Source: an uncultured Flavobacteriaceae bacterium (lineage in GTDB: Bacteria; Bacteroidota; Bacteroidia; Flavobacteriales; Flavobacteriaceae). From it: a DNA stretch of 64,000 bases. The position numbers and the translations under genes are program-made. Below, piece after piece: positions 1-64,000 of the stretch; position 1 is the stretch's first letter; every line of letters starts with the position of its first letter. Location: the NCBI GenBank assembly GCA_905182295.1, contig CAJJAZ010000005.1, positions 62,001 to 126,000 on the forward strand. The letters run 5' to 3'. The notes beneath the pieces were generated by a model, which saw nothing but the letters and a program-made list of their open reading frames with translations, searched no databases and was not told the DNA's origin.

Positions 1-525
1 TCTTTCATGAATCGTGTTTATTGCTATGATTTACAATATAATAAATTAAAAACAGATTAGTTATACTAGTAACAATTGGGTTATATATAGATATCAGAAC
101 CAACCTCAAAAAAGAAAACCGTTTCTATTAAACCCACCCCTTTATTTAAATCAAGTGATGCACTGAAACTTTTTGAGTTTTTATTTGAATACGTTGTTTA
201 ACTAATTTTAGTTAGCAATATGTCCTAGAAAAAAGGTTTTAGTTTCTCTTGATAGGACAAAAACAACACTAGCGTAGTACTATATTGATACGAATAAACC
301 TTAAGTGTTTGATAATCAACATGTAATAACTTCTGTATTGGCAAGTAAAGTATCTTTAAGTTGATTTACTTTCATTAATAGTATCTTTATTTGTGGGTAT
401 TTGTCTTTTAATTGTAACTAAAAAACTATTTTCCCCAATATAATACATACCATACAATAAGCTTATGTTATTGAAATAGGTGTTATAATTTCAATTAAAT
501 TTAAAAAAAAACAATTTTTTACAAT
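1..525. other. AT-rich intergenic region, no gene seen
   Basis: No reading frame of useful length, tRNA or obvious repeat is visible on either strand. A short hairpin at 166-180 (AAACT/AGTTT) followed by a T-rich stretch could be a weak terminator for a gene to the left of the window, but the stem is only 5-6 base pairs. The last part must contain the promoter of the gene at 526, yet no perfect TANNTTTG box was found there. Confidence 0.6.
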
Positions 526-1458
526 ATGAAAGAAAATCCTTTAACTATGGAAATGCTATTGCACCAACTCGTAGGGCTTAACATTATCCAAGTTGCGGCA
601 ATTCCAATGATTTTACTTGTTTTGTTAGAGTGGGTCCTCACAATTGTCAAAAAAAAAGACTATTATGATGGATTAGACACACTATCAGCCACCTGCATAG
701 GCCTTGTCAATATCAGTATTTCTGCTGTATTAAAACTAGGGATTTATGGAATCATCCTATTTTTCTATAACCTAGTTCCATGGAGCATTCCAAGAGTCTG
801 GTGGGCATATATACTATGTATAGTTGCTATAGATTTTTGTCGTTACTGGTCGCATAGATTAACACATGTCAATCGTTTTTGGTGGGCAACCCATGTAACA
901 CATCACAATTCCGAAAAATACAACTGGTCTGTTTCCTTTAGGTTGGGTTGGACGCAACATATCAAAATTATCTTTTTTATCCCGGTAGTATTAATGGGGT
1001 TTGACCCTGTACTTTTTTTTATATGTCATCAAATAGAAGTGCTCTATCAATTTTGGATTCATACAGAATATATAAAAAAATTACCTGCACCCATCGAATA
1101 CATATTCGTGACACCCTCTCACCACAGAGTACATCATTCCATAAACAAGCAATATATCGATAAGAATTTTGGGTCTACTTTTATCATTTGGGACCGCTTA
1201 TTTGGTACCTTTCAATCGGAAGAAGAGAAAACCGTTTACGGCATTACAACACCTGTTAATTCCTATAATCCCATTACTTTAAATTTTCATGAATGGAAAG
1301 ATATCTGCTCAGATGTCTTAAAAAGCCGCTCTCTAAAAGAGGCACGTGCCATGATGTTCACAAGCCCATCCAAATTAGAAAAGATCAAAGCACAATTTAA
1401 TACCATACATTTAAAAGAACACGAACAATTAAATAAGTCCAATGCGGATACTTTATAG
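526..1458 (+). CDS. Sterol desaturase / fatty acid hydroxylase family protein
   Basis: Integral membrane di-iron oxygenase of the fatty acid hydroxylase superfamily (310 aa). The three histidine boxes expected for iron binding are present: HRLTH at residues 110-114, HVTHH at 123-127, and HHRVHH in the C-terminal half, followed by the family-typical NFGSTFIIWDRLFGTF segment. Hydrophobic helices lie around residues 17-40, 55-82, 92-106 and 146-168. Family members hydroxylate or desaturate sterols, fatty acids or alkylglycerols, and the substrate cannot be told from sequence. It stands alone on the plus strand after a long AT-rich gap, with a convergent gene downstream. The ATG at 526 is preceded by an A/T-rich leader without a clear Shine-Dalgarno. 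Confidence 0.9.
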   Translation: MKENPLTMEMLLHQLVGLNIIQVAAIPMILLVLLEWVLTIVKKKDYYDGLDTLSATCIGLVNISISAVLKLGIYGIILFFYNLVPWSIPRVWWAYILCIVAIDFCRYWSHRLTHVNRFWWATHVTHHNSEKYNWSVSFRLGWTQHIKIIFFIPVVLMGFDPVLFFICHQIEVLYQFWIHTEYIKKLPAPIEYIFVTPSHHRVHHSINKQYIDKNFGSTFIIWDRLFGTFQSEEEKTVYGITTPVNSYNPITLNFHEWKDICSDVLKSRSLKEARAMMFTSPSKLEKIKAQFNTIHLKEHEQLNKSNADTL

Positions 1459-1543
1459 ATTAATACACTTAAAAAATGTAAAAACAGAAGAAGAATGTAT
1501 TAACCACGGTCCGTTAAATAAAATATTTAAAAACTAAGAGGAA

Positions 1544-1900
1544 CTAAACCTTAAACTCCAAAAGCCATTCAAAAGAAACGTATTCCAAGCACTTTTCATG
1601 AGACGCTTCTAATACAACCATAGGGGCCTTTCCGGCTTGGTACGCTTGTTTCCACCTAGAAACGCATAAACACCATTGATCACCTGGTTTAAGTCCAGGG
1701 AACTGATACTCAGGTCTTGGAGTTTGTAGGTCATTACCCACTGATGTTGTGTAAGATAAAAATTCAGCAGTCATAATGGCGCAAACCGTATGGGTACCAA
1801 TGTCTCTAATATCTGTATTACAACAACCATCTCTGAAAGCGCCTGTCATTGGATTGGTGCTACAAGTGTCTAAAGGAGTTCCTAATACGTTATTGGCCAT
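1544..1900 (-). CDS. DUF2237 family protein
   Basis: Small cytoplasmic protein of about 118 residues that looks like the DUF2237 family (uncharacterised). It is rich in cysteine and glycine in the first half (LDTC, GFRDGCC-like GAFRDGCCN, HTVC) and contains the conserved GDQWCLCVSRW segment in the middle. The frame is open upstream to 1927, but the ATG at 1900 starts the family-like MANNVLGTPLD sequence, so I prefer the shorter protein. It follows the lipoprotein gene on the same strand by about 45 bases and is probably co-transcribed with it. No biochemical function is known to me. Confidence 0.8.
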   Translation of the reverse strand: MANNVLGTPLDTCSTNPMTGAFRDGCCNTDIRDIGTHTVCAIMTAEFLSYTTSVGNDLQTPRPEYQFPGLKPGDQWCLCVSRWKQAYQAGKAPMVVLEASHEKCLEYVSFEWLLEFKV

Positions 1901-1945
1901 GTTATTTTTTTTATAAAAATAAGACATATCAACCTATTATAATGA

Positions 1946-3193
1946 CTAATCTGCTATGTATCCGTGCTCCCCTTGGTCATTATCTTGAAATATAGTTCTC
2001 AGTACTTCCTTACTAGGTTTTGAAATGACTGGCGCAAAGTATTTGTTGTACAATGCATAGCCCAATGGATTGTTTTCTTGAAATCCTTGAGGTGTTTTTG
2101 AATTGTCATTCCATTCTGGAGATAAGGAGGCATTTTCCCAGAATTCACTAAAGTCCCACATAGCAAATGTGATTAAATACTGGTATTCCTTTAACATTAC
2201 AGCGGCGCCTTCAGGATCGTTAATGTCTCCATATCCAGGAGAAAAAATGTCATTATCATAAGCCTCTTTCATGGCTTTGAAAAGTTCATTATTTTCTAAA
2301 TAACCTTTTTCCTCCCACTCCATATCTAAGGCCAATTCTGAACCAGTTACACCACCTCTTACCCCAAAACGGTGTAAGGTGTGTAAAATGTGCTCTAAAA
2401 TTTCATTTATATCATTGTCTCCAGTAAGAGGGTTGTCTCCATGGCTGCTGTTTTTATACCACACCATGTCATCTAACTTTAATCCATCCGAAAAAGGCTC
2501 AAATTGAGGCCATTCTGCCAAACTATCTGGACCCATTAAAAAATTAGGAGAATAACTATCCCCTCCACCATAAGCAATTCTCTGTCCTGTTTGAACGCCT
2601 TCATGCCAGCCTGAAACACCAGCAAGGGTTTTTAACATATTTTCTTGATCCGCTTTATTTATTCCTTCCCCTTCTTTATCTAATAAAAGCTTATACACTT
2701 GAGCGGTTTTATAAATCCAAGCATCTGGCACAGCCTCTTGACCTCCTACAGCACCTGCTGCAATGAGTTTAACTCCATACACTTCTAGGTAATTTCCAAA
2801 AAAGAATTTAGAAGCATCCATCTCAATAATGTCACCACTGTTGTAGTAATTTGCTGTAACAATTACCTGAAACAATGCTTTTATGGTAGTGTTGCTGTTA
2901 ATTGTAAGGGTAATTGAGTTAGTGGTCTCCGAACTACCTTCCCATCCTGTAAATTCGTATCCTTCACTAGCAGTAGCTGTGACAGTTACTGTGCTGCCTG
3001 ACTCGTATTCACCAGCAGTGTTATTTACTGAGCCACCTTCTGCAGCAGTTACATTTAATGTGTACTTCACCACCGGCGTTGGTGTTTCAGGCTGGCTAAT
3101 AGGCGTTGGCTCGGGTACACTTACTGGATCTGTACCGTCTGAGCTACAAGAGATGAAAAGGAAAAAGGCTAGTAATGTTATTAAATGTTTCAT
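1946..3193 (-). CDS. Lipoprotein with InlB B-type repeat and unknown C-terminal domain
   Basis: Predicted lipoprotein of 415 aa. The N-terminus has a short hydrophobic signal ending in the lipobox FISC (Cys16), followed by a Pro/Thr/Glu-rich linker (about residues 20-42). Residues about 44-110 form one divergent InlB B-repeat/bacterial repeat module (YTLNVTAAEGG...VTVTATASEGYEFTGWEG...TIKALFQ). Residues about 115-415 form a domain I cannot name. It has many aromatic and acidic residues and an EHILHTLHRFG segment whose histidines could bind metal. Expected location is the outer membrane or cell surface. An intrinsic-terminator-like hairpin lies 17-42 bases upstream of the ATG on the same strand (separate entry). 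The DUF2237 gene follows. Confidence 0.75.
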   Translation of the reverse strand: MKHLITLLAFFLFISCSSDGTDPVSVPEPTPISQPETPTPVVKYTLNVTAAEGGSVNNTAGEYESGSTVTVTATASEGYEFTGWEGSSETTNSITLTINSNTTIKALFQVIVTANYYNSGDIIEMDASKFFFGNYLEVYGVKLIAAGAVGGQEAVPDAWIYKTAQVYKLLLDKEGEGINKADQENMLKTLAGVSGWHEGVQTGQRIAYGGGDSYSPNFLMGPDSLAEWPQFEPFSDGLKLDDMVWYKNSSHGDNPLTGDNDINEILEHILHTLHRFGVRGGVTGSELALDMEWEEKGYLENNELFKAMKEAYDNDIFSPGYGDINDPEGAAVMLKEYQYLITFAMWDFSEFWENASLSPEWNDNSKTPQGFQENNPLGYALYNKYFAPVISKPSKEVLRTIFQDNDQGEHGYIAD

Positions 3194-3209
3194 AAACTAT
3201 GAATAAATA

Positions 3210-3235
3210 TAAAAAACCCTCCATTACAGAGGGTT
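3210..3235 (-). terminator. Intrinsic terminator in the leader of the lipoprotein gene
   Basis: On the minus strand, AACCCTC and GAGGGTT arms (7 bp, 7-base loop) are followed directly by a run of six U and an AU tail. The hairpin ends only about 17 bases before the start codon of the lipoprotein gene at 3193. On the plus strand no T-run follows, so it works in one direction only. No minus-strand gene lies upstream within the window that would need a terminator here. Confidence 0.6.
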
Positions 3236-3461
3236 CGATTTGGAAGTAGAAAAGGTTTCGTTTAACTAAACTTTCAATAAAATTTTTCTAACATAATGTT
3301 ACATAAATGTAAGGTATTAAAAAATGTTTGAGTCGTTTTCCTTAATTTCTGAATGTTTTTATTGAATTTATGAATCTAATCTTCTAAGACTTTATATACT
3401 CAAATGAAAAATGTATATTTAAAAATATCTAATTCATTTTTTCCAAAATCAATACCTACAA

Positions 3462-4577
3462 ATGTTGTTTTCCTTATTATTAGTCTCCATTAGTCTTATT
3501 GGATTTTTGCTAGTAACCATTTTGTATTCTAACAGAAAAATAAATAACCATTATAATAAATATGCCCTTGCACTTATTTCAATAATTTCACTGAGAATTT
3601 TTTTAGTAGGACTAAATATATCTTTTAAAAATGAAATTTTAGAGGTCATTGTATTGTACAGTAGGCCTTTAGTTTTAATATCATTTCCTTTTTTATATGC
3701 CTATTTAAATAGCATTTTAAATGTATCTACACTAAAAAATGGATTTTTATATAAATTTTACTTACCCCCTATCATTCTTTTTGTTTTCATCATTTTAAAA
3801 AGCAAAGGATATGAAAGTTACGATTATCACGACGTAGTTTTTGGTACATATTTTTTAATTCCGATTGCTATGGTCTCCTACGGATTATGGTTCTTTATCC
3901 TCACACTGAAAAATTATTTTGCGTTTGTAAAAAACCAAAGGGGTGTTTTAAAATTTTCTAATGAAATTAGAGTCTTTAAAGTTTGGACGTCTATAATAAT
4001 TGGGGGGGTATTTTTTTCTCTGGTCATATTAATAATGATGTTTATCAGAGATTATAAATTAATGCCCGCAGCAAATGAATTCCTACTTCTTCTCAATGCG
4101 CTATTTTGGGCATACTGCTTTTTTAGAATGTTCAACGAACCCATGCTTTTATATGGCATTTCAGGGGTTAAAAAAACAAGTGAATTAAAATTAGACCTGT
4201 GGTTAAAGGCCCAAAAAAAAATCTCTACTGATAAAGATATTACATTAGGAAGAAATATCTATTCCAAAATATCGCTCTATAAAACCCTAATAGAAGCTTT
4301 TCTATCAGAAACTGATTCTTACAAAACTAATGAGTTTAACCTAACAATCATTTCGCAAAAGACCAATATTCCTACAAGTCATGTTTCATTTATGATCAGG
4401 ATGCATTCAAAATATACCATGAATGAACTAAAGAATTTTTTGAGAATTAAGGAAGCAGAAGAACTTTTAGCATTAAATGATTCAAATTTAATGTTAAAGG
4501 AAGTCAGTATAATGGTTGGGTATAAATCCTATACTAGTTTTTATGAAGCCTATAAAAAATTTGGCGCCAATGTTTAA
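3462..4577 (+). CDS. AraC-family regulator with N-terminal membrane domain
   Basis: Membrane-anchored helix-turn-helix protein (371 aa). About residues 1-225 contain six to seven hydrophobic helices. After a linker, residues about 270-371 form an AraC-type DNA-binding domain with first-helix text NLTIISQKTNIPTSHVS and second-helix text EVSIMVGYKSYTSFYEAYKKF. The protein stops at KKFGANV, a little short of the usual ...GxTPxxYR tail, so the last helix may be shortened. The gene is more AT-rich than its neighbours (17 G/C in the 60 bases 3481-3540). It runs into the acylase gene downstream with little or no gap and may be co-transcribed with it. Ligand and targets are unknown. Confidence 0.8.
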   Translation: MLFSLLLVSISLIGFLLVTILYSNRKINNHYNKYALALISIISLRIFLVGLNISFKNEILEVIVLYSRPLVLISFPFLYAYLNSILNVSTLKNGFLYKFYLPPIILFVFIILKSKGYESYDYHDVVFGTYFLIPIAMVSYGLWFFILTLKNYFAFVKNQRGVLKFSNEIRVFKVWTSIIIGGVFFSLVILIMMFIRDYKLMPAANEFLLLLNALFWAYCFFRMFNEPMLLYGISGVKKTSELKLDLWLKAQKKISTDKDITLGRNIYSKISLYKTLIEAFLSETDSYKTNEFNLTIISQKTNIPTSHVSFMIRMHSKYTMNELKNFLRIKEAEELLALNDSNLMLKEVSIMVGYKSYTSFYEAYKKFGANV

Positions 4578-4593
4578 AATAATACTATTTAGA

Positions 4594-6657
4594 ATGATCG
4601 TGAAAAATAACTTTGTCATTACAGCAAGCTTTCTGTTTCTCCTAAATACAGCTATTGCACAGGTAAACCCTAAAAACATAGACATTATCAGGGATTCATT
4701 TGGCGTGCCGCATATCTATGCAAAGACAGATGCTGGGACTGCTTATGGATTGGCTTGGGCCAATGCAGAAGACGACTTTGAAACCATGCAACTCGGCTAC
4801 TTAGCAGGAAATGCGCTATTGAGTAAGCATCTGGGATTAAAAGGGGCTTCTGCAGATTTTGTGACACAACTCATCAGAGGCGCTTCTTATGTGGAGGCCA
4901 ATTATGAAGCGCAGGTATCTAAAGATTTCAAAAAGGTATTGGAAGGGTTTTGTGACGGTCTCAATGCGTATGCAAAAGCACATCCAAAGGAAGTGTTGGT
5001 AAAATCAATCCTACCTTTTACGCCCAAAAAATTAATGACCTACACCTATTTACAATTATTTGTCATGTCAGACGCAGATAAATTAGTAGCTGCCATTGCA
5101 AGTAACAAAACCATAGATTTAAGACCAAAGGAGTCCGTAACGGGATCCAATACCTTTGCTTTTAATTCAAAGAAGACCCAAGACGGAAGTGTTTACTTGG
5201 CTATTAATCCGCATCAGCCCCTTGAGGGGCCAACAGGTTGGTACGAGGCCCATTTAAACTCTGAGGAAGGCACTAATATTGTAGGGGCTTTATTTCCTGG
5301 TGCTCCTGTTATTTTAATAGGTTCAAATGATTATTTAGGCTGGTCTCATACGGTAAACAAACCAGATAAAGCAGACATTTATGAACTAGAAATGGATCCT
5401 GACAAAAAAAATAACTACTTGGTAGATGGGGTCTCCTATCCGCTTGAAAAATTTAAAGCCAAAGTGTTTTTGAAATTTTTAGGTCTGCGTATTGGCGTAA
5501 AAAAGAAATTTTACCGCAGTATATTCGGGCCTACGCTTAAAAACAAAAGTGGGGTGTTTGCTGTAAGAACAGCTTCTCTCTTCGGTATGGGTGCTATAGA
5601 ACAATGGTGGCGCATGAATAAGGCACATAATTTTTCTGAATTTCACAAAGCCCTTGAACCCCAACATATTCCTGGATTTAACATCAGTTACGCAGACAGG
5701 TATGACACCATTTACTATGTGTCAAATGCTAAGTTGCCTATTAGAGCAAAGGGATATGACTGGCAGAAAATAGTGCCTGGAAACACCCTGAAAACACTTT
5801 GGAAAGATTTTTATACCCTAAAAGACATGCCGCAACAATTGCAACCAAGTTCAGGCTATGTATATAACACCAACCACTCCCCTTTCATTTCTGCTGGCCC
5901 AGAAAATCATTTAGATCCTGATGAGTTTAATGCAGATATGGGATTTGAGCGCTTTAATAACAATAGAAGTGCTCGTTTTCAAGAACTCATTAGTGGCTTT
6001 GACAAAGTGAGCTATGAAGATTTTTTAAGCCTTAAGTACGACAATCAATTACCTAGCAAACTGCAGTACACCTTTATGAATATAGATGCTTTGTTTGAAA
6101 TGGATCCGACTGCCTATCCTGAAGTAGAAAAGCTTTTAAGAACCATTCAAAATTGGGACAGAAAATCGAATCCAAATAGCAAAGGCGCTGGGGCTTATGC
6201 GGTATTTTATTATTTGGTCAGAAAGTATGTAAACAAACAACCCAATGCAACCTTTAGCCAAGCATCTTTGGTGCCAGTGCTTAAAGAAACATTGGCCTAT
6301 ATGAACACTCATTTTGGCAATGAAAATGTTGCCTTGGGAGATTTTGTCAAAGTGGTTAGAGGAGACCTAGAAATGCCAAGTTTTGGGTTGCCAGATGTAC
6401 TGACCGCCATGCATGGAGCACCCTATAAAGATGGAAGGCTAAAAGTAACCGCTGGAGAGTCTTACATTCAATTGGTTCGCTTCACCAGTAAAGGGGCTAG
6501 CATAAGGTCTATGGTGCCTTATGGAAGTTCCAACAGACCCAATTCCCCCCATTATGCAGATCAGTTGCCCTTGTATATGAAATTTCAAACCAAACCAATG
6601 CCATTAGACAGGGAACATTGGGAAAAAGAAGCGACTAGGATCTACCATCCTAAGTAA
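4594..6657 (+). CDS. Penicillin acylase family protein (possible AHL acylase)
   Basis: Secreted N-terminal nucleophile hydrolase of peptidase family S45. From the ATG at 4594 a signal peptide (FVITASFLFLLNTAIA, then Gln) is clear. ATGs at 4516 and 4570 would add sequence overlapping the regulator gene, and I judge them less likely. The alpha-subunit marker DSFGVPHIYAKT is near the N-terminus. The catalytic Ser of the beta subunit is Ser185 in GSNTFAF, where autoproteolysis would occur before the Ser. An asparagine-rich GYVYNTNHSP segment typical of the family lies further on. Members cleave amide bonds in beta-lactams, N-acyl-homoserine lactones or other acyl amides. Substrate is not predictable here. 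The upstream AraC-type gene may control it. Confidence 0.9.
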   Translation: MIVKNNFVITASFLFLLNTAIAQVNPKNIDIIRDSFGVPHIYAKTDAGTAYGLAWANAEDDFETMQLGYLAGNALLSKHLGLKGASADFVTQLIRGASYVEANYEAQVSKDFKKVLEGFCDGLNAYAKAHPKEVLVKSILPFTPKKLMTYTYLQLFVMSDADKLVAAIASNKTIDLRPKESVTGSNTFAFNSKKTQDGSVYLAINPHQPLEGPTGWYEAHLNSEEGTNIVGALFPGAPVILIGSNDYLGWSHTVNKPDKADIYELEMDPDKKNNYLVDGVSYPLEKFKAKVFLKFLGLRIGVKKKFYRSIFGPTLKNKSGVFAVRTASLFGMGAIEQWWRMNKAHNFSEFHKALEPQHIPGFNISYADRYDTIYYVSNAKLPIRAKGYDWQKIVPGNTLKTLWKDFYTLKDMPQQLQPSSGYVYNTNHSPFISAGPENHLDPDEFNADMGFERFNNNRSARFQELISGFDKVSYEDFLSLKYDNQLPSKLQYTFMNIDALFEMDPTAYPEVEKLLRTIQNWDRKSNPNSKGAGAYAVFYYLVRKYVNKQPNATFSQASLVPVLKETLAYMNTHFGNENVALGDFVKVVRGDLEMPSFGLPDVLTAMHGAPYKDGRLKVTAGESYIQLVRFTSKGASIRSMVPYGSSNRPNSPHYADQLPLYMKFQTKPMPLDREHWEKEATRIYHPK

Positions 6658-6763
6658 TAATAAGGGGGGGGGTTAAGTGTAACATCTGTTTAGTTTCTAC
6701 CGCCTATTTTTTGTAATTTCGCAAGAGTATTAGGTGGCTTTTAAGGTCACTAAAATTCAAAAA

Positions 6764-7792
6764 ATGAATATATTAGTTACAGGAGCAGCTGGATTTATTG
6801 GTTTTCATGTTTGCCAACAGTTATTGTTGGAAGGCCATACCGTGGTAGGTTTAGACAATATAAATGACTATTATGAAGTGGGTTTAAAATATGCGAGGCT
6901 AGAAGCTTTAGGTATTTTAAAAGGATCAGGTATAACTTATAACGAAGCAATACAGAGCAATAAATACCAGAAATTTAGTTTTATAAAGCTCCAAATAGAA
7001 GACCGAGAAAATCTTCCGAGTTTGTTTGCCAACCACTCTTTTGATGTGGTCTGTAATTTAGCTGCACAAGCGGGTGTGAGATACAGCATTGAAAACCCTG
7101 AAACGTATATAGACAGCAATATTGTAGGTTATTTAAATATCCTAGAAGCTTGCAGACACCATCAGGTGAAACATTTGGTCTATGCCAGTTCCTCTTCTGT
7201 ATATGGTTTAAATGAGGACATCCCTTTTAGTACAGATCAAAAGGTAGACAGACCTATTAGCCTCTATGCTGCTTCCAAGAAGAGCAATGAACTCATGGCG
7301 CATACCTACAGCCATTTATATGGCTTTTGCACCACAGGTCTCCGGTTTTTTACGGTGTACGGTCCATGGGGAAGACCAGATATGGCCTTGTTTTTATTTA
7401 CAAAAGCCATGGTAGAAGACCAACCTATAGAAGTGTTTAACCAGGGAAATATGTCCAGAGACTTTACTTATATAGCAGATATATGTAAAGGGGTTACCAC
7501 CATTATTAATGAAGACACTGCAGATAGAGAGAAATCAAAAGCCTATTACAAACTGTACAATATTGGCAACAGTAGTCCAGTGGCACTCACAGAATTTATT
7601 GAAGCCATAGAAGAAGTATTGGGCAAAACTGCGGTTAAAAACTTCAGACCTATGCAAGCCGGAGATGTGGCCAAAACATGGGCAGACGTCAGTGGTTTAG
7701 AAAAAGATTATAAATACCATCCAAGCACCCCTGTAAAAGAGGGTATTAAACAGTTTATAGATTGGTATAAAGAATATTATAAATTAGCATAA
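6764..7792 (+). CDS. NAD-dependent epimerase, UDP-glucuronate 4-epimerase type
   Basis: Extended short-chain dehydrogenase/reductase of 342 aa from the ATG at 6764. An upstream ATG at 6734 would put ten residues before the Rossmann strand, which is unlikely. The NAD motif GAAGFIG begins at residue 7, the DNINDYYEVGLKYARLEAL segment matches UDP-glucuronate 4-epimerases, and the catalytic YAASK motif follows an SSSSVYG strand. It would interconvert UDP-GlcA and UDP-GalA in the cytoplasm for capsule or LPS synthesis. The UDP-glucose dehydrogenase that makes UDP-GlcA is the next gene, which supports the call, although a -7 box between them suggests a second promoter. Confidence 0.88.
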   Translation: MNILVTGAAGFIGFHVCQQLLLEGHTVVGLDNINDYYEVGLKYARLEALGILKGSGITYNEAIQSNKYQKFSFIKLQIEDRENLPSLFANHSFDVVCNLAAQAGVRYSIENPETYIDSNIVGYLNILEACRHHQVKHLVYASSSSVYGLNEDIPFSTDQKVDRPISLYAASKKSNELMAHTYSHLYGFCTTGLRFFTVYGPWGRPDMALFLFTKAMVEDQPIEVFNQGNMSRDFTYIADICKGVTTIINEDTADREKSKAYYKLYNIGNSSPVALTEFIEAIEEVLGKTAVKNFRPMQAGDVAKTWADVSGLEKDYKYHPSTPVKEGIKQFIDWYKEYYKLA

Positions 7793-7814
7793 GGGCAGTA
7801 CTTTTTCAAAGTAT

Positions 7815-7822
7815 TACATTTG
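7815..7822 (+). promoter_or_regulatory. Candidate -7 promoter box for ugd
   Basis: TACATTTG matches the Bacteroidetes -7 consensus TANNTTTG and lies 23 bases before the ATG at 7846. A clear -33 TTG at the usual distance was not seen, so this rests on the -7 box and position alone. Confidence 0.45.
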
Positions 7823-7845
7823 TCCCAATAACACCCAAATATAAA

Positions 7846-9174
7846 ATGAACTTAACAGTTATAGGAACCGGATACGTTGGATTAGTTAGTGGAACTTGTT
7901 TTGCAGAAATGGGAAACAAAGTACAGTGTATAGACGTAGACCAACAAAAAATAGACCACTTAAAAAATGGGGTTATTCCTATTTATGAGCCTGGTTTAGA
8001 AGCTATGGTGAAGCGGAATGTAGACAATAACAGTTTGTTTTTTTCCACCGATTTGGCCACCCAACTGCCCACTACAGACGTAGCTTTCATTGCAGTGGGA
8101 ACACCCATGGGAGAAGACGGCGCAGCAGACTTGCAGTATGTTTTGCAGGTCGCTAAAAGCATTGGAACTCATATGGCAAAATCCCTTATTGTCGTAGATA
8201 AATCTACTGTTCCAGTGGGTACAGCAGACAAAGTGAGAAATGCCATTCAAGAAGCACTAGACCTTAGAGGTGAAAAAATTACTTTTTCAGTGGTGTCTAA
8301 TCCAGAGTTTTTAAAAGAAGGAGACGCCATTGCAGACTTTATGAAACCAGATCGCGTGGTGATTGGTGCAGAAGATCCAGAAGCATGCGAAGTCATGCGT
8401 AAGTTGTATAAGCCTTTTTTCAGAAGCAGTATGGACAGGCTAATCATCATGGATGTACGTTCTGCAGAAATGACCAAATATGTAGCCAATGCTATGCTAG
8501 CTACTAAAATATCTTTTATGAATGAGGTCGCTAATATTTGTGAATTGGTAGGTGCAGACGTGAATAAAGTGAGGATTGGGATTGGCTCTGACAGCAGAAT
8601 TGGTTACAGCTTTATTTATCCTGGAAGTGGTTATGGCGGTTCTTGTTTCCCTAAAGATGTAAAGGCACTCAGAAAAACAGCTTTAGAGCAAGGTTATGAC
8701 GCGAGATTGATTGGTGCAGTAGAAGCCGTGAATGAAACTCAAAAAATGGTAATCGCCAAAAAAGTAGTGGCCCGTTTTGGAGGAGATCTCAGCGGGAAAA
8801 CCTTTGCTGTGTGGGGCTTGGCTTTTAAGCCGGAAACAGACGACATGAGAGAGTCTCCAGCCATTTATATCATTAAAGATCTCGTTAAAAGAGGAGCGAA
8901 AATTCAGGCTTTTGATCCTAAAGCCATGGAAGAAGCACAACACTACTATTTAAAAGATACCCCAAACGTAACCTATGCAACCAATAAATATGAGGCATTA
9001 AATGGTGCAAATGCCATGATCTTACTCACTGAATGGAAGACCTTTAGAGCACCCGATTTTGACACTATAAAAACGTCACTTATAGCACCAATTGTTTTTG
9101 ATGGTAGGAACCAATATTCAGATATAGAGATGCAAAAAAGAGGTTTTGAATACTATCAGATTGGTAAAAAGTAA
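7846..9174 (+). CDS. ugd: UDP-glucose 6-dehydrogenase
   Basis: Oxidises UDP-glucose to UDP-glucuronate with two NAD+, supplying uronic acids for exopolysaccharide. The 442-aa length is normal. The N-terminal Rossmann motif is GTGYVG (residues 7-12), the catalytic cysteine is Cys267 in GYGGSCFPKD, and the C-terminal NAD/UDP-binding domain begins at the GKTFAVWGLAFKP strand with the following D-D-R-E-S-P stretch. It sits between an epimerase that can use its product and a second nucleotide-sugar dehydrogenase. Confidence 0.95.
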   Translation: MNLTVIGTGYVGLVSGTCFAEMGNKVQCIDVDQQKIDHLKNGVIPIYEPGLEAMVKRNVDNNSLFFSTDLATQLPTTDVAFIAVGTPMGEDGAADLQYVLQVAKSIGTHMAKSLIVVDKSTVPVGTADKVRNAIQEALDLRGEKITFSVVSNPEFLKEGDAIADFMKPDRVVIGAEDPEACEVMRKLYKPFFRSSMDRLIIMDVRSAEMTKYVANAMLATKISFMNEVANICELVGADVNKVRIGIGSDSRIGYSFIYPGSGYGGSCFPKDVKALRKTALEQGYDARLIGAVEAVNETQKMVIAKKVVARFGGDLSGKTFAVWGLAFKPETDDMRESPAIYIIKDLVKRGAKIQAFDPKAMEEAQHYYLKDTPNVTYATNKYEALNGANAMILLTEWKTFRAPDFDTIKTSLIAPIVFDGRNQYSDIEMQKRGFEYYQIGKK

Positions 9175-9186
9175 CTCCCATACTCC

Positions 9187-10473
9187 ATGTCTCAACCGAA
9201 ATTTAAAATTGGTGTTATAGGTTTAGGCTATGTAGGCCTCCCCTTAGCTACTCTTATGGCAGAAAAGTTTTCTGTGGTAGGTTTTGACTTAAATGAGCAG
9301 CGAGTGTCACAAATCAGGGCGTTTTCAGATCCCACTTTTGAGGTATCTCAAGCAAGCCTAAAACGTGTTGTAAAAACAAATGACAGCGAAGACAACGGAC
9401 TTTTCTGCTCCACTGAACCGAGCTGTTTAGAAACAGTTAATTTTTATATTGTTTGTGTTCCTACACCAGTCACCAATGACAATAAACCAGATTTTAGCTT
9501 GCTAGAAAAAGCTTCAGCAGGCCTAGGATCCTATCTTAAAAAAGGAAACTATGTGGTGTATGAATCTACCGTTTACCCCGGAGCCACTGAAGGAATCTGC
9601 TTACCTATATTAGAAAAGCACAGCGGTTTAAAAGGCAAAGAAGATTTTTATTTAGGCTATTCTCCAGAAAGAATTAACCCTGGAGATAAGGACAGAAAAC
9701 TAAAAGATATTCTTAAAATTACCTCAGGCTGTAGTCCAGCGTCTGCAGCCGTCATTAATCAGGTGTATGCCACAGTCATTGAGGCAGGCACCTACCTAGC
9801 CCCAAGTATTGCGGTAGCAGAGGCGGCTAAAGTCATTGAGAATGCCCAAAGAGATCTCAATATTGCCTTTGTAAACGAATTGGCCATGGTTTTTAGTAAA
9901 ATGGGATTAAACACCCATGAGGTCCTCAAAGCCGCAGCCACTAAATGGAATTTTATGCCGTTTAGCCCAGGTTTAGTGGGTGGACATTGTATAGGGGTAG
10001 ATCCATATTACTTAGCCGCTAAGGCAAAACTAGTGGGCCATGATCCCAAAGTAATCTTAGCCGGCAGAAAACTCAATAATGAAATGGGTGCCTTTGTAGC
10101 CCATCAGGTCCTACAAATGCTGGCACTAAAAAAAATAGGAATGTCCGGCACCGAAGTGCTATTGGTGGGTTTTTCCTTTAAAGAGAATTGTCCAGATGTC
10201 AGAAATACAGGCGTGATGAGTGTTTACCATGCGTTAGATTCCTTTGGAGCTCAAATAAGTGTCTTTGACCCCGTAGCAGACAAAGAAGCTGCTTTAAACA
10301 GTTATGGCATTTCACTGATCAAAAAACCAAAAAAATTAGGCTACCAAGCCATTGTATTGTGTGTGCCCCACAAAACGCTTATAGACATTGATTGGCGTAT
10401 TTACAACACAAATAAGGGGGTTATTTATAAAGTAAAGGAAGCCTTTAGCACAAGATCAGACGGTCAATTATAA
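9187..10473 (+). CDS. Nucleotide-sugar dehydrogenase (UDP-N-acetylhexosamine 6-dehydrogenase type)
   Basis: 428-aa member of the UDP-glucose/GDP-mannose dehydrogenase family, closer in its motifs to the WbpO/TviB group than to Ugd. The Rossmann motif is GLGYVGLPLA (residues 12-21). The catalytic cysteine is Cys268 in VGGHCIGVDPYY, the form typical of UDP-GalNAc/UDP-GlcNAc dehydrogenases, and the C-terminal domain has GFSFKENCPDVRNT. It would form a UDP-N-acetylhexosaminuronate for surface polysaccharide. It starts 12 bases after ugd and is certainly in the same transcript. No glycosyltransferases follow. Exact substrate is inferred, not proven. Confidence 0.88.
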   Translation: MSQPKFKIGVIGLGYVGLPLATLMAEKFSVVGFDLNEQRVSQIRAFSDPTFEVSQASLKRVVKTNDSEDNGLFCSTEPSCLETVNFYIVCVPTPVTNDNKPDFSLLEKASAGLGSYLKKGNYVVYESTVYPGATEGICLPILEKHSGLKGKEDFYLGYSPERINPGDKDRKLKDILKITSGCSPASAAVINQVYATVIEAGTYLAPSIAVAEAAKVIENAQRDLNIAFVNELAMVFSKMGLNTHEVLKAAATKWNFMPFSPGLVGGHCIGVDPYYLAAKAKLVGHDPKVILAGRKLNNEMGAFVAHQVLQMLALKKIGMSGTEVLLVGFSFKENCPDVRNTGVMSVYHALDSFGAQISVFDPVADKEAALNSYGISLIKKPKKLGYQAIVLCVPHKTLIDIDWRIYNTNKGVIYKVKEAFSTRSDGQL

Positions 10474-10496
10474 GCCATGAGTCCCTTTATGCCGTA

Positions 10497-11639
10497 TTAG
10501 CTAGACAAGGTTTTTCTAGAAGCAAAGGCCTTTTCATAGACCGCTTCATATAAAGGTAAAATATTGGTAATGTCGAACTTCTGAGCTGCTAGAACAGCGC
10601 GTTTTTTAAACTGCTCCAAGACCTCAGGATCTTGTAGAATAGCCAGCGCATTGTCTGCCATTTCATTTACCGCGCCTACAGGACTCAAGAAACCGGTCTC
10701 TCCATGAATATTCACTTCTGGAATACCTCCTGTATTGCTAGAAATTACAGGGACCTCATTGACCATTGCCTCCAAGGCTGCCAAACCAAAACTCTCTGAC
10801 TCAGAAGGCAATAAAAAGAGGTCTGAAAAACATAAAACACGATCAATTTCATTGCTATTTCCTAAAAATAATACCTTATCGGTTATTCCAAGGGTTTCGC
10901 ATTGAATTTCTGCTTTTTCACGCTCAGGACCCTCTCCTACCATCACGAGTTTGGCTGGAATACGTTCTTGAATTTTATAAAATACAGACACTACATCTTC
11001 AATGCGTTTTACCTTTCTAAAATTAGAGATGTGCGTTACTATTCGCTCGTAGTCTTGTGCCATTAAGGAGCGCTGACAATCCGTATAGTCTTGGGCGTAC
11101 TTCTTAGTATCTATAAAATTGGGAATGACCTCAATCTCATTTTTAATATCAAAAAGTTCCAGGGTGTCTTTCTTTAAACTATCAGATACAGCAGTCACCA
11201 CATCAGATTCATTAATACTAAAAGTAACCGCTGGCTTATAAAATGGATGCTTTCCAACTAGCGTAATATCTGTACCATGAAGGGTGGTGATCATTGGAAC
11301 ATAAATACCTTCTTTTGCTAGCATTTGCTTGGCCATATACCCTGCATAAGCATGCGGAATGGCATAATGCACATGAAGCACTTCTATACCGTACATTTTC
11401 ACTGTGTCTACCAATTTACTAGACAGCGCCAATTCATAGGGTTGGTAATGAAACAGGGCGTATTCAGGCACATGTACTTCGTGAAAATGAATGTTTGCAT
11501 TTAATAATTCCAGCCGAACTGGCTGTTTATAAGTCACAAAATGAATTTCGTGCCCTCTATTGGCTAGGGCTATACCTAATTCAGTAGCAACAACACCGCT
11601 CCCACCAAAAGTGGGGTAACATACAATGGCAATTTTCAT
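10497..11639 (-). CDS. bshA: N-acetyl-alpha-D-glucosaminyl L-malate synthase
   Basis: GT-B fold glycosyltransferase of family GT4 (380 aa) that transfers GlcNAc from UDP-GlcNAc to L-malate, the first step of bacillithiol synthesis. The start MKIAIVCYPTFGGSGVVATELG is characteristic of BshA, and the EX7E donor-binding motif appears as ESESFGLAALEAM. Bacillithiol is the low-molecular-weight thiol of many Bacteroidetes. The gene begins 6 bases after the GH3 gene stops, so the two are likely co-transcribed. Its 3' end converges on the nucleotide-sugar cluster with a 23-base gap. Confidence 0.93.
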   Translation of the reverse strand: MKIAIVCYPTFGGSGVVATELGIALANRGHEIHFVTYKQPVRLELLNANIHFHEVHVPEYALFHYQPYELALSSKLVDTVKMYGIEVLHVHYAIPHAYAGYMAKQMLAKEGIYVPMITTLHGTDITLVGKHPFYKPAVTFSINESDVVTAVSDSLKKDTLELFDIKNEIEVIPNFIDTKKYAQDYTDCQRSLMAQDYERIVTHISNFRKVKRIEDVVSVFYKIQERIPAKLVMVGEGPEREKAEIQCETLGITDKVLFLGNSNEIDRVLCFSDLFLLPSESESFGLAALEAMVNEVPVISSNTGGIPEVNIHGETGFLSPVGAVNEMADNALAILQDPEVLEQFKKRAVLAAQKFDITNILPLYEAVYEKAFASRKTLSS

Positions 11640-11645
11640 AGTCTA

Positions 11646-13316
11646 TTATTTAATTCCTTTCAGGGAAACAGGCAATACGCCTTTGCCCAACTTTTGTCCA
11701 TAAAGGACTTGAGCGGCGTATTGCTGCATTTGAAAAGCATTCTGGTACCCAAAAAATAGGTGGGGAATTTCTTCAATAAAAGGAATGTCTAATACGGCGT
11801 AAGGCTTTGTGAAAACAGCCAATATAGTGGTGTTAGACAATGCGTTAATTTCTTTTAAAAGAGACACTTCTTCTAAAGTCAAACGATGTGCTTTATAAGC
11901 GGTTTCCATAGATCTATGGTGGCCTACCACCACATAATCAAATGCCTGTAAGGCTTGAACTCCATTTTTTAAATCAGACACTGCAACCACCTGAGTCCCA
12001 TAGGACTGAAGGGCTTCACTAAACACTGCAGGAGAGGCCTCCCCAAAGGCAACAAACGCCACTTTATCTTGGGGTTTTAAAGAAATGGCTTTGCCCTGTT
12101 TATGATGAATAAAGGTAGCTGCTTGTGCATAGGCATGGTCTATGGTTTGTTGATACACAGGAAGGTTCAAATTCTCCGTAAGTCCATCTAGGGAAACTGG
12201 GCTATAGTCATTTAAGCCAAGATCATATTTTGCCCCTAGGATTTTTTTCACAGAATGTGCCAACCTAGTCTCTGTAAACATCCCTTTTTTTAGTGCATCT
12301 GACAAATGCGTAATTGACAGTCCCAAATCATTAGGAATCACTAGTACGTCATTTCCAGCCAATAAAGCTTTTAAAGACACATCTCCATCAGGAGAAAAAT
12401 TAGAGGCCCCTTTCATATTTAGGGCATCTGTAAAAATGAGTCCATTAAATTTTAAATCTTCCTGAAGCAATCCAGTAACTACTTTTTCTGAAAGCGACAC
12501 CGGCAAACCAGGAACCCCAGTAAGAACAGGTACATCTAAATGTGCTACCATAACTCCTTGAATGCCTTGCAATAAGGCTGTTTTATATGGGTATAGTTCT
12601 ATACTGTCCAATCGTTCTTTTGTAAAAGGCAATACTGGTAAAGCCTTATGAGAGTCTACAGAAGTATCTCCATGGCCTGGAAAATGCTTGGCACAAGTAA
12701 AAACACCCGCTTCATTCATTCCTTGGCTTAGGGCCAAAGCCCTAGCCGATACCTTTCTCACATCAGATCCAAATGACCTATTGCCAATAATTGGATTGTT
12801 TGGATTGATGTTCACATCTGCCACCGGGGAAAAATTCATATGAACCCCAAGTCGCTTGGCCTGCATACCCATATGGCGACCAATAGTTCTAAGGAGATTT
12901 AAGTCCTGAATAGCCCCTAAAGTCATATTCCAGGGATACTGCGGCACAGAATCCAATCTCATGGCTACCCCCCACTCTGCATCCATAGAGATCATAAGTG
13001 GCAAGGTACTCAGTGATTGGTAAAGATTGGTTAATTGGGCTTGTTTATAAGGCGTTCCCAAAGAGAATATAACGCCTCCCGGCTGATGCCTTTTTAATTC
13101 CTCCTCAAAAAGCTTTAATTCCTTCTCTGATGCTTTGCTCTGAATCATTACTACAAAGAGCTGTCCAATTTTCTGAGCATCCGAAAGAGATTGATACGTA
13201 CTATCTATCCATTGTTGTCTCGCCTTATTCACAGGAACTGCCTGTGAATAACTGGTATAAACAGCTAAAAATACCCATAAAAAGAGGGCGTAATGCAAAC
13301 GAGATTTCAGATACAT
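11646..13316 (-). CDS. Glycoside hydrolase family 3, beta-N-acetylhexosaminidase type
   Basis: 556-aa GH3 enzyme exported by an N-terminal signal (hydrophobic stretch LHYALFLWVFLAVYTSYS). The NagZ signature KHFPGHGDT...DSH, carrying the catalytic His-Asp dyad, is intact, and the nucleophile Asp is in GLIFTDALNMKGA. Such enzymes release N-acetylglucosamine from muropeptides or chitin-like glycans. Many Bacteroidetes homologues are about 1000 aa with a fused beta-lactamase-type domain. This one ends after a short GH3 C-terminal domain. Its place in an envelope operon with an amidase upstream and bshA downstream supports a role in peptidoglycan recycling outside the cytoplasm. Confidence 0.9.
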   Translation of the reverse strand: MYLKSRLHYALFLWVFLAVYTSYSQAVPVNKARQQWIDSTYQSLSDAQKIGQLFVVMIQSKASEKELKLFEEELKRHQPGGVIFSLGTPYKQAQLTNLYQSLSTLPLMISMDAEWGVAMRLDSVPQYPWNMTLGAIQDLNLLRTIGRHMGMQAKRLGVHMNFSPVADVNINPNNPIIGNRSFGSDVRKVSARALALSQGMNEAGVFTCAKHFPGHGDTSVDSHKALPVLPFTKERLDSIELYPYKTALLQGIQGVMVAHLDVPVLTGVPGLPVSLSEKVVTGLLQEDLKFNGLIFTDALNMKGASNFSPDGDVSLKALLAGNDVLVIPNDLGLSITHLSDALKKGMFTETRLAHSVKKILGAKYDLGLNDYSPVSLDGLTENLNLPVYQQTIDHAYAQAATFIHHKQGKAISLKPQDKVAFVAFGEASPAVFSEALQSYGTQVVAVSDLKNGVQALQAFDYVVVGHHRSMETAYKAHRLTLEEVSLLKEINALSNTTILAVFTKPYAVLDIPFIEEIPHLFFGYQNAFQMQQYAAQVLYGQKLGKGVLPVSLKGIK

Positions 13317-13367
13317 AGGCGGTATATTTTCGTGATTTGTTTAATTCATGAATTATTTAATGGGTCG

Positions 13368-13853
13368 TTATTTCATGAATTGACCGTGCCAACTTTCGCT
13401 TGCCGGTACTTCCCAATAGTTTTCATATTCTGCTTTGGTGGTCACCAAATTATTAAAAACTACCGTATTTCCTGTTACGGAGCGATCTTTGGCCATTTTT
13501 TTAAAATCTATCAGGGCTTTGTGTGCCACATGTGGCCCCTGTTTGTAAGTCACATTCATCTTATCCAAAAGATCCACACTGTATTGGGCTTCCAAACTTT
13601 GAATAAAACGCACTGAACTGTCAATGGAGCAGCCGGATGCGCTGCCTTGCTGCGCATCTAATCCAAAGATTATAAAGCGGTTATAAGGGATGTCTACCCC
13701 AGCGTGTAAATCATTCCCATGGGCCGTCCATCCAGATAAAAAAGAATCACAAGCCGCTTTAACGGCTGCCGCTTCCTCATTGGTGAAAGGTCTATTGCTT
13801 TGGTAAATCCAGATTTTAGCGTCTTCTGGTAATTCTGAAAAAGGGACTAACAT
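13368..13853 (-). CDS. Conserved hypothetical protein of Flavobacteria
   Basis: 161-aa soluble protein without signal peptide or membrane helix. From memory, proteins of this type (start MLVPF..LP....IWIYQ.NR.F) are common in Flavobacteria and are often labelled ABC transporter ATPase. I see no Walker A, Walker B or signature motif, so that name is unsupported. The sequence mentions a possible cysteine (SASGCSIDSS) in the middle and conserved Trp residues near both ends. It lies between Fe-S oxidoreductase and GH3 genes on the same strand. Function unknown. Confidence 0.75.
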   Translation of the reverse strand: MLVPFSELPEDAKIWIYQSNRPFTNEEAAAVKAACDSFLSGWTAHGNDLHAGVDIPYNRFIIFGLDAQQGSASGCSIDSSVRFIQSLEAQYSVDLLDKMNVTYKQGPHVAHKALIDFKKMAKDRSVTGNTVVFNNLVTTKAEYENYWEVPASESWHGQFMK

Positions 13854-13987
13854 AAAATATTTAATAATTTAAAAGTGACTTATGTGGCTTTAATTCTGAT
13901 TGTTTACTAAGTAATTCGTTCACTGCTTATTGGAGCATTTATAGCACTCATAAGTAGCCAAATTAACTGAGTTAAAGTGAGTAATTA

Positions 13988-14782
13988 TTACAAATCTCCA
14001 GCCTGTGCAATAAGCTCTGCAATATCCATGACCGCTACACTACTTTCTTTTTCTTTGTTTTTCACTCCGTCAGTCATCATGGTGTTACAAAAAGGACAGG
14101 CTGCAGCGACAATATCTGGCTGTGTTTCTAGGGCTTCTTCTGTTCTGGCAATATTAATTTCCTTGTTTCCAGGTTCTGCATCCTTAAACATCTGAGCACC
14201 TCCAGCCCCACAACACAAACCTTTTTGCTTGCAGTTTTTCATTTCTACCAGTTGGGCATCTAATTTTTTAATCAATTCCCTTGGCGCCTCGTACACCCCA
14301 TTGGCCCTTCCTAAATAGCAAGGATCATGAAAAGTAATTTTCTTCCCTTTAAAAACGCCTCCTTCAAGACTTAATCTATTTTGATCCAAAAGATCTTTAA
14401 GCAATTGGGTATGGTGCACCACTTCATAGTTACCCCCCAATGCAGGGTATTCATTTTTTAAGGTATTAAAGCAATGTGGGCAAGCCGTTACTACTTTTTT
14501 AACCCCATAAGAATTCAAGGTAGCAATATTAGTGGCTGCCTGCATCTGAAATAAAAATTCATTTCCAGCCCTTTTAGCAGGATCTCCCGAACAAGTTTCT
14601 TCTGCGCCAAGTACCGCAAAAGATACCCCTGCGTTGTGAAGAATCTTTACAAATGCTTTGGTGATCTTTTTAGCCCGCTCGTCAAAACTTCCAGCGCAAC
14701 CCACCCAAAATAATATTTCTGCTTCTTTCCCAGCAGCTGCCATAGCAGCTAAAGTGGAAACTTCTATTCTATTTTCAGACAT
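13988..14782 (-). CDS. Fe-S oxidoreductase subunit with two CCG domains (HdrB/GlpC-like)
   Basis: 264-aa cytoplasmic protein with two cysteine-rich CCG domains: the first has FWVGCAG...EETCSGDPAKRAGN and a CPHCFNTLKNEYP stretch, the second HDPCYLGRANGVYEAPR...GLCCGAGGAQMF and CPFCNTMMTDG. Such domains bind a non-cubane 4Fe-4S cluster in heterodisulfide reductase and related LutA/GlpC/GlcF proteins. The ATG at 14782 (MSENRIEV) is chosen because it lies 4 bases after the partner gene stops; an upstream ATG at 14854 would overlap that gene by 68 bases. It probably forms a complex with the membrane Fe-S subunit encoded just upstream. Electron donor and acceptor are unknown. Confidence 0.88.
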   Translation of the reverse strand: MSENRIEVSTLAAMAAAGKEAEILFWVGCAGSFDERAKKITKAFVKILHNAGVSFAVLGAEETCSGDPAKRAGNEFLFQMQAATNIATLNSYGVKKVVTACPHCFNTLKNEYPALGGNYEVVHHTQLLKDLLDQNRLSLEGGVFKGKKITFHDPCYLGRANGVYEAPRELIKKLDAQLVEMKNCKQKGLCCGAGGAQMFKDAEPGNKEINIARTEEALETQPDIVAAACPFCNTMMTDGVKNKEKESSVAVMDIAELIAQAGDL

Positions 14783-14786
14783 AGCT

Positions 14787-16112
14787 TTATTTTTCTTGGG
14801 CCCATAAGAGCCTATCTTGTTGGTTGTAAGGCCATGGAGCCCCGTTGTTTTCAATATTGCCCATCATATTATTTAATGCTTGTGGGGCAGCGGATTGTTC
14901 CATGACTAAGTACTGACGCATCTCCATAATAATAGACAGCGGATCTATACTTACAGGGCAAGCTTCTACACAGGCATTACATGAGGTACAAGCCCACAAT
15001 TCCTCTGCAGAGATATAATCCCCTAACAATTGTTTTCCATCTGGAACAAATACACCTTTATTTTTCTTGGTGTTTTTCCCTATTTCCTCTAAACGGTCTC
15101 TGGTATCCATCATCACCTTTCTTGGAGATAGCTTTTTCCCTGTCTGATTGGCCGGGCACATATCGGTACACCTGCCGCATTCGGTACAGGTATAGGCGTT
15201 GAGTAATTGGATCTGATTGAGGTCTTGAACATCTGCGGCTCCAAAACGCTCTGGTAAGGGGGCATCGGCCGCAGGCGCAGCAAAAGGATCTGCATTTGGG
15301 TCCATCATCATGGCTACTTCTTTGGCCACCGTTTCATTGTGGGCAAATTGCCCTTGAGGGGTGAGTCTTCCAAAATAAGTATTTGGAAAAGCCAATAAAA
15401 TATGAAGGTGTTTGGAGTAATATAAATAATTGAGGAAGAATAAAATACCGCAAATATGCAACCACCATGCACCTCTCTCAATAAGGATCAGGCTGGTCTC
15501 TGATAGTTGGTCAAACAAAGGGGCCAACAAACTACTTACAGGAAATGCACCTGCCTGAGTATAATGAGCTGCGTCCATGAGCTGCAATTGATAATCTGCA
15601 GCATTCATGGTTAAAAAGAGTCCCATGAGTACCCATTCGATATAGAGAATATAGTTGGCGTCGTTTTTGGGCCAAGCAGTCATTTCTGGTTTCCAAAAAC
15701 GACTTATTTTAAGTGCATTTCTCCTCAGCCAAAACACCCCTACCGCAAGAACAACCGCGGCAGCAAAAATTTCGAAAGTAGCTATGAGCACATTGTAAGT
15801 GGGACCTAGGAAAGAAAAAAGCCTGTGGGTGCCTAGCAGACCATCCAAAACAATCTCTAGCACTTCTATATTAATAATGACAAAGCCTAAGTACACGACT
15901 AGGTGCAACAATCCAGAAATGGGTCGCTTGAACATTTTGCTTTGGCCAAAGGCTATATAGGCTACATTTTTTAAACGTTGCTTTCGGTCGCCCTTAACTG
16001 TGGGTTTTTTTCCAAGGGTAATATTAGCTATGAGCTGTCTTATATTTTGTACAAAGTATCCAATTCCAAGCACTAAAATTAAGGCAAAAACCACATTGGG
16101 AATGTACTGCAT
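14787..16112 (-). CDS. Membrane Fe-S protein with 4Fe-4S dicluster domain
   Basis: 441-aa protein. About residues 1-245 contain five hydrophobic helices (for example around residues 5-28, 60-85 and 90-120), resembling the gamma/HdrE-type membrane anchor that can bind haem. Residues about 300-390 hold two ferredoxin-type motifs, CTECGRCTDMCP and CTSCNACVEACP, sufficient for two 4Fe-4S clusters. Together with the CCG protein downstream it resembles DsrMK/HdrED-like modules that pass electrons between the quinone pool and a cytoplasmic substrate. It starts 3 bases after the MCE gene ends, so it is translationally close to it. The physiological reaction is not known. Confidence 0.88.
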   Translation of the reverse strand: MQYIPNVVFALILVLGIGYFVQNIRQLIANITLGKKPTVKGDRKQRLKNVAYIAFGQSKMFKRPISGLLHLVVYLGFVIINIEVLEIVLDGLLGTHRLFSFLGPTYNVLIATFEIFAAAVVLAVGVFWLRRNALKISRFWKPEMTAWPKNDANYILYIEWVLMGLFLTMNAADYQLQLMDAAHYTQAGAFPVSSLLAPLFDQLSETSLILIERGAWWLHICGILFFLNYLYYSKHLHILLAFPNTYFGRLTPQGQFAHNETVAKEVAMMMDPNADPFAAPAADAPLPERFGAADVQDLNQIQLLNAYTCTECGRCTDMCPANQTGKKLSPRKVMMDTRDRLEEIGKNTKKNKGVFVPDGKQLLGDYISAEELWACTSCNACVEACPVSIDPLSIIMEMRQYLVMEQSAAPQALNNMMGNIENNGAPWPYNQQDRLLWAQEK

Positions 16113-16115
16113 ATA

Positions 16116-17096
16116 TTAATTTTTAGGTATGATAGTGTCGCTTTGGTTCGCTGGATCATTTATTGGAAGGCGGTATTCTTTTTGCTTTTTGCCAAAAACA
16201 GACACATTGATGTACCGCTTTGGATTTAATCGAACATCCTGAAGTAAAAGAGACAACTCCTTAGAGGTCTGGGTCAGGTAATCATACATCTCGGTATCTT
16301 TGGTGAGTTTCCCTAAGCTCCCTTCCCCATTTTCAATACCAGCCAAAATAGTATTTAATTGGGCTGCTGTGTTAGATAAGTTTTTAAAGGTGTTGGTCAG
16401 TCCCATTTTTGAAATAGAATCTGTTACTAAAGCCAGGTTTTCTGTAAAACTATCTAAGTTTTGAATACTTCCCTCAATGGCACCTCTATTGAGCACCACA
16501 ATATCTGAAAGCACTTCAGTCGCTTTTTGGGTATTGGCTATGAGAACATTTAGGCTTTCTATACTCTGTTTAAGGTCTTTTTTGGTTCTTCCGTCTAATA
16601 TTGTGTTGATATTGACCAGTAGAGAATCTGCATTTTTAATCACATCTTCCACTTTGTTTTGTAAAGGACTCAGCTGCTGCTGTAACAATTCTGTCACACC
16701 TGGTTTAACAGAAGCTACTAAAGTGTCTCCAGCTTGGGCTGTGGGCCCTTGATCAAATGCAGGCAGTATTTGAATCCCTTTACCCCCTATGATACCGGTG
16801 TCGTATAATTCCGCTACAGCGTTTTTAGAAAAACTAAAACTATCGTCCACAGAAAAGGTGACCAATAAATCTCCAGAAGCATCTAAAAAGCCCACATCAT
16901 TTACTTTTCCTACATTAAAACCATTGATCGAAACCGCAGTTCCTGGCTGTAAACCACCCACATGATGGTACACCACATACAGTGTCTTATTGTTTTCAAA
17001 TAGCGGCGATGACTTTAAATAGCTATACCCCAACAAAAACAGTAGAATACCGCCTATACCAATTATTCCCGTCTTAATTTCTCTACTTATATTCAC
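16116..17096 (-). CDS. MlaD family (MCE domain) protein
   Basis: 326-aa protein with one N-terminal membrane helix (residues about 9-26, TGIIGIGGILLFLLGYSYL) and a single MCE domain at about 37-115 (VYHHVGGLQPGTAVSINGFNVGKV). The remainder is helical with coiled-coil character and probably extends across the periplasm. MCE proteins bind and move phospholipids or other lipids between inner and outer membranes. The partner ABC permease (MlaE) and ATPase (MlaF) are not in this window. The gene sits between an amidase and two Fe-S oxidoreductase genes on one strand. Confidence 0.88.
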   Translation of the reverse strand: MNISREIKTGIIGIGGILLFLLGYSYLKSSPLFENNKTLYVVYHHVGGLQPGTAVSINGFNVGKVNDVGFLDASGDLLVTFSVDDSFSFSKNAVAELYDTGIIGGKGIQILPAFDQGPTAQAGDTLVASVKPGVTELLQQQLSPLQNKVEDVIKNADSLLVNINTILDGRTKKDLKQSIESLNVLIANTQKATEVLSDIVVLNRGAIEGSIQNLDSFTENLALVTDSISKMGLTNTFKNLSNTAAQLNTILAGIENGEGSLGKLTKDTEMYDYLTQTSKELSLLLQDVRLNPKRYINVSVFGKKQKEYRLPINDPANQSDTIIPKN

Positions 17097-17153
17097 AATA
17101 TATCATCTTGTTTGTACACAAATTTACTAATAATAATCGCTTTGAGCTCCTGT

Positions 17154-18359
17154 TTAGTCCAAGCTTTCTAAGGCTTTTGTCAGGGAGATTTTTATTCCAT
17201 TTTGATAGGCGGCTACAAAGGCGTTTAAATATCCAGCATTCACAGCTTGAATAAGCCATTCTTTGGCCTGTTTATAGTCCGCGGTATTGCCATAAAAATA
17301 CCTATGTAAACTTCCCACAGGCTCTGTAGAAATGTCAGACAGGCCTTTAAAATTAGCCGCTATTAGGGGAATTTTTTTTGAGACCGCCATGAGCTGAATT
17401 TTAAAAACAATGTGACTATTTATTTTAACTGTTCCTTTTTGATTTATTACCAATGGGGTTCCCTGAGGTGATTTCTTGACTACTGGAGTAGCTAATTGGC
17501 TTGGAGTTTCATCGGCTTGATTTTGGACTACAGCCTGTTTTTCTACAGGGTTTTCTTTTACTGCATTTGACAAACCTTCTAATGTAACGGACTGAAGCCC
17601 ATTTTTATATTCTAACACTGCTTCTGCAATGGCGGCAGCCATTTCAGACTGTCCTTTCTTAGAGTTCAAATAAGCCCCTTCATTGGAATTGGTTAAAAAA
17701 CCAGTTTCTACCAAAACAGAAGGCATAAAAGTTTGGTGTAATACAATAAAACCAGCCTGTTTAACTTTTCTGTCGTTTCGCTTTAAACGATTGGCAAAAC
17801 GGTCTTGCATAGATTTAGCCAATTGAATGCTCTTGTCTAAAAATTCCTCTTGCATGATGGTAAAACCAATCACGGACTCTGGTGAATTAATGTCATATTG
17901 CGCATAGCGCTCTTCAAAATTCTCTTCTAAATAGATGGCTGAGTTTTCTTTTTTGGCCACAGCAAAATTCTGTTTATTGGCATGTAATCCCAAGACAAAA
18001 GTGCCTGCTCCAAAGGCATTAGAGGTATGAGAATCACAGTGAATGGAAATAAACACGTCTGCTTTTGCCTTATTGGCTATAGCGCCTCTTTGGGTCAATT
18101 CAACAAAATCATCGCTATCTCTGGTGTAAATGACTTTAATCTCCTGATGGGTAGACAATAAAGCACCCGCCTGCAAAGCTATTTTTAAGGCGATAATTTT
18201 TTCCATATACCCGTTTCCTAAATTACCAGGATCTTTTCCACCATGCCCTGCATCTAGTACTACTATAAAAGGTTTTACTGGGTCTGGATTAGCAAAAACC
18301 GATGCCGAAAATGCCATAAAAAATAACAAACACAAAAAAGAAGTAAATAAGATCTTCAT
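17154..18359 (-). CDS. N-acetylmuramoyl-L-alanine amidase with C-terminal SPOR-like domain
   Basis: Amidase_3 family zinc enzyme (401 aa from the ATG at 18359) that cleaves the amide between MurNAc and the stem peptide. A signal peptide is present (LFTSFLCLLFFMAFSASVFA). Zinc and catalytic motifs are VLDAGHGGKDPG, the Glu in GYMEKIIALKIA, SIHCDSH, and VETGFLTNSNEG. About residues 175-190 sit between catalytic segments, and a Pro/Gln-rich linker precedes a SPOR-like domain at about 315-400 that would target septal peptidoglycan. A longer frame to 18416 was rejected because a -7 box lies inside it at 18398-18405. Confidence 0.93.
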   Translation of the reverse strand: MKILFTSFLCLLFFMAFSASVFANPDPVKPFIVVLDAGHGGKDPGNLGNGYMEKIIALKIALQAGALLSTHQEIKVIYTRDSDDFVELTQRGAIANKAKADVFISIHCDSHTSNAFGAGTFVLGLHANKQNFAVAKKENSAIYLEENFEERYAQYDINSPESVIGFTIMQEEFLDKSIQLAKSMQDRFANRLKRNDRKVKQAGFIVLHQTFMPSVLVETGFLTNSNEGAYLNSKKGQSEMAAAIAEAVLEYKNGLQSVTLEGLSNAVKENPVEKQAVVQNQADETPSQLATPVVKKSPQGTPLVINQKGTVKINSHIVFKIQLMAVSKKIPLIAANFKGLSDISTEPVGSLHRYFYGNTADYKQAKEWLIQAVNAGYLNAFVAAYQNGIKISLTKALESLD

Positions 18360-18397
18360 ATAAAACAATAGGTTTTTAAACTCTAGGCATAAAAATA

Positions 18398-18405
18398 CAA
18401 AATTA
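18398..18405 (-). promoter_or_regulatory. Candidate -7 promoter box for the amidase operon
   Basis: Reads TAATTTTG on the minus strand, a match to TANNTTTG, placed about 39 bases before the amidase ATG. No clear -33 TTG was seen. It would drive the run amidase, MCE, Fe-S, Fe-S. Confidence 0.45.
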
Positions 18406-18466
18406 TAAGCTCTCACGGAAGCCTAAATATATTGTTAAGAGCAGAGATCAAAATAAAAAATATGCG

Positions 18467-18474
18467 TAAGTTTG
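18467..18474 (+). promoter_or_regulatory. Candidate -7 box overlapping the first LptD start codon
   Basis: TAAGTTTG matches TANNTTTG exactly, and its last three bases are the TTG that would be the first possible start codon of the LptD frame. If it is a true promoter, translation must start further down, for example at the in-frame TTG at 18520. No convincing -33 element was found. Confidence 0.35.
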
Positions 18475-21255
18475 AACCCTAAAAACACGCATAAAAAAGC
18501 AACTAATTCGCTTCAATTTTTGTTCTTAAAAAAGTCTTTTTTTCTGTTGTTCTCAGGACTCTTATTAGCAGTCTCGACGCTCTCTGCTCAAGAGGGAAGC
18601 TCGCTATCTGTGATGATGCAGAGCAAACAAGACAGCCTTAAGATTTTAGAAGAAAGACTGGCAGAGCGAAAAAATGGCAAAAAACCAAAAAATGCCCTTT
18701 CTGACAGCATTCCAAGAGACTCCATTAAGGAAATGCCAGGTATTTTAGTAGATAAAATTCGCTATAAAGCCAAGGCATATGCCAAAATGAGCACTTCTAG
18801 TCATGCCATTTACCTGTATGACGAAGCTGAATTATACTACCAAGACACCGAACTCACCTCTGGTAAAATAGACATGGATTACCTAAAAAATGAGGTTTAT
18901 GCCGGAAGACTTAAAGATAAAGAGGGCAAGTTTTCTCAATTACCAAATTTTGTTCAAGCCAATAGCACTGTAAATCCAGACTCCATTCGCTTTAATTTTG
19001 ACACCCAAAAAGCACTGATATGGAACTCCAGGTCCGAGCAACAAGCTGGCCTAGGTTCTTTTGGAGGAGAGAGCATGAATGTTTTGGCCAATCTGACAAA
19101 AAAAGAAAATGATTCGGTGTACTTTTTAAAAGACATTCGAATGACTTCTTCTCAAACCCCAGAAGATCCGGATTTTTATATCCGAATTAGAAAAGCAAAA
19201 TTTGTACCTAAAAAGAAAATAATTTCAGGCCTTGCTAACTTATATATATCCGACGTTCCAACGCCTATTGCACTGCCATTTGGATACTTTCCAATGACTT
19301 CAGGGAGGTCAAAAGGATTGATTATGCCCACCTTTGGAAATGATCCAGACAGGGGCTATTTTCTTCAAAATGGGGGATATTACCTACCTATATCTGATTA
19401 TTTAGATTTAAATCTCACAGGAGATGTGTACTCGAACGGAAGCTGGGGGTTTAGAACACAGTCTGTCTATACCAAAAAATACCACTACAGGGGTAATATT
19501 AATTTCAGGTATGAAAATTTAGTCACCTCTCAAAAAGGCTTTAGTGACTATGGTAAAAACACCATATACAACATCCAAATATCTCATTCACAGGATGCTA
19601 AAGCTAACCCTACTTCGAGGCTTTCTGCCTCTGTAAACTTAGGTAGTAGTCAATATTTCAGAAGCTCATTAAACCAAATGAACCTTCCGAATACACAAAA
19701 CAACAACATGTCTTCTTCTATATCTTATTCGAAGAATTTTCCAGATTATCCTGCAGTAAACATGTCTGTAACCGCTTCTCACAACCAGAATAACAATACT
19801 CAGGCTATAAATCTTACGCTACCAACTTTTCAAGCAAGCATGGAGCGTATTTACCCTTTTGCCAAGAGAGACGGTATAAAAAAAGGGATCCTACAAAATA
19901 TAAACTTCACTTATTCCACTAGGGGAGAAAACAGGTTCCAAACTACGGACTCACTTTTCTTTAAAAAAGAGATGTTTAAAGGGGCTAAGCTGGGAATGAC
20001 TCACAGTATCCCATTCAATACCAACTTTAAAGTAGCCAAACACTTCAGTGTTTCTGTGGGAGGTAGTTACGAAGATTCATGGGTGTTTGAGACATTTAAC
20101 AAAAGAGTAGAAAACGGTATTTTGATCAAAGACACGATTAAGGGTTTTGATCGTTTTAATAAATACAACTTAAGCGCCAGTATAGGAACCACTGTTTATG
20201 GAACATTTGCTTTTAAAGAGGGGTCCAAAATTCAGGCATTAAGACATGTGATTAGACCCTCTGTAAGTATAGGATATCTCCCCTCCTTTGAACAATTCTA
20301 TGACAGCTACCTAGACGCCAACGGAAAAATGGTTCAATACACTAGGTTTGAGGGATCTATGTATGGTGCACCTGGACTACAATCTTCGAGATCAGTAGGC
20401 TTTTCACTTCAGAATACCCTTGAAGCCAAGATGGCCCCAAAAGACTCTACCCAAACGGAACCCAGAAAAGTGAGTCTTTTAAACAACTTGAACTTCTCTT
20501 CTAGCTACAATTTTGAAGCAGACTCACTTCGTTTAGCTCCTGTAAACTTCTCAGGAGGAACCAGCTTATTTAATTCTAAATTATCTGTGAACTTTTCAGG
20601 TAATTTAGATCCCTATGCCATAGACAACAACGGCAGAAGAATAAATACCTTAAACGTCAAAAATGGGGGTAGTTTATTTAGACTCACCCGAGGTAGCGCC
20701 AACCTGAGTTACTCCCTAAATAACGATAGTTTTAAAAAGAATAAAGGTCCAGAAAAAGAGGCATCTGAAGAGGACAAAAGAAAAATAGAAAATCAGCAAG
20801 ATTTCTATATGGCTGCCTCTGGCGGGCGATCAGACGGCCTTTTTGGTAGGGCTGGTGAGTTTAGTGATAATAGAAGTTTTGGAAATGACTCAGGAGGTGG
20901 CGCAGTAGAAAATCCTATTTATGGCACCAAGATTCCTTGGAGTTTAAATTTGGCATATGCCATTACTTATAACAATTCTAACAGACAGCAAGATTTCACC
21001 AATAACTCGCTTATGTTCTCTGGAAATGTAGATCTTACTCCAATGTGGAAGGTAGGCGTTTCATCTGGCTATGATTTTAAGAACAAAGGATTTACACTCA
21101 CCCAATTCAGGGTTGAGAGAGATTTAAATGACTTTAGACTTAATTTTGACTGGACCCCCTTTGGTGATTACGAAAGGTGGTACTTCTTTATTGGAATTAA
21201 GAGTTCCCTGTTGAGTGACCTGAAATGGGAGAAGAGAAACCAACCCATCCGATAA
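18472..21255 (+). CDS. lptD: LPS-assembly protein LptD homologue
   Basis: Large outer-membrane protein (up to 927 aa) that would insert lipopolysaccharide into the outer leaflet. A signal sequence (KKSFFLLFSGLLLAVSTLSA, then Gln) lies at about residues 20-39 of the longest frame. Residues about 75-200 look like the periplasmic OstA/LptA-type beta-jellyroll, and the rest has the alternating aromatic pattern of a beta-barrel ending in FFIGIKSSL near the C-terminus. The frame has no ATG before the signal peptide: TTG at 18472 (after a stop at 18454) or TTG at 18520 must be the start. It is divergent from the amidase operon. A Ser/Gly-rich insertion is seen near residues 785-815. Confidence 0.85.
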   Translation: MNPKNTHKKATNSLQFLFLKKSFFLLFSGLLLAVSTLSAQEGSSLSVMMQSKQDSLKILEERLAERKNGKKPKNALSDSIPRDSIKEMPGILVDKIRYKAKAYAKMSTSSHAIYLYDEAELYYQDTELTSGKIDMDYLKNEVYAGRLKDKEGKFSQLPNFVQANSTVNPDSIRFNFDTQKALIWNSRSEQQAGLGSFGGESMNVLANLTKKENDSVYFLKDIRMTSSQTPEDPDFYIRIRKAKFVPKKKIISGLANLYISDVPTPIALPFGYFPMTSGRSKGLIMPTFGNDPDRGYFLQNGGYYLPISDYLDLNLTGDVYSNGSWGFRTQSVYTKKYHYRGNINFRYENLVTSQKGFSDYGKNTIYNIQISHSQDAKANPTSRLSASVNLGSSQYFRSSLNQMNLPNTQNNNMSSSISYSKNFPDYPAVNMSVTASHNQNNNTQAINLTLPTFQASMERIYPFAKRDGIKKGILQNINFTYSTRGENRFQTTDSLFFKKEMFKGAKLGMTHSIPFNTNFKVAKHFSVSVGGSYEDSWVFETFNKRVENGILIKDTIKGFDRFNKYNLSASIGTTVYGTFAFKEGSKIQALRHVIRPSVSIGYLPSFEQFYDSYLDANGKMVQYTRFEGSMYGAPGLQSSRSVGFSLQNTLEAKMAPKDSTQTEPRKVSLLNNLNFSSSYNFEADSLRLAPVNFSGGTSLFNSKLSVNFSGNLDPYAIDNNGRRINTLNVKNGGSLFRLTRGSANLSYSLNNDSFKKNKGPEKEASEEDKRKIENQQDFYMAASGGRSDGLFGRAGEFSDNRSFGNDSGGGAVENPIYGTKIPWSLNLAYAITYNNSNRQQDFTNNSLMFSGNVDLTPMWKVGVSSGYDFKNKGFTLTQFRVERDLNDFRLNFDWTPFGDYERWYFFIGIKSSLLSDLKWEKRNQPIR

Positions 21256-21367
21256 TCATTTTTAGGGTTAGTTTTTAATAAAGATCTCACTCAAACCAGC
21301 CCAAGCTTTGGCTTATTTTTAGTTGGCTAGATCTGAAGAGGATTTAATAACTTCATAAAAAAATATC

Positions 21368-21748
21368 ATGAAAAAAATAATAACAACACCCAATGCACCC
21401 GCACCTATAGGTCCTTATAACCAAGCAGTGTTGAGCGAAAATACTTTGTATATCTCTGGTCAAACCCCTATTGATCCTAGCACAGGTAATTTAGTAAGTG
21501 GCACCATAGAGGAAGAGACCCTTCAGGTCATGAAAAATCTCGAAGCCATTTTAACGGCTGCTGGAGCTACCTTTGAATCTGTCGTTAAGGCAAGTATATT
21601 TGTAAAAGACATGCGCCAGTTTAAAGCCATAAACGAGGTATACGGAAGCTTTTTTAATGCAGCAACAGCACCTGCAAGAGAAACGATTGAGGTAGCCAAT
21701 TTACCTATGTTTGTCAATGTGGAAATTTCCATGATTGCCGTATTGTAA
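21368..21748 (+). CDS. ridA: RidA family reactive imine/enamine deaminase
   Basis: 126-aa YjgF/YER057c/UK114 family protein that hydrolyses reactive 2-aminoacrylate-type intermediates made by PLP enzymes. The sequence carries the family start PNAPAPIGPYNQAV, the IDPSTGNLV loop, the key Arg104 in APARETIEV and Glu119 in VNVEISMIA, so it belongs to the active RidA subgroup. It forms trimers in known relatives. It is a single gene with a strong terminator 20 bases downstream. Confidence 0.94.
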   Translation: MKKIITTPNAPAPIGPYNQAVLSENTLYISGQTPIDPSTGNLVSGTIEEETLQVMKNLEAILTAAGATFESVVKASIFVKDMRQFKAINEVYGSFFNAATAPARETIEVANLPMFVNVEISMIAVL

Positions 21749-21765
21749 AAGACCTATTTGAAGTA

Positions 21766-21800
21766 TTAAAAAAAGGCCCGCTAACGCAGGCCTTTTTTTT
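21766..21800. terminator. Bidirectional intrinsic terminator between ridA and the kinase gene
   Basis: An A-run and AGGCC arm, a 10-base loop, then GGCCT and a run of eight T. The A-run on one side and T-run on the other allow use by ridA (plus) and by the convergent kinase gene (minus). Confidence 0.8.
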
Positions 21801-21820
21801 AACCTATCTGTATTTTAAAA

Positions 21821-22672
21821 CTAGATAGTCTCTTTGTGAAACTCTACCAAACCATCGATAGGTCGTTGTCTAATTTGACCCACGATTAAATCATTGCGAT
21901 CCATGACCTCTTTGAGCTCTTCTTGAAGGTAGAATGCAATACTTCCTACAAAATGAACAGGCACTTTAGTAGCCAATTCAAATTGCATAATGTAATTGTT
22001 TACAAATTGCTGTAAGCCTTTCTTAATGACACCGTTACAATATGGATGCGATTTGTTTTCTACAAGGAACTTAGCAAACTTGGCCAAATAAGTATTTGGA
22101 TTCGGTTGCTTGTATAAATTTTCCTTAATCACATCTGCCTCCAATTCAAATTCCTTAGCGAATTTAATGCCTAAATCTTGTGGCATTTTATGAAAATAAT
22201 AATCTCTAATTAGTCTTCTGCCAAAGAAGTTACCACTACCGTCATCCATAAGGATATAACCCAATGATTGCACTTTTTGAAAAAGCTGATGACCGTCGTA
22301 ATAGCTGCAATTAGACCCTGTGCCCAAAATACATACAATACCAGGGTCCCCTAGTTTAGTAGTCGCATAAACAGCTGCATAGGTGTCTTCACGTACATCT
22401 GTCTGTGCATTTGGAAAAAAGGAACTGAAAATTTCTTTTAAGAAATTTTTCATCCTATCCGTACCACACCCAGCACCATAAAAGTATACATGGGTAACAA
22501 CTTCTGAATTCTTAGAAAGTTCAAAATTATTGGCCAATCTATCTTCAATCACATCTCTAGTGAGTACCTCAGGAGATAAGCCGAGTGTTTGGGTAAAAAA
22601 CAATTGATTCCCCTTTTCATCCAAGGCAATCCAATCAGATTTTGTAGCCCCACTATCTACTATTAAAATCAT
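21821..22672 (-). CDS. BadF/BadG/BcrA/BcrD ATPase family protein, N-acetylglucosamine kinase-like
   Basis: 283-aa ASKHA-fold ATPase. The phosphate-1 motif is DSGATKSDW at the N-terminus, the second phosphate loop is LGTGSNCSYYDG, and LMDDGSGNFFGRRLI resembles the substrate side of eukaryotic-type GlcNAc kinases. It probably phosphorylates an amino sugar, but the substrate is inferred. It follows gap by 55 bases, with an intrinsic terminator between them, so it may be transcribed by read-through or from its own promoter. Confidence 0.82.
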   Translation of the reverse strand: MILIVDSGATKSDWIALDEKGNQLFFTQTLGLSPEVLTRDVIEDRLANNFELSKNSEVVTHVYFYGAGCGTDRMKNFLKEIFSSFFPNAQTDVREDTYAAVYATTKLGDPGIVCILGTGSNCSYYDGHQLFQKVQSLGYILMDDGSGNFFGRRLIRDYYFHKMPQDLGIKFAKEFELEADVIKENLYKQPNPNTYLAKFAKFLVENKSHPYCNGVIKKGLQQFVNNYIMQFELATKVPVHFVGSIAFYLQEELKEVMDRNDLIVGQIRQRPIDGLVEFHKETI

Positions 22673-22681
22673 AGTTAAAAT

Positions 22682-22713
22682 ATATAAAAAGCCCCGAGTA
22701 ACACCCAGGGCTT
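22682..22713 (-). terminator. Intrinsic terminator after gap
   Basis: On the minus strand AAGCCC and GGGCTT arms enclose a 13-base loop and are followed by five U and an AU-rich tail. It lies between gap and the downstream kinase-like gene. Confidence 0.65.
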
Positions 22714-22727
22714 ATAAAATGTAATCC

Positions 22728-23750
<1,023 letters not shown>

Positions 23751-24737
23751 TTATGTTGACATGATATCGGACACCCTAATGAGTTCCTTATCTATTTTTG
23801 TGTGTCCTTTAATAGCTTTTATTAAAGGGGTTAATGTTAATTTATTGTCTTGGATTCCTACCATAAGACTGGTCTTCCCTTCTAGTAGTGCTTCCACAGC
23901 TTTAACGCCCATTCTACTAGCTAGAACACGATCAAAGCAAGAAGGTGAACCCCCACGCTGCATGTGGCCTAATACAGAAACACGTACATCGTAAATAGGA
24001 ATGTGCTCCTCTACGTATTCTTTAAGTTCAAAAACATTTTTACCTGTTTTATCACCCTCAGCCACAACAACAATACTGGAAGATTTTCCAGACTGCTTGG
24101 ATCTTTTTAAAGATTCCAACAAACGATCTAATCCAAGGTTTTCTTCAGGAATTAAGATTTCTTCTGCTCCAGCACCTACACCAGCATTTAGGGCTATATG
24201 ACCCACATCTCTTCCCATGACTTCTACGAAGAAAAGTCTGTTGTGAGAGCTAGCCGTGTCCCTAATCTTATCAATTACTTCTACTACTGTATTCAAAGCA
24301 GTGTCAAAACCAACCGTATAAGTTGTTCCGTAAATATCGTTATCTATAGTACCAGGGATCCCAATAACTGGAAAATTGTATTCTTGGTTAAAGATCATGG
24401 CTCCGGTAAAACTTCCGTCTCCTCCAATAACCACAAAAGCGTCTATACTTTCTTTCTTTAAATTTTCGTAGGCTTTAGCCCTTCCTTCAGGTGTTCTAAA
24501 CTCCAAAGACCTTGCAGACTTTAAAATAGTACCTCCCTTGTTGATTATATTATTGACACTCCTGGCGTCCATGGGTTTAAAATCACCCTCTATCATTCCT
24601 TCGTAACCCCTGTAAATTCCTACACATTCAATCTTCATGTAGGCACAAGTTCTTACTACAGAACGGATAGCAGCATTCATTCCAGGAGAATCTCCACCAG
24701 AAGTAAATACCCCAATTTTTTTAATTTCTGTACTCAT
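23751..24737 (-). CDS. pfkA: ATP-dependent 6-phosphofructokinase
   Basis: 328-aa enzyme phosphorylating fructose 6-phosphate. The ATP loop GGDSPGMNA starts at residue 14, GGDGSFTGA follows near residue 105, the catalytic GTIDNDI has the usual Asp, and the fructose 6-phosphate site HMQRGGSPSCFDR is present. The Gly at the GGDGS position is that of ATP-using rather than pyrophosphate-using enzymes. First gene of the operon with gap. A -7 box sits just upstream. Confidence 0.96.
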   Translation of the reverse strand: MSTEIKKIGVFTSGGDSPGMNAAIRSVVRTCAYMKIECVGIYRGYEGMIEGDFKPMDARSVNNIINKGGTILKSARSLEFRTPEGRAKAYENLKKESIDAFVVIGGDGSFTGAMIFNQEYNFPVIGIPGTIDNDIYGTTYTVGFDTALNTVVEVIDKIRDTASSHNRLFFVEVMGRDVGHIALNAGVGAGAEEILIPEENLGLDRLLESLKRSKQSGKSSSIVVVAEGDKTGKNVFELKEYVEEHIPIYDVRVSVLGHMQRGGSPSCFDRVLASRMGVKAVEALLEGKTSLMVGIQDNKLTLTPLIKAIKGHTKIDKELIRVSDIMST

Positions 24738-24761
24738 AATCTCTTAAAAGAGTAAAATTAA

Positions 24762-24769
24762 CAAACTTA
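24762..24769 (-). promoter_or_regulatory. Candidate -7 promoter box for pfkA-gap
   Basis: Reads TAAGTTTG on the minus strand, matching TANNTTTG, and lies 25 bases before the pfkA ATG. The -33 element is not evident. Confidence 0.5.
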
Positions 24770-24879
24770 AACGGATGTAAACCGCTATTTTAGAGAATAT
24801 TTAATTTGAACTAAAAACTCAAACGTTTTCGTTAATAAAAAGCTTAGAATATTGTAATATAATCACTTTATTCTCCTTG

Positions 24880-27800
24880 TTATTTATTCAAAATCTTTCT
24901 CAGTAACTCTTGAAAAGAATTAAAATCTACCTGATAAGAGAGACCTACGCCTTGGGTATACCCCTGCCTATCTGCTAAGAATTGCTGAATTTCATTTTCC
25001 CTATTGAATATTTTTGCACTGAGGCTTCCTTGGTCGTTTAATATGATTTGAATTTCAGCGTCTCCAGCCACCACATTCTCAGTAACACCACCAACAGGCA
25101 CTCCCAATCTTCCATTAAACAATACCCGATCACTAATCTGGGTACTCACACTCACCCCTATCCTTGAATCTGTCTGTAAATTTGAGACCCTATCCAGCAT
25201 ACCTTGTTCATAAGACAATCCAAAATTGAGTTTGTCGTTACTCCCCTCTAGTATACTACTCAGTAATCCTGAAGCAGACTGCAGAAGGTTGCCGGTAACA
25301 GCCTGTTGGTTAATTCCTGTGGCGTCATTGACAAAAGTTCCCTGAGCCAGTAAGAAAAAAGCATTTCTATCCTGAACGGTAGGATCTTGAAGGGCGTATT
25401 GTAATTCTGATTTCACCACCGAATTGGTTCCTGGGAAAGCAATGTCAAAATCTATATTGGGGTTTTCTAAGGCGCCATTTAAACGAACCAACACCTCTGT
25501 TGGAATTCTATTGGTGTAACCGCTACTCTCTAAGAGTGGTGCAGGATTGGCAAACAAACCATAAGAAGCTTCCATATTGAGTTGGGCCCCCATAGGGTCT
25601 CCATCCCAAATAATACTCCCTCCTGGGTTTACTTTGAACGTTTTGTCTATAAAGCCCCCGAATTTATAATTGTAAGACCCAGTAGCCACCACAAAATCTC
25701 CAAACATTTTAAATTTTCCATTGGTGTTAATCTCCATGAGTAAGATACCCCCACCGGTCCCTTTCAAGGAAGATCCTGATTTTTGATCTACCACTATCTC
25801 CACCTCTGCCTCTGGGGTTACAGCCAAATCAAAATTAAGCTCTAAGCCCCTGTAGTCTGTGATTTCTTCTGTAGTAACCTCTGCCTCTAAGGTCCTCTTT
25901 TCTATGAAATTTATAAAAGTATAGTCCCCCACATTCACAATATCTTGCAAGGGTATCTTAAGCGATGTCCCTAATGCTGTAGCACCAGAAATACCAATAT
26001 TCAATGCTTTAGTGGGGCCATAAATGCGTCCATTCCCATGTAGAAATCCACTGCCGTAATACAAGGCTTCTGGGTCGTAATCCGTGTTCAAAATCAAGAA
26101 ACGCTCTGAAGAGGCGTCTATAGTGAGGTCTAATTTCCAATCGTCAAAAGATCGGTGGTCTATCGTACCCGACAATTTCGCCTGGGTGCTATGGGTATTG
26201 TCAATTAGCGTAATATCTTTAAATTTAAATACTTGATTGTAGAGCCCAATTTTTGCATTGGGAGAAAAATCATAATTAACACCAAGATATGGAACGCTTA
26301 TTCCGGCTTTGTTTAAGGTAAGTGTTCCTGTAAAATCAGGATTGACCATAGGTCCTGTTATTTCTGCATTTCCCCAGAGTCCACCCCTTATATCACCTAT
26401 AACACCCTTCCCTAAGGGACTAAAAGGGGCAAGAGGAAAAGCGTTAAAACTAGCCAATAGTTTAATCTGATAATCACTGCTATCTGATTTAAAAATATTA
26501 CCCAACAGGCGTAATTTTTCTTCATTATCCTTTAATAATTTGGCATTGATAATGAAATCCGAAAGATCTCCATTGCCCAACAAGTCTAAATCTAGATTAC
26601 CTAGGACGGTCTTATTAATTTCAAAGTCTGCTATATCTAAATTAGAATTTGGAAAATAAACATTGTCTTTTTGTAATATGTTGAGCTCTCCATTTACCTT
26701 ACCATCTAAATCAAGACTGTCTAACCTTGGGAAGATTTTTCTAAGGGCTACCTTAGAGAAAGACAACCTAATATTTTTATAGGTGCTGTCTGCCAATTGA
26801 CCATTCAAAATAACTTTTTCACGTTCAGGAGAACTCATGACCAAGGAAGAAACAAAAACACTGTCTAAGTTTTTATTAAAGACCACTTTATTGTCTTTGT
26901 TTCCGGCCTCATTAATAAACCAGTCAGCTCCTTTAAAAGCCAAGGTAGATTTTTTTAAGCCTATTACAGATTGCTTGGTGTCGTTAAAGGTGTGGTAGAA
27001 GTTTAGCCCAAAACGATCTGAATGATCCTTTCCTCCCTTGAATTCTGTTCTGAAAAATAAGGTGTCTTGTAGGGTGTTGTTAATGAGCCTCAGGTCTTCA
27101 ATGTCGTAATAGGGGGTCTTGGCACTTTTAAGGGCCAAAAAGGTATTAAACAATGGGTTCTTAGTGTCTACTTTTAAAACAACACTATCCAAAAAGTTGT
27201 TGTACAAGGAGAATTGAGGGGATTTAAAATCGAGTTTAAAAACACCGACATCGGCCTGAAGGGCTCCACGAATAAAAGTATTGGGTCCAAACTGCACCTC
27301 TGGCAAGAAAATCTCCACCAGGGTGTTGTAAATGTCAAATTCAAAGGTCATTTCTTGACCCTTAGTCACCTCAAATGGTGTGTAATTGGTGTAAATACTT
27401 CCCATAGCATTTTGGAAGAGCTTTCCAAATTCCAACAACTTATAACGCCCACGGATGGTACCAGATATAATGTCTTTTGAATTGATAGAAATGGTCCTAA
27501 ATCCGTCTACTAGGCTGTCTGCAGCAACATTGAAATCTTCGAAAAAATAGGTATTTTTAGCATTTTTGTATTGGGTGTTTTTAAAGGCCAATACACCCAA
27601 TACATTATCAATATCCGTCCCTTTTAAGTCAATGTCCAAATCCCCTTTAAAAAGCGCTATAGAATCCTTGACCAAATTCATTTTATGTAAATCTGCATAA
27701 TCCACAGAGGCATTAAACTTAAATGCCCTGTTGGCCTTTGAAAAATCTGCCAATCCGCTAAATGAAAACTTACAATTGGGATCTTCTACCGAGAGTGACC

Positions 27801-29280
27801 CTTCAAAGCGTTCATTTTTAAATAATCCAGATACACTGGTGTCTATATAATCATACCCTTTCAGGTTCATATTATACACCAAACCTTCTAAGTTGGTATT
27901 TAGATTGTTTAGTAAAAAACCTGCTCCTTTAATATTGGCGTCCATACTCACTGGTCCAAGTGCATCTATTTGTGTGTAGGCACCTAAATCAAAATCAATG
28001 AGAGATAAGAAACCTTCATAAACACCCTGGTCTATGTCTGTAATATTCGAAAGATCTACTGCGGCATAAAAATTACCCAAGCGTGTACTGGTGTTAATTT
28101 GAGTGGTGATCTGATCTGCACCAATCCTTGCATTTCCCCTAAGGGTGAATGTACCTAAACGACTCATGGACAATGGTAAGTTATTTCCCAACACCCTTGG
28201 CATTAATCGCTTTAAGGACCCGTATTGGCTTTCAAAACCTTTAATCTTGGCGTCTAAATAGAAAGGGGTCAAAGCATCAAAAAGGGCATTGAATACAAAA
28301 TCGCCCCTTAAAGCGGTGTTGTCACTGGTTAAAAATAAATTTGAGGCAGTGAGCTTATTTAAAGTACCGTCTAGGTTGGCAGAGAAATTAAATACGGAAG
28401 TTTCGTCAAACTCAGGGTGAAGTAAATTAATGTCAGAGGTCGCTATCTGACTGTCTTTAAATTGTCCATGAAACAAAACTTTGTTATAAAAGTCACCAAA
28501 ATCTTCCCTTTCGTAATCCAGGGTAACTTGCCCTAAAATGGTGGAGTTGGGTGTTTTTAAAGACAGCGATTCAAAACGCATTTGACTCAGCCCATAACTA
28601 AATTGGGTGCTTAAATCTGAAACAGCTATTCCGTTGGGCGTATCAAAAGTCAACTGCTTTATGGCTGCATTTACCTGAGGTCCTTCTATCTTAAAATCGG
28701 TTGCCCTAATCAGGAGGTTGTTGGCTGTAAAAAGGTCAGGCTGTGTTTTGTTAAAATCTTTAACCACAAAACGAGCGTCAGAAACCTGGACTTGTTTGGC
28801 GTCTAATTCAAAAGGTTTAGCCCTGCTGTTTTCTATATTTTCTATCGATAATTTTTCTAAAAAAACATCCCAATTGCTTTGTTCACTATCAGGGTAGGTT
28901 GTTATTTTATAGATCAGTTGATCTATCTGAACCTTACCCAAACTAAAGGTGCCTTTTGCAAGAGAATTAAAATCTAAAATAGGGGCTTTTATTTGCTTTG
29001 CGTAAAACAAGGTGTCCTTTTGGTAATCTGCAGCAAACACATCATTAAGTCCAAATTGAAAGGTAAACAGAGAACCCTCTACGCCTTTTACTGAAAGGTT
29101 TATTCCGTATTTTTTTGCAAGAGAATCGGTCAGTTTACGGGCCAAATAGGTTTGAAAGATAGCACTAGAAAGCAATAAGGTACCCAAGCTTAAAAACAAG
29201 AGTACCCCCAAGGCTATTTGAATTCCTATTTTTCTGTATTTTTTGATAGCGCTATATGTTTTACCTTTGTGAAATATCAA
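24880..29280 (-). CDS. tamB: Translocation/assembly module TamB-like protein
   Basis: Very long (1466 aa) AsmA/TamB-family protein. One N-terminal membrane helix (about residues 18-40, IGIQIALGVLLFLSLGTLLLS) is followed by a long periplasmic beta-rich region and the conserved C-terminal DUF490/TamB domain (about 1080-1466) with motifs such as GGSIIWDGDPMGAQLNMEA and DRVLFNGRLGVPVGG. Relatives bridge the two membranes and help move phospholipids and assemble outer-membrane proteins. The only start that keeps the helix is the TTG at 29280, directly after an in-frame TAA. It is divergent from tsaD with just 18 bases between start codons. Confidence 0.92.
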   Translation of the reverse strand: MIFHKGKTYSAIKKYRKIGIQIALGVLLFLSLGTLLLSSAIFQTYLARKLTDSLAKKYGINLSVKGVEGSLFTFQFGLNDVFAADYQKDTLFYAKQIKAPILDFNSLAKGTFSLGKVQIDQLIYKITTYPDSEQSNWDVFLEKLSIENIENSRAKPFELDAKQVQVSDARFVVKDFNKTQPDLFTANNLLIRATDFKIEGPQVNAAIKQLTFDTPNGIAVSDLSTQFSYGLSQMRFESLSLKTPNSTILGQVTLDYEREDFGDFYNKVLFHGQFKDSQIATSDINLLHPEFDETSVFNFSANLDGTLNKLTASNLFLTSDNTALRGDFVFNALFDALTPFYLDAKIKGFESQYGSLKRLMPRVLGNNLPLSMSRLGTFTLRGNARIGADQITTQINTSTRLGNFYAAVDLSNITDIDQGVYEGFLSLIDFDLGAYTQIDALGPVSMDANIKGAGFLLNNLNTNLEGLVYNMNLKGYDYIDTSVSGLFKNERFEGSLSVEDPNCKFSFSGLADFSKANRAFKFNASVDYADLHKMNLVKDSIALFKGDLDIDLKGTDIDNVLGVLAFKNTQYKNAKNTYFFEDFNVAADSLVDGFRTISINSKDIISGTIRGRYKLLEFGKLFQNAMGSIYTNYTPFEVTKGQEMTFEFDIYNTLVEIFLPEVQFGPNTFIRGALQADVGVFKLDFKSPQFSLYNNFLDSVVLKVDTKNPLFNTFLALKSAKTPYYDIEDLRLINNTLQDTLFFRTEFKGGKDHSDRFGLNFYHTFNDTKQSVIGLKKSTLAFKGADWFINEAGNKDNKVVFNKNLDSVFVSSLVMSSPEREKVILNGQLADSTYKNIRLSFSKVALRKIFPRLDSLDLDGKVNGELNILQKDNVYFPNSNLDIADFEINKTVLGNLDLDLLGNGDLSDFIINAKLLKDNEEKLRLLGNIFKSDSSDYQIKLLASFNAFPLAPFSPLGKGVIGDIRGGLWGNAEITGPMVNPDFTGTLTLNKAGISVPYLGVNYDFSPNAKIGLYNQVFKFKDITLIDNTHSTQAKLSGTIDHRSFDDWKLDLTIDASSERFLILNTDYDPEALYYGSGFLHGNGRIYGPTKALNIGISGATALGTSLKIPLQDIVNVGDYTFINFIEKRTLEAEVTTEEITDYRGLELNFDLAVTPEAEVEIVVDQKSGSSLKGTGGGILLMEINTNGKFKMFGDFVVATGSYNYKFGGFIDKTFKVNPGGSIIWDGDPMGAQLNMEASYGLFANPAPLLESSGYTNRIPTEVLVRLNGALENPNIDFDIAFPGTNSVVKSELQYALQDPTVQDRNAFFLLAQGTFVNDATGINQQAVTGNLLQSASGLLSSILEGSNDKLNFGLSYEQGMLDRVSNLQTDSRIGVSVSTQISDRVLFNGRLGVPVGGVTENVVAGDAEIQIILNDQGSLSAKIFNRENEIQQFLADRQGYTQGVGLSYQVDFNSFQELLRKILNK
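29262..29269 (+). promoter_or_regulatory. Candidate -7 promoter box for tsaD inside tamB
   Basis: TACCTTTG matches TANNTTTG and lies 29 bases before the tsaD ATG, within the first codons of tamB. A TTG at 29243-29245 stands 16 bases upstream, slightly closer than the usual spacing of about 19-20 bases. Confidence 0.5.
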
Positions 29281-29289
29281 TTATGATTC

Positions 29290-29297
29290 CAAAGATA
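29290..29297 (-). promoter_or_regulatory. Candidate -7 promoter box for tamB
   Basis: Reads TATCTTTG on the minus strand, matching TANNTTTG, and ends 9 bases before the TTG start of tamB. The transcript would have almost no leader. No good -33 TTG was found inside tsaD. Confidence 0.4.
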
Positions 29298-29298
29298 A

Positions 29299-30333
29299 AT
29301 GGAAAATACCTTAATTCACATTTTAGCGATAGAATCTTCCTGTGACGACACCTCTGCTGCGGTACTTCAGGGAGACAAAAGGCTGAGCAATGTGGTGGCT
29401 ACTCAAAAAATACACGAAGCATACGGTGGTGTGGTGCCAGAATTGGCCTCAAGAGCACACCAGAAAAATATTGTCCCCGTAGTAGATCAGGCGCTTAAAC
29501 AAGCGGGTATAGACAAGTCTGCCCTCCATGCCATTGCCTTTACCAGAGGGCCTGGACTAATGGGATCTCTTTTGGTGGGAACTTCCTTTGCCAAGTCACT
29601 TTCCCTAGGTTTAGACATTCCACTCATTGAAGTGAATCATATGCAGGGCCATGTCTTAGCACATTTCATTAAAAGTCCTGAGGAACCTGAAAAAGCCGTT
29701 CCAAAGTTTCCCTTTTTAGCCCTGACCATTAGCGGTGGTCACACACAAGTCATATTGGTCAAAGATTATTTTGACATGAATGTTTTAGGGGAAACCCTGG
29801 ACGATGCTGTAGGTGAGGCCTTTGACAAGTCTGCCAAAATATTAGGCTTCCCCTACCCCGGAGGCCCTTTGATTGACAAATTTGCTGCAGAAGGAAATCC
29901 CCATGCATTTGAATTTCCTATTCCAAAAGTGGCTGGTTTAAATTTTAGCTTCAGTGGACTAAAGACAAGCATACTTTATTTTATACAGAAAGAAATGGCT
30001 AAAAATCCAGATTTCATTGAGGCGCACAAAGCAGATATTTGTGCCTCTATTCAGTACACTATTGTGGAGATCCTCATGAGAAAAGTAAAAAAATCCGTGA
30101 CCCAAACAGGGGTTAGAGAAATAGCCATTGGCGGGGGTGTTTCTGCCAATAGTGGCATTAGAGCAGCGCTTACAACTGCAGGCAAAAAACACGGATGGAC
30201 CATTCATATTCCTAAATTTGAATATTGCACAGACAACGCTGCAATGATTGGTATTGTAGGCTATTTGAAATACCTCAATAAAGATTTTACCCACCAAAAA
30301 GTGGCGGCCAAAGCCAGGCACATCATTGACTAA
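29299..30333 (+). CDS. tsaD: tRNA N6-adenosine threonylcarbamoyltransferase
   Basis: Catalytic subunit of t6A37 synthesis, transferring the threonylcarbamoyl group to adenosine 37 of ANN-decoding tRNAs. The 344-aa protein has the start IESSCDDTSAAV, metal-binding His114 and His118 in NHMQGHVLAH, SGGHTQ, the ATPase GGGVSANSG loop and the final metal-binding Asp in CTDNAAMIG. First of four closely packed plus-strand genes. Confidence 0.97.
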   Translation: MENTLIHILAIESSCDDTSAAVLQGDKRLSNVVATQKIHEAYGGVVPELASRAHQKNIVPVVDQALKQAGIDKSALHAIAFTRGPGLMGSLLVGTSFAKSLSLGLDIPLIEVNHMQGHVLAHFIKSPEEPEKAVPKFPFLALTISGGHTQVILVKDYFDMNVLGETLDDAVGEAFDKSAKILGFPYPGGPLIDKFAAEGNPHAFEFPIPKVAGLNFSFSGLKTSILYFIQKEMAKNPDFIEAHKADICASIQYTIVEILMRKVKKSVTQTGVREIAIGGGVSANSGIRAALTTAGKKHGWTIHIPKFEYCTDNAAMIGIVGYLKYLNKDFTHQKVAAKARHIID

Positions 30334-30338
30334 TAACT

Positions 30339-31052
30339 ATGAACTTATTTTACGCACCCTCCTTTACGGCAGAGGACAACAGTGTAGCGCTATCTCAAGA
30401 GGAGAGCAAACACGCCTCCAAAGTACTTAGAAAAAAAACGGGAGATCTCATTCACCTCACCAACGGGAAAGGCCTTATGGCTCTTGGTGAAATTCAAGAA
30501 ATTTCGGGTAAAACAGTGAAAGTTTCTCTAGTAGAAATTCAGCACCTTGCCCCAAAACCCTATACCTTAGATCTATACGTAGCACCTACTAAAATGAATG
30601 ACCGCTACGAATGGTTTCTAGAGAAAGCCACTGAAATGGGACTTTCAAGTGTCACACCAATCATATGTGAACAATCCGAAAGGAAAGTGGTTAAACCAGA
30701 GCGATACGAAAAAGTACTTTTAAGTGCTATGAAACAATCTCTTCAAGCTTATTTACCTGTTTTACACCCGACCATTACTTTAAAAAAATGTTTGGATCAA
30801 GATATTGATGGAGAAAAGTTTTTTGCGCATTGTGAGGCAGACAACATTAAAATAGGCTTAAATTCCTTAGATTTAAAAAATAAAAAAATGTCAATTTTCA
30901 TTGGTCCCGAGGGAGATTTCTCCTTATCAGAAATTAAAAAAGCCATAGAAAAAGGGTGCAAACCCGTGAGTTTTGGAAACACCAGACTCAGAACAGAAAC
31001 CGCTGCTTTGTACGCTTGCGCCTCTGTGGCAGCTCAAAATGAAAGTGAATGA
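30339..31052 (+). CDS. rsmE: 16S rRNA (uracil(1498)-N(3))-methyltransferase
   Basis: 237-aa SPOUT-class methyltransferase. An N-terminal PUA-like domain (EESKHASKVLRKKTGDLIHLTNG) is followed by the knotted SAM-binding domain with KATEMG, IGPEGDFSLSEI and GNTRLRTETAALYA, all typical of RsmE. It methylates U1498 of 16S rRNA in the decoding region. It starts 5 bases after tsaD, and its stop overlaps the next start (ATGA). Confidence 0.95.
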   Translation: MNLFYAPSFTAEDNSVALSQEESKHASKVLRKKTGDLIHLTNGKGLMALGEIQEISGKTVKVSLVEIQHLAPKPYTLDLYVAPTKMNDRYEWFLEKATEMGLSSVTPIICEQSERKVVKPERYEKVLLSAMKQSLQAYLPVLHPTITLKKCLDQDIDGEKFFAHCEADNIKIGLNSLDLKNKKMSIFIGPEGDFSLSEIKKAIEKGCKPVSFGNTRLRTETAALYACASVAAQNESE

Positions 31053-32137
31053 ACGCAAAAATCATTTCTTCTGGGATTTTAAGGGCCCTGGCTATTGTTG
31101 TGGCTATTCTGGCTGGTTTGTATTTTCTCAATGCAATTACGACAGTTTTAGTTTATATAGTCATAGCGGCCATTGTATCCCTTATTGGGAGACCCATTGC
31201 CCTTTTTCTAAAAAACAAACTCAGGTTTAATAGGACTATAGCCGCTATAAGCACTATGGCTATTTTATTAGGCATTTTATCCATGCTTATTGCCCTGGTA
31301 GTTCCCTTACTCGTTCAACAAGGGGAAAATCTAAGCCTATTAAATATTAAAGGCCTCAAAAGCAGTATTACTGACTTATATGCAGAAATCACAGCCTATT
31401 TTGGTCTAGAAAACAATTCTTTATTTGCTCAATTTCAAGACAGTAGCTTAATCACCACTTTATCATTAGAGCAGCTACCAGCGTTTTTTAACGCCGTATT
31501 GGGTCTTCTAGGTAACTTTGGTGCAGGCCTCTTTTCGGTGGCCTTTATCTCTTTCTTTTTCTTAAAAGACAGTGAATTGTTTGAAAATGGCATTCTCATG
31601 TGGGTGCCTTCAAAAGAAAATCTTAAAACCAAGGAGGCTTTTACTAAGATTAAAAGCCTTCTATCTAGGTATTTTTTAGGATTGTTGTTTCAAATACTCA
31701 TATTGTTTGTGATTTACAGTATCGTTTTGAGTGTTTTTTCTGTGCCCAACGCCTTGGTCATTGCCTTCCTTTGCGCCCTGTTAAATCTTATCCCATATGT
31801 GGGTCCAATTGTCGGTGGAATGCTCATGATGTTTTTAACCATGAGCAGTCAATTAGGCGCTTCATTTAATGAGATAATCTTACCGAAAACCTCCTATGTA
31901 ATGATCGGTTTTATTGTGGGGCAGTTGGTAGATAATTTCTTGTCGCAACCCCTTATTTTTTCAAAAAGCGTAAAGTCTCACCCGCTGGAAATATTCTTAA
32001 TTATTTTGTGCGGAGGCCTGCTTTGGGGCATTACTGGAATGGTGGTAGCAATCCCATTATACACGGCAATAAAGGTGGTGTTAAAGGTGTTTTTTGCAGA
32101 AAATAGTCAGATAAAATCTTGGACAAAAAACTTATAG
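31049..32137 (+). CDS. AI-2E family transporter
   Basis: 362-aa polytopic inner-membrane protein of the AI-2E (PerM/YdiK/TqsA) family, with about eight hydrophobic helices. A family-typical segment ALLNLIPYVGPIVGGM is near residue 245, and PLIFSKSVKSHPLEIFL near residue 305. Relatives have been proposed as autoinducer-2 exporters or Na+/H+ antiporters. Transport function here is unassigned. It overlaps rsmE by four bases. Confidence 0.88.
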   Translation: MNAKIISSGILRALAIVVAILAGLYFLNAITTVLVYIVIAAIVSLIGRPIALFLKNKLRFNRTIAAISTMAILLGILSMLIALVVPLLVQQGENLSLLNIKGLKSSITDLYAEITAYFGLENNSLFAQFQDSSLITTLSLEQLPAFFNAVLGLLGNFGAGLFSVAFISFFFLKDSELFENGILMWVPSKENLKTKEAFTKIKSLLSRYFLGLLFQILILFVIYSIVLSVFSVPNALVIAFLCALLNLIPYVGPIVGGMLMMFLTMSSQLGASFNEIILPKTSYVMIGFIVGQLVDNFLSQPLIFSKSVKSHPLEIFLIILCGGLLWGITGMVVAIPLYTAIKVVLKVFFAENSQIKSWTKNL

Positions 32138-32144
32138 CTTTACT

Positions 32145-33329
32145 TTGAATAAAAATATATTAAATACTGGTATTCAAGATTTTATAAATAATAATTTAAC
32201 TACTGACACCTTGTCAGTAGCGCTCTCTAAGCCCCTTTTTGAAGGGGTGAACAATACTGAGATCATTCAGCAGATAGAAGCGGCTAAAAAGTGCGTCCAT
32301 AAGCTCCCTACTTGGTTCAATACCCAGGGCATTTATTACCCCCTACCCCTTCAAGTAGAACAGACTTCCTCTGAGATTACTGCGCGCTATAAAGCGGGTT
32401 TGGTCCGGGGCAAATCACTGGCAGATATCAGTGGTGGGACTGGCGTAGATAGCTTTTATTTTGCAAATAATATAGAGCGAGTTTATCACCTAGAAATTAA
32501 GCCTGAATTGGCTGAAATTGCCGCCTTTAATTTTAGTGTTTTAGGGGGTAATAATATCAGTTCAATGTCCACAGACGGTATTGACTTTATCGATAATTTC
32601 AAAGACACTTTTGATTGGATCTATGTAGACCCCTCTAGAAGGAGTGATCAAAAGGGAAAGGTCTTTATGCTTGAAGATTGCAGTCCTTCTATGCCAACTA
32701 TTTTACCAATACTTTGGAAGAAGACCAATAAAATTTTGATCAAAACAGCCCCCCTTTTAGACATTAGCGCTGGTTTAAAGGAATTAAACAGTGTGAAAGA
32801 GATTCATGCTGTTGCTGTGAACAAAGAGGTTAAAGAGTTATTATGGCTGCTAGAGAAGGATTATGATGGCCCTGTAGCCCTTAAAGCCGTAATTCTTAAT
32901 GAACAACATGGCTCATTAGAATCATTTAACAGCAGTATGTCTGAGGAAGCCCATAGCAAAGCCAGCTTTAGCCTGCCCCTCGATTATTTATTTGAACCAC
33001 ATGCAGCAGTATTAAAAATAGGGGCGTTTAAAAGTGTTTCTAGCCAGCTGGAAATGCTTAAACTTCATCCAAACAGTCACTTGTACACCGCACATCATAT
33101 TGTGCCCTTTCCCGGTCGCAGTTTTAAAATACTGAATTATTTTGCCTACCACAAGAAAGCCATGAAGTCTTTTGAGAAGACCAAAGCCAATGTGAGTACC
33201 CGAAATTTTAAAATGACCGTTGCGGATTTAAGAAAAAAACACCACCTCCAAGACGGAGGTAGTGTGTATTTGTTTTTTACAACAGACCTTGAAGAAAGGC
33301 CTATTGTAGTGGTTTGTGAGAAAACTTAA
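32145..33329 (+). CDS. Class I SAM-dependent methyltransferase with THUMP-like C-terminus
   Basis: 394-aa protein. The Rossmann core around residues 95-200 has DISGGTGVDSFYFA for SAM binding and DWIYVDPSRRSDQKGK, a catalytic-type segment resembling DPPR motifs of RNA methyltransferases. The C-terminal part with PFPGRSFKILNYF is typical of the flavobacterial THUMP-like family. Probably an RNA methyltransferase (inference). TTG at 32145 is the apparent start, 7 bases after the transporter gene. Its stop overlaps the stop of the convergent gene in TTAA. Confidence 0.82.
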   Translation: MNKNILNTGIQDFINNNLTTDTLSVALSKPLFEGVNNTEIIQQIEAAKKCVHKLPTWFNTQGIYYPLPLQVEQTSSEITARYKAGLVRGKSLADISGGTGVDSFYFANNIERVYHLEIKPELAEIAAFNFSVLGGNNISSMSTDGIDFIDNFKDTFDWIYVDPSRRSDQKGKVFMLEDCSPSMPTILPILWKKTNKILIKTAPLLDISAGLKELNSVKEIHAVAVNKEVKELLWLLEKDYDGPVALKAVILNEQHGSLESFNSSMSEEAHSKASFSLPLDYLFEPHAAVLKIGAFKSVSSQLEMLKLHPNSHLYTAHHIVPFPGRSFKILNYFAYHKKAMKSFEKTKANVSTRNFKMTVADLRKKHHLQDGGSVYLFFTTDLEERPIVVVCEKT

Positions 33330-34039
33330 GTTAAGAGGTTTCCTTGCTCATCCCAAGAGGCTATATTCCCCCTAGTTTTCTGGTCAATGCATTTAGCCAA
33401 CCAGTCTGCTTCATAAGCCACACCGTGTTGGTCTAGTACCTCCTGAGGCACTCCATCCCAAACATTAGGCATATTTCCTTGGTAACCCAGGTCTTTAATT
33501 CCAGTTTCTGTGGTGTAATATCCAGTTAGGGTGAGGTTTCTCATCAGAGAGAAGAAACGTACTTCTAACGGGCGTTCTCCTTCAGAAATTGCTAAATCTG
33601 GATAGGCAATTTCTTCTAATATCTCATGCTGTTGTGCCAGTTCAAGTTTTTTTAATTCCAGTCCAAAACGCCTATTGCTCGTATGATCAAGCCACATAAG
33701 CCCTCCCCTTATAGGGGTTTGAAAAGCCGGGTAATCCTTGGCCATGAACTCAATGAAATCTGGAACACCCACACTAGCTGCACTTGGAAAATCTTCATTT
33801 TCGGGTAAAATAAGTGCTGTGAGGGTGGCCAAACTCTCTAATTCATGAACACTAAAAAATTGCTGGGCGTGTAAGGAAGCTATTTGGGCGTCTTCCTCTG
33901 GAGTTCTCCCATAATTGGTCGCTCCACTAGCCATGGCTTCTTGTGCTTCTGAACTAATTTCTGGCTGGCAAGAAGCTAAGGCCAAACCTCCAGCTGCTGC
34001 ACCAATAAAAAGGGACTTTATACTTTCTCTTCTATCCAT
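33326..34039 (-). CDS. Gluconate 2-dehydrogenase subunit 3 family protein
   Basis: 237-aa small subunit of membrane-linked sugar dehydrogenases. The N-terminus MDRRESIKSLFIGAAAGG has a twin-arginine-like motif and a hydrophobic segment ending in the lipobox LASC, suggesting Tat export with lipid anchoring. The mature part has the ELESLATLTALILPENEDFPSA region typical of the family. It starts 3 bases after the GMC gene ends and likely forms a complex with that enzyme, helping to export and attach it. Confidence 0.9.
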   Translation of the reverse strand: MDRRESIKSLFIGAAAGGLALASCQPEISSEAQEAMASGATNYGRTPEEDAQIASLHAQQFFSVHELESLATLTALILPENEDFPSAASVGVPDFIEFMAKDYPAFQTPIRGGLMWLDHTSNRRFGLELKKLELAQQHEILEEIAYPDLAISEGERPLEVRFFSLMRNLTLTGYYTTETGIKDLGYQGNMPNVWDGVPQEVLDQHGVAYEADWLAKCIDQKTRGNIASWDEQGNLLT

Positions 34040-34042
34040 TTC

Positions 34043-35761
34043 TTAAATATTTTGCATTTTAAGCTGTTCTACAATATAGTCACAAGTTCTCCACGAGAGC
34101 GCTAAGATGGTCCATGTAGGGTTTTTGTCGGCCTGAGAAACGAAAGGCCCCGCGTCTACAATAAATACATTATTAGCGTCGTGTAATTGCTGGAATTGAT
34201 TTACCACAGAAGTCTTTGGGTCGTTACCCATTCTGGTCGTACCCACCTCGTGAATAATTCTTCCTGGGGCTTCTAAACCGTACTCCTTGTCTGCACCAGG
34301 AGCCTCAGAAAGTGCCTCACCGCCCATATTGTGAATGAGTTCGTCAAAAGTTTCATGCATATGCTTGGCTTGTTTGCGCTCAAAGTCTGACCAGTTATAA
34401 TGGAAACGGAGCACTGGAATTCCAAATTGATCTACCACAGAAGGATCTATTTCACAATAGTTGTCTTCCACAGCGATAGATTCCCCCCTACCGCCAAAAC
34501 CAACTACGGATCCATAGTATTTCTTCACATCTGAACGAAGGTTATTGCCATAACCGCCTACCTTGAGTCCAAAAAACTTGTTGTATTCATTGGCGTTAAA
34601 ACCAAAACCGTAGTTTGGCATTCCCATACCACCCCATACTTCTATATGGTACCCTCTTGGGAAATCTAATTTTTTATTGTCTAACCACCATGGAGTATAT
34701 ACATGCATACCTCCTACACCATCTTCATTATACATCTTTCTATTCACCAAATCTGGTACAAAGGCCGCCCTACTACTACCTGTAGAATCGTGAAGGTATT
34801 TACCTACGGTGTTACCACTATTTCCTAAGCCATTAGGATGTTGGGGAGATTTTGAGTTTAATAGTATTCTCGCTGAACTACAGGCAGAGGCTGCCAAAAC
34901 AACTACCTTGGCCCTTAGGGTGTACTCTTTTCTATCTGCCTTATCAATATAGGAAACGCCAGTGGCCTTTCCCTCTGAGTTGGTCAGTACCTCTCTCACC
35001 ATGGCATTGTTGTACAAGTCTATCTGACCTCCATTCTTTTGTGCTGGAAAAATTAGGCAACTACCCGCAGAGAAATCTGCATAAGCAGAACAGGACCTAT
35101 TGCACTGACCGCAGTAAAAACAAACCCCGCGTTCAGGGTTAATTTTCTTAGTCAGCATAGACATCCTAGAGGGAATCACTGGAATATTAGACTTTCTTGC
35201 GCCTTTAATATAAAACAGCTCGTGCAATCTTGGTTTTGGTGGTGGTAAGAAAAAACCATCTGGCTCATTGGGCAGGTTTTCTTTAGAACCAAAAAGTCCA
35301 ATGAGTTTATCTACTTTGTCGTAATAAGGTTTCACATCTTCATAACCAATAGGCCAGTTATCTCCTAACCCATCTACGTCTTTATGCTTGAAATCACGCT
35401 CTGAAAAACGAAGCGATATACGGCCCCAGTGGTTGGTCCTTCCTCCGAGCATACGCGCCCTAAACCAGTCAAACTTGGTGCCGTCTTTTCTAGTGTAAGG
35501 TTCCCCGGGAATGTCCCATCCACCGTACAAGGCGTCAAAATCACCAAAAGTTCTTTGGGTGTTAGCCCCTCTTCTAGGAGATTCCCAAGGCCATTTCATC
35601 TGCGTTTGCTGGTCTGGATTGGCTGGATCAAAATGTGGTCCTGCCTCTACTACTGCAATGTTTAAACCTGCCTCTGAGAGTATTTTTGTGGCCATTCCAC
35701 CACCTGCTCCAGAACCGACAATCACAGCGTCGTATATTTTAGAGGATTCTTTTATTTGCAT
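34043..35761 (-). CDS. GMC family oxidoreductase (sugar/alcohol dehydrogenase large subunit)
   Basis: 572-aa FAD enzyme. The ADP-binding motif VGSGAGGGMAT is at residues 15-25, the ARMLGGRTNHWG block at 102-113 is the GMC signature region, and the C-terminal HEVGTTRMG...NVFIVDAG carries the catalytic His region. Cys214, Cys217, Cys220 and Cys224 form a CxxCxxCxxxC pattern that could bind an Fe-S cluster, as in bacterial FAD-dependent glucose dehydrogenase complexes. The protein lacks its own export signal, consistent with co-export by the downstream lipoprotein-like subunit. Substrate unknown, probably a sugar or polyol. Confidence 0.9.
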   Translation of the reverse strand: MQIKESSKIYDAVIVGSGAGGGMATKILSEAGLNIAVVEAGPHFDPANPDQQTQMKWPWESPRRGANTQRTFGDFDALYGGWDIPGEPYTRKDGTKFDWFRARMLGGRTNHWGRISLRFSERDFKHKDVDGLGDNWPIGYEDVKPYYDKVDKLIGLFGSKENLPNEPDGFFLPPPKPRLHELFYIKGARKSNIPVIPSRMSMLTKKINPERGVCFYCGQCNRSCSAYADFSAGSCLIFPAQKNGGQIDLYNNAMVREVLTNSEGKATGVSYIDKADRKEYTLRAKVVVLAASACSSARILLNSKSPQHPNGLGNSGNTVGKYLHDSTGSSRAAFVPDLVNRKMYNEDGVGGMHVYTPWWLDNKKLDFPRGYHIEVWGGMGMPNYGFGFNANEYNKFFGLKVGGYGNNLRSDVKKYYGSVVGFGGRGESIAVEDNYCEIDPSVVDQFGIPVLRFHYNWSDFERKQAKHMHETFDELIHNMGGEALSEAPGADKEYGLEAPGRIIHEVGTTRMGNDPKTSVVNQFQQLHDANNVFIVDAGPFVSQADKNPTWTILALSWRTCDYIVEQLKMQNI

Positions 35762-35839
35762 AGTTGGTTATTTTGAAAACAATATAAGGCAAAAATCTCT
35801 TTTGAATAAAACTCTTATACCAACAACTTGTAGCAGGCT

Positions 35840-35862
35840 AAAAACAACCTTTTTGAAAGGTT
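35840..35862 (-). terminator. Terminator after the DUF255 gene
   Basis: A perfect 7-bp stem (AACCTTT/AAAGGTT) with a 3-base loop is followed on the minus strand by GUUUUU. It lies just after the stop of the DUF255 gene and before the GMC gene. Confidence 0.6.
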
Positions 35863-35872
35863 AAATGACTTT

Positions 35873-37954
35873 TTATTGCAATTGTTCAAGCGCTTCTGAA
35901 ACAGTACTTACTGGAAGCTTACAACTGTAATCTACACAGACATACAACAAGGTCTCTCCGGCAGCGTATCGGTCTTGAAATAAAGGCAATTCACTCGGTG
36001 TTTGTGAACCAACCACCAATACATTAGGAAGGCCCAATTGATTCATTTTTTTTGCAAAATAAAACGCTTGTGGCCCCAAAATAGCTAACTCATAATAAGG
36101 ATAAAGTTCATATAAATAAACCTGGCCCCATTGGGTGTAGTTTTCTAGATCACTGGAAATAAAAGCTTGGACGTTTTGCATGGCTTTCTCTGCTTTTTCA
36201 GTGGCCTCAGATTGAAATTTAATATGCCCTATTAGAAAATTAACTTGTGCTGCCACCCCATTATCAGAGGGCATTACTCCGTCTGAGAACACATAAAGTG
36301 GTGCCATTAAATCAGCTGTATCACCAAAGGCATAGGCAGATTTTTCTGCATGGTAAAACCGACTGTTTAAATAAGTCATATTATTTTCTGCAGCGTCCAA
36401 ATAAGAGGGGTTGTTGGTAGAAAAATACAGCGCCAATGCTGCCTGGGACAAATAGACGTAATCTTGCGTAAAGACAGGTGTTGCCTCCCCAGCTTTATTA
36501 ATATGACGCAACTTTTCTGGTGCTAGGGAGGTGATAAGTCCATATAGCTGTGTGGCTCCTTCCAAATAATGAGCATCTCCAAAAGCATTGTATGCTTCTG
36601 CATAAGCACTTACTAATAAAGCATTCCAAGAAGTAATAAGCTTGTGATCCCTCAAAGGAGCCCCTCTTTCATTGCGGGCCTCTAAGAGCAATTGCTCCCA
36701 TTCACTTCGCAAAGCTTCAAAACTTTCTTGAGTGAGTCCGTGGGTGGCTTTAAATAATGCAATGTCTTCTGGGGCTTGAAGGATCCAATAGCGGTCTTCC
36801 CACAAGTCGTTTTCTAACAAACCATAGTAAGCAGAAAACAATTCCCAACCATCAGGGATTAAAGCTTTAAGCTCTTGGGGCGTCCATATATAAAAAAGCC
36901 CCTCCTCTCCACTAAAATCTGCATCTAAAGCAGCTGCATAGCCCCCATTAGGAAGCTTCATTTCTCGCTCTAAAAAATCATAGGTTTCCGCTACCACTTC
37001 CTCATACCGCTCTTTTTTAAAAAATTTAAACGCTTTAGAATAAAGTTGTACCAATTGCGCATTGTCATAAAGCATTTTTTCAAAATGAGGCACTTTCCAA
37101 TTAGGATCCGTACTATAGCGGTAAAAACCACCCCCTATTTGATCAAAAATACCCCCAGAAGCCATTTTATCGAGTGTGGATTCTACATAGGAAAGTACGA
37201 GGCTGTCTTTTGAAAGTTGTCCGTAAGAAAGGAGGAATTCTAAACTGTTAGGTCGCATGAATTTCTGATCTCCTTTGAGCCCCCCCCATTCAAGGTCCCA
37301 TTTCTTCTGCCATTTAATCATTCCATTTGCTAAGTCTAACTGATTCAAATTAGCTCCTTCTAAAGGAACTTGAACAGACAGTGCCTCAGTCATTCCATTT
37401 TTTAGATCTTTCCCAAAAGACCTGATTTTTTCTGGTTGGTTGGAATACAGATCCTTTAACTGTTTTAAAACAGCCATCCATTGGGTCTTAGAGTGATACG
37501 TACCTCCATATATAGGGGTTCCATCTGGTAAGGCTACCACATTCAAGGGCCAACCCGTCTGCTTGCCCATCAGACTTAATGCAGTCATATACGTTTGGTC
37601 TATATCTGGTCTTTCTTCTCGATCTACTTTTATATTCACAAAAAAATTATTCATTAAATCTGCAACCTCCCCGTCTTCAAAACTCTCTTCTTCCATAACA
37701 TGACACCAATGGCAGGAGGCATAACCCACACTAATTACTAACAAACGATCTAAATCTTTTGCCTTTTTCAAGGCTGTATTACCCCAAATTTTCCAAGCCA
37801 CCGGGTTTTTGGCGTGTTGCAATAAATAGGGACTGCTTTGGGCAGACAATTCGTTGGTTTGGGTGTAAATATCCTGAGAATACATAGATTCCGGCCATAA
37901 CAATAAAGCCAATAGCACTAATAAAACCTTTAATGTTTTAGTCATTTCATTCAT
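35873..37954 (-). CDS. Thioredoxin-fold DUF255 protein (YyaL/SSP411 family)
   Basis: 693-aa exported protein; signal peptide VLLVLLALLLWPESMYS then Gln. The first domain (about residues 35-190) is a thioredoxin fold with CHWC as its active-site pair in SVGYASCHWCHVMEEESFED, followed by DREERPDID, the signature of DUF255. The rest is an alpha/alpha barrel resembling six-hairpin glycosidases (about 210-650). Homologues in other phyla are often cytosolic, whereas this one has a signal peptide. Function unknown. An ATG three codons in (37945) is an equally good start. Confidence 0.88.
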   Translation of the reverse strand: MNEMTKTLKVLLVLLALLLWPESMYSQDIYTQTNELSAQSSPYLLQHAKNPVAWKIWGNTALKKAKDLDRLLVISVGYASCHWCHVMEEESFEDGEVADLMNNFFVNIKVDREERPDIDQTYMTALSLMGKQTGWPLNVVALPDGTPIYGGTYHSKTQWMAVLKQLKDLYSNQPEKIRSFGKDLKNGMTEALSVQVPLEGANLNQLDLANGMIKWQKKWDLEWGGLKGDQKFMRPNSLEFLLSYGQLSKDSLVLSYVESTLDKMASGGIFDQIGGGFYRYSTDPNWKVPHFEKMLYDNAQLVQLYSKAFKFFKKERYEEVVAETYDFLEREMKLPNGGYAAALDADFSGEEGLFYIWTPQELKALIPDGWELFSAYYGLLENDLWEDRYWILQAPEDIALFKATHGLTQESFEALRSEWEQLLLEARNERGAPLRDHKLITSWNALLVSAYAEAYNAFGDAHYLEGATQLYGLITSLAPEKLRHINKAGEATPVFTQDYVYLSQAALALYFSTNNPSYLDAAENNMTYLNSRFYHAEKSAYAFGDTADLMAPLYVFSDGVMPSDNGVAAQVNFLIGHIKFQSEATEKAEKAMQNVQAFISSDLENYTQWGQVYLYELYPYYELAILGPQAFYFAKKMNQLGLPNVLVVGSQTPSELPLFQDRYAAGETLLYVCVDYSCKLPVSTVSEALEQLQ

Positions 37955-38043
37955 AAGTGATCCAAATTACAATTTATTTTGAAAATACAATCATCCGTAT
38001 GAACTGCTGAAAAAATACTTACATTTACACATATTTTTGGCTT

Positions 38044-39909
38044 ATGAAAACCCTGACTAAGTACGCACTAGTACTGCCTTTATTTTTTTTCTTCAGTACT
38101 GTTAAAGCACAAGATTCTATACCATCTGTAGCCGCAGTAAACCAAGACAGTATTCGTCTGGAGCAATACAATACAAAAATACAGCTCATTGAAAATCAAA
38201 GGGTTGCAGATTCTATTAAGAAAGTAGAGTTATTGGCTGAGATACAGAGCCTTAAAACTACAGACAACCTCAAAAAGGAAACCCTTCAAGCCCAATTGGA
38301 CGCAATTAGTGCTCAAGAAACAGAGCGATTGGCCGCCAAAAAAAGAGAAGTAGAAGCCTTAAGGGCTACAAGCAAAGGAGTGCCAGTCATGGGCTTTTTT
38401 AAGGATACCCTATTAACAATATACAGCCGTCTGGGAAGTTTTTTCCCTAAAGAACGTGCCAAAGCGGTCAATGAAAGGATTCGAAACCTTGCTGGATTAA
38501 GGGATTTTTCTGTAGACAGCCTCGTCATAGAGAGCGAATACAATATTTTAAATTTGGTGTATTCGGATCAGATTGTCACCAGCATTTCAGAAGAAGACGC
38601 GCTTTGGTCTAAAATGAACGCTGCAGACTTGAGTGTTAATTACCAGAAAATTATTTCAACGGCTGTTTTAAATTATCAAAATGAAACCAATATAATTACC
38701 CTACTCAAAGAGTTTGGTTTGGCTTTATTGGTTCTCATTATTACCTATTTCATTATTAAGTACATCTTCATAGCCTTTAGATGGAGTGCAATTAAAATAC
38801 ACGCCCAAGAAAACAAACGCATTAAAGGAATAAAAATCAAAGACTATACGCTCTTTGACGCTTCCAGACAGGTTGCAGTGCTTATTAATTTAAACACTAT
38901 TCTAAAGTGGCTTGTGGTATTAAGCACCGTATACATAGCCCTACCTATTTTGTTTGGTATTTTTCCATGGACCAAAGACATGGCCCAGACCCTTTTTGGA
39001 TATGTATTAGATCCTTTAAAAGACATTGGCTTAGGGCTTTGGAATTACCTACCCAACCTCATCACTGTGATCGTTATTATTGTGGTATTTAGGTATGTAC
39101 TCAAAGGTTTATACTTCTTAAAATCTGAGATACAACAAGAAAACCTAAAACTTCCTGGCTTCTATTCAGACTGGGCCGCACCTACCTATCAAATCGTTAA
39201 AGTATTGGTATTTGCCTTTATGATTGTGGTGATTTTCCCCTATTTACCTGGGTCTGACTCACCTGTCTTTCAAGGGGTATCTGTATTTCTTGGATTCTTG
39301 TTCACCTTTGGATCCGCTGGATCACTCTCCAATATTATCGCAGGGCTAGTACTTACTTATATGCGTCTTTTTAAAATGGGCGACCGGGTGAAAATTGGCA
39401 GTATATCTGGAGACGTCATAGAAAAAAACATGTTGGTGACTCGGGTAAGGACCACGAAAAATGAAATTATTTCCATCCCCAATGCTACGGTAATGAACAG
39501 CCATACCATAAATTACAGCAGTGACGCCCCAGAAAAGGGACTTATCATGTACTCCACTATTACCATTGGGTACGACGTTCCTTGGAGAAAAATGGAAGAA
39601 GTCCTGATTAAAGCAGCGCTAGAAACGCCTTTATTATTAGATGATCCAGCCCCATTTGTACTCCAAACAAGCCTAGATGACTTTTATGTGTCCTACCAGA
39701 TAAACGCCTACACAAGGGAACCCAACAAACAAGCCACCATCTATTCTAACTTACATGCCAACATTCAGGATTTTTGTAACGAGGCGGGTATAGAAATTAT
39801 GTCTCCACATTACAGGGCCGCTAGAGATGGAAACCAAAGTACCATTCCTCCAGATCAGTTGCCTAAGGATTACAAAGCACCCAGCTTTTTGTTTAAAAGA
39901 GAGGAATAA
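38044..39909 (+). CDS. Mechanosensitive ion channel family protein (MscS-type)
   Basis: 621-aa protein with signal peptide (LVLPLFFFFSTVKA), a periplasmic helical region with coiled-coil character (about residues 25-100), several membrane helices (about 225-245, 280-310, 330-355, 382-400, 410-440) and an MscS beta domain. The pore helix region SAGSLSNIIAGLVLTYMRLFKMGDRVKIG and the cytoplasmic TTKNEIISIPNATVMNSHTINYS segment are typical. It would release solutes on hypo-osmotic shock. A TATTTTTG box at 38032-38039 is very close to the ATG. Confidence 0.92.
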   Translation: MKTLTKYALVLPLFFFFSTVKAQDSIPSVAAVNQDSIRLEQYNTKIQLIENQRVADSIKKVELLAEIQSLKTTDNLKKETLQAQLDAISAQETERLAAKKREVEALRATSKGVPVMGFFKDTLLTIYSRLGSFFPKERAKAVNERIRNLAGLRDFSVDSLVIESEYNILNLVYSDQIVTSISEEDALWSKMNAADLSVNYQKIISTAVLNYQNETNIITLLKEFGLALLVLIITYFIIKYIFIAFRWSAIKIHAQENKRIKGIKIKDYTLFDASRQVAVLINLNTILKWLVVLSTVYIALPILFGIFPWTKDMAQTLFGYVLDPLKDIGLGLWNYLPNLITVIVIIVVFRYVLKGLYFLKSEIQQENLKLPGFYSDWAAPTYQIVKVLVFAFMIVVIFPYLPGSDSPVFQGVSVFLGFLFTFGSAGSLSNIIAGLVLTYMRLFKMGDRVKIGSISGDVIEKNMLVTRVRTTKNEIISIPNATVMNSHTINYSSDAPEKGLIMYSTITIGYDVPWRKMEEVLIKAALETPLLLDDPAPFVLQTSLDDFYVSYQINAYTREPNKQATIYSNLHANIQDFCNEAGIEIMSPHYRAARDGNQSTIPPDQLPKDYKAPSFLFKREE

Positions 39910-39913
39910 ATAG

Positions 39914-40525
39914 CTATTTAGCTGTAAAAGACCCAAAAATGAATTCCTGTTCGGTATTAAAAGGAGTGGTATGTATTTGTTTTTCAAAAGACAAAGACTC
40001 AAAACCATGCTTCTCAAAGAGCTGTTTCAAGGAAGCTTCATTGTATTGAATAATGTCTAATCCACTACACTTTTTAGGTCCGTTGGTAGAGAAAGTTCCA
40101 ATAATGACATGGCCTTTAGCAGCACGTTTTAATAATGTCAAATAATCTCTAATGCTTTCAGCCGATGCTTGAAAGTGAAACGAAGCCCTATCGTGCCAAA
40201 GGTCATAAGACAGCTCGGGATTGTAATCCAGCACATCACTCACTACCCACTTAACTTGTGAGGCCCTATCCCCTAGTCTTTCCTGAGCTCTAATGATTGC
40301 GGTTTCTGAAATATCTAATACCGTTAGATTTTTATACCCTAAATCTATAAGGTGGTCTACCAGATGACTGTCTCCGCCACCCACATCAATTATTTGGGCG
40401 TCTAAGGATAGTTTGGCGTTGGAAATAAGTTCTAAAGACGTATTAGGCTTGTTTTCTGTCCAACTCACCTCTTGAGGGGTTTTGATTTTGTAGATACGCT
40501 CCCAATGTACTTTAGAATCATCCAT
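39914..40525 (-). CDS. Class I SAM-dependent methyltransferase
   Basis: 203-aa soluble protein with the SAM motif I DVGGGDSHLVDHL at about residues 47-59, LTVLDIS after strand 2, and WVVSDVLDY before strand 4. The N-terminal VHWERIYKIKTPQEVSWTE matches a group of small methyltransferases similar to thiol/tellurite methyltransferases. Substrate unknown. It follows two DoxX-like genes on the same strand and ends 4 bases from the end of the convergent channel gene. Confidence 0.82.
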   Translation of the reverse strand: MDDSKVHWERIYKIKTPQEVSWTENKPNTSLELISNAKLSLDAQIIDVGGGDSHLVDHLIDLGYKNLTVLDISETAIIRAQERLGDRASQVKWVVSDVLDYNPELSYDLWHDRASFHFQASAESIRDYLTLLKRAAKGHVIIGTFSTNGPKKCSGLDIIQYNEASLKQLFEKHGFESLSFEKQIHTTPFNTEQEFIFGSFTAK

Positions 40526-40533
40526 AGGATAAA

Positions 40534-40917
40534 CTAAGAAAATTGCTTTTGCTTATTGATTAAAATAATGGTCAAACTAAACAGAAGCATTAAACCTGCA
40601 GGTAAAAATTTAATAGCTTCATCGCTTACTTTAAAATGCATAAAGACAGCACCTAACATTAGCGCGCCCATTAAAGCAGCAGAAGGAAGTATGGCTTTTC
40701 TATTCACAAAACCGATTAAAAGTCCAAATGCAGCCAAGATTTTCAAGCCTCCAATCAAGTATACTATGGTTTCATTGAGCCCGTAAACCGCAAATTCTTC
40801 GATCATATTCATTGCTTTTCCGCCCCTGTAAATGGTTGGATTATTAAATCTAAAAAACCAAACATTAATAACCACGAATGAAACCACAGCCATTAAAATA
40901 TATTTTAAGTATTTCAT
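40534..40917 (-). CDS. DoxX family membrane protein
   Basis: 127-aa inner-membrane protein with four hydrophobic helices and the DoxX-like KILAAFGLLIGF segment in the second half. DoxX relatives are linked to quinone/thiosulfate chemistry or to redox stress complexes; the role here is unassigned. It overlaps the preceding related membrane gene by four bases (ATGA), indicating a translationally coupled pair. Confidence 0.8.
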   Translation of the reverse strand: MKYLKYILMAVVSFVVINVWFFRFNNPTIYRGGKAMNMIEEFAVYGLNETIVYLIGGLKILAAFGLLIGFVNRKAILPSAALMGALMLGAVFMHFKVSDEAIKFLPAGLMLLFSLTIILINKQKQFS

Positions 40918-41258
40918 AATTTAAGTTTTAAGCTTTTTATAAAGATATAAGAATTTAGCAATAAGTAAAACAAAGCGGGTAAAGACTGTATTAAACTATC
41001 TTGAATATTGATTCGAGTTCCTAAAGCTCCAGCCATCATTGTAGCTAAAATGGCTGCACTTATCAAGGAAATTTTAAACTTACCCATACCGTACAAAAGT
41101 CCCGCTCCACAAATTAGCTGCACTAGCCCAATGAGTATTCTCATTCCAGAGAAGCCATATCTTGTGAATTCCGCTATATAAAAGGGGTGAAATAAAGTAA
41201 GTATTCCATAGATTAAATGTGATGTACCACAAAAAATTCTAATGATCGATAATTTCAT
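40914..41258 (-). CDS. Small DoxX-like membrane protein
   Basis: 114-aa protein with about four membrane helices. Although divergent, the length and helix pattern resemble the DoxX-like protein encoded directly downstream, and the two genes overlap by four bases. It may be the partner subunit or an old duplicate. No catalytic motif can be seen. Confidence 0.65.
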   Translation of the reverse strand: MKLSIIRIFCGTSHLIYGILTLFHPFYIAEFTRYGFSGMRILIGLVQLICGAGLLYGMGKFKISLISAAILATMMAGALGTRINIQDSLIQSLPALFYLLLNSYIFIKSLKLKL

Positions 41259-41327
41259 GACGCGAAGCTAGATATTCTGCGGTTAATAACCAGACTTTTC
41301 TTTAAAATTTAGTCTCAATTGCGAAAC

Positions 41328-41549
41328 CTATTTGTTTTTTATAGAATACAGGTAGAAACGCTCCACTTTGTCTCTAGCCCAAGGCGTTCTCCTCAAGAAG
41401 GTCAAACTAGATTTCACCGTCTGATTGCTCTTAAAACAATTAATATTAACCTGATTCGCCATTTCTTCCCATCCATGCGTTTCCACCAGATATTCTAATA
41501 TATCTAATAATTTAACGCCGTGTAAAGGGTTGTTGGGTTGTTGTTCCAT
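41328..41549 (-). CDS. VF530 family DNA-binding protein (DUF2132)
   Basis: 73-aa protein matching the VF530 family, whose structure suggests DNA binding. Family markers are NPLHGVKL near the N-terminus, LVETHGWEEMA, and SSLTFLRRTPWARDKVE toward the C-terminus. Small basic surface, no membrane segment. It stands alone between the DoxX-like genes and the tRNA cluster. Confidence 0.9.
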   Translation of the reverse strand: MEQQPNNPLHGVKLLDILEYLVETHGWEEMANQVNINCFKSNQTVKSSLTFLRRTPWARDKVERFYLYSIKNK

Positions 41550-41664
41550 ATATACTGTCTAAAGTCTAGGACTTGTTGTAGTTGGCAAAATTACAGAAAA
41601 AAAGGTTAGTGCCTTGTGGTTTTAGGCTGCGCTACGCTCGCTGATCCTTTTGCGTTCCATCTTG

Positions 41665-41725
41665 AAAAAATAAAACCCGCCTTTGAAAATTCAAGCGAGC
41701 TTGATTTGCATGGCGGGCTTTATTT
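41665..41725 (-). terminator. Terminator of the tRNA operon
   Basis: Arms AATAAAGCCCGCC and GGCGGGTTTTATT (positions 41712-41724 and 41669-41681) pair around a loop that holds a second palindrome, CAAGCGAGCTTG at 41692-41703. A U-rich tail follows on the minus strand, just after tRNA-Arg. Confidence 0.65.
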
Positions 41726-41730
41726 ATCTG

Positions 41731-41804
<74 letters not shown>

Positions 41805-41857
41805 ATTTCCCGAAGGAAAAAGTTTTGAGATTTTGGGAATATCTCTGTTTATTATTG

Positions 41858-41932
41858 TCGGGGTGGCAGGATTCGAACCTGCGACCTCCGCGTCCCAAAC
41901 GCGGCGCGATAACCGGGCTACGCTACACCCCG
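41858..41932 (-). tRNA. tRNA-Pro (anticodon TGG)
   Basis: 75 bases on the minus strand. The acceptor stem CGGGGTG pairs with CACCCCG; discriminator A. The anticodon loop TTTGGGA gives anticodon TGG, and the T arm has GGTTCGAATCC. No encoded CCA. Confidence 0.96.
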
Positions 41933-41969
41933 AGACCTTGTAATAAGGTATCAATTTTTCAATAAAGAG

Positions 41970-42053
41970 CGGAGAGACAGGGATTCGAACCCTGGCGACA
42001 GTTACCCGTCGACAGATTAGCAATCTGCTCCATTACCACTCTGGCACCTCTCC
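41970..42053 (-). tRNA. tRNA-Ser (anticodon GCT)
   Basis: 84 bases on the minus strand with the long variable arm of serine tRNAs. The acceptor stem GGAGAGG pairs with TCTCTCC (one G-U), discriminator G. The anticodon loop TTGCTAA gives GCT, reading AGC and AGU. First tRNA of the cluster; CCA is not encoded. Confidence 0.96.
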
Positions 42054-42090
42054 TACACAAAAAGTGTTTCACGCCTTAAAAACGCGGTTG

Positions 42091-42121
42091 CAAATGTACT
42101 TTTTAGAATATAATATAACAA
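42091..42121 (-). promoter_or_regulatory. Promoter of the tRNA-Ser-Pro-Arg operon
   Basis: On the minus strand a -33 TTG (42121-42119) and a -7 box TACATTTG (42098-42091) are 20 bases apart, the standard Bacteroidetes arrangement. Transcription would begin about 30 bases before tRNA-Ser. This is the best-formed promoter I found in the window. Confidence 0.75.
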
Positions 42122-42165
42122 CATTTTTGAAGCTTTTTTTAGCTTTATTTTTCATTGCTCCTAAA

Positions 42166-44211
42166 TTATTCTGGATATGTTACCCTAAGGTGGTAGATAT
42201 TAGTTAGTTTGCCTTTTAAGACCTTTTTAATTAATTCAATATCTTTAAAGGTAATATTGGCATTTACGTACTGATTGGCCTGCATTTGGCCTGTAATAAT
42301 CTTTTCTACAAAGGCATCTATCTCCAAATAAGTAGGATTTTTAAGACTTTTTGAGGCAGCTTCTACAGCGTCTGACATCATGAGAATAGCGGTCTCCTTT
42401 GAAAAAGGAAGGGGGCCCGGATAGGTGAATAATGCTATGTCAATATCTGGTTGGGTCTCTTGGGCTTTCTTATAAAAATAATAGACCTGAGTGGTTCCGT
42501 GGTGGACCCTAATAAAATCTATCAATCGGTCTGGTAAATTGTATTTTTTGGCTATTTCAATACCATCTGTCACATGGTCTAAAATAATCTTAGCGCTGTC
42601 CAAAGGGTCTAATTCGTGGTGCGGGTTTACCGAAGTGATCTGATTTTCAGAAAAATAAGTAGGGTGGTTCATTTTACCTATGTCATGGTATAAAGCCCCT
42701 ACCCTTACAAGCATCGCATTGGCCCCTATTTCGTTGGCAGCTGCTTCTGCAAGATTGGCTACCTGTAAGGAGTGATTGAAGGTTCCTGGCGCCTTATTGG
42801 AGAGTTCTTTTAAAAGCTTTGAGTTGGTGTCTGAAAGTTCAAGTAGAGATACCTCAGAGACCAGACCAAAGAGTTTCTCGTAAATGTAGATGAGGGGTTG
42901 GGCAAAGAGTGTTATCATGCCGTTTAAGGCAAAAAGACCAAAAACCAGCCACTGTAAATTATCTATAGCACCTTCTTGAATGATGTGAAAAGAAAAGTAA
43001 CCCAACATATACACTACGGTAATTTGTCCTACGGATATAAATAGGTTGGCACGCTTATACAACTCTGTTACGGATAATATGGTTACAATTCCCGCAATGG
43101 TTTGTAAAAAAATAAACTCAAAACTATTGGGCACGACGAATCCTAGAATAAGGACCGTGAGCACATGCACAAAGAGCCCCAAACGGGCGTCAAAAAATGT
43201 CTTTAATATGAGGGGTAAAATACACAGCGGCACTACATACACATAGGTTTCATTGTATTGCGCCACGAGTGTGGTTAGCAGTACCATGAGCACTATATTG
43301 GCTAAAATAAAAGTGAGCTGGGTATTGTCTCTATAAATGTGGGGCCTGTATTTGGCTAAAAACAAAAACAACGTAACCATTACTAATGCCACCAAAAGGG
43401 TGTAGCCAAATAGGATAATATAGTAGTTGGCCTCTGACCACAAGACAGATTCATATTCTGATTTAAGGGAGAGTAGTACCTTATAATTTTCTTGCTCCAC
43501 TACGGCTCCCTTCGCTATAATGAGCTTGCCTTTGTCTACAAAACCCCTTGTAAGCGATAGGCTATTTAATGCTTCTGAAAGAGACTTCTCCGTAAAGTCT
43601 TTGTTAAAAACTACATTGGGAACAATAATATCTAACAACAAATCGTCTGCAAAAGGGGCTTGAGACTGAAAAAGTGGGGTTTGTATTTTAGATTGAATGA
43701 ATGGAAGCAATTCAGCAATACCCATAAAAGAATTTACAAGCCTTAAGCTGGCTGTATTATCTTCTAACAAATACACACTATTGCCTAAATTTTCCGTGGC
43801 ATTTCTAGCCAGTAAACCTCGGGTGTATATACTGTCTAATACCCTGTGCAAGACCGATTTAATTTGTGCGGTATCTTTGAGTGTTGGATTGCTTTTCTTT
43901 AAATCAGCTAATGCGAGAGACAGGTCTTCCTTTGACGCTAATAACAGGGAGTCTTTCAAAGAAAAGTAAGGAATATGCTGTTCTCTTATAGCTATTTTTT
44001 CCTCTGACAATTCCTCTGAGGTCTTTTTTACACTAAAATCAAATGGGGCATACAAAGTTTCATGTTGCCAAGGCTTGCCTTTTTGAAATTCGTACTTAAA
44101 CTTTCCGCCTTTAGGAAAAAAATACACGACCAAGCCCACTGCCAATACATAGAGTAGGTATTTATAAAGTAGAGATTGGTTTTTATAGAGGGTATCTAGA
44201 CCTTTAGCCAT
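42166..44211 (-). CDS. 7TM-HD family phosphohydrolase (PgpH-like)
   Basis: 681-aa membrane protein from the ATG at 44211; a TTG six codons earlier is the alternative. After one helix (about residues 13-32) comes an extracytoplasmic 7TMR-HDED-type domain, then seven membrane helices (about 255-460), and a C-terminal HD domain with His509-Asp510 in the HDIGK motif and a preceding FNHSLQVANLAE histidine. Family members such as PgpH degrade cyclic di-AMP; activity on this substrate here is inferred. It is divergent from the thiolase gene. Confidence 0.9.
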   Translation of the reverse strand: MAKGLDTLYKNQSLLYKYLLYVLAVGLVVYFFPKGGKFKYEFQKGKPWQHETLYAPFDFSVKKTSEELSEEKIAIREQHIPYFSLKDSLLLASKEDLSLALADLKKSNPTLKDTAQIKSVLHRVLDSIYTRGLLARNATENLGNSVYLLEDNTASLRLVNSFMGIAELLPFIQSKIQTPLFQSQAPFADDLLLDIIVPNVVFNKDFTEKSLSEALNSLSLTRGFVDKGKLIIAKGAVVEQENYKVLLSLKSEYESVLWSEANYYIILFGYTLLVALVMVTLFLFLAKYRPHIYRDNTQLTFILANIVLMVLLTTLVAQYNETYVYVVPLCILPLILKTFFDARLGLFVHVLTVLILGFVVPNSFEFIFLQTIAGIVTILSVTELYKRANLFISVGQITVVYMLGYFSFHIIQEGAIDNLQWLVFGLFALNGMITLFAQPLIYIYEKLFGLVSEVSLLELSDTNSKLLKELSNKAPGTFNHSLQVANLAEAAANEIGANAMLVRVGALYHDIGKMNHPTYFSENQITSVNPHHELDPLDSAKIILDHVTDGIEIAKKYNLPDRLIDFIRVHHGTTQVYYFYKKAQETQPDIDIALFTYPGPLPFSKETAILMMSDAVEAASKSLKNPTYLEIDAFVEKIITGQMQANQYVNANITFKDIELIKKVLKGKLTNIYHLRVTYPE

Positions 44212-44298
44212 GAAATAAGTTTGATCCAAAAATAGAAAAATAAACCCATACCGGCGTTATTTTAGTTTTTCAGCAGGCGGCTTTGCCAGTAATTTTAG

Positions 44299-44306
44299 TA
44301 TTTTTG
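44299..44306 (+). promoter_or_regulatory. Candidate -7 promoter box for the thiolase gene
   Basis: TATTTTTG matches TANNTTTG and lies 26 bases before the ATG at 44333. No -33 TTG at the standard distance. Confidence 0.45.
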
Positions 44307-44332
44307 GAGCAATACATTTTTAAGATCATTCT

Positions 44333-45517
44333 ATGAAAGAAGTAGTCATTGTTTCCGCAGTAAGAACACCCATTGGACGCTTCATGGGCGCTTTATCTCA
44401 AATAGCAGCACCAGAACTAGGCGCCATTGCTATAAAAGGCGCTTTGGAGCGAATTCAATTAGACCCTTCCGAGGTGGGAGAAGTTATTATGGGTCATGTA
44501 TTACAAGCAGGGACAGGACAAGCACCTGCAAGACAAGCAGCTATAAAAGCGGGGATTCCAACTACCGTTCCCTGTACCACGGTAAACAAGGTATGTGCTT
44601 CTGGAATGAAAACCATCATGCAAGCTGTGCAATCTATTGCACTTGGAGACCAAGAGGTCGTTGTGGCAGGGGGCATGGAAAACATGAGTATGGCGCCCCA
44701 TTTAGTTTCAATGAGAAATGGACAAAAATTTGGCCCTAGTGCGCTAGAAGACAGCATGCAGAAAGACGGCTTAGTAGACGCATACCAACAAATTGCTATG
44801 GGGGTTTTTGCAGACCAATGTGCCATAACCTATGAATGTTCAAGAGAAGACCAAGACCAGTTTGCTATTCAGTCCTACCAGCGCGCAAAAGCCGCCTGGG
44901 ATGCCGGTAAATTTTCTGATGAAATTGTACCTGTATCTATACCGCAACGCAAAGGGGATCCTATTATTTTTAATACTGATGAGGAATACAGCAATGTATT
45001 CATAGATAAAATACCAGCCCTAAGACCTGCGTTCAATAAAGAGGGCTCTGTTACCGCTGCCAATGCCTCTACGATTAACGACGGTGCTGCTGCATTAATC
45101 CTGATGAGTGCAGAAAAAGCAAAATCCCTAGGGCTTAGGCCTCTGGCAACCATTAAAGGATATGCAGACGCTGCTTTGGAGCCAGAATGGTTCACCATCG
45201 CCCCTGCTAAAGCGCTTCCTAAAGCCCTTTCAAAAGCTGGAATTCAGCAATCCGAAATAGATTTTTTTGAATTTAATGAAGCCTTTTCAGTGGTTGGATT
45301 GGCCAATATGAAATTATTAAACATTCCAGATACCAAAGTAAATATTCATGGAGGCGCCGTTTCTCTTGGTCACCCTCTTGGATGCTCAGGGGCCAGAATA
45401 GTAGTAACCCTACTCCATGTACTCGCCCAAGAGAAAGCCCGCTATGGCGCAGCAGCCATTTGCAATGGCGGCGGCGGCGCCTCTGCCCTGGTGATTGAAA
45501 ACAACCTAGAAGCCTAA
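44333..45517 (+). CDS. Acetyl-CoA C-acyltransferase (thiolase)
   Basis: 394-aa thiolase catalysing condensation of two acetyl-CoA or thiolytic cleavage of 3-ketoacyl-CoA. The nucleophile is Cys88 in NKVCASGMK, the conserved histidine is in FNEAFSV's following GGAVSLGHPLGCSGAR block, and the second active cysteine lies in CNGGGGASA. No other beta-oxidation gene is adjacent, so whether the role is biosynthetic or degradative is open. The next gene starts 2 bases later. Confidence 0.95.
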   Translation: MKEVVIVSAVRTPIGRFMGALSQIAAPELGAIAIKGALERIQLDPSEVGEVIMGHVLQAGTGQAPARQAAIKAGIPTTVPCTTVNKVCASGMKTIMQAVQSIALGDQEVVVAGGMENMSMAPHLVSMRNGQKFGPSALEDSMQKDGLVDAYQQIAMGVFADQCAITYECSREDQDQFAIQSYQRAKAAWDAGKFSDEIVPVSIPQRKGDPIIFNTDEEYSNVFIDKIPALRPAFNKEGSVTAANASTINDGAAALILMSAEKAKSLGLRPLATIKGYADAALEPEWFTIAPAKALPKALSKAGIQQSEIDFFEFNEAFSVVGLANMKLLNIPDTKVNIHGGAVSLGHPLGCSGARIVVTLLHVLAQEKARYGAAAICNGGGGASALVIENNLEA

Positions 45518-45519
45518 AT

Positions 45520-46266
45520 ATGCGTTTTGGAATAGCAAAACTCTCTAACATAGCCCTAAGGAGCGCTCCAGATATGGAAAGTGCTATTATTACTATGGCC
45601 CACTACGGAGAAGGTTTTAAAATACTAGACCACAGAAAATGGTGGTTTAAGGTAAGAATGGCCTACGACCAAACAGAAGGTTGGGTAGAAAACTTACAAA
45701 TCTTGGAAATTTCAGAGGACCAATACCAAAGCCTGGAAGAAAAAACCCCTAGCTATTGCCAAGAACTCACTGGCTTTATTCAAGAAGAAAACGGTGGGCT
45801 TATGCCTGTTTTATTAGGGGCTAATATCAGTCAATCAAAATTACTGTCTCATACTTTTGAAGGGAATACAAAGGCCAATGGAACTAAAAATGGGGTGGTA
45901 AATACCGCTTTAATGTATTTAAACGCCCCCCACCTCAAAGGAGGCACACTCCCTTTTGGTATAGACGCAGCCGGCTTGAGCCAAATGGCTTATAAACTCA
46001 ATGGCTATCTATTGGCCAGGACAGCGGAATTACAATCCAAGCAAGGGGAACCACTGAGTTTCGTTGAGGAATCTGAAGCGGGAGATTTGGCTTTCTTTGA
46101 CAACGCAGAAGGGGTCATAGATCATGTGGGCATTATACTACCAGACAACCACGTCATTCATTGTCACGGAAAGGTACGCATAGACCGGATAGACCACACT
46201 GGAATATTCAACAACCAGACCAATCAATACTCCCATTCACTGAGGGTTATTAAAAACATCGTATAA
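45520..46266 (+). CDS. NlpC/P60 (C40) family protein lacking the catalytic cysteine
   Basis: 248-aa protein. Residues about 1-62 are an SH3b-like domain (VAKLSNIALRSAP-type start, GWVENLQ), and about 120-248 the NlpC/P60 fold with the family segments PFGID, AGDLAFFDN, DHVGIIL and HVIHCHGKVRIDR. In active enzymes the nucleophile is the Cys of DCSG; here that position is Ala150 (DAAG, codon GCA at 45967). His202 and the later histidine are kept. Either the protein binds peptidoglycan peptides without cutting them, or the genuine nucleophile lies elsewhere. No signal peptide is evident, so it is probably cytoplasmic. Confidence 0.85.
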   Translation: MRFGIAKLSNIALRSAPDMESAIITMAHYGEGFKILDHRKWWFKVRMAYDQTEGWVENLQILEISEDQYQSLEEKTPSYCQELTGFIQEENGGLMPVLLGANISQSKLLSHTFEGNTKANGTKNGVVNTALMYLNAPHLKGGTLPFGIDAAGLSQMAYKLNGYLLARTAELQSKQGEPLSFVEESEAGDLAFFDNAEGVIDHVGIILPDNHVIHCHGKVRIDRIDHTGIFNNQTNQYSHSLRVIKNIV

Positions 46267-46295
46267 AAAAAGCCCTCCATTGGGGAGCTTTTTTT
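46264..46295. terminator. Terminator between the C40 gene and the TPR gene
   Basis: A-run with AGCCCTCC, loop ATT, and GGGGAGCT followed by seven T, with one C-A mismatch. The A-run on the other side allows use in both directions by the convergent genes. It overlaps the stop codon of the C40 gene. Confidence 0.7.
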
Positions 46296-46317
46296 ATAAT
46301 AGAAAGCGTGTTAGGGT

Positions 46318-47580
46318 TTATTCTTCTAACAACTTCTTTATCCTCATAAAATTCTCATTATCTCCTAAAGCACCATAAATGTTCTTCAGTTGACCCAATA
46401 AATCTGCATTATTAGCATTTACCGCTAAACCTGCTTCTAAAGCTTCAGCAGCTTTCTTGAAGAATGCCTGCTTCTCCGCTTTAAGCTCGTCATAACGAAC
46501 AATGTCTTTTCTAGAGCTACCCAACTTATTCATGGCGTCTATTAAAGCGTTTCCTTCGTTTACAAAAGAAGTAGACAGGTTTAAATAGGCGTTAATGTAA
46601 GTAGGAGACAAATCAATAGCTCTTTGGTAAGCTGTTCTAGACTCCTCAGGATTACCCTGCTCCATATTAATTACCCCAATATTGTAAAATAAATCTGGAT
46701 TGGTTGGATCTACTTCAGTAGCCTCATTCATTAAACTCTTAAACTTTTCTTTTTCTCCTTGCTTAAAGTATAGGTTGGCTTGGTTTAAAATAAGGCCAAC
46801 ATCATTAGGGTTTTTTTCTCTAGCTTCAATATAAGCAGTCATGGCTTTGTCGTCTTCGCCCAATTGGGTGTAAATTAAAGCAATGTTTTTAATGATTTCA
46901 TTAATCTTAGAAGGCGTTCGCTCGTCTTTAGATTCGTCGTAAGCCCCAGACTTAACCATAAGATCCCTTTGAGGTTTAGGCATTTCTTCACGCTCATCCG
47001 TTTCAATATTTCTAGCCGAGAATTTTTGCTCACTACCGTCGTAGTTTATGTCTTTAAGCATATTGTAATACTTTAAAGACAACTCGTATTCATTTCCGTT
47101 TACAGCACTACTCGCTGCATAGTACAAATAAATAGTGTCTTGAGGGCTCAATGAATAGCTCAAAAACAATTTCTCAGCAGCGTCTTTGAATTTCTCTTCG
47201 TTGTTGTCAGAAACAGCCGCATTGACAATTTCAGAGGTCATAGCAGCAAACTTCTGCTTAATGTCTGCAGTGTATTTGGCTTTACCAGAAGCTGTTTCGC
47301 TTTCCATGGCTTTGGTGTAAGAGGCTACCGCTTTGTCATAAGCAAAAAAATCTCCCGCTTTGGCTTGCATGGCATAAGCTTCTCCTTGTAAAAAATAAAA
47401 CTGATTTACATATTTAACATCTGCTGCGTCAATAGTACTCGCAGCTCCGTCTAAAGCAGAAAGCATGGCCGCAGCATCTCCAGACTTAAGGGCTTTTGTC
47501 GCGGCTTTAATTTCATCTTTTTGAGCAAAACTAGCTGTGGTTACTCCAATAGCAGCTAGCAGTAATAAAGTATTTTTCAT
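46318..47580 (-). CDS. Tetratricopeptide repeat protein, exported
   Basis: 420-aa protein with signal peptide (LLLLAAIGVTTASFA, then Gln) and several TPR units, clearest around residues 225-370 (for example NIALIYTQLGEDDKAMTAYIEA and YNIGVINMEQGNPEESRTAYQRAIDLSP). TPRs serve as protein-binding scaffolds, and partner unknown. It follows gyrA on the minus strand by 47 bases; a -7 box overlaps the gyrA stop codon, so it may be separately transcribed. Confidence 0.88.
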   Translation of the reverse strand: MKNTLLLLAAIGVTTASFAQKDEIKAATKALKSGDAAAMLSALDGAASTIDAADVKYVNQFYFLQGEAYAMQAKAGDFFAYDKAVASYTKAMESETASGKAKYTADIKQKFAAMTSEIVNAAVSDNNEEKFKDAAEKLFLSYSLSPQDTIYLYYAASSAVNGNEYELSLKYYNMLKDINYDGSEQKFSARNIETDEREEMPKPQRDLMVKSGAYDESKDERTPSKINEIIKNIALIYTQLGEDDKAMTAYIEAREKNPNDVGLILNQANLYFKQGEKEKFKSLMNEATEVDPTNPDLFYNIGVINMEQGNPEESRTAYQRAIDLSPTYINAYLNLSTSFVNEGNALIDAMNKLGSSRKDIVRYDELKAEKQAFFKKAAEALEAGLAVNANNADLLGQLKNIYGALGDNENFMRIKKLLEE

Positions 47581-47622
47581 TGTTGGTGTTTTATAATAAT
47601 TTTATAAGCGGGTAAAAATAAT

Positions 47623-47630
47623 CAAATTTA
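47623..47630 (-). promoter_or_regulatory. Candidate -7 promoter box for the TPR gene
   Basis: Reads TAAATTTG on the minus strand, a match to TANNTTTG, overlapping the last codon of gyrA and 43 bases before the TPR gene start. Confidence 0.4.
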
Positions 47631-50180
47631 AGATTCAGACCCTGTTTCTTCACTATTTTCTTGGGTGGCTTCTGGTGCCTCTGGAGCAGCATCGGCGCTA
47701 GCGTCAGAATCATCTAATCCATCTGAAAGAATTTCTTCCTCTTCTTCTTTCATCACTTTAGCTACTGCAGCAATAGAATCGTTTTCTCTAATATTAATCA
47801 ACCGCACCCCTTGGGTAGCTCTTCCCATCACACGGAGGTCTTCTACACCCAATCTAATGGCAATTCCAGATTTATTGATAATCATCAGGTCATCTGAATC
47901 TGTCACGTTTTTAATAGCGACAAGCCCACCGGTTTTCTCTGTAATAGAAATGGTTTTAACCCCTTTTCCACCACGGTTGGTAACACGATAATCTTCCATT
48001 GAAGAACGTTTCCCATATCCTTTTTCAGAAACCACTAAAATGTGGTCTTCTTCATTGTGCACTGTGATCATTCCAATCACCTCATCTTGATCATCTGCAA
48101 GACTCACCCCTCTTACTCCGGAAGCACCCCTACCCATAGGTCTGGTTTTGCTCTCTTCAAAGCGAATGGCCTTACCAGATTTAAGGCCTAAGAATACTTG
48201 GCTGGTCCCTGTGGTCAATTTAGCTTCCAAAAGCTCATCTCCTTCCCTAACACCAATCGCGTTAATACCGTTGGTTCTCGGTCTAGAGTATTGCTCTAAA
48301 GAAGTTTTCTTTACAATCCCTTTTTTAGTGGCCATGATCACATAATGACTGTTCACATAATCCTCATCTTTAAGGTCTTGCGTACAAATAAAGGCCTTCA
48401 CCTTATCTTCTTGAGAAATATTGATCAAGTTTTGAATGGCCCGACCCTTAGAAGTTCTAGAGCCTTCTGGAATTTCGTAAACACGCATCCAGAAGCACTT
48501 CCCACTCTGAGTGAAAAATAACATATATTGGTGGTTGGTTCCCACAAATAAGTGCTCCAAGAAATCTTCATTTCTTGTCGCCGATGCCTTTTGACCTACC
48601 CCGCCTCTATGTTGGGTCTTGTACTCAGAAAGCGGTGTTCTCTTTATATAACCAGCATGAGAAATGGTAATAACCACTTGCTCATCTGGAATCATGTCTT
48701 CTATACTGAGGCTTCCTCCTGCATAGTTTATCTCTGAACGACGTTCGTCTCCGTACTTGGCTTTTACCTCTTGGAGTTCACTTTTAATAATGGTCATTCT
48801 ACGCTCCTTGTCTGCTAAAATATCTTTTAGATCTGCAATGGTCGCAATAATATCATTGTATTCCGTTCTTAACTTATCCTGCTCAAGACCTGTCAACTGA
48901 CGTAAGCGCATTTCTACAATCGCCTTGGATTGAATTTCAGACAATTTAAAACGTTCCATCAAAGACTCCCTAGCCTCATCTGGACTAGAAGAAGCTCTTA
49001 TGAGCTTAATCACCTCATCAATATTGTCAGAAGCAATGATTAAACCTTCTAAGATGTGGGCCCTATCTTCTGCTTTCTTTAATTCAAATTTGGTTCTTCT
49101 CACAACAACCTCATGTCTGTGCTCCACAAAATAGTGAATCATTTCCTTGACATTTAATTGCTGTGGTCTTCCATTGACAAGCGCAATATTATTGACACTA
49201 AAAGAAGACTGAAGCGAAGTATATTTATACAGGGTATTCAATACAATATTTGGAATAGCATCTCTTTTTAAGATGTATACAATACGCATTCCATTTCTAT
49301 CGGATTCATCCCTAATGGTAGAAATACCCTCAATTTTCTTGTCATTGACCAAGTCCGCAGTTTTCTTGATCATGTCTGCCTTATTTACTTGGTAAGGGAT
49401 TTCAGTGACTATAATACACTCTTTTCCTTGTACTTCTTCAATAATGGCTTTGGCACGAACAACGACCCTACCCCTTCCGGTATGAAAAGCTTCTTTAACA
49501 CCCTCATACCCAAAAATAACACCCCCTGTTGGAAAATCTGGGGCCTTAATGTGGGTGATGAGTTCGTCTATTTCAATATTTGGATTCTCTATATAGGCAA
49601 TAGTTCCGTCTACTACCTCCGAGAGGTTGTGTGGCGGCATATTGGTTGCCATACCTACAGCAATCCCAGAAGCGCCATTGACCAATAGATTAGGAATTCT
49701 AGTAGGGAGTACTTTAGGTTCTTCTAGGGTGTCGTCAAAGTTTAATTGGTGGTCTACCGTGTCTTTGTCAATATCTATGAGCATGTCGTCTGCAATCTTC
49801 CGCATACGGGCTTCCGTATAACGCATTGCCGCAGGACTGTCTCCGTCAATAGAACCAAAGTTACCCTGACCGTCTACCAACATGTATCGCAAACTCCACT
49901 CTTGAGCCATACGCACCATAGCGTCATATACAGAAGTATCTCCATGTGGGTGATACTTACCTAAAACTTCTCCTACAATTCTCGCAGACTTCTTGTGTGA
50001 ACCCGTAGCCCTAACGCCCAACTCATGCATTCCAAATAGCACCCTTCGGTGTACTGGTTTTAAACCATCTCTTACATCTGGTAAGGCACGTGATACAATA
50101 ACCGACATAGAATAATCTATGTAGGCAGATTTCATTTCGTCGTCTATGTTAATCGTAATTAATTTTTCTCCTTCTGCCAT
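47628..50180 (-). CDS. gyrA: DNA gyrase subunit A
   Basis: 850-aa type IIA topoisomerase subunit that cleaves and rejoins DNA. The catalytic tyrosine is Tyr121 in MRYTEARM. The quinolone region reads [12 protein letters not shown], with Thr82 and Asp86 at the positions of E. coli Ser83 and Asp87; Thr is the wild-type residue I know from other Flavobacteria. The C-terminal beta-pinwheel carries a GyrA-box-like NRGGKG. The extreme C-terminus (about the last 40 residues) is a low-complexity acidic Glu/Asp/Ala/Ser tail. Confidence 0.97.
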
Positions 50181-50435
50181 ATTAAAAAGCTATTCATTAT
50201 TCATTAAAAAATCAAGCCAATATACATAATTTGGATGCTTTAGGGGAGGTTAAAAAGTACTTTATTAAAGAATTTATCAACATATATAATAGGACAAATA
50301 GTTAATAAAATAGCGATGACTTGCTTTGATAAGCTAATGTTTTTTTGTCAATTGTGACATATATTACAAAAAGGAATAGTATTTGTAAATAAGTGCTAAA
50401 AAGATTTAGTATTTTTGAGTATAAACAACTGGTTT
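50181..50435. other. Divergent intergenic region between gyrA and clpC
   Basis: About 255 AT-rich bases that must hold promoters for both gyrA and clpC. A TATTTTTG box at 50410-50417 with a TTTG at 50382-50385 (24 bases apart, longer than usual) fits clpC. I found no perfect box for gyrA and no small gene. Confidence 0.5.
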
Positions 50436-52991
50436 ATGGATGATAATTTTTCACCTAGAGTAAAAGATGTGATTGCCTACAGTAAAGAAGAGGCCCTTAG
50501 ATTGGGACATGACTTTATTGGAACGGAACACTTAATGTTGGGATTGTTAAGAGATGGTGGCGGTAAAGCCATTAGCATCTTAGACGCCCTATCAGTAGAT
50601 TTAGAACACCTGAGAAGAAAGGTAGAAATCCTTAGTCCAGCCAATCCAAACCCTAGTTTGGTGCATCAGGACAAAAAGAACCTCCACCTAACCAGACAAG
50701 CAGAAAGGGCCTTAAAGACTACTTTTTTAGAAGCCAAACTCTTTCAGAGCACCGCTATAAATACGGCGCATTTGCTGTTGTGTATTCTCAGAAATGAGAA
50801 TGACCCTACCACCAAATTATTACAGAAAATGATGGTAGACTACGACGGTGTAAAAGAGCAGTTTAAGTCTATGATCACTTCAGACGACGATTATACCAGC
50901 GGACCAACTGAGGCCTCTTTCTCCAGTGAATCTGACGCAGAGGAAGGTGCTGGTGAATCTTTTGGCGGCGGAACAACTGCCAACAAGTCAGGAAAAAAAT
51001 CAAAGACCCCTGTTTTAGACAATTTTGGTAGAGACCTGACCCAAATGGCAGAAGAAGACCGTTTAGATCCTGTGGTTGGAAGACAAAAGGAAATAGAGCG
51101 TGTGTCTCAAATTTTAAGCCGTAGAAAGAAAAATAACCCCCTATTGATCGGAGAACCTGGAGTGGGTAAAAGTGCCATTGCAGAGGGATTGGCACTTAGA
51201 ATCATTCAAAAAAAGGTCTCTAGGATACTCTTCAACAAAAGGGTAGTTACTTTAGACTTAGCTTCCCTAGTAGCGGGCACAAAATACCGTGGTCAATTCG
51301 AAGAACGCATGAAAGCGGTCATGAACGAATTGGAGAAAAATGACGACATTATCTTATTTATAGATGAAATTCACACCATTGTTGGTGCTGGTGGTGCTAC
51401 AGGGAGCTTAGACGCTTCCAATATGTTTAAACCTGCCCTAGCCAGAGGAGAAGTCCAATGTATTGGAGCCACTACTTTAGATGAGTTTAGACAGCACATT
51501 GAAAAAGATGGTGCCTTAGAAAGAAGGTTCCAAAAAGTAATTGTGGAACCTACATCAGTAACAGAAACCCTTGAAATTCTCAAAAACATTAAACCCAAAT
51601 ACGAAGACCACCACAATGTAACTTATACCGATGAGGCTTTAGAAGCATGTGTGACCCTTACAGACAGGTACATTACGGACCGCTTCCTACCAGACAAGGC
51701 CATTGACGCTTTAGATGAAGTAGGTTCTAGAGTACACATCACTAATATGCATGTGCCCAAACAGATTGTCAGTTTAGAAAGCCAATTAGAAACTGTACGT
51801 GAAGAAAAAAATACTGTGGTTAAAAAGCAGCGTTATGAAGAGGCAGCAAAATTAAGAGACGACGAGAAAAAACTGGAAAAAGCACTTCAAGAGGCCCAAG
51901 ACAAATGGGAAGAAGAGAGCAAATTACATAAGGAAGTGGTTACAGATGACCACGTTGCCGACGTGGTTTCTATGATGAGTGGTATTCCAGTCACTAGAAT
52001 TGCGCAAGCAGAAAGCACTAAACTGGCAAAATTACCAGAGATTATTCAAGAAGCCGTTATTGGACAAAACGAAGCAGTCGCTAAGGTAGCAAGAGCCATT
52101 CAAAGAAATAGGGCGGGATTAAAAGACCCCAACAAACCCATAGGATCTTTTATATTTCTAGGCCAAACCGGTGTAGGAAAAACACAGTTGGCTAAAGTAT
52201 TGGCTAAGGAATTGTTTGACTCTGAAGAATCGCTCATCCGTATTGACATGAGTGAGTACATGGAGAAGTTTGCCATTTCTAGGTTAATAGGTTCCCCTCC
52301 AGGCTATGTTGGTTATGAAGAAGGTGGGCAGTTAACTGAAAAAGTAAGGCGCAAACCTTATGCGGTCATTTTATTGGACGAGGTAGAGAAAGCACATCCA
52401 GATGTGTTTAACACCATGCTCCAAGTATTAGATGACGGTTATTTAACAGATAGTTTAGGCCGCAAGATTGATTTTAGAAACACCATTATTATCATGACGT
52501 CTAATATTGGGTCTAGACAACTTAAAGACTTTGGTCAGGGAGTTGGTTTTGGTACAGCTTCTATGAAATCTCAATCTGACAAGCACAATAAAGGGGTGAT
52601 AGAAAATGCACTTAAAAAAACATTTGCCCCTGAGTTTCTTAACAGAATAGACGACATTGTTATCTTTAACGCATTGGAGCAAGAAGACATTCACTTGATC
52701 ATTGACATTGAATTAAAGAAATTATACAAGCGAATTGAGGGACTCGGTTACCAATTGAAACTGTCCAAAAAGGCAAAAGATTTTATTGCAAAAAAAGGAT
52801 TTGATAAACAGTTTGGGGCCAGACCACTTAAAAGGGCCATTCAAAAGTATATTGAAGACAGTTTAGCAGAGCAGATTGTCAATGCTAATTTGGTCTCAGG
52901 AGACACCATTTCCTTAGACAGGGATGACAAAGACGATGAAAAATTAAAAGTCACCATTAAAAAAGCAGAAGAATCTTCTGAAGCCTCTTAA
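50436..52991 (+). CDS. clpC: ATP-dependent Clp protease ATP-binding subunit ClpC
   Basis: 851-aa Hsp100 unfoldase. The duplicated N-domain (residues about 1-145) starts DNFSPRVKDVIAYSKEEALRLGHDFIG. Two AAA+ modules follow with Walker A motifs GEPGVGKS and GQTGVGKT, separated by a UVR-like coiled coil (QRYEEAAKLRDDEKKLEKAL). A VGF tripeptide in the second module (GQGVGFGT) is the expected ClpP-docking loop. I chose the ATG at 50436 over the TTG at 50415 because the latter lies inside a -7 box. It feeds unfolded proteins to ClpP; clpP is not in the window. A strong terminator follows. Confidence 0.95.
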   Translation: MDDNFSPRVKDVIAYSKEEALRLGHDFIGTEHLMLGLLRDGGGKAISILDALSVDLEHLRRKVEILSPANPNPSLVHQDKKNLHLTRQAERALKTTFLEAKLFQSTAINTAHLLLCILRNENDPTTKLLQKMMVDYDGVKEQFKSMITSDDDYTSGPTEASFSSESDAEEGAGESFGGGTTANKSGKKSKTPVLDNFGRDLTQMAEEDRLDPVVGRQKEIERVSQILSRRKKNNPLLIGEPGVGKSAIAEGLALRIIQKKVSRILFNKRVVTLDLASLVAGTKYRGQFEERMKAVMNELEKNDDIILFIDEIHTIVGAGGATGSLDASNMFKPALARGEVQCIGATTLDEFRQHIEKDGALERRFQKVIVEPTSVTETLEILKNIKPKYEDHHNVTYTDEALEACVTLTDRYITDRFLPDKAIDALDEVGSRVHITNMHVPKQIVSLESQLETVREEKNTVVKKQRYEEAAKLRDDEKKLEKALQEAQDKWEEESKLHKEVVTDDHVADVVSMMSGIPVTRIAQAESTKLAKLPEIIQEAVIGQNEAVAKVARAIQRNRAGLKDPNKPIGSFIFLGQTGVGKTQLAKVLAKELFDSEESLIRIDMSEYMEKFAISRLIGSPPGYVGYEEGGQLTEKVRRKPYAVILLDEVEKAHPDVFNTMLQVLDDGYLTDSLGRKIDFRNTIIIMTSNIGSRQLKDFGQGVGFGTASMKSQSDKHNKGVIENALKKTFAPEFLNRIDDIVIFNALEQEDIHLIIDIELKKLYKRIEGLGYQLKLSKKAKDFIAKKGFDKQFGARPLKRAIQKYIEDSLAEQIVNANLVSGDTISLDRDDKDDEKLKVTIKKAEESSEAS

Positions 52992-53006
52992 TTCATTCAA
53001 CATTAT

Positions 53007-53039
53007 AAAAAAGCCGCTCCTCATAGGAGCGGCTTTTTT
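53007..53039. terminator. Intrinsic terminator after clpC
   Basis: A perfect 9-bp GC-rich stem (GCCGCTCCT/AGGAGCGGC, loop CAT) flanked by A6 and T6. It separates clpC from the thr operon. Confidence 0.9.
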
Positions 53040-53149
53040 GATATTCCTTCATTTCTAAGTATATATCTTAAAATTCTCATCAAAAAGCACCTAAAATTAC
53101 ATATCTCCTAAAAATAAGTGTTTTACAATGCTTGGGTAGACCATTTGGC

Positions 53150-53157
53150 TATATTTG
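53150..53157 (+). promoter_or_regulatory. -7 promoter box of the threonine operon
   Basis: TATATTTG matches TANNTTTG. It lies 20 bases before the ATG of the putative leader peptide and 166 bases before thrA, so the transcript would carry a long leader. A TTG at 53132-53134 is 15 bases upstream, a little close for a -33 element. Confidence 0.55.
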
Positions 53158-53176
53158 AAAGAAAAATCATCACAGC

Positions 53177-53263
53177 ATGCCATTATTAGTTCGTTCTGAA
53201 TTTACAGGCAGTCGTTTTTTAACGAGTACATTTGCTATGGCTACTACTACAGGAACCCCTTAG
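53177..53263 (+). CDS. Putative threonine-rich leader peptide of the thr operon
   Basis: A 28-codon frame beginning ATG CCA TTA and ending at TAG (53261). Seven of 28 residues are Thr, including an ATTTGTP end with three Thr codons in a row; Thr and Ser together fill much of the second half. Its stop codon lies in a palindrome (ACCCC-TTA-GGGGT, 53255-53267). It sits between a -7 box and thrA, where an attenuation leader would be expected. By analogy with ThrL of enteric bacteria it may sense charged tRNA-Thr. A T-rich stretch at 53290-53310 follows, but I could not draw a classical terminator stem right before it. Too short for conventional gene callers. Confidence 0.6.
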   Translation: MPLLVRSEFTGSRFLTSTFAMATTTGTP

Positions 53264-53322
53264 GGGTACTAGATGATTACTTCCGCAACCTATTTATTTT
53301 TTTATTTCTTAAAATTTAACCC

Positions 53323-55767
53323 ATGAATGTTTTAAAATTCGGTGGTACCTCAGTAGCCAACGCACAAAATATAAGTCTTGTAAAAAATATTGTTCAGCAG
53401 AACGCTTACAAAAAACAATATGTTATTGTTTCTGCACTAGGAGGCATCACAGATTTATTAATAGACACCGCAGCTATAGCAGCAAATCAAGACCCCCAAT
53501 ACAAAACACCTTTAAATAAGATTGAAAAAAGACACCTAGACACAGTCAAAACGCTTATAGCGCCTAACGATCAATCTGCTATTCTAAGTCAGATTAAAGC
53601 GGCACTAAATACCTTAGAAACCCTTTTAGAGGGTGCTTTCCTCATAGGAGAGATCACCCCAAAACTCTCCGACAAAATCGTGAGCTTTGGAGAACTGCTG
53701 TCTTCTTATATCATCAGTGCCTACTTTAAGTCTCAGGGTTTAGACGCCATTCATGCAGACGCAAGAACACTCATTACTACAGACCAATTGCACGGTAAAG
53801 CAACTGTTAACTACCAGCTGACCAACCAAAAATTGCAAGAATTCAACGGGGCCAATAAAAACGCTATTGTAGTGATGGGTGGGTTTATTGCTTCTAGCAC
53901 AGAAGGCTTAGCTACAACGCTGGGAAGGGGTGGTTCAGATTTTACAGCAGCTATTGTCTCAGCAGCTCTAAACGCTGAATTGCTCGAAATATACACCGAT
54001 GTAAGCGGCATGTTTACAGCAAACCCAAAATTGGTTAAGCAAGCCAGACCCATCACCAGTATTTCTTATGAAGAGGCCATGGAATTGTCCCATTTTGGTG
54101 CTAAAGTGCTCTACCCTCCTACCATCCAACCGGTGTTACAAAAACAAATTCCTATTGCTATAAAAAATACTTTTGAGCCACAAGCAGTGGGTACACTGAT
54201 CCAAAAACAAGTCTCAGAAGGGAATAAAACGGTACAGGGGATTAGCCATGTAGAAAACATCGCCTTAATTTCATTAGAAGGCTCTGGTATGGTAGGCATA
54301 CCCGGAATATCTAAAAGATTTTTTGAAGTGCTCTCCAATGCAAAAATAAGTGTGGTGCTTATTACTCAAGCCTCTTCTGAACATTCTATCTGTGTAGGTA
54401 TTTCTGCAGAAGACACTACAGCCGCTGTGGTTTTAGTGAATGAAGCCTTCGAATTTGAAATGTCACAGGGAAAAATTAAAGCGGTCATTGCAGAAAATAA
54501 TTTGGCTATTATTGCACTAGTAGGAGATCAGATGAAAAAGCACCAAGGTTTAAGTGGTAAGATGTTTGCTACCTTGGGTAAAAACAATGTCAACATCAGG
54601 GCTATTGCACAAGGCGCTTCTGAGCGAAACATCTCTGCGGTAATAGAAAAAACAGACGTTAAAAAAGCATTAAACGCCTTACACGAAGTCTTTTTTGAAG
54701 AAAACATTAAACAGTTAAACCTCTTTGTAATGGGGTCTGGAAATGTGGGCGCAAAATTGTTAGAGCAATTGGCCCAACAAAAAGACTACCTCAAAAAGCA
54801 GTTAAAACTTTCTGTTAGGGTCATAGGTATTAGCAATTCTAGAACCATGTGCTTTAAATCGGAAGGATTAGATCTCAAAAATTGGCAAAACACCCTTTCC
54901 AAAGGGGAGAAAGCAAATATGCCGCTCTTTTTAGAAAAAATCCTAAGTCTAAACCTTAGAAATGCCATTTTTGTAGACAATACCGCGAGTGAATTGGTCG
55001 CAAATACTTACGCAGATTATCTATCAAAAAGTATTTCTGTGGTCACCTGTAACAAAATTGCCTGTGCGGCTGCTTATCCAAATTATAGAAAGCTCAAAGA
55101 TTTGGCCAGAACTTACAATGCCTCATTTTTATTCGAGACAAACGTAGGAGCTGGATTGCCTATTATAGACACCCTAAAAAATCTCGTTGCCTCTGGAGAT
55201 GAGGTCAAAGAAATTCAGGCGGTATTATCCGGAAGTCTCAACTTTGTCTTTAATCATTTTAATGACCAAACAACTTTCCACGATGTGGTAAAACAAGCTC
55301 AGGAAGAAGGCTACACAGAGCCAGATCCAACCATAGATCTAAGCGGAATAGACGTCATGCGTAAAATACTTATCCTAGCGAGAGAAAGTGGTCATATAAT
55401 GGAAATAAATGACATAGAAAACAATTCATTTTTACCCGTAGAAAGTCTAGAAACCCATTCAAATGAAGCTTTCTTTGAAAGTTTAATAAAATATGAATCT
55501 GATTTCCAAGCCATGTACCAAAAGGCATCGGCCAAAGGCGCAAAGCTAAAATACGTGGCCAGCTTTAAAGACGGAAAAGCCTCAGTGGGGCTTCAAGAAA
55601 TACCCCAAGGTCATGATTTTTACGCTTTAGAAGGAAGTGATAATATAGTGCTCTTTTATACAGAGCGCTATCCAAATCAGCCTATGATTATTAAAGGTGC
55701 TGGTGCTGGGGCAGCTGTCACAGCCTCTGGTATATTTGCAGACATTATCCGAGTTGGAAACTTTTAA
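53323..55767 (+). CDS. thrA: Bifunctional aspartate kinase / homoserine dehydrogenase I
   Basis: 814-aa fused enzyme catalysing the first and third steps from aspartate to threonine. The kinase domain (about residues 1-290) starts MNVLKFGGTSVAN and has GRGGSDFTAA. Two ACT regulatory modules span about 310-460, implying feedback control by threonine. The homoserine dehydrogenase domain (about 465-814) has the NAD(P) motif VMGSGNVGAKLL, the substrate region TNVGAGLPIIDTL and the GAGAGAAVTASGI end. First structural gene of the thr operon, preceded by the long leader. Confidence 0.97.
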   Translation: MNVLKFGGTSVANAQNISLVKNIVQQNAYKKQYVIVSALGGITDLLIDTAAIAANQDPQYKTPLNKIEKRHLDTVKTLIAPNDQSAILSQIKAALNTLETLLEGAFLIGEITPKLSDKIVSFGELLSSYIISAYFKSQGLDAIHADARTLITTDQLHGKATVNYQLTNQKLQEFNGANKNAIVVMGGFIASSTEGLATTLGRGGSDFTAAIVSAALNAELLEIYTDVSGMFTANPKLVKQARPITSISYEEAMELSHFGAKVLYPPTIQPVLQKQIPIAIKNTFEPQAVGTLIQKQVSEGNKTVQGISHVENIALISLEGSGMVGIPGISKRFFEVLSNAKISVVLITQASSEHSICVGISAEDTTAAVVLVNEAFEFEMSQGKIKAVIAENNLAIIALVGDQMKKHQGLSGKMFATLGKNNVNIRAIAQGASERNISAVIEKTDVKKALNALHEVFFEENIKQLNLFVMGSGNVGAKLLEQLAQQKDYLKKQLKLSVRVIGISNSRTMCFKSEGLDLKNWQNTLSKGEKANMPLFLEKILSLNLRNAIFVDNTASELVANTYADYLSKSISVVTCNKIACAAAYPNYRKLKDLARTYNASFLFETNVGAGLPIIDTLKNLVASGDEVKEIQAVLSGSLNFVFNHFNDQTTFHDVVKQAQEEGYTEPDPTIDLSGIDVMRKILILARESGHIMEINDIENNSFLPVESLETHSNEAFFESLIKYESDFQAMYQKASAKGAKLKYVASFKDGKASVGLQEIPQGHDFYALEGSDNIVLFYTERYPNQPMIIKGAGAGAAVTASGIFADIIRVGNF

Positions 55768-55798
55768 AAACTACCTTTAAGATCCTAAAGCTTATCCT

Positions 55799-56719
55799 AT
55801 GAAGTCTATACGTGTATTTTGTCCTGGAACTATTGCCAATGTATCTTGCGGCTTTGACGTCCTTGGTCTTTCTCTTGCAGGCGTAGGAGAATATATGACC
55901 GTGACACAAACCCCTACAAAAGGAATTACAATTAGCGAAATTACAGGACAAGAACTTCCGCTAGAAACCGCTAAAAATGTAGCTGGTGTAGCTGGATTGG
56001 CACTTTTAGAAGCCTTGGGTAGCGAGGCTGGCTTTGACATTAAAATAGAGAAGCGCATAAAAGCTGGAAGCGGAATAGGCAGCAGTGCTGCAAGCAGCGC
56101 TGGCGCGGTATGGGCCATAAATCATCTATTAGGCAATCCTTACACTACAATAGAACTCATTCCATTTGCCATGGAAGGAGAACGTCTGGCTTCAGGAGTT
56201 GCTCATGCAGATAATGTAGCTCCGGCTTTACTAGGAGGCTTTACACTGGTGAGAAGCACGGACCCGCTAGATGTTATTTCACTCCCAAGTCCTAGTGAAC
56301 TTTACGCCACTGTAATACACCCCCAAATTGAAATTAAAACAGCAGATTCTAGAAGGATTTTAAAATCTAGCCTCTCCCTTAAAGACGCTATTACCCAATG
56401 GGGAAACGTAGGTGGGTTGGTCGCTGGATTATACCGAGAAGATTACGAATTAATCGGTCGCTCTTTACAAGATGTAGTGATTGAACCCGTGAGAAGCATA
56501 CTGATTCCTGGATTTAATGAGATAAAAGAAGCTGCTTTAAGAGCAGGTGCATTGGGATGTGGTATATCTGGCTCTGGACCCTCAGTTTTTGCCCTTTCTA
56601 GAGGGGCAGAAAAAGCCCACGAAGTGGCGAAATATTTAAAGGATTTGTATATCCCTATGGAAATACCATTCGATATACACGTTTCTAACATCAATAAAAA
56701 AGGGGTGTACCCCGCTTAG
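55799..56719 (+). CDS. thrB: Homoserine kinase
   Basis: 306-aa GHMP kinase phosphorylating L-homoserine. The N-terminal CPGTIANVSCGFDVLG strand and the phosphate loop GSGIGSSAASSAGA (about residue 96) define the family, and GCGISGSGPSVFAL is the third GHMP motif. It lies 31 bases after thrA and 6 bases before thrC. Confidence 0.96.
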   Translation: MKSIRVFCPGTIANVSCGFDVLGLSLAGVGEYMTVTQTPTKGITISEITGQELPLETAKNVAGVAGLALLEALGSEAGFDIKIEKRIKAGSGIGSSAASSAGAVWAINHLLGNPYTTIELIPFAMEGERLASGVAHADNVAPALLGGFTLVRSTDPLDVISLPSPSELYATVIHPQIEIKTADSRRILKSSLSLKDAITQWGNVGGLVAGLYREDYELIGRSLQDVVIEPVRSILIPGFNEIKEAALRAGALGCGISGSGPSVFALSRGAEKAHEVAKYLKDLYIPMEIPFDIHVSNINKKGVYPA

Positions 56720-56725
56720 TATAAA

Positions 56726-58030
56726 ATGAAATATTTTTCAATAGACACCCCAAGTTTAAAAGCAAGCTTTAAAGAAGCAGTCATTAAAGGTATAGCTCCA
56801 GACAAAGGATTGTATTATCCAGATCACATTCCTAGCTTAGACGCCAGTTTTTTTGAACGCATAGAAAGCCTTAGTCCAGTAGAAATTGGCCTAGAAGTCA
56901 TGCGTCCTTTTACCAAAGACATTTTAAGTAAAAGTGATTTAAAAAAGATTTTAGAAACTGTATTAGATTTTGATTTTCCAGTGGTATCCCTTACAGAATC
57001 TGTTGGATCTTTGGAATTATTTCACGGACCTACCCTAGCCTTTAAGGATGTTGGAGCGCGTTTTATGGCCCAATGCCTCGGTTTGTTTTCTGAAAAAAAT
57101 CAAGCGCCTATAACCGTATTGGTAGCTACATCTGGAGATACCGGAGGTGCTGTAGCCAATGGGTTTTTAGGGGTAGAAGGTGTAGAGGTAGTGATCTTAT
57201 ACCCCAGCGGTAAAGTGAGTCCTATACAGGAAAAACAACTCACTACCCTGGGACAAAATATTCGAGCTTTAGAAGTAGACGGCACCTTTGATGATTGTCA
57301 AAAAATGGTTAAAACAGCTTTTTTAGATAAAGATATAACAGACCACAAACAACTCACTTCTGCCAATTCAATAAACGTAGCAAGATGGTTACCACAAATG
57401 TTGTACTATTTCTTGGCCTACAAAGCCTTAAAACCCTCCTTAGACAAAAGTGGTAAAGAACTCGTTTTCTCTGTTCCTTCTGGAAACTTTGGAAACATCT
57501 GTGCCGGCATGGTCGCCAGAGAAATGGGACTTCCTGTGACTCACTTTATAGCTGCTACTAATGCCAATAAGGTAGTGCCTAACTTCATGAAGCAGGGGAA
57601 ATACCAACCAGAAAAATCCATTGCTACCATTTCTAATGCCATGGATGTAGGAGACCCTAGCAACTTTGTTAGAATCCTACAAATGAATCAAAACGAACAC
57701 AGCATTTTAGAAAAAGGATTCAGTGCTTTTAGTTTTACAGATGCAGAAACCAAAGAGGCCATGCGTGCTATAGCGCAAGAACACGGCTATACTGCAGAGC
57801 CACACGGGGCAATAGGATATTTAGGGCTTGTAGAATATCAAAAAGACCATCCCAATACCTATGGGGTATTCTTAGAAACCGCACACCCAGTAAAATTCTT
57901 AGAAGTAGTAGAAGAAACCCTGGGTAAGACACTGACCATACCTAAGAAAATTGTAGAGGTATTGTCCAAACAAAAGCAAGCCAGTAAAATTTCTAATTAC
58001 GAGGGACTCAAGGACTTCATAATGCAATAA
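56726..58030 (+). CDS. thrC: Threonine synthase
   Basis: 434-aa PLP enzyme converting O-phosphohomoserine to threonine. The PLP lysine is Lys107 in LAFKDVGARFMA, and the phosphate-binding loop ATSGDTGGAVANG follows. The N-terminal MKYFSIDTPSLKASFKEAV region is that of the long, yeast/E. coli type. Last gene of the thr operon; a minus-strand gene converges 7 bases later. Confidence 0.96.
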   Translation: MKYFSIDTPSLKASFKEAVIKGIAPDKGLYYPDHIPSLDASFFERIESLSPVEIGLEVMRPFTKDILSKSDLKKILETVLDFDFPVVSLTESVGSLELFHGPTLAFKDVGARFMAQCLGLFSEKNQAPITVLVATSGDTGGAVANGFLGVEGVEVVILYPSGKVSPIQEKQLTTLGQNIRALEVDGTFDDCQKMVKTAFLDKDITDHKQLTSANSINVARWLPQMLYYFLAYKALKPSLDKSGKELVFSVPSGNFGNICAGMVAREMGLPVTHFIAATNANKVVPNFMKQGKYQPEKSIATISNAMDVGDPSNFVRILQMNQNEHSILEKGFSAFSFTDAETKEAMRAIAQEHGYTAEPHGAIGYLGLVEYQKDHPNTYGVFLETAHPVKFLEVVEETLGKTLTIPKKIVEVLSKQKQASKISNYEGLKDFIMQ

Positions 58031-58037
58031 GAAATCT

Positions 58038-58919
58038 TCACAAATCAAAAGACAGGCCAAATTCAGCAAACTGAAAGCCTTGCTTTTCAAGATCAATACG
58101 GCCTTGAAATTCAGCATTTCGTGCAGGATTACTATGGTTTAAATGAATAAAATATACTTTTTGACGCTCTTTTAAAGGCAGTGACTCTAAAAGGGCAGCC
58201 GTTTCAGAAACAAAAGGATGTGGCACTTCTGACATAGGTCTTGGCACTTCTCCATCTGCAAAAAAAGTTCCGTCTAAAAAAGCATAATCTACTGTTTCTA
58301 TAAGCGCCGCAATAGAACGATTCCACTTAGACCACTTGTCTATATCTGGAACATACAAAGCAGTTTTATTTTTCCCTTTAATCAAATAACCCACAGTTTC
58401 CGAATATTCATCCCTGTGAGGCACTTTTAAAGGAGTGACTGTTATACTTTGATCTAAAAATACTTCTTGATCTTCTTGCAAAGGAATAAGTGATATATTT
58501 CTCAGGGAAACTAGTTGGTCCCAAGGCCCATTTTTAGACAAAAAATGGGCCATTTTAGGCATGGCGTACACCATAGTCTCTGCAGTATTATGAGCTTCTC
58601 TTCCCAGATGCATGAGCCCTGTATAATGTCCCATATGGGCGTGGGTTAAAAAAATAACCACATTCTTATGACCAGAGACTTCTTTTAAATAATTGGTTTG
58701 TGACACAAAATCTGGCGTAGCGTCAAATATAAAAGATTGATGCTCCCCTACTACGCCTATACTACTTACAAAATCATGGGGCTTTTCAACCGAGCAACAC
58801 AACTTCTCACAGCCCATATGAGGAGCACCACCATCTTGAAGCGTGCCCAAAATATAAAGTGTCTGGCCTATAGTTGCTTCAGAAAAAAAACACAAACAAA
58901 ATATGAGTAAACCCCTCAT
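58038..58919 (-). CDS. Exported MBL-fold metallo-hydrolase (PqqB-like)
   Basis: About 293 aa from the ATG at 58919; an overlapping GTG at 58928 is the alternative. A signal peptide (LLIFCLCFFSEATIG, then Gln) is present. The beginning GTLQDGGAPHMGCEKLCC resembles PqqB-like proteins, with the cysteines possibly binding metal. The MBL motif reads THAHMGHYTGL, so the usual HxHxDH Asp is Gly. Other histidines (for example PHRDEYSE and FIHLNHSNP) are kept. No PQQ synthesis genes are nearby, so the PQQ link is doubtful. It starts next to the stop of the aminopeptidase gene and is probably co-transcribed. Confidence 0.82.
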   Translation of the reverse strand: MRGLLIFCLCFFSEATIGQTLYILGTLQDGGAPHMGCEKLCCSVEKPHDFVSSIGVVGEHQSFIFDATPDFVSQTNYLKEVSGHKNVVIFLTHAHMGHYTGLMHLGREAHNTAETMVYAMPKMAHFLSKNGPWDQLVSLRNISLIPLQEDQEVFLDQSITVTPLKVPHRDEYSETVGYLIKGKNKTALYVPDIDKWSKWNRSIAALIETVDYAFLDGTFFADGEVPRPMSEVPHPFVSETAALLESLPLKERQKVYFIHLNHSNPARNAEFQGRIDLEKQGFQFAEFGLSFDL

Positions 58920-58927
58920 AGCAATCA

Positions 58928-60550
58928 CTAATCTAACGTAGGCAAGCTAAAAGAATCCAAAGGACTTGGAAGTTTCATGGCTGCCTCAATAGCTTCCACA
59001 GAACGTGGTGCCATATGAGAAAGCAATACAGGTCCTTGGTCTGAAATAAGGATGTCGTCTTCAATTCTAACCGCTATACCCCACCACTTAGGGTCGCAAT
59101 CACTGCCCTCTGGAATATAAATTCCTGGCTCTACTGTAATGACTGTATTGGATTTAAAAGGACCATTAGTCCCTTTGTCGTGAACGTCTAATCCTAAATA
59201 GTGAGAAGTCCCATGAGGAAAATACTTTCTAGCTTCACTAGCCTCTTTAATAAGTCCTAAAGAAATAAGCCCTTCCGCTACTACTTTAGAGGCCACAGCT
59301 CCTGGAGCAGAAAATGGCGCACCCACTATACTGGCAGCAATTCCTGCCTCTTGGGCGTTGTAAACAATTTCGTAAATGGCTTTTTGCTCGGGGCTAAACA
59401 CCCCATTCGCTGGAATGGTTCTAGTCACATCTGCCGTATACCCGTGGTATTCAGCACCCAAATCCATGAGCACCAATTCCGCTCCCAGCTGAGGCTTATT
59501 ATTCTCTATATAGTGTAAAATACAACCGTTATTACCACCACCTACAATAGAAGGATAGCCCTCGTATTCTGCGCCGTATTTCTTATATACATACTCATGC
59601 ACGCCTTGCACTTCCGTTTCAGACATGCCTGGATGCATGGCTTTCATGACCTCCAATTGGCCTATGGCCGATATCTCAATAGCCTTCTTCAAAAGCGCCA
59701 TTTCCTCCGGTAATTTGGTCTCTCTCAAACCACTCATAATACGATCAAGACCCTCCAAATCAAAGTTGTATTGGCTTAAAGCAATGTTAACCGCTGTTTT
59801 AGCACGGTCTAATATTTTCTGGTTATCACCGACTCTAGCAGCGGCCATAAAGTCTTTAATATAGGGGTCTTCTGACAATGAAGGATCCATTCTAGCATAA
59901 CGATCCAACAACTTCACTACTTTATCCGTCTGTTCAACTGGGGTGGATTGTATCAGTGTATATGCCTGCTGGCGGGTAGCGTTATAATTAGAAGGAAACC
60001 CTATTTTATTTTTAAAAGATTTGACCAGATCGAATAGATCTGCACCATCTCTAGTGTCTCTGTAATCGTTCTTGAAATTATAAAACAATAGCTTATCAAA
60101 AGATTTAAAATCAATATCTAAAGCAGCAAATTCACTGCCATTAAATGCAGATTCAAAGCCCAAAGTGGCTATGGTACCTTCTACCCCTAACCTCCTTCCA
60201 TTCCACTGCTCCGCAAGGGCATTGCGCTCTTGCACAAAAATTAATTCTTTATAAGTAGTCCCGTCTGGGGTAGTTTGTGGCGAAGAGAATAACAACAAGA
60301 TCGCATGGGGTTCATTATAACCGGTGAGGTAATGAAAATTTGGATCTTGGTGGTATATATAATCTACATCATTGGCCCTATTTCTCACTGGATTAGAAAA
60401 CAATACAGCTACAGCATTGGCTGGCATTTCTGCCCTAAAAGCATCTCTACGGCCTTTGTGAAAATCAGAAGTTAAGTAATCGGTCGGAAGCTGCTGTGCA
60501 GACATGACCAAGGTAAATAAGGGTGCTAAGAAAAATAAAAATACTTTCAT
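58928..60550 (-). CDS. Exported aminopeptidase P family protein (Xaa-Pro aminopeptidase)
   Basis: 540-aa M24B metallopeptidase releasing N-terminal residues before proline. It has a signal peptide (FLFFLAPLFTLVMSA, then Gln), an N-terminal creatinase-like domain (about residues 25-190), and a pita-bread catalytic domain with metal ligands in MDLGAEYHGYTADVTRT, HGTSHYLGLDVHD and TVEPGIY, plus a late RIEDDI Glu. Location is expected to be periplasmic. It lies upstream of the MBL-fold gene. Confidence 0.92.
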   Translation of the reverse strand: MKVFLFFLAPLFTLVMSAQQLPTDYLTSDFHKGRRDAFRAEMPANAVAVLFSNPVRNRANDVDYIYHQDPNFHYLTGYNEPHAILLLFSSPQTTPDGTTYKELIFVQERNALAEQWNGRRLGVEGTIATLGFESAFNGSEFAALDIDFKSFDKLLFYNFKNDYRDTRDGADLFDLVKSFKNKIGFPSNYNATRQQAYTLIQSTPVEQTDKVVKLLDRYARMDPSLSEDPYIKDFMAAARVGDNQKILDRAKTAVNIALSQYNFDLEGLDRIMSGLRETKLPEEMALLKKAIEISAIGQLEVMKAMHPGMSETEVQGVHEYVYKKYGAEYEGYPSIVGGGNNGCILHYIENNKPQLGAELVLMDLGAEYHGYTADVTRTIPANGVFSPEQKAIYEIVYNAQEAGIAASIVGAPFSAPGAVASKVVAEGLISLGLIKEASEARKYFPHGTSHYLGLDVHDKGTNGPFKSNTVITVEPGIYIPEGSDCDPKWWGIAVRIEDDILISDQGPVLLSHMAPRSVEAIEAAMKLPSPLDSFSLPTLD

Positions 60551-60669
60551 AATGATCGTTTAAATAAGGTTAAATGTACTAAAATATAGGGAAGTAAAAA
60601 AAGGGCATTGTTTGGATAAAACTGTGGTATATTGTCTAAGAAATAAATACTTTTACAAAAAATATTTGC

Positions 60670-61755
60670 ATGAGAAATACTGCCCTTACCTCCGTACACG
60701 AATCCCTTGGTGCCAAGATCGTTCCTTTTGCTGGTTATAATATGCCTGTCTCTTATGAAGGCATTAATATAGAACACGAAACGGTAAGAAAAGGCGTGGG
60801 TGTTTTTGACGTCTCACATATGGGGGAATTTTTAGTAGAAGGCCCTACAGCCTTTAACCTACTTCAGAAAGTCACTTCCAATGAGGTGGCCAACTTAAAG
60901 CCTGGTAAAGCACAATACAGCTGTTTTCCAAATGAAACTGGAGGTATAGTAGACGACCTTATTGTATACATGCTAGCCCCAGAAAAATATTTATTAGTCG
61001 TAAATGCTTCAAATATAGACAAGGATTGGGCGCACATAAACAAATACAATGAAACCTTTAAAACAAATCTAAGAAACCTATCAGATGACTATTCTCTTTT
61101 AGCCATTCAAGGGCCAAAAGCAGTAGAAGCCATGCAGTCACTTACGACCATTTCTTTGGCAGATATTCCATTCTACCATTTTGAGGTAGGCCCTTTTGCG
61201 GGTATTGAAAATGTTATTATCTCTGCAACTGGTTATACCGGTTCAGGAGGATTTGAAATTTATTGCAAGAATGAAGAAGCTGCGCAGCTTTGGGATAAAG
61301 TTTTTGAAGCAGGTGCTTCTTATGGCATTAAACCTGTAGGCTTAGCGGCTAGAGACACCTTAAGATTAGAAATGGGCTATTGCCTTTACGGAAACGATAT
61401 TAATGACCAAACCTCTCCATTAGAAGCGGGATTGGGTTGGATTACTAAGTTTTCAAAAGATTTTGTGAACGCTGCGGCATTGGCTGCGCAAAAAGAAGCA
61501 GGTGTTCAAAGAAAACTCGTGGCTTTTGCATTGGAAGACAGGGGTATTCCTAGACATGATTATCCAATTGTAGACGCCCAAGGAAATGAGATAGGGGTCG
61601 TTACCTCTGGCACCATGTCTCCCTCTTTAGGAATTGGAATTGGCCTTGGATATGTCACTTTAGACCACAGCAAAATAGACAGTGAAATCTTTGTTCAAAT
61701 CAGAAAAAAAGCCCTTAAAGCTTCTGTGGTAAAACTTCCATTTTATAAGGGATAA
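60670..61755 (+). CDS. gcvT: Glycine cleavage system T protein (aminomethyltransferase)
   Basis: 361-aa tetrahydrofolate-dependent enzyme that releases ammonia and passes the methylene group to tetrahydrofolate. The conserved [10 protein letters not shown] with the catalytic Asp-region, [23 protein letters not shown] and [20 protein letters not shown] are all present, ending in the [11 protein letters not shown] domain. The other gcv genes are not in this window, as is common in Bacteroidetes. The upstream 120 bases show no glycine-riboswitch-like structure that I could recognise. Confidence 0.96.
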
Positions 61756-61776
61756 TACATAAATAACGACAGGCTT

Positions 61777-62592
61777 TTGAAAGTTAAAAAGATTTTTATT
61801 TTTGGAGCCAGTGGTTTTATTGGAGGACTTCTCTATAAACAATTCAATAGGTTTTACAACACCATGGGTACTTATTGCACCCAAGAAAATACCTATGGAA
61901 ACAACCATAAATTCACTTCATTTAATGTCGCAGAAGACAGTGCCTATGAACTTTTAGAAAGTGTTGGCCCTAGCGTTATCATTTCAGTAATAAGAGGTCC
62001 TTTTGACGCACTGATCACCATGCACAACCATTTGACACAATACGCGAATGATTTTGGTTGTAAACTGGTATTTCTCTCCTCTGCAAATGTGTTTGACGCC
62101 TACAGCAAATACCCGTCTTATGAATTTGACAAAACACTTTCTGAAAGTGTCTATGGCAGGTTTCAGATTAAGATTGAACACAGCCTTCAAAAACTCCCCA
62201 AGGAAAATCTATTACTACTAAGGGTCCCAATGGTATTTGGATCTCAATCTCCCCGAGTAAAGGAGATTAAACAACTTATTTTAGACAAGGCACCTATAGA
62301 AGTATTCCCCAACCTAATCATCAATGTGTCTAATGGGGAAAAACTATGCCAACAAATCTTATTATTACTCAATCAGGATAGGTTTGGGACATACCACTTG
62401 GGAAGTTCAGACCTAGTCCCTCATGAAGAATTTATTCAAGAAATTGTACACAAACTACGTATAGGAAACCCTGTGTATAAGAGAATATACACCACCAATG
62501 ACAATAGATACTTAGCTGTATTGTCTAAAGACAACCCGCTACCAGAAGAAATTACGCACAGTTATAAGGATTGCTTAGACGCACATTATTAG
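61777..62592 (+). CDS. NAD-dependent epimerase / RmlD-like sugar-nucleotide reductase family protein
   Basis: 271-aa SDR-type protein. The NAD motif GASGFIGG starts near residue 9, the middle has a VFLSSANVFD strand, and VPMVFG follows, resembling RmlD-like dTDP-sugar reductases. The catalytic Tyr-x3-Lys is not obvious; YGRFQIK may represent it. The start is TTG at 61777, 21 bases after gcvT. Substrate unknown. Confidence 0.75.
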   Translation: MKVKKIFIFGASGFIGGLLYKQFNRFYNTMGTYCTQENTYGNNHKFTSFNVAEDSAYELLESVGPSVIISVIRGPFDALITMHNHLTQYANDFGCKLVFLSSANVFDAYSKYPSYEFDKTLSESVYGRFQIKIEHSLQKLPKENLLLLRVPMVFGSQSPRVKEIKQLILDKAPIEVFPNLIINVSNGEKLCQQILLLLNQDRFGTYHLGSSDLVPHEEFIQEIVHKLRIGNPVYKRIYTTNDNRYLAVLSKDNPLPEEITHSYKDCLDAHY

Positions 62593-62623
62593 TTTATACT
62601 ATATTTACAAAAAACACATCTTC

Positions 62624-62914
62624 ATGGAAAAATTAACAGAAGTACAAATAGGAGAAAAATTAAAATCACTACCCCATTGGACCTATGCAGATGGTTATTT
62701 GGTGAGCACTTTTCAATTTAATGACTTTAAAGAATGTTTCTCTGCCATGTCTAGAATTGCTTTTGAGTGTGAATCTCACGGACACCACCCAGACTGGAGC
62801 AATCGTTACAATAGACTGCTCATTAAGCTGATCACTCATGATGTAAAAGGAATCACTCAAAAAGACTTTGACCTAGCCGGAAGCATTGAAGAATGTATGA
62901 TAAGCAAAGGGTGA
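62624..62914 (+). CDS. 4a-hydroxytetrahydrobiopterin dehydratase (pterin-4a-carbinolamine dehydratase)
   Basis: 96-aa PCD/DCoH-family protein that dehydrates 4a-hydroxytetrahydropterin in aromatic amino acid hydroxylation or folate recycling. The signature ESHGHHPDW (residues 50-58), a tyrosine at 62 and THD at 71-73 supply the three catalytic histidines. No aromatic hydroxylase lies nearby. Confidence 0.95.
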   Translation: MEKLTEVQIGEKLKSLPHWTYADGYLVSTFQFNDFKECFSAMSRIAFECESHGHHPDWSNRYNRLLIKLITHDVKGITQKDFDLAGSIEECMISKG

Positions 62915-62921
62915 AAAATAT

Positions 62922-62929
62922 TAAATTTG
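62922..62929 (+). promoter_or_regulatory. Candidate -7 promoter box for the YebC-family gene
   Basis: TAAATTTG matches TANNTTTG, 27 bases before the ATG at 62957. No -33 TTG at standard spacing. Confidence 0.45.
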
Positions 62930-62956
62930 TCACGTTAATTACAAAACACAACTACT

Positions 62957-63670
62957 ATGGGAAGAGCTTTTGAATTTAGAAAAGCACGAAAAATGAAACG
63001 TTGGTCTGCCATGTCTAAGGCCTTTACCAGAATTGGCAAAGACATTGTAATGGCAGTTAAAGAGGGTGGTCCTGATCCAGACTCCAATTCCAAACTAAGG
63101 GCTGTCATTCAAAATGCCAAGTCTGTAAATATGCCTAAGGACAATGTAGAGCGTGCTATAAAAAGAGCTTCTGACAAAAGTTTGGGTGATTATAAAGAAG
63201 TATTGTTTGAGGGCTACGCTCCTCATGGTATTGCCATACTAGTAGAAACCGCTACTGACAACAACACCAGAACAGTAGCCAATATTAGAAGTTACTTCAA
63301 TAAGTGCAACGGAAGCATGGGAACCTCAGGTTCTGTAGAATTTATGTTTGACCACACTTGTAATTTTAGGATCCCAGCAGCAGATCTAGATCCGGAGGAA
63401 TTGGAATTAGAACTGATCGATTTTGGTGCAGAAGAGGTTTTTGTAGACGAAGAAGATGGTATCTTAATCTACGCTCCATTTGAAAGCTTTGGTGCCATTC
63501 AAAAGGAATTAGAAACCAGAGGTCTTGAAATCTTATCTTCAGGGTTTGAGCGCATTCCTCAAGTGACCAAACAACTCAGTGAAGAAGAAGCTGCAGACGT
63601 AGAAAAACTCCTTGAAAAAATTGAAGAAGACGACGATGTTCAAAACGTGTATCATTCTATGCAGGAATAA
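62957..63670 (+). CDS. YebC/PmpR family protein
   Basis: 237-aa protein of the TACO1/YebC family. The start MGRAFEFRKARKMKRWSAMSK, the VNMPKDNVERAIKRA segment, and YEGYAPHG-like FEGYAPHGIAILVE match the family, which has been described both as transcriptional regulators and as a factor relieving ribosome stalling. The role here is inferred from homology. A bidirectional terminator follows. Confidence 0.93.
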   Translation: MGRAFEFRKARKMKRWSAMSKAFTRIGKDIVMAVKEGGPDPDSNSKLRAVIQNAKSVNMPKDNVERAIKRASDKSLGDYKEVLFEGYAPHGIAILVETATDNNTRTVANIRSYFNKCNGSMGTSGSVEFMFDHTCNFRIPAADLDPEELELELIDFGAEEVFVDEEDGILIYAPFESFGAIQKELETRGLEILSSGFERIPQVTKQLSEEEAADVEKLLEKIEEDDDVQNVYHSMQE

Positions 63671-63688
63671 TTTTCTTGTGTTCAATGT

Positions 63689-63724
63689 AAAAAAAAGCAG
63701 GGCCAATGGCCCTGCTTTTTTTTT
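63689..63724. terminator. Bidirectional terminator after the YebC-family gene
   Basis: A perfect 8-bp GC-rich stem (GCAGGGCC/GGCCCTGC, loop AAT) flanked by a run of eight A and a run of T. Serves the YebC-family gene and the convergent acyltransferase gene. Confidence 0.88.
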
Positions 63725-64000
63725 ATGACTTAGCAAAGAAACTCTGTTCCCGGTTCTTGCCTAGTGCGCCCTCAAAAAATGTTTCGTAGGTCTTAAAGTC
63801 TTCCTTCATATGATCTGTAGGCCAATGAGGATCGGAAATTTTGATTTCTTTTTTTCCGTAATCAAAAGTAATTAATACCAAAGGCACTCCTGCTGTTTTA
63901 GCAATATAATAAAATCCCGTTTTCCATTGGTCTACTCTTTTTCTAGTTCCCTCAGGTGAAAGTGCCAATCTGAACACATCTCTTTCTTTGAAAAGTTGCG
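63723..64000 (-). CDS. 1-acyl-sn-glycerol-3-phosphate acyltransferase family protein (partial)
   Basis: The 5' part is cut by the window edge; the frame is open to base 64000. The visible 91 residues include FRLALSPEGTRKR, the EGTR box of PlsC-type acyltransferases that binds the phosphate of the acceptor, and a KTGFYYIAKTAGVPLV stretch typical of block IV. The catalytic HX4D box must lie beyond the window. It would acylate lysophospholipids or a related acceptor at the inner membrane. A GTG at 63977 is not the true start, because the frame continues. Confidence 0.85.
   Translation of the reverse strand, partial: QLFKERDVFRLALSPEGTRKRVDQWKTGFYYIAKTAGVPLVLITFDYGKKEIKISDPHWPTDHMKEDFKTYETFFEGALGKNREQSFFAKS

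Follow-up and report, generated by a model that had tools for sequence, protein, structure and literature searches.

The question raised by this locus is how the thrABC operon of an uncultured bacterium of the Flavobacteriaceae is regulated and, in particular, whether the short reading frame directly preceding it acts as an attenuation leader. The window, that is, the whole stretch of DNA analysed, comprises 64,000 nucleotides, and its first-pass annotation had interpreted the region as ribosome-mediated attenuation in the layout of enteric thrL, with the caveat that the mechanism could instead be translational or Rho-dependent. Here, the element is best read as a threonine- and isoleucine-sensing leader-peptide attenuator of thrABC, most likely with a Rho-dependent read-out, a reading to which a probability of roughly one half is given.

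Layout of the thr leader

The locus is organized as follows:

53006-53040, plus strand: intrinsic terminator of the upstream gene, which we take to be clpC-like; 16-pair stem plus T-run, from the terminator scan
53150-53157, plus strand: –7 promoter box TATATTTG, read directly, of the Bacteroidota type TAHHTTTG
53177-53263, plus strand: leader peptide ORF MPLLVRSEFTGSRFLTSTFAMATTTGTP, 28 codons, ATG at 53177, seven Thr, stop in hairpin P2
53243-53257, plus strand: regulatory codon cluster ACT ACT ACA GGA ACC, the presumed ribosome stall zone
53255-53267, plus strand: hairpin P2, ACCCC-TTA-GGGGT, spanning the leader stop
53268-53322, plus strand: unstructured tract with C over G, containing ATTACTTCCGCAACC at 53276, a candidate Rho-loading site
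53323-55767, plus strand: presumably thrA, bifunctional aspartokinase-homoserine dehydrogenase, 814 aa, from the ORF list; ThrA relatives were found
55799-56719, plus strand: presumably thrB, homoserine kinase, 306 aa, from the ORF list
56726-58030, plus strand: presumably thrC, threonine synthase, 434 aa, from the ORF list

The terminator at 53006-53040 separates the clpC-like gene from the thr leader. The –7 box that had been claimed upstream of the leader frame is present, and it stands 19 bases before the ATG, not 20 as had been counted. For Bacteroidota, a –7 consensus of TAHHTTTG with a spacing of 4-5 nt to the start is described in PMC6847099, and transcription of the leader would begin near 53162. 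All seven threonine codons attributed to the 28-codon frame were located (ACA 53204, ACG 53222, ACA 53228, ACT 53243, ACT 53246, ACA 53249 and ACC 53255); seven Thr in 27 leader codons has a probability of about 5e-4 at a 5.5% background, the proteins of the window averaging 5.2% Thr and 6.8% Ile. The leader stop, TAG at 53261-53263, does lie within the ACCCC-TTA-GGGGT palindrome, and ACCCCNNNGGGGT is found once in the 64 kb window, where 0.02 occurrences are expected. The T-rich stretch placed before thrA also exists, its run beginning at 53291 between the leader stop and thrA, and the gap from the stop to thrA is 59 bases, one fewer than had been claimed. A short ORF with a run of codons for the pathway product is found just upstream of the operon, as in attenuators of the thrL/trpL/hisL type.

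Among named relatives, the closest one found was Flavobacteria bacterium MS024-3C, whose ThrA is 95% identical. A second aspartokinase/homoserine dehydrogenase relative was observed in the window's own genome (G000:C3:178009-180414), in a long open frame of 1154 aa, and its counterparts occur in many relatives.

Conservation of the leader frame and of hairpin P2

All leaders compared were reached through ThrA similarity, and the counts cover genomes above the cut-offs. The first ThrA search matched 58 of 60 genomes, of which 30 were read, plus four later; the family search matched 57 of 299 genomes at a strict cut-off, and the class search matched 37 of 247, 35 being read of the 36 other than the window's own. 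The upstream regions read correspond to 30 loci, 80 named loci, 60 further loci (56 from the family and four from the order) and 35 loci, 31 of these last 35 belonging to other families of the class. Some genomes recur among the sets, the same genome standing twice, for example, as L003/L032, L005/L033, L006/L034 and L007/L035. A P2 anchor was lacking in L024, L027 and L028 (of L002-L031), in L076 (truncated), L088 and L092 (of L032-L111) and in L236 and L258 (of L201-L260), and L213 and L260 were dropped for spurious anchors. The set of 138 leaders consists of 125 leaders, obtained by 90% collapse of 159, and 13 of the 35 class-level loci. The other 22 comprise six whose hairpin, at the leader stop or close to it, has another sequence (L274, where it is weak, L277, L279, L284, L287 and L297), one classical attenuator (L302) and 15 without a convincing Thr leader by eye.

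The alignment of relatives proposed in the first-pass annotation revealed that an open frame, its Thr codons and its stop at P2 are kept upstream of thrA. Of 203 upstream regions, 162 contain a P2-like motif at a distance of 50-170 nt from thrA, compared with 0.4% of shuffles, and the anchor was not used for this count. The reading frame was evaluated in 89 of 108 non-redundant leaders, namely those having ACCCC; in 86 of them, no stop interrupts the 24 codons of the frame that runs into P2, the other two frames being open over the same length in 14 and 25, with a shuffled mean of 20.6. Over its last 16 codons, the leader frame holds 26% Thr and 13% Ile, against 1-3% and 4-5% in the other frames. 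At each of the seven positions preceding the ACC of P2, Thr accounts for 26-60% and Ile for 8-31% of the codons in the 89 leaders, the last position before P2 reaching 60% Thr and 31% Ile. All 138 leaders have an ORF that ends at P2, a figure that has to be read knowing that the search itself required an ORF stopping at P2, with ATG, GTG and TTG starts allowed. The ORF choice took the most Thr/Ile-rich start (99 ATG, 30 TTG and 9 GTG), and peptide lengths are accordingly uncertain. Additionally, 102 of 136 leaders carry a TAHHTTTG box upstream of P2, at a distance of 75-135 nt and a median spacing of 104 nt (shuffles, 3.4%), and the consensus of 96 distinct anchored leaders consists of a run of ACN codons, ACCCC-TTT-GGGG-TAA and then TATATAT and TCCGT.

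The peptide itself changes freely. The five nearest leaders show 14 synonymous versus 60 non-synonymous codon differences (60 of 74 pairwise), and 99 wider leader pairs show 264 and 872, respectively. What is conserved in the leader is thus only its codon content, frame and end, and not the peptide sequence. Non-conserved peptide sequences are usual for leader peptides. It is this comparative evidence that most strongly disfavours a chance origin of the leader; the frame is probably translated, and a leader-peptide sensor can be considered established with high confidence. Therefore, the sensor half of the likeness to enteric thrL drawn in the first-pass annotation is strongly supported by the conservation of the frame, the Thr and Ile codons, the stop at P2 and the –7 box, whose spacing is nearly constant.

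In the four nearest relatives, the leader stop lies three codons further on, TTG occupying the position of the TAG of the window, and P2 is mostly found 66-130 nt before thrA in the relatives. These distances bear on the proposal that the uORF chiefly serves to increase thrA translation through reinitiation (Korolev et al. 2016). Many leader ORFs lie close to genes, with a peak in Bacteroidetes, as reported in PMC4833913, but that peak falls at 11-14 bp, whereas the gap is 59 nt here, and reinitiation leaves the Thr and Ile codons unexplained, so that very little probability is given to this role.

In two relatives, L028 (G020:C10) and L027 (G023:C18), thrA showed no leader of its own and follows ilvD on the same strand at a distance of about 5 kb. 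In L270 (G457:C230:2946-3018), from another family of the class, the same Thr-rich leader and hairpin precede, by eye, a thrB-like gene and not thrA; the element is therefore tied to the thr pathway and not to a single gene.

In the 96 distinct leaders, the ACCC and one G of P2 are invariant, which is partly a product of selection, given that they were chosen with a CCC..GGG anchor; the count of 162 of 203 is anchor-free. The family alignment contains no compensatory pairs in P2, and RNAalifold on 82 leaders recovered only a 3-pair P2. This absence of covariation, together with the strict ACCCC/GGGGT sequence, is what would be expected if P2 were a DNA operator, an inverted repeat for a repressor or roadblock protein, the reading frame being secondary. 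However, the spacer or loop length of P2 varies among leaders, and from family to family the Thr codons and the stop accompany P2. Other families have similarly shaped stems of another sequence, as in L277 (ACGGG-GUAA-CCCGU, with the stop in the loop), L297 (ACGGG-GUGA-CCCGU) and L284 (CCCGG-UAA-CCGGG), which fold at -6.9 to -7.6 kcal/mol. Moreover, ACCCCNNNGGGGTA gave 8 matches outside thr leaders versus 18 for its reversed control in ten genomes, no regulon being seen. Due to the variable loop length and the different stem sequences of other families, P2 probably acts as RNA, and a DNA operator is highly improbable.

Terminators, alternative pairings and the C-over-G tract

The first reading could draw no terminator stem beside the T-run, and the scan of 52900-53500 agrees with it, having returned the terminator of the upstream gene and one minus-strand site and none in the leader. 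The intrinsic terminator that classical attenuators carry between the leader ORF and the first gene is absent here. When a uniform scan at -8 kcal/mol or better was applied, a terminator was detected in 27 of 28 hisG leaders, 25 of 29 pheA leaders and 15 of 138 thr leaders; three of 138 shuffled thr leaders also pass, and in 11 of the 15 matches the stem is P2 itself beside a weak T-window. In the window's own genome, the hisG leader encodes the peptide MTQTHTHHHFIYCAQAR (L122, G000:C6, hisG at 122943) and the pheA leader encodes MTLSTNFWNRFYFYFYFNRSTGLF (L177, G000:C3), each followed by a strong intrinsic terminator. Most relatives examined likewise have hisG and pheA leader peptides with strong terminators, and the ilvD upstream regions yielded no convincing leader (29 of 30 pheA and 26 of 30 ilvD loci served as controls). 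Judging from the hisG and pheA leaders, this genome and its relatives make use of leader-peptide attenuation, and the contrast in the terminator scan therefore implies that the output of the flavobacterial thr leader differs from that of its his and phe neighbours.

Outside the family, 17 Thr leaders were scanned. Two of them have classical terminators with matching antiterminators, L302 (-18.0 kcal/mol) and L284 (-23.3 kcal/mol), with duplexes of -17.1 and -16.2 kcal/mol; L275, L294 and L303 also pass -8 kcal/mol, and the rest do not. The textbook pairs of L284 and L302 suggest that the output module was exchanged during evolution. In a threonine attenuator spread through Bacteroidia, an ancestral intrinsic terminator may have been replaced by a Rho-dependent output in the Flavobacteriaceae, with the sensor and the stop hairpin kept and the hisG and pheA leaders retaining their terminators, although this scenario is rather doubtful.

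Classical attenuation may indeed be the ancestral design, as L302 and L284 illustrate, and it could persist here with a non-standard intrinsic terminator, formed either by P2 and an A/U-rich stretch or by a stem between the uORF start and the post-P2 region ended by the T-run. Many Muricauda-like leaders contain AAACGGA in their uORF, which can pair with a UCCGUUU that immediately precedes a T-run, and pairing of the uORF start with the post-P2 region reached p 0.006 in the full set of 71 leaders. Nevertheless, the few leaders scoring as terminators do so mostly through P2, the post-P2 block is retained by eye where its 5′ partner is absent, and within the window's clade L006 and L007 disrupt the AAUCAUC/GAUGAUU pairing, which makes such a terminator unlikely.

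Alternative pairings were evaluated by swap tests on 12 region pairs in three sets, amounting to 36 tests. Among these, the uORF-start/post-P2 pairing gave p 0.054 in the main clade and 0.43 in the rest; pairing of the second half of the uORF with the post-S1 region gave p 0.0055, 0.007 and 0.28 (all, main clade and rest), and its pairing with the last 40 nt gave p 0.005 in the main clade. An earlier long-range swap test gave p 0.02, and no long-range pairing is secure after 36 tests. The search for alternative hairpins advised in the first-pass annotation was likewise unproductive in the window's own leader, where folding 53163-53340 gave nothing better than shuffled sequences (z -0.20). A strong pairing between P3 and the last 40 nt was discarded because the two windows overlap. 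An antiterminator made by the G-arm and downstream RNA is predicted in 90 of 110 leaders yet is weaker than shuffles (mean z +0.68 for the freed G-arm with downstream RNA, 16% below zero, 110 leaders). The output half of the thrL likeness is not supported, as neither an intrinsic terminator nor a secure antiterminator pairing was found.

A further hairpin, termed P3, is plain by eye 15-60 nt after P2 in many species (L008, L011, L036, L053, L105, L227, L240, L305 and others), with a U-rich loop and a very variable stem (GCGA/UCGC, GCCU/AGGC, GUUUG/CAAAC) that no T-run follows; none was seen by eye in the window's own clade. Over 110 leaders, the P3 region is only mildly structured overall (mean z -0.51, 33% below -1), and less signal still was obtained for a hairpin within the uORF (z -0.29, 24%). 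When 395 genomes were searched with a covariance model, 11 matches were obtained, which give no distribution estimate; the search was insensitive, 12 candidates being scored per genome and the own genome being missed.

Since the thr leaders have no terminator, control could also be exerted by translation or mRNA decay, stalling altering ribosome access to thrA or protecting the transcript without early termination, for which the speF leader offers a precedent (PMC6386406). A hidden thrA start is nevertheless not favoured, as the pairing of the two post-P2 segments with the start is weaker than that of swapped partners (native -8.8 and -8.8, all combinations -9.6 and -10.1 kcal/mol), and this form of control is judged unlikely. 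The weaker pairing of the 3′ segments of the leader with the thrA start hints at selection against start-codon structure.

The caveat of the first reading was apt, and the data lean towards Rho. C-rich, G-poor and unstructured RNA is a known hallmark of Rho loading. The tract at 53268-53322 contains 20% C and 5% G, and the RNA between P2 and thrA averages 20.3% C and 8.4% G (C/G 2.4), C exceeding G in 96% of 138 leaders. In control 5′ regions, C/G amounts to 0.99 for hisG, 0.78 for pheA, 0.97 for ilvD and 1.06 for 25 window genes. The mean of C minus G is 0.115 in 110 non-redundant leaders versus -0.014 in 83 controls (p 4e-25, not corrected for relatedness). The last 20 nt before the start are G-poor in most controls too, and the bias of the thr leaders spans the whole tract. 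In addition, shuffled sequences fold better than the block after P2 does (z +0.57), and rho was found above the cut-off in the own genome (G000:C3:51962-53683) and in 28 of 31 genomes. The combination expected of Rho-dependent attenuators is thus found, namely C-over-G unstructured RNA, no intrinsic terminator and a rho gene. The C-over-G bias can have other causes. A Rho-dependent output is put forward tentatively, at slightly below even odds.

Proposed mechanism and relation to known systems

From these features, we infer translation and stalling on the leader, the dynamics of P2 and the action of Rho. A ribosome would begin the leader ORF soon after transcription starts. When charged tRNA-Thr or tRNA-Ile is scarce, it would stall just before P2, covering the 5′ arm ACCCC and leaving P2 unfolded. 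When the supply is good, the ribosome would reach the stop at P2 and leave, so that P2 can form and the C-rich, G-poor, unstructured RNA that follows the stop becomes exposed. This tract would most likely load Rho, and transcription would end before thrA or early in it. The weakest link is how the stalled ribosome would spare the transcript, considering that the RNA accessible to Rho is no shorter with it than with a released ribosome, which argues against the Rho model; the Rho logic therefore needs an extra switch. The freed GGGGU arm might mask the tract, or the absence of P2 might remove a pause needed by Rho, and no coevolution support for either was obtained in the pairing tests.

The thrL leader of enteric bacteria is rich in Thr and Ile codons. 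The flavobacterial element resembles E. coli thrL (RF00506) in having a short ORF rich in these codons directly before the thrA of thrABC, and differs from it by its stop-spanning hairpin, no intrinsic terminator or secure antiterminator having been found. At E<=10, an Rfam search gave 43 sub-threshold matches at the locus, none in the leader, the better ones lying on the terminator of the upstream gene. RF00506 stayed below its gathering score, with 28.8 and 23.4 bits against a cut-off of 55, and both of its matches cover that terminator. RF01692 was not among the 43.

Besides the speF leader of Salmonella, mgtL and tnaC are further leader ORFs linked to Rho. The speF orf34 resembles the thr leader, by description and not by sequence, in that codons for one amino acid occur in the leader ORF, no intrinsic terminator was found and Rho acts on the leader. 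It differs in that loss of ORF translation increases Rho termination and that arginine acts through RNase G, the upstream ORF affecting RNase G cleavage and the ribosome-binding site (PMC6386406); furthermore, speF is not an amino-acid biosynthetic attenuator. Rho-linked leader ORFs of enterics are treated in PMC12121999 and PMC6386406.

Within the Flavobacteriaceae, the hisG and pheA leaders share the sensing principle, with His-run and Phe-rich leader peptides, and have the strong intrinsic terminators that the thr leader lacks. The hisG and pheA 5′ leader elements are named for F. psychrophilum in PMC9723704, whose supplementary tables may hold a thrA entry. Bacteroid-trp RNA (RF01692; PMC2864571, discussed for F. 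psychrophilum in PMC6414381) likewise places an amino-acid operon of Bacteroidetes under putative leader-type control, but it sits upstream of trp, unlike the thr leader. Leader-like sORFs in Bacteroides are covered in PMC7366714 and ilv leaders in PMC10272879, and PMC4833913 cites Lopatovskaya 2010, which may include Bacteroidetes. The terms bacteroid, flavobacter, threonine and thrA have no occurrence in the main text of PMC2965389, and among the best-ranked titles and abstract openings listed from the open-licence literature, neither this thr leader nor the control of threonine operons in Bacteroidota is described, beyond general leader-peptide remarks. Published work has already suggested that flavobacteria use leader-peptide attenuation, and the thr leader is a variant of it.

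The Thr/Ile leader peptide, conserved within the family and recognisable in other families, offers a testable mechanism in a phylum without Shine-Dalgarno initiation. As the his and phe leaders of the same genome carry ordinary terminators, the thr leader isolates stalled-ribosome control without an intrinsic terminator, and its C-over-G tract represents a concrete candidate Rho site in Bacteroidota. If the replacement of a terminator by Rho were true, the sensor and the output of such leaders would be separable evolutionary modules.
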